Source of the DNA: a virus
Reading direction: 5' to 3' (one strand)
Length of the DNA: 20,657 bases
IMG/VR virus record: IMGVR_UViG_3300017739_000157
Coordinates: 1 to 20,657 of that record
Below the pieces are notes generated by a model. That model made no database searches. It was not told where the DNA came from and saw only the letters and a program-made list of their open reading frames with translations. Positions 1-20,657 of this stretch are shown one piece after another; within the stretch, counting starts at the first letter, position 1, and each line of letters opens with the position of its first letter. Both the position numbers and the translations under genes were made by a program.

Positions 1-1362
1 AGCAACCACGTTGTACCACGAGTCCGTGATCTGAACGTGAGTGAACGGTTGATTTGGGTGCTGCATGGTTGGGTGCTTCTCCATGTATCGAGAGGCGTGC
101 AGAACCGGGGTGAGGTAGTCACCGTTGATGAAGTAGTAGCGTGCGCCGGGGTTGATGACGTTGGTTGCCAACTCGGTGGTTCCTTCGTTGGGGTCCAAGG
201 AGGCATCGTCGTACTCTGCGATGGTGTGAACACCAGCAGGGTCAGCGGAAGTGGCGTGCTTAGGGAAAATCTTGGCTGAGTCAAGTTCAGCACAGTAAGT
301 CAACGGAATGCCGGAGTACGCAGGGTTGTTGTACGCAGCATCAGTTGGGCTGACCAAGCGGTCGTTTTCCGAACGAAGTGCTTGCTTGTAAAGGTTCACA
401 CCTTCACGGGAGCAAAGAATCTTCTGACGGTTGAACACGATGTTTTCAAAGTATTGTTCAAACGAGGCTGGTGGACGGTACTGAAGACGCAAGAACATTT
501 CGTCAAACGAATTCAAGAAGCCGTACACGTTGATTGCAGCAAACTCGTTGAGGGCTGCGCCGTCAGCGGAGAAAGTGCCAGCAGTGGTGTTGTCTTGGAT
601 GATCTTCTGCTGGTTGAAGGAAGCAGCAGTTCCGCCAATAGCACCAGAGTTGATACCCAAAGCAGAGTTTGCATCGTAGAACACAACTTCGTTGGTCCAG
701 CGATCATTGCTGCCGGGGGCGATTCCCAAGATGGTGGTGTTGGTTCCACCGACAACGCCGTGTTCGGCAGTGTCTGAACAGATAGGCATACCACCACGGA
801 GACCAGCAGCCCCACCACCGTCGAGGGAGGTTTGGACACAGTTCTCAGTGATAAATGCTGGGATGGAGTATGGAGTCTTGCCAGTGGAAGATTCCATGTC
901 GTTGAAGGAAGTGCCTTGTGTAGGCTTGAACAAACCTTCTTCCATACCGTTGACCATGGAGGTCACCATTCGCTGCTCTTTGGATCGCTTGAGATCCTTG
1001 TAGACAGTCTTGGTGGCTTCACGGGTCAACCCACCACCGACGTTGAGTTCGATCTCAGCATCAGTGAAAGTCATGTGGTCCATCGAGAAACGCCAGTTGG
1101 CGGTGATGTCGGACAGGACTTGTGGGTTTGAGTATGTGAAAGTTTCGTTCGGCTGGTAATACTGGAACGTGGAGGAATCATCGAGCATCAAAACATCTTT
1201 GATCTCTTTGCCACCTTGGATGGCTTGATTCTTTTCACGAACCAAATCGCCGAACAGGTAATTACGCTTCACCGCTTCATTGATAAGGACATCGGGTCCG
1301 GTCAGATATACCGGGCCAGTTGCGTCCATGAAGTCGAGGAAGTTGCGAATGGATGTAGCCAT
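1..1362 (-). CDS. Major capsid protein, HK97-fold type (3' end beyond the left edge)
   Basis: Reading leftward from an ATG at 1362, the frame stays open for 454 codons to the first base of the window, so the C-terminus is missing. The protein starts MATSIRNFLDFMDATGPVYL and is rich in Asn, Thr and aromatic residues, with no signal peptide or membrane segment. Its position just after a portal gene and an acidic scaffold-like gene, its length over 450 residues and its start with a short helical arm all fit a phage major capsid protein, which forms the icosahedral shell. A recognisable catalytic motif is neither expected nor seen. An AGGA ribosome binding site lies before the ATG. The identification rests on gene order and overall character, not on a diagnostic motif. 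Confidence 0.75.
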   Translation of the reverse strand, partial: MATSIRNFLDFMDATGPVYLTGPDVLINEAVKRNYLFGDLVREKNQAIQGGKEIKDVLMLDDSSTFQYYQPNETFTYSNPQVLSDITANWRFSMDHMTFTDAEIELNVGGGLTREATKTVYKDLKRSKEQRMVTSMVNGMEEGLFKPTQGTSFNDMESSTGKTPYSIPAFITENCVQTSLDGGGAAGLRGGMPICSDTAEHGVVGGTNTTILGIAPGSNDRWTNEVVFYDANSALGINSGAIGGTAASFNQQKIIQDNTTAGTFSADGAALNEFAAINVYGFLNSFDEMFLRLQYRPPASFEQYFENIVFNRQKILCSREGVNLYKQALRSENDRLVSPTDAAYNNPAYSGIPLTYCAELDSAKIFPKHATSADPAGVHTIAEYDDASLDPNEGTTELATNVINPGARYYFINGDYLTPVLHASRYMEKHPTMQHPNQPFTHVQITDSWYNVVA

Positions 1363-1383
1363 TTTTATTTCCTGCTTTCGTGC

Positions 1384-1403
1384 AAAAGGCCCCCGCTAGG
1401 GAG
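1384..1403 (-). terminator. Terminator-like hairpin between scaffold and capsid genes
   Basis: On the minus strand a 5-bp stem (CUCCC with GGGGG, one G-U pair, loop UAGC) is followed by CC and four U residues. It fills the 48-nt gap between the scaffold-like gene and the capsid gene. It looks like a weak intrinsic terminator or an mRNA-stabilising 5' hairpin. Full termination here would starve the capsid gene, so partial read-through or an RNA-processing role is more likely. Confidence 0.4.
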
Positions 1404-1410
1404 GCAGTCG

Positions 1411-2292
1411 TTATCGTCGCATCGCTGCACGTTTGGCATCATCGAGCGTTCCACCATTCAAAATGATTTCTAACGCTGCATCATCGGCTTCGTCAGGAGA
1501 TGTCGGACGTTCTGTCCGAGTCACTGCCCGAGGTGGGGTAGAAGGTTGACCAGAGGGGCCGGGATTCACCGGAGTTGGAAGGTCGCCCATCACATCACCT
1601 ACCGCTTTTGATACCAAACTAGCGATGTCATTGAATTCACCCGGAGACTTCTCGTTGATCTCGGTCATCCGCTGCACGACTTGCACTCTTTCCTGATCAG
1701 TAACCCCGTCAAAGGGTGTGAGTGCCTGTTCGATTCGCAGAGTCGTGATCTCACCGATCAGTTGCTCCACAACATTCCTTGGAGGTTGAGTTTGAACCTG
1801 CTCCGGCGTGGTTTCCGGGGCTGCTTCGCCTTCTTCCGCTTCGGATTGAGAGACTTCGGTGGTTCCGTCGCCTTGAGGTGCGCTGCTTTGTTCCGCAGAC
1901 CGCGTGTCACTTTCGGGTTGGTTGCCCTGAGATGCGACTTTCTCTTCCAAACTACGCATACGCTCGGCGTATCCGTCTACATTCCCTTGGATTTCAAGAA
2001 GTTGGTCAGCCCAAGCGATAAGTTGCGCCGGATCTTCACCAAACTTCTCGATGACGCTTTCAGGGACCTTCGCTCGACGTAACGCACGCTGGCGTTCGGG
2101 TGTCAAGGTCGGGTCACTAGCAGCCTCGTCCGAGGATTCAGTCATTGTACGCACGGATTCACGGATTTGTTCAGTCCGTTCTTCGCGTGACTCTAGGATT
2201 TTGTCCAATACCGCGTCTTCTTCCTGCGTAAACTCTGGAGTTGCAGGGGTTTCGGTGGGTTCTGTGGCTTCGTTGGTTGTTTCTTCGCTCAT
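1411..2292 (-). CDS. Putative capsid scaffolding protein
   Basis: A 293-residue, strongly acidic, low-complexity protein. The N-terminal 60 residues are rich in Glu and Thr, a helical middle (about residues 60-120) has coiled-coil character, residues 120-170 are a Glu/Gln/Ser/Pro-rich linker, and a short basic C-terminus ends KRAAMRR. Scaffolding proteins typically are helical, charged and without enzymatic motifs, have a basic C-terminal tip that binds capsid protein, and are encoded just before the capsid gene, as here. The start ATG at 2292 overlaps the stop of the upstream gene in a TAATG, so translation is probably coupled. No protease motif is visible. Confidence 0.65.
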   Translation of the reverse strand: MSEETTNEATEPTETPATPEFTQEEDAVLDKILESREERTEQIRESVRTMTESSDEAASDPTLTPERQRALRRAKVPESVIEKFGEDPAQLIAWADQLLEIQGNVDGYAERMRSLEEKVASQGNQPESDTRSAEQSSAPQGDGTTEVSQSEAEEGEAAPETTPEQVQTQPPRNVVEQLIGEITTLRIEQALTPFDGVTDQERVQVVQRMTEINEKSPGEFNDIASLVSKAVGDVMGDLPTPVNPGPSGQPSTPPRAVTRTERPTSPDEADDAALEIILNGGTLDDAKRAAMRR

Positions 2293-2594
2293 TAGTCCCG
2301 CTTCAGGCCGTACCGGCCCATGATTTCCCGCTCGTGACGGCGGCTTGTGATGATGGGTTGCCCCTTCTTGTTAGTCTCACAGCCCGCCAAGTTCTTCGGC
2401 ATGCTGCGAGAGACGTATGGGTACTTGTGGGTGACGGTCTCGACCTCGGCTGACACCTGATAGTCGGACACGAGTCGTGTGTAGTTCTCACCTTCGACGT
2501 TTACGACCTCGCCAATGCTGGGAACCTTGCTCATCAGGTAGAACATCTCCACGATTTTGCCGTCAGATTCGCGTTTGAAGTCGTATGAGGGCAT
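2292..2594 (-). CDS. FmdB-like small protein lacking zinc-binding cysteines
   Basis: A 100-residue protein that starts MPSYDFKRESDGKIVEMF. This resembles FmdB-type zinc-ribbon proteins, which usually begin MPTYEYRCESCG and carry a second CPxCG pair. Here the positions of the first Cys pair read R and D (KRESDG) and the second pair reads as part of VVNVEGENY, so all four metal-binding cysteines appear replaced; the only Cys is in AGCETNKKG near residue 72. The C-terminal half is basic (SRRHEREIMGRYGLKRD). FmdB-like proteins are common small ORFs in phage head gene clusters, but their role is unknown. It overlaps both neighbours by one base (TAATG on each side), which ties it to portal and scaffold expression. 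Confidence 0.6.
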   Translation of the reverse strand: MPSYDFKRESDGKIVEMFYLMSKVPSIGEVVNVEGENYTRLVSDYQVSAEVETVTHKYPYVSRSMPKNLAGCETNKKGQPIITSRRHEREIMGRYGLKRD

Positions 2595-4369
2595 TAGAAG
2601 CCACCACTTTCACCTGCGGCACGCTGTTGGTTGCGTGCTTCTGTACCTGCATCGGCTGGACCACGCTGCATTCTTGAGCGAGCAGCCGCTTGCTTCTGCT
2701 CCACGTTAGCCTGAGCCTGCTCTTGCTGCATCTGCATCTGCTGTTGCTGCATTTGTTGCGCCTGCTCGGTCATACGCTTAAGTTCATCGAGGTTCAGGAT
2801 GTCCGCCATGTCAGGCATGTTGAGTGCATCACCCACCACGGACATCATTCGCTGCCAGTCAATGAACGGCATCTGCGTAGCCTGCTGCCCGATGTTGCCA
2901 ATGATCTGCATCAATTCAACGGCACGGCGTTGTTGCAAGGCTTCGGAGGTTCGCTCCATTGAGTACGCCTGAACATCAAGCGTCAACTCAGACAAATCAA
3001 CGCCCAGTTCTGTGCCGGGCATTTTTGCAGGCATGCCCTCTTCAACAGCCTCACGACCCATAGGCAGTTCGGTGGTGTCGTTGATGACGTACCACGCCGC
3101 CTTGTAGGCCATGGAGTTGACGGCTTCAGCAAACTGTCGCTGAATGTATGCGAGTCGAAGACCGGATGAGGCTGATGCGGCTGATACTTCCGTTGCTGTG
3201 GCATCGCCAGATACCGATCCTCGAATCACTTCTGACATGCCCGTAAGCCGGTCAAGGCGGGCGGACATGATGTTCTGGTAGGCCATCTGCTGTTGAGTCA
3301 CGCCACCGATTTCCATGGGAACCACGCGGTCGCGGTCCAAGTTTTCAGTGGGGACAACAAACAAGTCAGGGGTAGACGCAATGTCTTGGGCCATCTTGGT
3401 TCCGCGTGAGTCAACCGCAATCAATCGGCGGTAAGCACCAGCGGAGTAGGACATGGTCTTGGCGTGATCGTTGGCTTCCTCGATCAGCGGCAACGCCATG
3501 GTCATAGGGCTAAGTGGGTAAACGTCAGACGGAACCTCGTATGCACCGACCATGGTGTACGGGCCGCAGGCGGGTCCGTAGTACGGGATTGGCTCACCGA
3601 CCATGACGATGTCGTTCTCGGCACTCATGGCAAACTTCAGCAGCCCGCCGTGGTGAACGCCGTCTTCCGCACCCTCGATTTCCAGTTCAGGACACCAAAC
3701 CTCCATCATGATGGTCTGGTCACGTTCTGGCAAATCTTTTACGGAAGTTCTAAACTTCTCGCGGTATGTGTCGTATGAACTCTTGAGTTCCTGCACGACT
3801 TCAAGATCCAACTTATTTTCAGGATCTTCCGCCATAGCAACGAGGTCTTCGATGTCGATGGGGTACTCATGACCGAAGTAGCGGGCTTCACGATGTGACT
3901 CCGCTGACGGATCGACAAAGAAGTTCTCGGGTGCAATTCGATACACCCGTGGCATCAGACCAGCCCCGCCCATGTCAATGCGGCGAAGGTGCTTCACTGG
4001 TTCTGGGGTGACCAAGCCAACACCCCAAAGCAAGCACATATCAGTTGCAAGTTCTTGCAGTGTCGGACGCAAGGCAGACCGCTTGGACCATTGGTTCAGC
4101 ATCAACTCCAACGCTCTGGCACGACGATCCTGTTGGGGGTCATCAGCCGTAACGTGGATACGGGGGTAGTCGTAGGCAACACGGGGAAGAACCAGCGACA
4201 CATACTGGCCCACGATGTTCTCAATGTCAGCACCCTCGACGTAGTTCTCGTGTCGGTAGGCAGGTCCGGTAAACCGTTCCTTCATGGCCTTCCAGTGCAT
4301 CAGGTGTTTGTCCCGCCAGTTGCGAGCAGCACTGACCTCCTGACGGAATGTCTCATCAATCCGAAGCAC
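2594..4369 (-). CDS. Portal protein
   Basis: A protein of 591 residues from a GTG at 4369, which has AGAGG five bases upstream; the frame is also open to a TTG at 4429, but that start lies deep inside the preceding gene and has no good binding site. The portal forms the dodecameric ring at the capsid vertex through which DNA is pumped. Evidence is the position after the terminase genes, the size, an N-terminal helix with motifs such as WKAMKERFTG and NIVGQYVSLVLPRV, and a Gln/Met-rich helical C-terminal tail from about residue 530 (QQMQQQQMQMQQEQAQ), common in short-tailed-phage-like portals. The internal phrase SGDATATEVSAASA matches the ATATE-type motif typical of such portals. The end overlaps the next gene in TAATG. 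Confidence 0.85.
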   Translation of the reverse strand: MLRIDETFRQEVSAARNWRDKHLMHWKAMKERFTGPAYRHENYVEGADIENIVGQYVSLVLPRVAYDYPRIHVTADDPQQDRRARALELMLNQWSKRSALRPTLQELATDMCLLWGVGLVTPEPVKHLRRIDMGGAGLMPRVYRIAPENFFVDPSAESHREARYFGHEYPIDIEDLVAMAEDPENKLDLEVVQELKSSYDTYREKFRTSVKDLPERDQTIMMEVWCPELEIEGAEDGVHHGGLLKFAMSAENDIVMVGEPIPYYGPACGPYTMVGAYEVPSDVYPLSPMTMALPLIEEANDHAKTMSYSAGAYRRLIAVDSRGTKMAQDIASTPDLFVVPTENLDRDRVVPMEIGGVTQQQMAYQNIMSARLDRLTGMSEVIRGSVSGDATATEVSAASASSGLRLAYIQRQFAEAVNSMAYKAAWYVINDTTELPMGREAVEEGMPAKMPGTELGVDLSELTLDVQAYSMERTSEALQQRRAVELMQIIGNIGQQATQMPFIDWQRMMSVVGDALNMPDMADILNLDELKRMTEQAQQMQQQQMQMQQEQAQANVEQKQAAARSRMQRGPADAGTEARNQQRAAGESGGF

Positions 4370-4664
4370 GTTTACCTCTAGGCTTTCTGGCGGGGGCCTT
4401 CTTTGGCGGCTTGTAATCCACTGGCTCAATCGGCTCAGTGTTTTCTTCGATCAAGGCTCGGTGCAGAACCAACGGCGGTTCAATCATTGCATCCAGCCAA
4501 TCACACAACGCCGGTGTGTCATCTATCGGCACTTCGATCTGATTTCGTGAAAGAACATCTGCGGCATCTGGACTGAGGTGGACCACAGCACCAGTGGGCT
4601 TGATCTCAACAGCAGAGATAGCAGCCAAGGGCAGATAACAATTCATCACGCGAAGCATTGCCAT
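4356..4664 (-). CDS. Small protein between terminase and portal, unknown function
   Basis: A 102-residue protein not recognised by family. The N-terminal 80 residues look globular, with a hydrophobic strand (CYLPLAAISAVEI). The C-terminus is Lys/Arg/Pro rich (YKPPKKAPARKPRGKRASD), suggesting contact with nucleic acid or an acidic partner. It overlaps the portal start by 14 bases. No strong Shine-Dalgarno sequence precedes the ATG; instead its leader carries a palindrome plus purine-tract element also found before an early gene at 10761. Head-completion accessory proteins are sometimes encoded here, but nothing in the sequence shows that role. Confidence 0.6.
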   Translation of the reverse strand: MAMLRVMNCYLPLAAISAVEIKPTGAVVHLSPDAADVLSRNQIEVPIDDTPALCDWLDAMIEPPLVLHRALIEENTEPIEPVDYKPPKKAPARKPRGKRASD

Positions 4665-4678
4665 GATCAGACTGTACG

Positions 4679-4741
4679 GTCTATTCTTCTCTTTTGTTCT
4701 CTTATCTTCTCTAGGTCGCTTTTGTGCGTGACATCTGTCAC
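4679..4741 (-). promoter_or_regulatory. Palindrome plus purine-tract element, copy 1 (late operon)
   Basis: Read on the minus strand, this gap element begins with the perfect palindrome GTGACAGATGTCAC (4728-4741), then GCGACC, then a long AGAGAAGA-type purine tract ending in GAATAGA. The first 45 bases match copy 2 (from 10687, plus strand) at about 38 positions, and both copies end in GATCATG at the start codon of unrelated genes. A two-fold palindrome suggests an operator for a dimeric regulator or part of a phage-specific promoter. It would give the portal-to-capsid genes control separate from the terminase genes. The palindrome begins two bases after the large-terminase stop codon. Confidence 0.6.
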
Positions 4742-4743
4742 GG

Positions 4744-6486
4744 TTACAGTAGTTCGTCCATGTTTAGCATGCTTCCGAGACTAAAGTCAGGCAGCCCGTA
4801 GTTGGGGTCTGGGCGTTCAGCGTCTGGGTTGGCATCGTCGAGCAGCATCACTGCCCCGGCGAAAGCAACAACCCGGTCACCGTGGGCTTCTCTCGCACCG
4901 GATGAAGCATCAACCTCCAACCGGGCGGGACCCAAAGCCCCGTCCTTGTAAACCACCGTCGAATCCAGTTCGTCAATAATCTCTTCGTCGGGACACACGA
5001 TTGTGTCATCAGCCAATGCACGGGCAAGGTCAGCAAACAGGACCCGCTTGGTCACCCGCGTGGATGTCCAGCCCACTCGCTTGGTACGGGTCTCGACTCG
5101 CTGGCCCAATCGTTTGTGGTGAAAGATATTGAACCATCGCAGGCGTTCAAAGTCGTGGTGCATGGAGGACCCCGGCCCGTTGACTTCCCAGCCGATCAGC
5201 ATGTCCGACCGGCCCCTAGCCCATGAACGGGCAGCCATGACGATCTCTCGGGACAGGTCGTAGGGGGGGCAGGTGGGGTCAACGTATGTGGCAACCACCT
5301 CCCGCAGGTTGGTATCCATCATCACGATGCAGGCGTTTGCTGATCCAGTGCCGTAGGCAGGGTCCATAAACGCGACCAGATTGGAGTTCTCATCCGGCTC
5401 CATGAAGATTCGCCAGTGTCCAGTTGGCGAGTCCACCAGTTTGCCGTCCACCACGTTGCATCGTCGGGGCTTCTGGATGTGCTGGCGTTGACGTTCGGTG
5501 TCCACCACGGGGAAGAACCCGCGACCTTGGGACGAAGGCAGAGCAAGCACGTTCTCACGAAGGTCATGCACATCCCGCCGCTTGCGTTGCATTTCAAGCC
5601 ATGGTGACCAGTAGTAACTTCGACCGGGGTCCCCAGTAATTGATCCGTCTGGGTCGATTGTCCAAGACCCCCCCGCCGACTTTTGCGGGTCATCGACGTA
5701 GGTCAGAAGAATCGGGACAGGGGATTCGGTGCTTTTCGCAGTCTCCCAAAGCGTGTTGGTGAAGTAAGAACCCACCAAGTGAGTCGATACAGCCCACCGA
5801 CTAGCCGCAGTATCAGCCGCAGACCGCCAGCCAGACTCGAACCGATCCTGTGAAGCGGCCTCATCAAAAACCACCACCGTCTTTCTCGCACCACGACCGA
5901 TGTGGCTCGTCGTTGCTTCACCCGTAATCGCGTTCCCATCAGGATGCTCCAGAATACAGTGCCGTCTCCGCTTGCCACCGGCCTGCAAATCCTGCAACGG
6001 GCAGGGCAACCACTGGGGCGGGAGGTACTTGAGGACATGCTCGACCTTGGCGAACAGGGTATCAGGGTCACCAGACCGATCAACCAGAGCCTCAGTCCGT
6101 GAACACAGCAAGACATCCCACTTCTTGAACAACCAGCCCCAAACCGAGATGGCGGTACTGATCACCGACACACCCGTTTCACGACTCTTGGCTACAGCGA
6201 TGTCCTGACCGGACTCAACCGCCGCCACCATCTCGTAGATCATGTCAGCCTGAGCCTTCCACGGGATGAACGGCACAAGCGGATGAACCGCAGGCCGGTC
6301 CTCACCCGTCACCGGATCAACCTCCTTGACCCGCCGAGACCAAACCCCAAGAGTCATGAACGCCACGGGGTCCCCAGCGATCAACTCTTTCCACGCCGCT
6401 ACGTCATTCGGCCCCCACCCAAAGTCCTCGGGAGCCTTGGCCCCAGACAGGACCGTACGGATGTTTGAGACCAAAGTGGTGTCCAT
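4744..6486 (-). CDS. Terminase large subunit (packaging ATPase-nuclease)
   Basis: A 580-residue DNA-packaging motor. An adenine-binding-type segment (FIPWKAQADMI, about residue 73) is followed by a divergent Walker A (KSRETGVS, residues 100-107) of the K-x-R-x-x-G-x-S type, Walker B KTVVVFDEAA with acidic residues D208 and E209, and a coupling segment around residues 228-245. The RNase H-like nuclease half has its first acidic residue at D375 (VAFMDPAYGTG), a middle acidic strand (LIGWEVNGPG) and a final HGDRVVAFAGA motif. Length and domain order are normal for the family. It follows the small terminase with an 8-base gap. Confidence 0.93.
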   Translation of the reverse strand: MDTTLVSNIRTVLSGAKAPEDFGWGPNDVAAWKELIAGDPVAFMTLGVWSRRVKEVDPVTGEDRPAVHPLVPFIPWKAQADMIYEMVAAVESGQDIAVAKSRETGVSVISTAISVWGWLFKKWDVLLCSRTEALVDRSGDPDTLFAKVEHVLKYLPPQWLPCPLQDLQAGGKRRRHCILEHPDGNAITGEATTSHIGRGARKTVVVFDEAASQDRFESGWRSAADTAASRWAVSTHLVGSYFTNTLWETAKSTESPVPILLTYVDDPQKSAGGSWTIDPDGSITGDPGRSYYWSPWLEMQRKRRDVHDLRENVLALPSSQGRGFFPVVDTERQRQHIQKPRRCNVVDGKLVDSPTGHWRIFMEPDENSNLVAFMDPAYGTGSANACIVMMDTNLREVVATYVDPTCPPYDLSREIVMAARSWARGRSDMLIGWEVNGPGSSMHHDFERLRWFNIFHHKRLGQRVETRTKRVGWTSTRVTKRVLFADLARALADDTIVCPDEEIIDELDSTVVYKDGALGPARLEVDASSGAREAHGDRVVAFAGAVMLLDDANPDAERPDPNYGLPDFSLGSMLNMDELL

Positions 6487-6494
6487 ACCCTCGT

Positions 6495-7208
6495 TTACTC
6501 CTGCTCGCTCTCAGGCAGGCTCTGAGGCCCGGCATCGTCACGCTGCATGCCCAGCCTGCCGGACCAAACAGATATCGCCTGCTGAACCTGCTTGGCCTCA
6601 ACCCCAACACCCATAAGTGGACCCCCGTTGGGACCCGACAACTCAACACGCTCAACCCGAGGCAGCCTTGCCCGGAGCCATACCTCCGCCGCACGAATCC
6701 GGTTCCGCTCGTCCTCGGCAGACAACGCCATCCCCTTCAGCATGTCCAACATCGACATATCACCCTGAGCCTCCGCTTGAGCCTCCCTGTCACGGAAGCC
6801 TGCGACCTTTGTCCGCCATGCAGCCATGGTGTAGTACGACATCCCTGCGCGGCGACATGCCTCCGTAGCACTCCACCCCTCACGACGGTTTGCGAGATAC
6901 AGAGCCTCGTTGACTTCCCTCGGACGCTTGGCAGGTGGCAGGGCCAACCATTCCTTGGTCTTGACATCAGACAGATCCAGATCAGTGATCTCGGAGTCCC
7001 CTTCTCTCCGGGAACCCTGCACCCCTGCCTCGATCCGGCTGACCTGCGACCCCCCACCCCCCTGTTGCTCGCCTGCCTGCGTGACCCCCTGCTCCTCCTG
7101 CTGGCCTGACTGCCTCGCGTGTAGGGTGCTGTGCCCTGTCTCTGTCTGCCCCCCCGCTGGCTGCTGGGTCGGGTCGGGGCTTGGGGTCTGGTCCTCTGGT
7201 CTGGTCAT
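6495..7208 (-). CDS. Terminase small subunit
   Basis: A 237-residue protein from the ATG at 7208; a GTG three codons upstream is possible but less well placed. The first 75 residues are a disordered Gln/Gly/Thr/Pro-rich tail. Residues around 95-135 form a helix-turn-helix (EALYLANRREGWSATEACRR, then AGMSYYTMAAWR), the DNA-recognition unit of small terminases, which bind the packaging site and deliver DNA to the large subunit. A helical oligomerisation region follows (MLDMLKGMALSAEDERNRIR). Its position directly before the large terminase supports the call. It is the first gene of the leftward late operon. Confidence 0.8.
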   Translation of the reverse strand: MTRPEDQTPSPDPTQQPAGGQTETGHSTLHARQSGQQEEQGVTQAGEQQGGGGSQVSRIEAGVQGSRREGDSEITDLDLSDVKTKEWLALPPAKRPREVNEALYLANRREGWSATEACRRAGMSYYTMAAWRTKVAGFRDREAQAEAQGDMSMLDMLKGMALSAEDERNRIRAAEVWLRARLPRVERVELSGPNGGPLMGVGVEAKQVQQAISVWSGRLGMQRDDAGPQSLPESEQE

Positions 7209-7226
7209 GGTTCTCACTCTACGGGG

Positions 7227-7316
7227 GATTGGCCCGCCGTGTGCGATCGATGCTGCTGCTGGGCTGGAAATGGGCCTGAAGAATGGATTCTGACACCCGT
7301 TTGGGGTGGGCCAATC
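7227..7316. repeat. Long-range inverted repeat in the divergent region
   Basis: Arms at 7227-7238 and 7305-7316 are complementary at 11 of 12 positions (GATTGGCCCGCC against GGTGGGCCAATC, with one G-T). They lie in the leader of the leftward terminase operon, separated by 66 bases, and could form a long-range mRNA stem or a paired protein-binding site. No clear leftward promoter was found in this stretch. Confidence 0.5.
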
Positions 7317-7390
7317 GACATTCTCAGGCGATCTATGACTGCCTTGTGCCGTCAGTGAGACAGGGATGACCCTTACATGACCCTAACGAT

Positions 7391-7399
7391 TGTGGATAA
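7391..7399 (-). other. Perfect DnaA-box 9-mer
   Basis: TGTGGATAA is the exact reverse complement of the consensus DnaA box TTATCCACA. It lies in the divergent region 23 bases before the -35 of the first early promoter. One box could mark a replication origin or DnaA control of early transcription; no clear second box was seen nearby. Confidence 0.45.
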
Positions 7400-7421
7400 C
7401 TCTCCCCCTTGTGACAGTGAC

Positions 7422-7450
7422 TTGACACAGGGTTGACACTTTGGTATCTT
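7422..7450 (+). promoter_or_regulatory. Strong sigma-70-type early promoter
   Basis: TTGACA at 7422-7427, a 17-base spacer and TATCTT at 7445-7450. A second TTGACA sits 11 bases after the first, one helical turn away, a pattern repeated at the 9549 promoter. Transcription is expected to start near 7457, at a GC-rich hairpin (GGCC and CGGC arms), and to run into the ribozyme-bearing early operon. Confidence 0.75.
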
Positions 7451-7498
7451 GTGGGCCGGGCCTCGGCCTTCTTTGACATCCGCATACTTCGCCTGCCA

Positions 7499-7546
7499 CA
7501 GTCGGCCCCCCGGCTGTTGCCTTCCCGCTCCGAGCAGAACAGCCGG
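7499..7546 (+). promoter_or_regulatory. Mutually exclusive leader hairpins
   Basis: In the leader RNA, 7510-7516 can pair with 7499-7505 (7 bp, one G-U, loop of 4 C). The same segment extended to 7510-7518 can instead pair perfectly with 7538-7546 (9 bp). The two folds cannot coexist. The second ends 10 bases before the first hammerhead ribozyme. This is the layout of an attenuator or RNA switch, but no poly-U tract marks a terminator, so function is inferred. Confidence 0.45.
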
Positions 7547-7556
7547 TGGGAGAGCA

Positions 7557-7620
7557 GGCAAGACGAAACGGTCTTCGGGCCGTCTCAGGGATTGGCATTC
7601 CCTGACTGATGAGTCTGCCA
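7557..7620 (+). ncRNA. Type II hammerhead ribozyme, copy 1
   Basis: A self-cleaving RNA permuted so that stem II is open. Stem II pairs GGCAAGAC (7557-7564) with GUCUGCC (7613-7619), with one bulged A. GAAA is at 7565-7568. Stem III is 6 bp (7568-7573 with 7578-7583) with a UUCG loop. The cleavage residue is C7584. Stem I is 7 bp (7585-7591 with 7599-7605) with loop UUGGCAU. CUGAUGA is at 7606-7612. Loop bases UGGCA (7593-7597) are complementary to UGCCA (7616-7620), predicting a pseudoknot that competes with outer stem II. The predicted cut is 7584/7585, 59 bases before the start codon at 7644. Confidence 0.9.
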
Positions 7621-7643
7621 CCAACCCTCTGGAGTATCTGACC

Positions 7644-7973
7644 ATGAACCGAACCACCGCAAACATCGAAGCCGCCACCAAAGCCATCCGCATCCTTCTT
7701 GAGAACCAACAAGCCACAGACCTGCCGGGCCGAGTCGCTGGTGAAGGTGGAGTCAAGACCAAGATTGGCAAGCGAGACTGGTACGGAGATTACCTCAACC
7801 GCATCGAGATCAAGACCAGCATCTACGGCGACGGTTGGGAGTGTGACGACCGAATGGAGCGGCTCGACAAGAAGTGCTTGGAACTGGCGAAGATGTTCAA
7901 CTGCCAGTGCTGGTTCGAGGACTTCGGGACCGCCTTTCGCAACCGACTGGAGGTCTATGTCAGCCACGCCTGA
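7644..7973 (+). CDS. Small early protein between ribozymes, unknown function
   Basis: A 109-residue protein of unrecognised family. It begins MNRTTANIEAATKAIRILLE, has a charged middle (KIGKRDWYGDYLNRIEIKTS) and ends with aromatic, Cys-containing strands (FNCQCWFEDFG). No signal peptide or membrane segment is visible. It looks like a compact alpha/beta cytosolic protein. The ATG at 7644 follows a GGAG whose context (GGAGTATC) recurs before five early genes. Hammerhead ribozymes lie on both sides, so processing would put this gene alone on a 425-nt RNA (7585-8009). It is the first gene after the main early promoter, a place where phages often encode host-takeover proteins, but no such role can be shown. 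Confidence 0.75.
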   Translation: MNRTTANIEAATKAIRILLENQQATDLPGRVAGEGGVKTKIGKRDWYGDYLNRIEIKTSIYGDGWECDDRMERLDKKCLELAKMFNCQCWFEDFGTAFRNRLEVYVSHA

Positions 7974-7985
7974 CCCCTCCCCCCC

Positions 7986-8045
7986 GACGAAACGGGCCTC
8001 TGGCCCGTCTTCCGGCTTGGCATGCCGGGACTGATGAGTCTGCCA
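7986..8045 (+). ncRNA. Type II hammerhead ribozyme, copy 2
   Basis: Stem II is GAC (7986-7988) with GUC (8038-8040). GAAA is at 7989-7992. Stem III is 7 bp (7992-7998 with 8002-8008) with a 3-base loop UCU. The cleavage residue is C8009. Stem I is 7 bp (8010-8016 with 8024-8030, one U-G) with loop UUGGCAU, identical to copy 1 although the stem bases differ. CUGAUGA is at 8031-8037. Tail UGCCA (8041-8045) complements loop UGGCA (8018-8022). It starts 13 bases after the stop of the upstream gene and ends 22 bases before the next start codon. Confidence 0.9.
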
Positions 8046-8066
8046 AAAACCCTTCTGGAGTATCCC

Positions 8067-8444
8067 ATGAACCCGACCAACCCTTCCGAATTCAACTTCG
8101 CCATCCAAAACGCCATCGAGTCCACCTTCAACCTGATCGTTGCCCAATGCGGCGAGGACCTCAAGTTTGACTGGAGATTCACGCTGCCCGGCTCCGGCGG
8201 TGCTGCTGCTGTCGCCTCCGTGGATCGCCGCCTGACCACCACCCGTGTTGGCCTTTACATCCTTGACCGCCTCACCAACGCCCTGAACGCCTTCGGATAC
8301 ACGGTCAAGGCTGTCGGCGATGGCAATACCGTCCTGCAAATCACGCTCTGCGACAAGATCCAGCAGGCTGCATCCTATGCCGACTACAACGACTTCTGCG
8401 ACCGCGAGGAGCAGCAACTCCAAAAGTCCGGTCGGATCTACTGA
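8067..8444 (+). CDS. Small early protein between ribozymes, unknown function
   Basis: A 125-residue protein of unrecognised family. Features are an N-terminal helix (FNFAIQNAIESTFNLIVAQC), a Gly/Ala turn (LPGSGGAAAVASVD), a hydrophobic helix (GLYILDRLTNALNAFGYTV) and a charged C-terminal helix (DFCDREEQQLQKSG). No export signal is seen. The ATG at 8067 was chosen because it follows the shared GGAGTATCCC site by the same spacing as its neighbours; the earlier in-frame ATG at 8022 falls inside ribozyme stem I. After cleavage on both sides it would be the only gene on a 468-nt RNA (8010-8477). Confidence 0.75.
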   Translation: MNPTNPSEFNFAIQNAIESTFNLIVAQCGEDLKFDWRFTLPGSGGAAAVASVDRRLTTTRVGLYILDRLTNALNAFGYTVKAVGDGNTVLQITLCDKIQQAASYADYNDFCDREEQQLQKSGRIY

Positions 8445-8454
8445 TCCTGACCAC

Positions 8455-8513
8455 GGCGAAACGGCCTTCGGGCCGTCTTCGGGGCTGGCATCCCCGGACT
8501 GATGAGCCTGCCA
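8455..8513 (+). ncRNA. Type II hammerhead ribozyme, copy 3
   Basis: Stem II is GGC (8455-8457) with GCC (8506-8508), a compensatory change from the GAC-GUC pair of copies 1 and 2. GAAA is at 8458-8461. Stem III is 6 bp (8461-8466 with 8471-8476) with a UUCG loop. The cleavage residue is C8477. Stem I is 7 bp (8478-8484 with 8492-8498, one U-G) with loop CUGGCAU. CUGAUGA is at 8499-8505. Tail UGCCA (8509-8513) complements loop UGGCA (8486-8490). It starts 11 bases after the upstream stop codon and ends 22 bases before the next start. Confidence 0.9.
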
Positions 8514-8534
8514 CCAAACCCACTGGAGTATCCC

Positions 8535-9044
8535 ATGACCCCATCCGCACCAATCTCGTTCGACTGCTTCGTCAAAGCCTCAGAGTTCCTTGAGGCCAAG
8601 CACGCCCGCATGGACCGCCACGAGTCTCTGGCCCTGTTCACCTGCGACGATGCCATGATCGCTGACCTGTCCCGTCCCGAAGGCGACGTTCTCGCTGTGG
8701 TTCGCGTCTGGAAAGGCTTCTACGTTCTGGCCCGATACCAGCAATTCGAGGGCCGAATCGTAGCCCGAATCATGACCACCAACTGGTCTTGGGAAGCCAA
8801 CGTGTTCCACGAAAAAGCCTTGAAGGTCGGTCATCTGGTGGGCCAAACTCCGCTTGAATACTTCCTGAACACCGCCCTCAGTCAAGCCCACGGTGGCCTC
8901 AAGGATGTGGAGGGTGATCTGGAGCATGACCACGTTGTCGGACCACTCGCCCGCATCGAGGAGGACCGCCTCGAAGCCCAGTGCGAGGTAGACCGCGAAC
9001 GCTATGAGTTTGATGCCTACGGCGACCGCGACCTCTGCCGGTGA
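8535..9044 (+). CDS. Early protein after third ribozyme, unknown function
   Basis: A 169-residue protein of unrecognised family. The N-terminal half alternates helices and strands (FDCFVKASEFLEAKHARMDR, VLAVVRVWKGFYVLARYQQF). The C-terminal 45 residues are strongly acidic and charged (EEDRLEAQCEVDRERYEFDA), which could mimic nucleic acid or bind a basic host protein. The ATG at 8535 follows the shared GGAGTATCCC site; an in-frame ATG at 8502 is part of the ribozyme core CUGAUGA and is not used here. Ribozyme 3 would give its mRNA a 5' hairpin, but no ribozyme follows; a C-rich hairpin lies downstream instead. Confidence 0.75.
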   Translation: MTPSAPISFDCFVKASEFLEAKHARMDRHESLALFTCDDAMIADLSRPEGDVLAVVRVWKGFYVLARYQQFEGRIVARIMTTNWSWEANVFHEKALKVGHLVGQTPLEYFLNTALSQAHGGLKDVEGDLEHDHVVGPLARIEEDRLEAQCEVDRERYEFDAYGDRDLCR

Positions 9045-9058
9045 TCACGACCCCTCAC

Positions 9059-9100
9059 CTGTCCCCTCCCCGGAGGGGGCGGCCTGAGCGGCCCTGACAG
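9059..9100 (+). repeat. C-rich structured intergenic element, copy 1
   Basis: CCCCTC (9063-9068) pairs with GAGGGG (9073-9078) around loop CCCG, a second small hairpin has GGCC arms, and an outer stem pairs CUGUC (9059-9063) with GACAG (9096-9100). A 26-base stretch from 9057 matches copy 2 (from 10644) except for two loop bases. There is no U tract, so it is not a standard terminator, and no hammerhead core. It takes the place that ribozymes hold at the preceding junctions. Confidence 0.55.
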
Positions 9101-9130
9101 CCACTTGACACACCCCTTTTGGAGTATCCC

Positions 9131-9541
9131 ATGACCACCCCTTCCAACATCTCGTTCTCCGCCTCCCGGCAACGCCTGACCGTCCGCTGCACCTGCGACA
9201 ACCTCGATGTGATCACAGTCACACTCAAGAAGAAGCAGGTCACGAACCCTCGCCAGCCATACCGCATCGCAGAGAACCCTCACGACGGTAGATTCTTTTA
9301 CCATCCGCCCGCTACTGAATCCGATGTCCAGTGGTATCTGCTTGGCCTTGTCGAGGCCGGTCGCATCCCAATGACCAAGGCGAAGTCAATGCTGCACGCC
9401 CTCCAAGATAAGGACCTGCGGAGCCGTGGTGGCGGAGCATTGGCCGCAACGGTCACCGTATCTGGTCATGTTGACTGGGTCGATGGTGGCCCAGTGATCA
9501 GGGACGAGGAGCCGGAACCCTACGACCCGTACGATCCTTGA
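9131..9541 (+). CDS. Early protein, unknown function
   Basis: A 136-residue protein of unrecognised family. Residues 1-40 are beta-rich (ISFSASRQRLTVRCTCDNLD), residues 55-95 contain FFYHPPATESDVQWYLLGLV and a short helix (KAKSMLHALQDKDL), and the C-terminus is an acidic Pro/Tyr tail (EEPEPYDPYDP). The ATG at 9131 follows GGAGTATCCC exactly as in the ribozyme-preceded genes. A lone TTGACA lies upstream without a matching -10, so the gene is probably read from the early operon transcript. A new promoter begins eight bases after its stop codon. Confidence 0.7.
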   Translation: MTTPSNISFSASRQRLTVRCTCDNLDVITVTLKKKQVTNPRQPYRIAENPHDGRFFYHPPATESDVQWYLLGLVEAGRIPMTKAKSMLHALQDKDLRSRGGGALAATVTVSGHVDWVDGGPVIRDEEPEPYDPYDP

Positions 9542-9548
9542 CCCTCGC

Positions 9549-9577
9549 TTGACACACCTCTGACACTTTGCTAAGAT
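9549..9577 (+). promoter_or_regulatory. Sigma-70-type promoter with tandem -35-like repeat
   Basis: TTGACA at 9549-9554, 17-base spacer, TAAGAT at 9572-9577. A second copy (CTGACACTTTG) starts 11 bases after the first, as at the 7422 promoter where TTGACACTTTG also occurs. The shared direct repeat suggests the same regulator acts on both. Transcription should start near 9584, before a 24-codon leader ORF and the antirestriction gene. Confidence 0.7.
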
Positions 9578-9602
9578 TCACATTCAAACGGAGACCTTGA
9601 CC

Positions 9603-9677
9603 ATGAATCACACCCCTCTCACCCCTGACCAAGAGCAGTTCCTCGGCGACTGCGACCGCAACGGCCTCTTCATCTGA
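9603..9677 (+). CDS. Possible 24-residue leader peptide
   Basis: A short ORF (begins MNHTPLTPDQEQFLGDCDRN, ends GLFI) between the 9549 promoter and the antirestriction gene. GGAGA lies nine bases before the ATG. It ends 22 bases before the next start, so it could couple translation or act as a leader peptide. No run of one amino acid suggests classical attenuation. It may be a real microprotein or chance. Confidence 0.35.
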   Translation: MNHTPLTPDQEQFLGDCDRNGLFI

Positions 9678-9699
9678 ACCCAACCCAAGGAGTATCCCC

Positions 9700-10626
9700 A
9701 TGACCAAATTCCAAGACCACTGTTCCGACACCGTCGTTACCCTCACCACCGCCCTTGAATCCGGCAACATCAAGCCATGGATCTTGCCGTGGCTCCAAGG
9801 CCCCCAAGGCCGCTCCTACCCCCGGTCGGTGTCCACGGGCCGCCCATACACCGGCATGAACTCTCTCATGCTGGCCTTCAACGGCTACTCCAGCCCGTGG
9901 TATCTCACCTTCAAGCAGGTCAAGAACCTCGGCGGGTCCGTTCGCAAGGGCGAGAAGGCCACCACCGTCTTCTTCTGGAAGTGGCTCCACAAGGAGGAGG
10001 ATGGTGAGGTCAAGCGTATCCCGCTGTTCAAGACCTTCAACGTGTTCAACATCGAGCAGTGCGATGTGCCTGCCGAGGAGTTGACCAAACTCGACGCACG
10101 CCTCGACCGCATCTGCGGCCCCGTCACCGGCCTCTCGGTCGAGGATGCCATCACCGCCGCCGAGACCGTGTGCCTCGACTGGTGCAACGCCGAAGATGTG
10201 ACGGTCCACGACACCGGCAACCAAGCCTGCTACATCCCGTCTCAGGACGAGATCAACATGCCCAAGGTGGAGTGGTTCAAGGACGGTCACAAGGGCTACG
10301 CCCAGACCTTCGCCCACGAATGCGTCCACGCCACTGGGGCCAAGTCACGCCTCGGTCGCAAACTCGACGGCGGCTTCGGGTCCAAGGACTACGCCCGCGA
10401 GGAGTTGGTGGCCGAGATCGGTTCAGCCATGATCATGGCGAACACCGGCACTGACCTGAACGAGGAGCAGTGCGTGGCCTATCTCAAGAACTGGTTGACG
10501 CGGTGCGAAGATGATGCCACCGCCCTGAACTACGGGGCCACCCGTGCCGAGAAGGCGGCAGCCATGATCCTCGGGACCACCGAGGAGGCTGCCACCCCCG
10601 AGCAGAAGGAGGTGGCAATGGCCTGA
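9700..10626 (+). CDS. ArdC-like antirestriction protein with zincin peptidase domain
   Basis: A 308-residue protein with the two-domain layout of ArdC. Residues 1-130 are an N-terminal ssDNA-binding-type domain with the family phrases KPWILPWLQGP, GRPYTGMNSLML, WYLTFKQVKNLGGSVRKGEK and FKTFNVFNIEQC. Residues 170-290 are a metallopeptidase-like domain with HECVH (H206, E207, H210) and the downstream acidic helix AREELVAEIGSA. ArdC proteins protect incoming plasmid or phage DNA from host restriction. The zinc motif is intact, so peptidase activity is possible. The ATG at 9700 follows GGAGTATCCCC. Its early position behind its own strong promoter fits a counter-defence gene needed at DNA entry. 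Confidence 0.9.
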   Translation: MTKFQDHCSDTVVTLTTALESGNIKPWILPWLQGPQGRSYPRSVSTGRPYTGMNSLMLAFNGYSSPWYLTFKQVKNLGGSVRKGEKATTVFFWKWLHKEEDGEVKRIPLFKTFNVFNIEQCDVPAEELTKLDARLDRICGPVTGLSVEDAITAAETVCLDWCNAEDVTVHDTGNQACYIPSQDEINMPKVEWFKDGHKGYAQTFAHECVHATGAKSRLGRKLDGGFGSKDYAREELVAEIGSAMIMANTGTDLNEEQCVAYLKNWLTRCEDDATALNYGATRAEKAAAMILGTTEEAATPEQKEVAMA

Positions 10627-10643
10627 TCCCAGCACGACTCCCC

Positions 10644-10692
10644 ACCTGTCCCCTCTGCGGAGGGGGCGGGATGGGCAGCCCTGCCCGCGACA
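10644..10692 (+). repeat. C-rich structured intergenic element, copy 2
   Basis: CCCCTC (10650-10655) pairs with GAGGGG (10660-10665), followed by a hairpin with GCGGG and CCCGC arms and an inner GGG-CCC pair; UGU near 10647 can close with ACA at 10690-10692. It is nearly identical to copy 1 over the first 26 bases while the second hairpin differs in sequence but keeps its shape. The end overlaps the palindrome of the next element. Confidence 0.5.
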
Positions 10693-10744
10693 AATGTCAC
10701 GCCCCAATGCGACCAAGAGAAGAGAAGAGAAGAAAAGAATAGAT
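10687..10744 (+). promoter_or_regulatory. Palindrome plus purine-tract element, copy 2 (early region)
   Basis: GCGACAAATGTCAC (10687-10700, a near-palindrome around AA), then GCGACC and an AGAGAAGA-type purine tract ending in GAATAGA. It matches copy 1 (4679-4741, minus strand) at about 38 of the first 45 positions. It lies before the 62-residue gene at 10761. Shared use by a late and an early transcription unit suggests a common phage regulator or promoter. Confidence 0.6.
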
Positions 10745-10760
10745 CAGAGGAGACCAGATC

Positions 10761-10949
10761 ATGAGCATCGAAAAGTCAATAGAGATCACCATCGAGGTGA
10801 CAGAAGAAGAGGTGCAAGCCCTGTTGGACCTCTCACTCGTAACCAGTACCGCCGCTTCGGTCATCGAGCGAATCAGCGAAGAGTATTGCCTCCATGTGGA
10901 GGAGGCCGATGCCTGCAACGAGCAGTGGAGGAAGACCGATGGCGAATGA
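10761..10949 (+). CDS. Small acidic protein, unknown function
   Basis: A 62-residue, strongly acidic protein (begins MSIEKSIEITIEVTEEEVQA), with one predicted strand followed by a long helix (ALLDLSLVTSTAASVIERIS) and an acidic Cys-containing end. No family is recognised. A GGAG site lies nine bases before the ATG, and the purine tract of the shared regulatory element directly precedes it. Its size and charge are those of phage inhibitors that bind host enzymes, but that is only an analogy. A separate promoter starts just after its stop. Confidence 0.6.
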   Translation: MSIEKSIEITIEVTEEEVQALLDLSLVTSTAASVIERISEEYCLHVEEADACNEQWRKTDGE

Positions 10950-10956
10950 CCTCGAC

Positions 10957-10985
10957 TTGACACGGCCAAACCTTTTTGTTACCAT
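10957..10985 (+). promoter_or_regulatory. Putative sigma-70-type promoter
   Basis: TTGACA at 10957-10962, 17-base spacer with a T run, TACCAT at 10980-10985 (four of six consensus bases). It would start transcription near 10992, directly before the AGGAG site of the gene at 11011. The -10 is weaker than in the other three promoters. Confidence 0.5.
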
Positions 10986-11010
10986 CCCCATGTCAAAAGG
11001 AGACAACGAC

Positions 11011-11361
11011 ATGAACATCCCATCCCGACGAAGCCGTGGCTTCAAGATGTCCAAACAATCTCGATCCCAACTGATCAACTGGCTGAAGGAGTACGACCAG
11101 CAGGCCCATGAGGCACTGAACTACTCCCCCGAGGAGGCCGTCGCCACCGAGGCGACCAACGTCTTGGGCGAGCAGATCACCGGCGCACAGGTCCGGTACT
11201 ACTGCAAGCAGCAGGGCCTCGGCAAGTTCCGTAAGCCTGCCACCCCTGCCCCTCAAGAGATTGACCTTCAAACCCTGAAGGCCCACGTTGCTCAGGCCCA
11301 GAACCTGATCGAGACCCTTGCCCTGACCATCGCCAAGTGCGAGAAGGAGTTGTCCAAATGA
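11011..11361 (+). CDS. Putative helix-turn-helix protein
   Basis: A 116-residue basic protein. Residues 14-75 contain a helical region with a probable helix-turn-helix (VLGEQITGAQVRYYCKQQGL) followed by GKFRKPATPAP and a C-terminal helix with coiled-coil character (KAHVAQAQNLIETLALTIAK). This is the form of a small DNA-binding regulator that dimerises through its C-terminus, but no family is recognised. The ATG at 11011 was preferred over an in-frame ATG at 10990 because AGGAG lies between them at the right distance for the later one. It heads a four-gene set with ATGA overlaps. Confidence 0.65.
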   Translation: MNIPSRRSRGFKMSKQSRSQLINWLKEYDQQAHEALNYSPEEAVATEATNVLGEQITGAQVRYYCKQQGLGKFRKPATPAPQEIDLQTLKAHVAQAQNLIETLALTIAKCEKELSK

Positions 11362-11630
11362 GTATCGACCGATCACTCGACCGTCTTGCAGCCATCAAGG
11401 CTGAACTGTCCAAGCCATCCAACGCCGAGGCCGAGGGCCTCAAGGCATTCAAGGTGACCAAGACCATCGTCCTGCCCTTCGCCAACGAAGAGGATGAGAT
11501 CGTCCGTCAGGACAAGATCATCTGGGCGGAGGACGAGGAGTCAGCCCAAGCCGAGTTCGTCATGAACGCACCCAAGCCAATCATCTCTTGGGATGTGCGT
11601 GAGATCAAACCAACTGGAGGTGACGCATGA
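11358..11630 (+). CDS. Small protein, unknown function
   Basis: A 90-residue protein starting MSIDRSLDRLAAIKAELSK at an ATG that overlaps the preceding stop (ATGA), with AAGGAG eight bases upstream. An N-terminal helix is followed by a beta-rich segment (FKVTKTIVLPFANEEDEIVR) and an Asp/Glu-rich stretch. No family recognised. The tight overlap on both sides indicates co-translation with the putative DNA-binding protein before it and the 131-residue protein after it. Confidence 0.65.
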   Translation: MSIDRSLDRLAAIKAELSKPSNAEAEGLKAFKVTKTIVLPFANEEDEIVRQDKIIWAEDEESAQAEFVMNAPKPIISWDVREIKPTGGDA

Positions 11631-12022
11631 AGTCTGCAATGTCTCTGGCCCAGTGGGCCAACACCATGAACCAGCAGCACCCTTGGTCCTGCGAGAAGAC
11701 TCCCGACATCCACATGGCAACGTCCAAACTGTGGCACAACTCCCCGCTCTTGCAGGTGTCCACCTTGCAGTGGAGCCACTTGGAATCCAAGGGTCGTGAG
11801 GTGTACGTTCCTTTGGTGGTGGCTGAGGCCCGGCTTGAGCAACTGCATGACATCACCACCGCTTCGCCGGAGGATGTCGAGACAGTCGAAGCAATGGAAA
11901 GGTTCTGGGGTTATGCTTGCGAGCAGGAGCAGATCATGCTGGACGCTTGGGGCAGCCACCTCGTGGTGGTGGAGCCTGACCGCGTCACCCTTTACACCGA
12001 CGTAGAACTCGTGGAGAACTAA
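11627..12022 (+). CDS. Protein of unknown function
   Basis: A 131-residue protein that begins MKSAMSLAQWANTMNQQHPW, rich in Trp and His. The middle is helical (ARLEQLHDITTASPEDVETV), and the end is beta-rich (HLVVVEPDRVTLYTDVELVE). The N-terminal phrase SLAQWANTMNQQHPW looks like a small helical nucleic-acid or protein-binding segment, but no family is recognised. It overlaps the previous gene in ATGA and ends one base before the next ATG. Confidence 0.65.
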   Translation: MKSAMSLAQWANTMNQQHPWSCEKTPDIHMATSKLWHNSPLLQVSTLQWSHLESKGREVYVPLVVAEARLEQLHDITTASPEDVETVEAMERFWGYACEQEQIMLDAWGSHLVVVEPDRVTLYTDVELVEN

Positions 12023-12023
12023 G

Positions 12024-12263
12024 ATGTCTGACACTCAAATCAAACGCAAGCACATCGGCTTGCCATGCCATGAATCCCTCGCCAACTGCCTCGACCAGAT
12101 CGCTGTGATCAGGGAGAGTGAGGTCAACGCCAACATCCCAAAGCACCTTCACAAGAAGATCAGTCGCAACCTTGTGGTGCGAGAGGCAATCACGGAATAC
12201 ATCCAGAGGATAGATGCACGTCTGCCTGATGGCACGCTTGACACAGCCTGCCTCTCGGAGTAA
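12024..12263 (+). CDS. Possible ribbon-helix-helix-type small protein
   Basis: A 79-residue basic protein (begins MSDTQIKRKHIGLPCHESLA). A basic strand, the helix ESLANCLDQIAVIRE and a second helix SRNLVVREAITEYIQRID resemble the strand-helix-helix plan of ribbon-helix-helix DNA-binding proteins, although about 20 residues more than usual separate the helices. A GGAG site lies before the ATG. The last codons and the TAA stop contain a promoter (TTGACA to TAAGAT), so this gene could repress or regulate what follows. Confidence 0.55.
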   Translation: MSDTQIKRKHIGLPCHESLANCLDQIAVIRESEVNANIPKHLHKKISRNLVVREAITEYIQRIDARLPDGTLDTACLSE

Positions 12264-12266
12264 GAT
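12238..12266 (+). promoter_or_regulatory. Sigma-70-type promoter inside a gene end
   Basis: TTGACA at 12238-12243, 17-base spacer, TAAGAT at 12261-12266, identical hexamers to the 9549 promoter. The -10 overlaps the TAA stop of the preceding gene. Transcription should start near 12273, giving the exonuclease operon a structured leader of about 227 nt. Confidence 0.7.
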
Positions 12267-12267
12267 G

Positions 12268-12499
12268 CCGACCCCGGTCGGGGTGTCCCACTTCTGTTAG
12301 TTAACGGACACCTCGACCACCCCTCTACTGTTTGGTCACAGTGGATACTCCTAAGCCCGGTGCGGGATCGCACCTCCACCGGGTCTTTGCCTTCGGGCGA
12401 CAACTTCCATTTTCCTTTGGCCCTGTCTGTTGCAAGTCAGGCAGGGCATTGGCCCAAGCGTTGGGCGACATTTCATCAGGACAAGTTCAGGAGACCATC
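12268..12499 (+). ncRNA. Highly structured leader RNA before the exonuclease gene
   Basis: About 230 nt with no convincing gene. It holds, in order: a short hairpin at 12268-12281, with an alternative at 12271-12284; a perfect 7-bp stem (12282-12288 with 12306-12312) around a GUUAGUUAAC loop; a perfect 7-bp stem (12356-12362 with 12377-12383) that competes with an inner 6-bp stem (12359-12364 with 12369-12374); a GCC-UUCG-GGC hairpin at 12389-12398; a 10-bp hairpin (12420-12429 with 12438-12447); and a perfect 6-bp hairpin (12452-12457 with 12461-12466). Two hairpins end in the same GGGCGACA. The frame is open through part of it from a TTG at 12332, but that lacks a binding site. It could be a cis-regulatory leader or a precursor of a small RNA. 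Confidence 0.55.
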
Positions 12500-13354
12500 A
12501 TGTCCACAGTTACCATGAAGCAGGGCGAGTACCTGCTTGACGAGACCAGTTACCACGCACTCGGCTTGCCGTATGCCAGCAGCCACCGACTCAAGACCAT
12601 GGCGAACGCCGGGATCGAGCAGGTCTGGCACGACATCGAGAACCCACCATCACCCTCGCCAGCCATGGCTCTTGGCTCTGCCCTGCACTGCCTTGTGCTG
12701 GACCGAGATTCATTCAACCGGGACTACATCGTGGCCCCCAAGGTTGACCGCCGCACCAAGGCAGGCAAGCAGGAGTGGGAGGACTTCCAGACCACCGCAG
12801 GCCGACGCACTGTCTTGACCGAGGATCAGTACGCCACCGCCAAGTGGATGGCTGGCTCAATCATCAACCACCACTGGTGGGAGGACACCATCCCCTCGCA
12901 GATTGAGGACAACCCACGCAACATGACCGAGCGGTCGTTCATCTTCAAGCACCGCGAGATCCCATGCAAAGCACGGATCGACTACCTGCACGATGGCCTG
13001 CTGCTTGACATCAAGACAACGTCGGGTGACCTGTCCATCAACAGCCTGACCCGGACCATGGCAAACTATGGGTACGCCGAGCAGTTGGCGTTCTACCTGT
13101 TGGCAGCCACCACCTGCGGACAGAATGTCAACCGAGTTGTAGTTGGGTTCGTTCGCAACGTCGCACCGCACAACGTTCGCTTCGTGGAGATTGATCCTGA
13201 GTGGTTGACCGCTGCGACCGGGATCATCGAGGGTCGTTTGAACGAGTGGGGTTCGCACATGAACCACCTGCAAACTCACAACCACCTGCAAGATTCGTTC
13301 GTCGGATGCGATGACCTTGAGATGCCAGCATGGTACGGGAACGTCCTCGGATGA
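12500..13354 (+). CDS. RecE-like 5'-3' exonuclease (PDDEXK family)
   Basis: A 284-residue enzyme related to the C-terminal nuclease of RecE (exodeoxyribonuclease VIII). It contains ALGSALHCLVLDRDSF (H63), the core CKARIDYLHDGLLLDIKTTS with D161, D170 and K172 of the PDDEXK site, and the YAEQLAFYLLA helix with Q195. It would degrade one strand of linear phage DNA to give 3' overhangs for annealing and recombination. The ATG at 12500 is preceded by AGGAGA; the longer frame from 12332 runs through the structured leader and is rejected. It probably works with the annealing-type protein at 13972. Its last codon overlaps the next ATG (ATGA). Confidence 0.85.
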   Translation: MSTVTMKQGEYLLDETSYHALGLPYASSHRLKTMANAGIEQVWHDIENPPSPSPAMALGSALHCLVLDRDSFNRDYIVAPKVDRRTKAGKQEWEDFQTTAGRRTVLTEDQYATAKWMAGSIINHHWWEDTIPSQIEDNPRNMTERSFIFKHREIPCKARIDYLHDGLLLDIKTTSGDLSINSLTRTMANYGYAEQLAFYLLAATTCGQNVNRVVVGFVRNVAPHNVRFVEIDPEWLTAATGIIEGRLNEWGSHMNHLQTHNHLQDSFVGCDDLEMPAWYGNVLG

Positions 13355-13587
13355 AGCACTTCAACATCACCACAACATTCAGCATTCAGGTGGACTTCAC
13401 AGTCGAGGCCCGCGATGAAATTAGTGCAGAAAAGAAGATCAAAAAACTTCTCGATAGTCAAGACTGGTTTGATCTATTGGAGGCCAAGCGTCCGTCAGTC
13501 AAAAGCGCACTGAAAAAATCGGATGTGATTGACGGCCCGATTAATGTCTTGGAATCCACAACGATCGACGATTCTTGGGAGGCTTGA
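13351..13587 (+). CDS. Small protein, unknown function
   Basis: A 78-residue protein whose ATG overlaps the exonuclease stop. A beta-rich start (MKHFNITTTFSIQVDFTVEA) is followed by a Lys-rich helix (DEISAEKKIKKLLDSQDWF) and a short acidic end. The pattern of a strand, the phrase VEARDEISAEKKIKKLL and a strand resembles small phage proteins of the type that place a helix after a V-x-A-x-x-x-x-A-x-x-x-I motif. No function is known. Local base composition is more AT-rich than its neighbours, which hints at separate origin. Confidence 0.6.
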   Translation: MKHFNITTTFSIQVDFTVEARDEISAEKKIKKLLDSQDWFDLLEAKRPSVKSALKKSDVIDGPINVLESTTIDDSWEA

Positions 13588-13588
13588 T

Positions 13589-13975
13589 ATGTTGAGTGCA
13601 ATACTTTTATCGTTTGTCCTGACGGACCTGACCAAGTACGAAGATGCAACGTGGCTCGTCGAGTCCAGCCGCAAAGAAGGTTTGATCTGGGGAGACCAAG
13701 GCCGTAGCCTCGGACCCCTGCAAATCTCCAAGGCGTGCTGGAAGGATGCTTTGGAATTTGACCCCAGCATCGGCGGGACATACCTTGATTGCCAGCACTT
13801 GGACTACAGCATCAAGATCATGCGAGCCTACCTCGCCCGCTACTGCACCGAGCGGAGACTCGGTCGGAAGCCAACCGACTTTGACCGTGCCAGAATCTGG
13901 GTCGGAGGACCCCGTGGACCATGGCGTGAATCATCAATCCCCTACGCAAACAGAATCATTGGAGCAATGAAATGA
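13589..13975 (+). CDS. Lysozyme-like muramidase or endolysin
   Basis: A 128-residue protein of the small lysozyme-like type. A hydrophobic start (MLSAILLSFVLTD) is followed by WLVESSRKEG with a likely catalytic Glu at E25, then GDQGRSLGPLQISKACWKDA, a Tyr/Cys segment (GGTYLDCQHLDYS), MRAYLARYCTERRLGRKPT and ARIWVGGPRGPW. The order Glu, GD-GRSLGPLQI, RYC and GGPRG matches small phage and bacterial proteins related to invertebrate-type lysozymes, which cleave peptidoglycan. The short hydrophobic start may be a weak signal or signal-arrest segment. Its place inside the recombination operon, not beside a holin, is unusual for a lysis gene. Confidence 0.65.
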   Translation: MLSAILLSFVLTDLTKYEDATWLVESSRKEGLIWGDQGRSLGPLQISKACWKDALEFDPSIGGTYLDCQHLDYSIKIMRAYLARYCTERRLGRKPTDFDRARIWVGGPRGPWRESSIPYANRIIGAMK

Positions 13976-14712
13976 GCGCACCCCAACCAATCATCCAGAA
14001 CATCAAGGGCAAGGACTATGAAGTCGTTGCCAGCCGGGTTGCCCGGTTCCGGTACGACCACCCCGAGCGGGCCGTCCTGACCGAGTGCATCCACAACGGT
14101 GAAGACCGCGTGGTCTACAAGGCCACCATCTGTGACGAGAACCACCTGCCCATCGCGGTTGGTCACGCCGAGGAGTATCGCAACTCAGGCATGATCAACA
14201 AGACCTCAGCCACCGAGAACTGTGAGACCTCAGCGATTGGTCGCGCTCTTGGAATTCTTGGGTATGATGTCTGCAACTCCATCGCTTCGGCTGATGAAGT
14301 TGAGCGGGCTATTAGCCAGCAAGGCTCCTTGCCTACCTCCACCCCTGCCCCGACCCCCCGGTCTCCCACGCCTGCAACACCTCCAGCAAGCGTCGGGGGC
14401 GGGGCAGCAGGGCCAGCACCAGACGGAACATCGGTCGTGGATCTGCGACAACTGTACGAGAACGAGACCCCCAAGGGAACCAAGTGGGTCAAGGTCTTGG
14501 GTGCAGTCGATGGTCAGGACATCGAGATCGAGTGCTGGGAAGCAGCAGCGATGCAGACCATCCGCAACAACTGCCCCGGTCAGATTGCTGCCATCGGCGA
14601 ACACCGTGAGTTCCGTGGCAAGCCACGCTTCAAGGTGACTCGTGCGTACCTGATGGAAGCAGCACCTGTTGAGCAGAAGGAGACGTTTGATGACTCAGAC
14701 ATCCCTTTCTGA
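13972..14712 (+). CDS. Putative ssDNA-annealing protein with SSB-like tail
   Basis: A 246-residue protein in three parts. Residues 1-115 carry VASRVARFRYDHPERAVLTE, then GHAEEYRNSGMINKTSATEN and CETSAIGRALGILGYDV, a signature of phage proteins related to Erf/Rad52-type annealing proteins. Residues 118-153 are a Pro/Thr/Gly linker. Residues 154-246 are a small beta-rich domain ending DDSDIPF, the classic acidic tip with which bacterial SSB binds partner proteins. It likely coats or anneals the ssDNA made by the RecE-like exonuclease 600 bases upstream and recruits host repair enzymes. The ATG overlaps the previous stop. The annealing assignment is probable, not certain; the tail is seen directly. 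Confidence 0.7.
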   Translation: MSAPQPIIQNIKGKDYEVVASRVARFRYDHPERAVLTECIHNGEDRVVYKATICDENHLPIAVGHAEEYRNSGMINKTSATENCETSAIGRALGILGYDVCNSIASADEVERAISQQGSLPTSTPAPTPRSPTPATPPASVGGGAAGPAPDGTSVVDLRQLYENETPKGTKWVKVLGAVDGQDIEIECWEAAAMQTIRNNCPGQIAAIGEHREFRGKPRFKVTRAYLMEAAPVEQKETFDDSDIPF

Positions 14713-15103
14713 ATTCTGGATGAACAAGGCTATGGCGACGGGGCTGGTCAAGCACCTGCCCGACTACATCGTTAGCCCGCCGACCTACATGGAGGTCACC
14801 AAGTTCCACCGTCAGGAGGCGTTGGAGTGGTACTACCAAGCAAGGTCGGCAGTCAATGGGCTGCATCCAAGCCGGGGCGTGTCGCCCCTCAAGTTCTCTT
14901 CGGACAAGATAGCCGTGGATATCTTGGATGCCCTGATTGAAATGAACCTTGATGCCACAGGTAAGGGAGGTGGCGCAGGGATTAGTAAGATGTTTGACAA
15001 CGTGCGTGAGGAGGTCACATATGCCCGCATGGATAAAGATGAGAACAACCCTCTCCGCCGATGGGCGAGTGCGAACACTGGCAAGAGTATTGACTCGCTC
15101 TAG
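14690..15103 (+). CDS. Protein of unknown function in replication operon
   Basis: A 137-residue protein from the ATG at 14690 (AAGGAG seven bases upstream), overlapping the annealing protein end by 23 bases. It starts MTQTSLSEFWMNKAMATGLV and has a conserved-looking middle (VTKFHRQEALEWYYQARSAV) and a Gly-rich turn (GKGGGAGISKMFDN). A longer frame to 14669 is rejected for lack of a binding site. No enzyme motif is seen. The gene lies between annealing and replisome-organizer genes and probably serves DNA replication or recombination. Confidence 0.65.
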   Translation: MTQTSLSEFWMNKAMATGLVKHLPDYIVSPPTYMEVTKFHRQEALEWYYQARSAVNGLHPSRGVSPLKFSSDKIAVDILDALIEMNLDATGKGGGAGISKMFDNVREEVTYARMDKDENNPLRRWASANTGKSIDSL

Positions 15104-15605
15104 GGCGGAGGTCATAGGCCACCTCTACAACCTCTGGTGCATTGCGGACGAGCAGACCACGGACGGACTGCTCGCCCACTGGACCATCGAGGAGGTTGAC
15201 GAGGAGACCACCGCCGGGTTTGCCCAAGCCATGATTGACATCGACTGGTTGAAGGTCGCGGACGGTGGCCTCCAGATCCCTCGGTTCGAGGACCACAATG
15301 GCTCCTCAGCCAAGAAGAGGGCAGTGGATGCCTCACGGCAGGCCCGGAAGCGGAAGGGCGTAGAGGCCCCCTCTCGTCCCGCTACGGAGACGCAGGCTGA
15401 TGACTCCAAACTTGGTTGGTATCCTGTGCTGACTGACTTGGGTCTGGACATGAACCAAGCCATTCAGTTGGTCAGGAAAGTGTACGAGCAGTACGACGAA
15501 CTGGGAGCAAAGCAATGCCTGCAAGCGATGATCAGCAAGAGCAACGAGGCGAGGACACCGAAGGCGTACATCAGGGCAATCGTCAAGAAGATGTACGGCC
15601 TGTAG
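15021..15605 (+). CDS. Phage replisome organizer-like protein
   Basis: A 194-residue protein from the ATG at 15021 (GAGGAGG upstream), overlapping the previous gene by 83 bases. Residues 1-100 (MPAWIKMRTTLSADGRVRTL, then VIGHLYNLWCIADEQTTDGL and IPRFEDHNGSSAKKRA) have the winged-helix layout of phage replication-initiation proteins that bind the phage origin and help load helicase. Residues 100-125 are basic (RQARKRKG), and the C-terminus is a helical domain (LDMNQAIQLVRKVYEQYDEL) like DnaD/DnaT-type replisome modules, ending in YIRAIVKKMYGL. No helicase or polymerase is in view, so host replisome recruitment is likely. Confidence 0.7.
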   Translation: MPAWIKMRTTLSADGRVRTLARVLTRSRAEVIGHLYNLWCIADEQTTDGLLAHWTIEEVDEETTAGFAQAMIDIDWLKVADGGLQIPRFEDHNGSSAKKRAVDASRQARKRKGVEAPSRPATETQADDSKLGWYPVLTDLGLDMNQAIQLVRKVYEQYDELGAKQCLQAMISKSNEARTPKAYIRAIVKKMYGL

Positions 15606-16039
15606 TCTTCAGGGTCCATGGCAGGCCCGTCCCCTTGCCACGCCCTCGGGTGTTCAAGGGTCGGGCCGTGTCAATCGCAAGCCCCAAGGCAAGAGCATGG
15701 AAGGGGGCGGTCAGGGCTGAGGCGGAGCATGCAGCAGCGGCGAGTGGATGGACACCCTCGCACCGACCCCTCCGGCTCTCCTTGGTGTTTGTGTACCAGA
15801 GACCCAAGAAGCATTTCGATTCCAAGGGACTGGTGCTGGAGAAGTATGCCCACGCCTACATGACCGCTCGGCCCGACATCGACAACCTCGCCAAGATGAT
15901 CATGGATGCGATCAACGATGTGCTGTACGTCGATGACTCACAGGTGATCTACCTGACGGCGACCAAGCAGTACGGTGCTGAGGACGGCGTGCATGTCACG
16001 CTCCAAGAGATTGACCTTGCATCACTCCCGATCGCGTAA
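15515..16039 (+). CDS. rusA: RusA-family Holliday junction resolvase
   Basis: A 174-residue protein. After a 30-residue charged leader not usual for the family come FRVHGRPVPLPRPRVFKGRA, ARAWKGAVRAEAEHAA and the catalytic block ARPDIDNLAKMIMDAIND (D121, D123, N124) with VLYVDDSQV (D140, D141). RusA homodimers cut Holliday junctions symmetrically, here resolving recombination and replication branches before packaging. The only ATG (15515, GGGAG upstream) puts the first 91 bases inside the previous gene. No alternative ATG, GTG or TTG lies closer to the conserved domain, so the overlap is probably real. The end overlaps the giant minus-strand gene tail to tail by 18 bases. Confidence 0.88.
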   Translation: MPASDDQQEQRGEDTEGVHQGNRQEDVRPVVFRVHGRPVPLPRPRVFKGRAVSIASPKARAWKGAVRAEAEHAAAASGWTPSHRPLRLSLVFVYQRPKKHFDSKGLVLEKYAHAYMTARPDIDNLAKMIMDAINDVLYVDDSQVIYLTATKQYGAEDGVHVTLQEIDLASLPIA

Positions 16040-19000
16040 CTTCTTCGCCTCGGCGTACTCTCGGTTGGCTGACCTGATCGCCTCACGCACCTCTGGCGGC
16101 AGGTCATCTGACTCCAACATCTTGCGAAGTTGGTAGTCGGCTGACCGCACCTCAGCCCGGCTGGTCTCGGTGAGCAACGGATCGTAATACTTTCGCAGCG
16201 GCCCGATGGGTTGACCCAGTCCGATGGTCGCACTGAGAACCAGCAACCGCTCCCAAGCCTCGGATCGCTTGGCTTCATCAGGCTCCGTGGACACCGCAGC
16301 CACCTGCTCAAAGATGTCAATGACCGATGGCACACCGATTGGCATCAGGGCTTCGGTTGCCTCTGTGCCAAGGCGGCGTGGGTCAATGCGAGTGCCAACC
16401 GTGGCAGCGTTCTCGACCTCGTTGGCAAGGTTGCCCATGACCCGAGAGAAGATAAAGCCCAGCGGGCCAGCCTTACGGGTGAAGACCTCTTCAATCAGAG
16501 TCTTGTCCAGACCATCAGCGAGACGCTGCTTGTTCAGTTCTTCCAAGACCTTGTCCGCTTCGTCCTCGTCATCCAACAGCAGGGATGCGATGACTGCGGT
16601 GGACATGGCCCGAGCAAGAATGCTGATGCCGCCGTTGCCAAGCACAGCCACGGCTGTCTTCTTGAGGTTGTCCGATGTGTTCTCAGCCTCCATGATTCTG
16701 GACTGAGTCTTCAGTGGGTCGGACGAGAAGGTCAGGATGTACGCAGCAGGGCTGGCATTAACTCTCTGCACTGCGGTAACCCGTGCATCGTCCAGTGGTG
16801 ACGAGGTGTTCTGGGTGTTACGAACGTCAAGGCTTGCTGCAAAGACATCGTCCTTGGTCACAGCCTCGGCTTCGTTGCGACCCAGCACCGCTGCCGCCAC
16901 GATGAAGCGGTCAAGGTGACGAAGCACTCGGATTGCTTTGGGCGTGGAGGCAATAGCGTCACGAATGTCACCAAGGTGCTTCATGGATTCTTGCCGGTCA
17001 CCACGCTTTACAGAATCAAGCAGTGAACCAAACGATGCGAACGCCGTCTGGAAGATGTCAGTGAAGTCGGTGACATCCTTCTCGCTGGCAAGGCCATCGT
17101 CCCGCGTGAACACGATGCGACGATCAATGGCGGACGAGTGGTCACGGTCCCAGAAGTAGCCGCTGTTCGCCAGCACCTTGTCTTCGTAGAACTGATTGAA
17201 CTTACCAGACACCAACAGTTGTGATGCCCGTGCCATGCCATTTGCCAGCATGCCAAGGCTGAACGTGTCACTCAGCAACAGGTTGTTGAGGCCACCCAAC
17301 GCAACCTTCACGAATGTCTCAGGGTTAGCGGCGATTGCAGTACCCGCACCGATGGCAACGATCTGACCCAGAGGACCGGGGTTCATGTTGGACGGGATCA
17401 GGCCAGTTGCATAGGCAAGGTGGGTTCGCAGGTTACGAACGCCAGTAGTACCAAGCACACCTTCAACGGCTTCTGCTGACTGAGGGTCGGACAGGGCGGA
17501 CCAGATCACACGGGTTGGTTCTGCCATGTGTGCCAACTTCAAGGATTGATCGGCATGCTCAAGGAAGTCTGACATCATGTCACCAACCACCGTCACGCCA
17601 CCACCGACACGCTTGATGGTGAAGCCTGCATTCTCAGCAAACTGTGGACCGACTGCACCGCCGCCTATGTTGAGAACCTCTTCGACCTTCTTGATGCTGG
17701 AACCTTTGACCTTGCGTGGCTCGTAGTCCTTGGTGACTGGAGGGATGTTGCCGGTCAATCGGTACAACGCGGACATCGCCTTGGGCTTGAGCATCTTGCC
17801 CCGAAGATCCTTCAGGTCTTTGACCACGCCAACGATGTCAGGGTCCGACACTTTCATCCCTTGACGGAATGCTTCAATGTCACCCACAAGGTCAGCACCC
17901 TTGATGCTCACCGGCTCGGCTGCTCCGTCAGTTGGAACTTGGAACGCCAACTCTTGAACCTTGGCATCCTCTGCACTCTTGCCACCAGCACGGCGGACCT
18001 TGCCTCGCAATTGCCCGAGGGTATGCTCATCGAGAGCAACCAACTTCATGGCCTGACCCAAGGTGATGGTGATCTCCTGTTGGTTGCCAGCCTCATCCCG
18101 GTACTTGAACACCCGGAACTCTTGGCGACCAAGGCCCTTGGACCCGGAGGTTCGTGCCATGAAGTCGCGGAAGTCACGGAAGCCACGCTTCTTGACGATG
18201 CGGTTGGCAGACTCAATCAGGTCACGGCTGTCTGACTTCATGCGATCTTCAGCAGCAGCAAGCACTGCGTGATCATCAGTCAGGCCAATCTCACGCAAGC
18301 CTGCACGCAAGTCCAAAGCCCCACGGCGACCCAAGGCTGATGACATCTCACCCCGAACACCCGAACCCAAGGCTCGACCAAGTCTTCGGGCATCGTCACC
18401 GCCAGCCATAGCAGCCACGATTCGCTCAATGCGATCAGCGATTGCAAGACCACGGTTGTTCTGATCGTCACGGAACGCCTGACGGTCAGACTCGTACAGG
18501 GCCTTGGCCTCATTCAACTTCTCGGTTGCCTGCTCAGTCAGGTTCTCGACTTCGTTGAAGAGCTTGGCACTCTTGGCTGAGGTGGTAAGCCGGATTGCAT
18601 CTTCGATCAGGGACTTCATCTTCTGACGGGTATCGTCAGCCATCTTCCTGCTGTTCGCCTGCTTCATCAGGGTGTTGGCTCGGACTCTCTGGCCCCGTGC
18701 ATCTACCTTGGCTGCTTCCAGATACACCCGTCTGGTCAGACCCATGATCTGGTTGGCGGTCAGCCGTGGCTTGCTCAACGCTTTGAGATACTTGCCGCGA
18801 ATAGACACGGGCAAGTGATCAGTCACCACATCGACTGCAAGCCGTCGCATCTCTTCGTAACGCTGCTCACGAGCGACAGCCTTGTCGTACTTGCGTTCAG
18901 CAGCCTGACGCTCACGCTCGATCTCTCGCTCTTTCTGCTCGGTCATCCGACCCTTGAGAGCCTCACGCTTGGCCTCAGCCTCAGCCTTGATCTTGCCGAT

Positions 19001-20657
19001 GGCTTCTTCCCTGCTCTCACGCAACTCGCTACGAAGTTCTCGCAGTTTCTCCGTGCGTTCGACACGGTTGTTGCGACGTTCAGCAAGCACCATGACCTTC
19101 TGAACCGCCAGCATTTCCTCCATGCCACGCATTGCTGCAAGAGCAGGCGACATACCCTGCCGTGAACGAAGCAGGTCACGCTGCTCCTCAACGATATTTT
19201 GCATGGCTTCTTGGAAGAACTGACCGGCAACCTCACCAGACTTGACCGTGGCCTGCTCGTTCTTCTTCAGTTTTCGCTCGACCGCTTGCAGCCTTCGTTC
19301 CAGTGCAGACCGGGTTACGATTCGTGCCTTGCTCAAGCCTTCGTACAGTTCGTCAGTGTCCAACGTGCCTCGGGGTCCGGTTGGCATGGACTGCATGTCC
19401 ACACCTTCGGTCTTCACGAACGGGTTGACGCGGGCGGATGAGACATCAGGCTCGGCTGGACCAAGGCTTGGGTTATCGCCACGGTCGTAGCCCAACTTCT
19501 TGGTTGCGGCATCAGCAGCGACGGCAAAGTCTTGCACCGAAGGATCGCCGTAAGTCTTCTCCATGTGGACATGGGTGAAGTAAAGACCCTTCTCGAAATA
19601 CCAAAGGTCAGCCTGAGCGGCAGCGTTGGAGATGTTGCCGACTCGACCCTCAGCCTCAAGCATCTCATTGGCTCGGGCAATGCCACGCTTGGTGATGGTT
19701 CGCAACTCAGCACGATCTTCACCAGTGCCGGGGGCATCCAACGTTTGGTCTCGGGTCTTGAGGTATGTGTTGATCGGAGTCATCACAGCCTTCTTGACCG
19801 GGTCTTCTTCCTTGAATCCGTCTACCCCGTATGCATTACGCTCTACGGTTGCTGCTTCGATGAAAGCAACCGGGTCGCTGCCATTGCCTGCTTTGGCATA
19901 CAGACCCCAGTCACGCTTCTTGTTGCTTGCAAACTCTGGGTTGAACTTGTGAATGGACACGGCCCAAGCAGCGTCACCCCTGATGCTGACAACGACACGC
20001 TTGCGATGGAACTCGATGGTGCGACGGTCGTTCTTGGGTGGCTTCTCAACGACAGTGACCTCATCTTCCATGCGGTCTGCAATACCCTGAGCCTCGGCAA
20101 TATCAGCGTCATCAATCTTGCCAGCACGGGACTTCTTCGCCAACCTCTTGACGGCGTTGCGATCCTTACGGTTGGTTACAAACTGATCTGCCCATGCGAG
20201 CAACTTGCCGCCGCCCACTTTCTGGACATCGTTCTTCCGCACGATCTTGGCATCGGCAAACTTCTCAAGGCGAAGCAAGTCAGCCTCAGTGACCGTGCCT
20301 GCGTCCACCTTGTCGAACACTTCATCAACCACCGCACGATCTGCGTCCGTGATGTCCTGCTCTTTCATCCAAGCACGGTGCTGCTTGGCGTTGCGGTTGA
20401 AATGCTTCTTGGCTTCCAGCAACTTGGCGGTGAAGCGGATCTCCTGCATCGGATCGTACTGAGTGGAGATGCCACCCTGTCGCCCGAGGGTTCTGGTGAA
20501 CCACAGGTCCATGGTCAACGGGTTGTATACGCCGTTCAGGTTGAGCCAGAATGCACCCAGTTTGGGTCCAAGCACCAAGGAGTTGTAGCCGTCTTGGGAA
20601 GCCAACTCACCACCGATTGACTCGGGCAACGCAGGCTTCTCAATGCCAGCACCCTGC
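16022..20657 (-). CDS. Giant virion or polyvalent-type protein (N-terminus beyond the right edge)
   Basis: A frame of at least 1544 residues running leftward from the right edge to a TGA at 16022. A TTG at 20629 is not the true start, as the frame remains open upstream. Near the visible start GPKLGAFWLNLNGVYN and TMDLWFTRTLGRQGG resemble a module found in phage large polyvalent proteins. Residues about 520-600 form a long charged coiled coil (EREIERERQAAERKY), followed by more helical repeats. Hydrophobic segments lie near residues 1080-1105 (QIVAIGAGTAIAAN) and 1320-1340 (ISILARAMSTAVIASLLL), numbered from 20629. Such giant proteins are often packaged and ejected with DNA. Lying on the late strand, it is probably the distal end of the structural gene set. 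No single enzyme domain is clear. Confidence 0.8.
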   Translation of the reverse strand, partial: QGAGIEKPALPESIGGELASQDGYNSLVLGPKLGAFWLNLNGVYNPLTMDLWFTRTLGRQGGISTQYDPMQEIRFTAKLLEAKKHFNRNAKQHRAWMKEQDITDADRAVVDEVFDKVDAGTVTEADLLRLEKFADAKIVRKNDVQKVGGGKLLAWADQFVTNRKDRNAVKRLAKKSRAGKIDDADIAEAQGIADRMEDEVTVVEKPPKNDRRTIEFHRKRVVVSIRGDAAWAVSIHKFNPEFASNKKRDWGLYAKAGNGSDPVAFIEAATVERNAYGVDGFKEEDPVKKAVMTPINTYLKTRDQTLDAPGTGEDRAELRTITKRGIARANEMLEAEGRVGNISNAAAQADLWYFEKGLYFTHVHMEKTYGDPSVQDFAVAADAATKKLGYDRGDNPSLGPAEPDVSSARVNPFVKTEGVDMQSMPTGPRGTLDTDELYEGLSKARIVTRSALERRLQAVERKLKKNEQATVKSGEVAGQFFQEAMQNIVEEQRDLLRSRQGMSPALAAMRGMEEMLAVQKVMVLAERRNNRVERTEKLRELRSELRESREEAIGKIKAEAEAKREALKGRMTEQKEREIERERQAAERKYDKAVAREQRYEEMRRLAVDVVTDHLPVSIRGKYLKALSKPRLTANQIMGLTRRVYLEAAKVDARGQRVRANTLMKQANSRKMADDTRQKMKSLIEDAIRLTTSAKSAKLFNEVENLTEQATEKLNEAKALYESDRQAFRDDQNNRGLAIADRIERIVAAMAGGDDARRLGRALGSGVRGEMSSALGRRGALDLRAGLREIGLTDDHAVLAAAEDRMKSDSRDLIESANRIVKKRGFRDFRDFMARTSGSKGLGRQEFRVFKYRDEAGNQQEITITLGQAMKLVALDEHTLGQLRGKVRRAGGKSAEDAKVQELAFQVPTDGAAEPVSIKGADLVGDIEAFRQGMKVSDPDIVGVVKDLKDLRGKMLKPKAMSALYRLTGNIPPVTKDYEPRKVKGSSIKKVEEVLNIGGGAVGPQFAENAGFTIKRVGGGVTVVGDMMSDFLEHADQSLKLAHMAEPTRVIWSALSDPQSAEAVEGVLGTTGVRNLRTHLAYATGLIPSNMNPGPLGQIVAIGAGTAIAANPETFVKVALGGLNNLLLSDTFSLGMLANGMARASQLLVSGKFNQFYEDKVLANSGYFWDRDHSSAIDRRIVFTRDDGLASEKDVTDFTDIFQTAFASFGSLLDSVKRGDRQESMKHLGDIRDAIASTPKAIRVLRHLDRFIVAAAVLGRNEAEAVTKDDVFAASLDVRNTQNTSSPLDDARVTAVQRVNASPAAYILTFSSDPLKTQSRIMEAENTSDNLKKTAVAVLGNGGISILARAMSTAVIASLLLDDEDEADKVLEELNKQRLADGLDKTLIEEVFTRKAGPLGFIFSRVMGNLANEVENAATVGTRIDPRRLGTEATEALMPIGVPSVIDIFEQVAAVSTEPDEAKRSEAWERLLVLSATIGLGQPIGPLRKYYDPLLTETSRAEVRSADYQLRKMLESDDLPPEVREAIRSANREYAEAKKLRDRE

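Follow-up and report, generated by a model that had tools for sequence, protein, structure and literature searches.

Introduction

The role of bacterial and phage hammerhead ribozymes has been an open question since 2011. The hammerhead reaction itself leaves a 2′,3′-cyclic phosphate on the upstream product and a 5′-hydroxyl on the downstream product. In prophages, clustered hammerheads flank individual genes or short gene blocks, and processing of the transcript into single-gene mRNAs was proposed for them (Perreault et al., 2011; PMC3088659). Tandem prophage arrays cleave in vitro, and the A. tumefaciens triple flanking ardA, an antirestriction gene, cleaves in E. coli; circular or spliced products of hammerhead arrays were sought and none was detected (PMC3088659). 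In halovirus HF1/HF2, a hammerhead is located 13 nt before the helicase gene and the mRNA 5′ end was mapped within three nt of the cut (PMC3088659). In the open-access literature, to which the search was confined, nothing more specific was found in later work on phage hammerhead arrays.

Here we analyze an array of three type II hammerheads from an uncultivated tailed phage. The elements match the type II family RF02276 (PMC3088659) in strand order, in the complete core, in GUC at the cut, in the shortness of stem II and in the loop I/3′-tail pseudoknot; they show no structural difference from this family, and only their sequences are new. Like the clustered prophage hammerheads of C. scindens, A. 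caulinodans and A. tumefaciens (PMC3088659), they are several on one strand and flank single phage genes. They differ from those clusters, for which cleavage has been shown, in belonging to another phage with other genes, in being all of type II and in having one member directly after a promoter. The halovirus HF1/HF2 hammerhead is likewise directly upstream of an early phage gene and has a mapped mRNA 5′ end, but it is a single element with core variation in an archaeal virus. The array is a known kind of arrangement, already described in 2011 and common in phages. The first-pass annotation of this DNA was aware of no earlier series that divides successive phage genes in such a manner, a claim of novelty that is contradicted by the prophage clusters (PMC3088659) and by the IMG/VR and Streptomyces phage arrays reported below. 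The present work contributes the very regular spacing of genes and ribozymes, the finding that a ribozyme stays linked to the gene downstream of it, compensatory change seen when sister phages are compared, and cultured phages in which the proposal can be tested.

Results

Three type II hammerheads at the start of the right arm

The window, that is, the whole stretch of DNA analyzed, is an IMG/VR virus record of 20,657 bases and represents a linear fragment. Its left part, on the minus strand, encodes the portal, the large terminase and a probable small terminase; the gene at the end of this part, judged from position only, probably encodes the major capsid protein. A second arm on the plus strand extends from ∼7400 to 16000 and encodes an ArdC-type antirestriction protein (9700–10626, plus strand), an exonuclease VIII-like protein, a replication initiation-like protein and a RusA-like resolvase. 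The ribozyme array is within this right-arm operon, and the three hammerheads sit where the second arm begins. Divergence from the packaging genes, together with the nearby ArdC, recombination and replication genes, suggests that the operon is an early one.

A cmscan search of the whole window against Rfam 15 returned three type II hammerhead ribozymes, all RF02276 and all on the plus strand. Ribozyme 2 (match 7985–8048; 44.3 bits, E = 2.7e-6) and ribozyme 3 (8454–8516; 40.7 bits, E = 2.5e-5) pass the curated family cut-off of 37 bits. Ribozyme 1 (7561–7623; 34.0 bits, E = 0.0014) scores below it and is full length with an intact core. The covariance check proposed in the first-pass annotation thus turns out positive for ribozymes 2 and 3 and gives a hit short of the curated cut-off for ribozyme 1, while the matches and intact cores bear out its call of three type II hammerheads on this strand. 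The Rfam scan and further searches found no other RNA family, tRNA or other hammerhead type in the window. A core-only pattern matched three times in the window and never in 100 dinucleotide shuffles. Likewise, three elements in the window were recognized by a base-pairing descriptor, which returned nothing from mononucleotide shuffles of the 1.28-Mb sequence set. The core motifs CUGANGA and GAAA are present in each element, the cut site conforms to UH and the positions next to the core are paired, and the descriptor places hairpin closures on stems I and III and leaves stem II open, which is the type II topology. Judged by sequence and predicted pairing, the three elements are genuine type II hammerheads. 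When ribozymes 2 and 3 were folded in isolation by energy, the hammerhead fold was not the minimum-energy structure; the pseudoknot described below is outside the folding model.

Anatomy of the ribozymes

All three ribozymes share a plan in which GAAA, the stem III hairpin and GUC are followed by a stem I of 7 bp closed by a loop of 7 nt, then by CUGAUGA and one strand of stem II. These parts, with the C of GUC as the cleavage position, had been listed in the first-pass annotation, and the cleavage positions given there coincide with the sites predicted here. Ribozyme 1 (7557–7619, plus strand), identified by RF02276, the core pattern and the pairing descriptor, is built from stem II GGCA(A)GAC/GUCUGCC, GAAA, stem III CGGUC-UUCG-GGCCG and UC; after the predicted cut at 7584/7585 come stem I UCAGGGA-UUGGCAU-UCCCUGA and CUGAUGA. 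Ribozyme 2 (7986–8044, plus strand), an RF02276 match, reads GAC, GAAA, CGGGCC-UCU-GGCCCG and UC up to the predicted cut at 8009/8010, then UUCCGGC-UUGGCAU-GCCGGGA, CUGAUGA and GUC. Ribozyme 3 (8455–8512, plus strand), also matched by RF02276, reads GGC, GAAA, CGGCC-UUCG-GGCCG and UC, is predicted to be cut at 8477/8478, and continues with UUCGGGG-CUGGCAU-CCCCGGA, CUGAUGA and GCC.

Stem II is 3 bp long; in ribozyme 1 it can gain 4 bp past a bulged A. All three ribozymes may form a pseudoknot, absent from the first-pass annotation, between GGCA of loop I and UGCC of the 3′ tail directly after stem II (loop 7592–7598 and tail 7616–7619 in ribozyme 1), with 5–6 Watson–Crick pairs possible in the window elements and their counterparts in the sister phage L004. 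The UGCC tail of ribozyme 1 could alternatively lengthen stem II. This tertiary contact, common in type II hammerheads and not required for membership of the class, has been described before (PMC3088659).

Genes, promoter and spacing

A consensus scan located a promoter-like site of the sigma-70 type (TTGACA-17-TATCTT, the second hexamer being preceded by TG) at 7422–7450 on the plus strand; four such sites were found in 7200–12500, against 1.1 expected. From the promoter position and the ribozyme 1 cut site, a 5′ leader of ∼125 nt (7457–7584, plus strand) is predicted to be released by that cut, its start being the transcription start deduced from the promoter. A 'switch', in which the leader would sequester the extended stem II of ribozyme 1, was considered and rejected: the fold of the leader upstream of the ribozyme is not significant (z = −0.95), and the 3-bp stem II core would stay free.

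The ribozymes precede three plus-strand genes, none of which matched a known family in a family search. Gene 1 (7644–7973) encodes 109 amino acids, and its start is backed by orthologues found by blastn in records L133 and L135. Gene 2 (8067–8444) encodes 125 amino acids, with orthologues 78–79% identical in two sister phages, and gene 3 (8535–9044) encodes 169 amino acids, with orthologues 91% identical in two sister phages. Ribozyme 2 starts 12 nt beyond the gene 1 stop codon; for ribozyme 3, the distance from the gene 2 stop is 10 nt, and both fill their intergenic gaps. The end of stem II is 26–27 nt from the next ATG in all three cases, and each of these ATG codons is preceded by a conserved CUGGAGUAUC ribosome-binding segment. 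The mapped genes and elements agree with the alternation of genes and ribozymes on one strand noted in the first-pass annotation. Since the next promoter-like site is at 9549, genes 1–3 appear to share one promoter; the 'one promoter' of that annotation accordingly stands for the block from 7422 to ∼9548 and fails beyond it. No terminator-like site was found between genes 1 and 3.

The 3′ side of the block is marked by a GC-rich hairpin repeat after gene 3 (9046–9104, plus strand), which forms direct repeat D6 with 10633–10691, after the ArdC gene; a further copy is at 6755–6824 of record L133, and the copies are 81% identical. The repeat follows gene ends, several copies are just before a promoter-like site, and there is no T run; it is possibly a terminator-like or 3′-end element. 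The gap before gene 4 (9040–9149) was inspected for a fourth, decayed ribozyme and has no hammerhead core; it holds the hairpin repeat and an apparent promoter remnant. There (9104–9131) gene 4 is preceded by TTGACAC that lacks a second hexamer to match and so resembles a promoter shortened by deletion, and a sister phage has a full promoter-like site at this position.

Sister phages conserve the ribozyme with its downstream gene

Relatives were located via the terminase and via genes 2 and 3. Two sister records encode a terminase protein 99% identical to that of the window, share ∼91% DNA identity in the left part and carry two of the three ribozymes. Ribozymes 2 and 3 precede the same genes as in the window, whereas the gene upstream of ribozyme 2 and gene 2 is a different one, and a gene with its own promoter-like site stands between gene 2 and the unit of ribozyme 3 and gene 3. 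The upstream neighbors differ, and the ribozyme thus stays with its downstream gene. Homology with the sister phages breaks at the ribozyme edges (7967 and 8441–8451). Any benefit might lie with the upstream gene, the downstream gene or both; this linkage favors the downstream gene.

Ribozyme 2 of the sister phage L004 carries compensatory changes. Stem I is UUCCGGC/GCCGGGA in the window and UCAGGGC/GCCCUGA in L004, and stem III is CGGGCC/GGCCCG in the window and CAGGCC/GGCCUG in L004; in both stems both strands have changed, and the core, loop I and the pseudoknot are preserved. Ribozyme 3 is identical throughout in L004. Across the orthologous sets tried, including Streptomyces phages, two-sided changes affected 8 stem pairs and one-sided changes 4, with 77 pairs left unchanged, a count drawn from strict-descriptor elements and contiguous paired runs, in which broken pairs cannot show.

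More distant relatives, with ∼79% terminase identity, gave no Rfam hammerhead match; in two of them, L133 and L135, the orthologue of gene 1 is preceded by a promoter-like leader instead of a ribozyme. The ribozymes are thus dispensable for this gene arrangement. A search of IMG/VR with peptide patterns confirmed no relative of gene 1, and a nucleotide search of phage records with 7500–9200 of the window returned no match.

Hammerhead arrays in other uncultivated phages

The core pattern gave at least 120 matches in IMG/VR and at least 120 in bacterial genomes. When RF02276 was run on 100 whole IMG/VR records, matches were present in 76 of them, and 17 contained at least three, the maximum being ten; these records had been preselected with the HHR-II pattern, and the counts are not frequencies in nature. 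The base-pairing descriptor identified 215 elements in the loci examined, a figure in which some loci are represented more than once; shuffled sequence yielded none. Most elements are placed as in the window: 118 of the 173 distinct usable elements (68%) lie between an ORF stop and a start led by a Shine–Dalgarno sequence, each within 150 nt, compared with 12% of random positions. The median distance is 2 nt from the upstream stop to the ribozyme and 25 nt from the ribozyme to the downstream start. Neighboring elements within 3 kb of each other form 87 pairs; in every pair both members share a strand, and the median spacing is 504 nt. Stem positions away from the core accommodate four to six pair types, and complementarity of four or more pairs between loop I and the tail is found in 85 of 185 elements, against a mean of 23.5 in swapped controls. 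This comparison hints at a general rule for the position of such ribozymes. With its intact cores, compensatory change in a sister phage and very regular placement, the array in the window is a clear case of phage hammerheads.

In locus L106, eight ribozymes alternate with seven genes, and at six of the boundaries the ribozyme follows the stop with a gap of −1 to 2 nt. Three uncultivated phages (L046, L106 and L012) contain 6–9 ribozymes each, many of which start at or overlap the upstream stop codon; this position suggests that the termination of translation and the folding of the ribozyme are linked. A shared function of the downstream genes was considered and set aside: the 133 downstream genes have no common family, most being of unknown family, with DUF932 in 6 and ArdA in 1.

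Proposed processing of the transcript and alternative roles

We consider it likely, with a probability of about 0.8, that the array cuts the polycistronic right-arm transcript co-transcriptionally into single-gene mRNAs, and self-processing was also the role suggested in the first-pass annotation. The analysis establishes the sequence and structure of the elements, their placement, their compensatory change and the fact that they are conserved along with the gene downstream; cleavage in cells and a benefit to the phage are inferred, and the chemistry of the ends is taken from the known hammerhead reaction. The like placement in other phages, cultured Streptomyces phages among them, and the cleavage of tandem prophage hammerheads in vitro and in E. 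coli (PMC3088659) also favor processing. RNA polymerase would start near 7457 and transcribe genes 1–3 as one RNA, and each ribozyme would fold while being made and cleave its own RNA in cis, directly 3′ of the C in GUC. Together, the three cuts would free the leader and single-gene mRNAs; as no gene lies ahead of ribozyme 1, its cut would serve to remove the leader. Each downstream mRNA would begin with a 5′-hydroxyl and the stem I hairpin, ∼60 nt before the start codon, and each upstream mRNA would end in the stem III hairpin with a 2′,3′-cyclic phosphate. The hairpins may protect both new ends, and the 5′-hydroxyl may evade decay enzymes that need a 5′-phosphate. With single-gene mRNAs ending in hairpins, the ribozymes would constitute compact gene punctuation, separating the stability and translation of neighboring genes without extra promoters or terminators.

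A possible alternative, to which we give clearly less than even odds, is that the ribozymes cleave but mainly define where the mRNA of the adjacent downstream gene begins, for stability or translation, and do not primarily divide the operon. Such a role would agree with the lack of any gene between the promoter and ribozyme 1, with the constancy of the downstream gene of ribozymes 2 and 3 while the upstream neighbor varies, and with the halovirus helicase mRNA, whose 5′ end is within three nt of the hammerhead cut (PMC3088659). The median of 2 nt to the upstream stop and the long alternating series, however, fit boundaries between genes at least as well, and 5′-end setting and operon division can coexist.

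It is improbable that the ribozyme and its ribosome-binding segment act mainly as a recombination or cassette boundary for swaps of small genes, with cleavage of minor importance. The three copies are alike over 80 nt (60–81% identity to the reference copy) and sister-phage homology ends at the ribozyme edges, as a boundary would predict, but the compensatory change and invariant core show selection on the RNA fold, whereas plain homology would favor identical sequence. Eukaryotic elements that make circular RNAs have two same-strand hammerheads in flanking positions. Genes 1 and 2 are each flanked in this manner, and fragments released by paired ribozymes might be ligated again to give circular or joined RNAs. 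We regard this as very improbable, given that no spliced or circular array products were detected by Perreault et al. (PMC3088659) and that type II products would lack the shared ends that favor ligation. Chance resemblance, or decay into inactive ribozymes, is hardly credible: ribozyme 1 is under the curated score and activity is predicted from sequence, but three intact cores, zero shuffle matches, compensatory change in a sister phage and regular placement all stand against it.

Extending transcript processing beyond this locus is more doubtful. Tentatively, hammerhead arrays may form a widespread, dedicated punctuation of phage operons, with one ribozyme per boundary, a few nt after the stop and ∼25 nt before the start. 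Were this so, the spacing to stop and start would keep ribosomes and ribozyme from colliding, the hairpin-ended 5′-hydroxyl mRNAs would escape 5′-end-dependent decay, and the ribozyme with its ribosome-binding segment would travel with the gene as a module that can replace a promoter.

Hammerhead arrays in cultured Streptomyces phages

One of the long arrays, L053, is similar to cultured Streptomyces phages that belong to the Arquatrovirinae. With E values up to 0.1, RF02276 matches numbered 11 in Alvy (NC_054669.1; L265), 10 in Bowden (MK392363.1; L266) and 8 in Andris (OP751147.1; L267), of which 10, 9 and 5, respectively, are over the cut-off. GAAA and CUGANGA are in place in all 29 matches; 22 of these fall in gaps between annotated genes, and the other 7 overlap annotated frames. 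The region tables examined for the three phages contain no hammerhead annotation. As in the window, type II hammerheads are found between small genes of one arm that includes an antirestriction gene. The Streptomyces phages differ in having longer arrays (8–11) and other genes and in being cultured, and they show no nucleotide match to the window array. With this many copies, they make the proposed operon processing directly testable in infected cells.

One hammerhead is directly before an OCR-like antirestriction gene, which is named in Bowden and Andris and has a matching position in Alvy. In Alvy (L265:1458–1591), two hammerheads are arranged back to back. Hammerhead arrays thus repeatedly have an antirestriction gene nearby: ArdC on the second arm of the window, ArdA downstream of one IMG/VR ribozyme, the OCR-like gene in the Streptomyces phages, and ardA in the prophage triple (PMC3088659).
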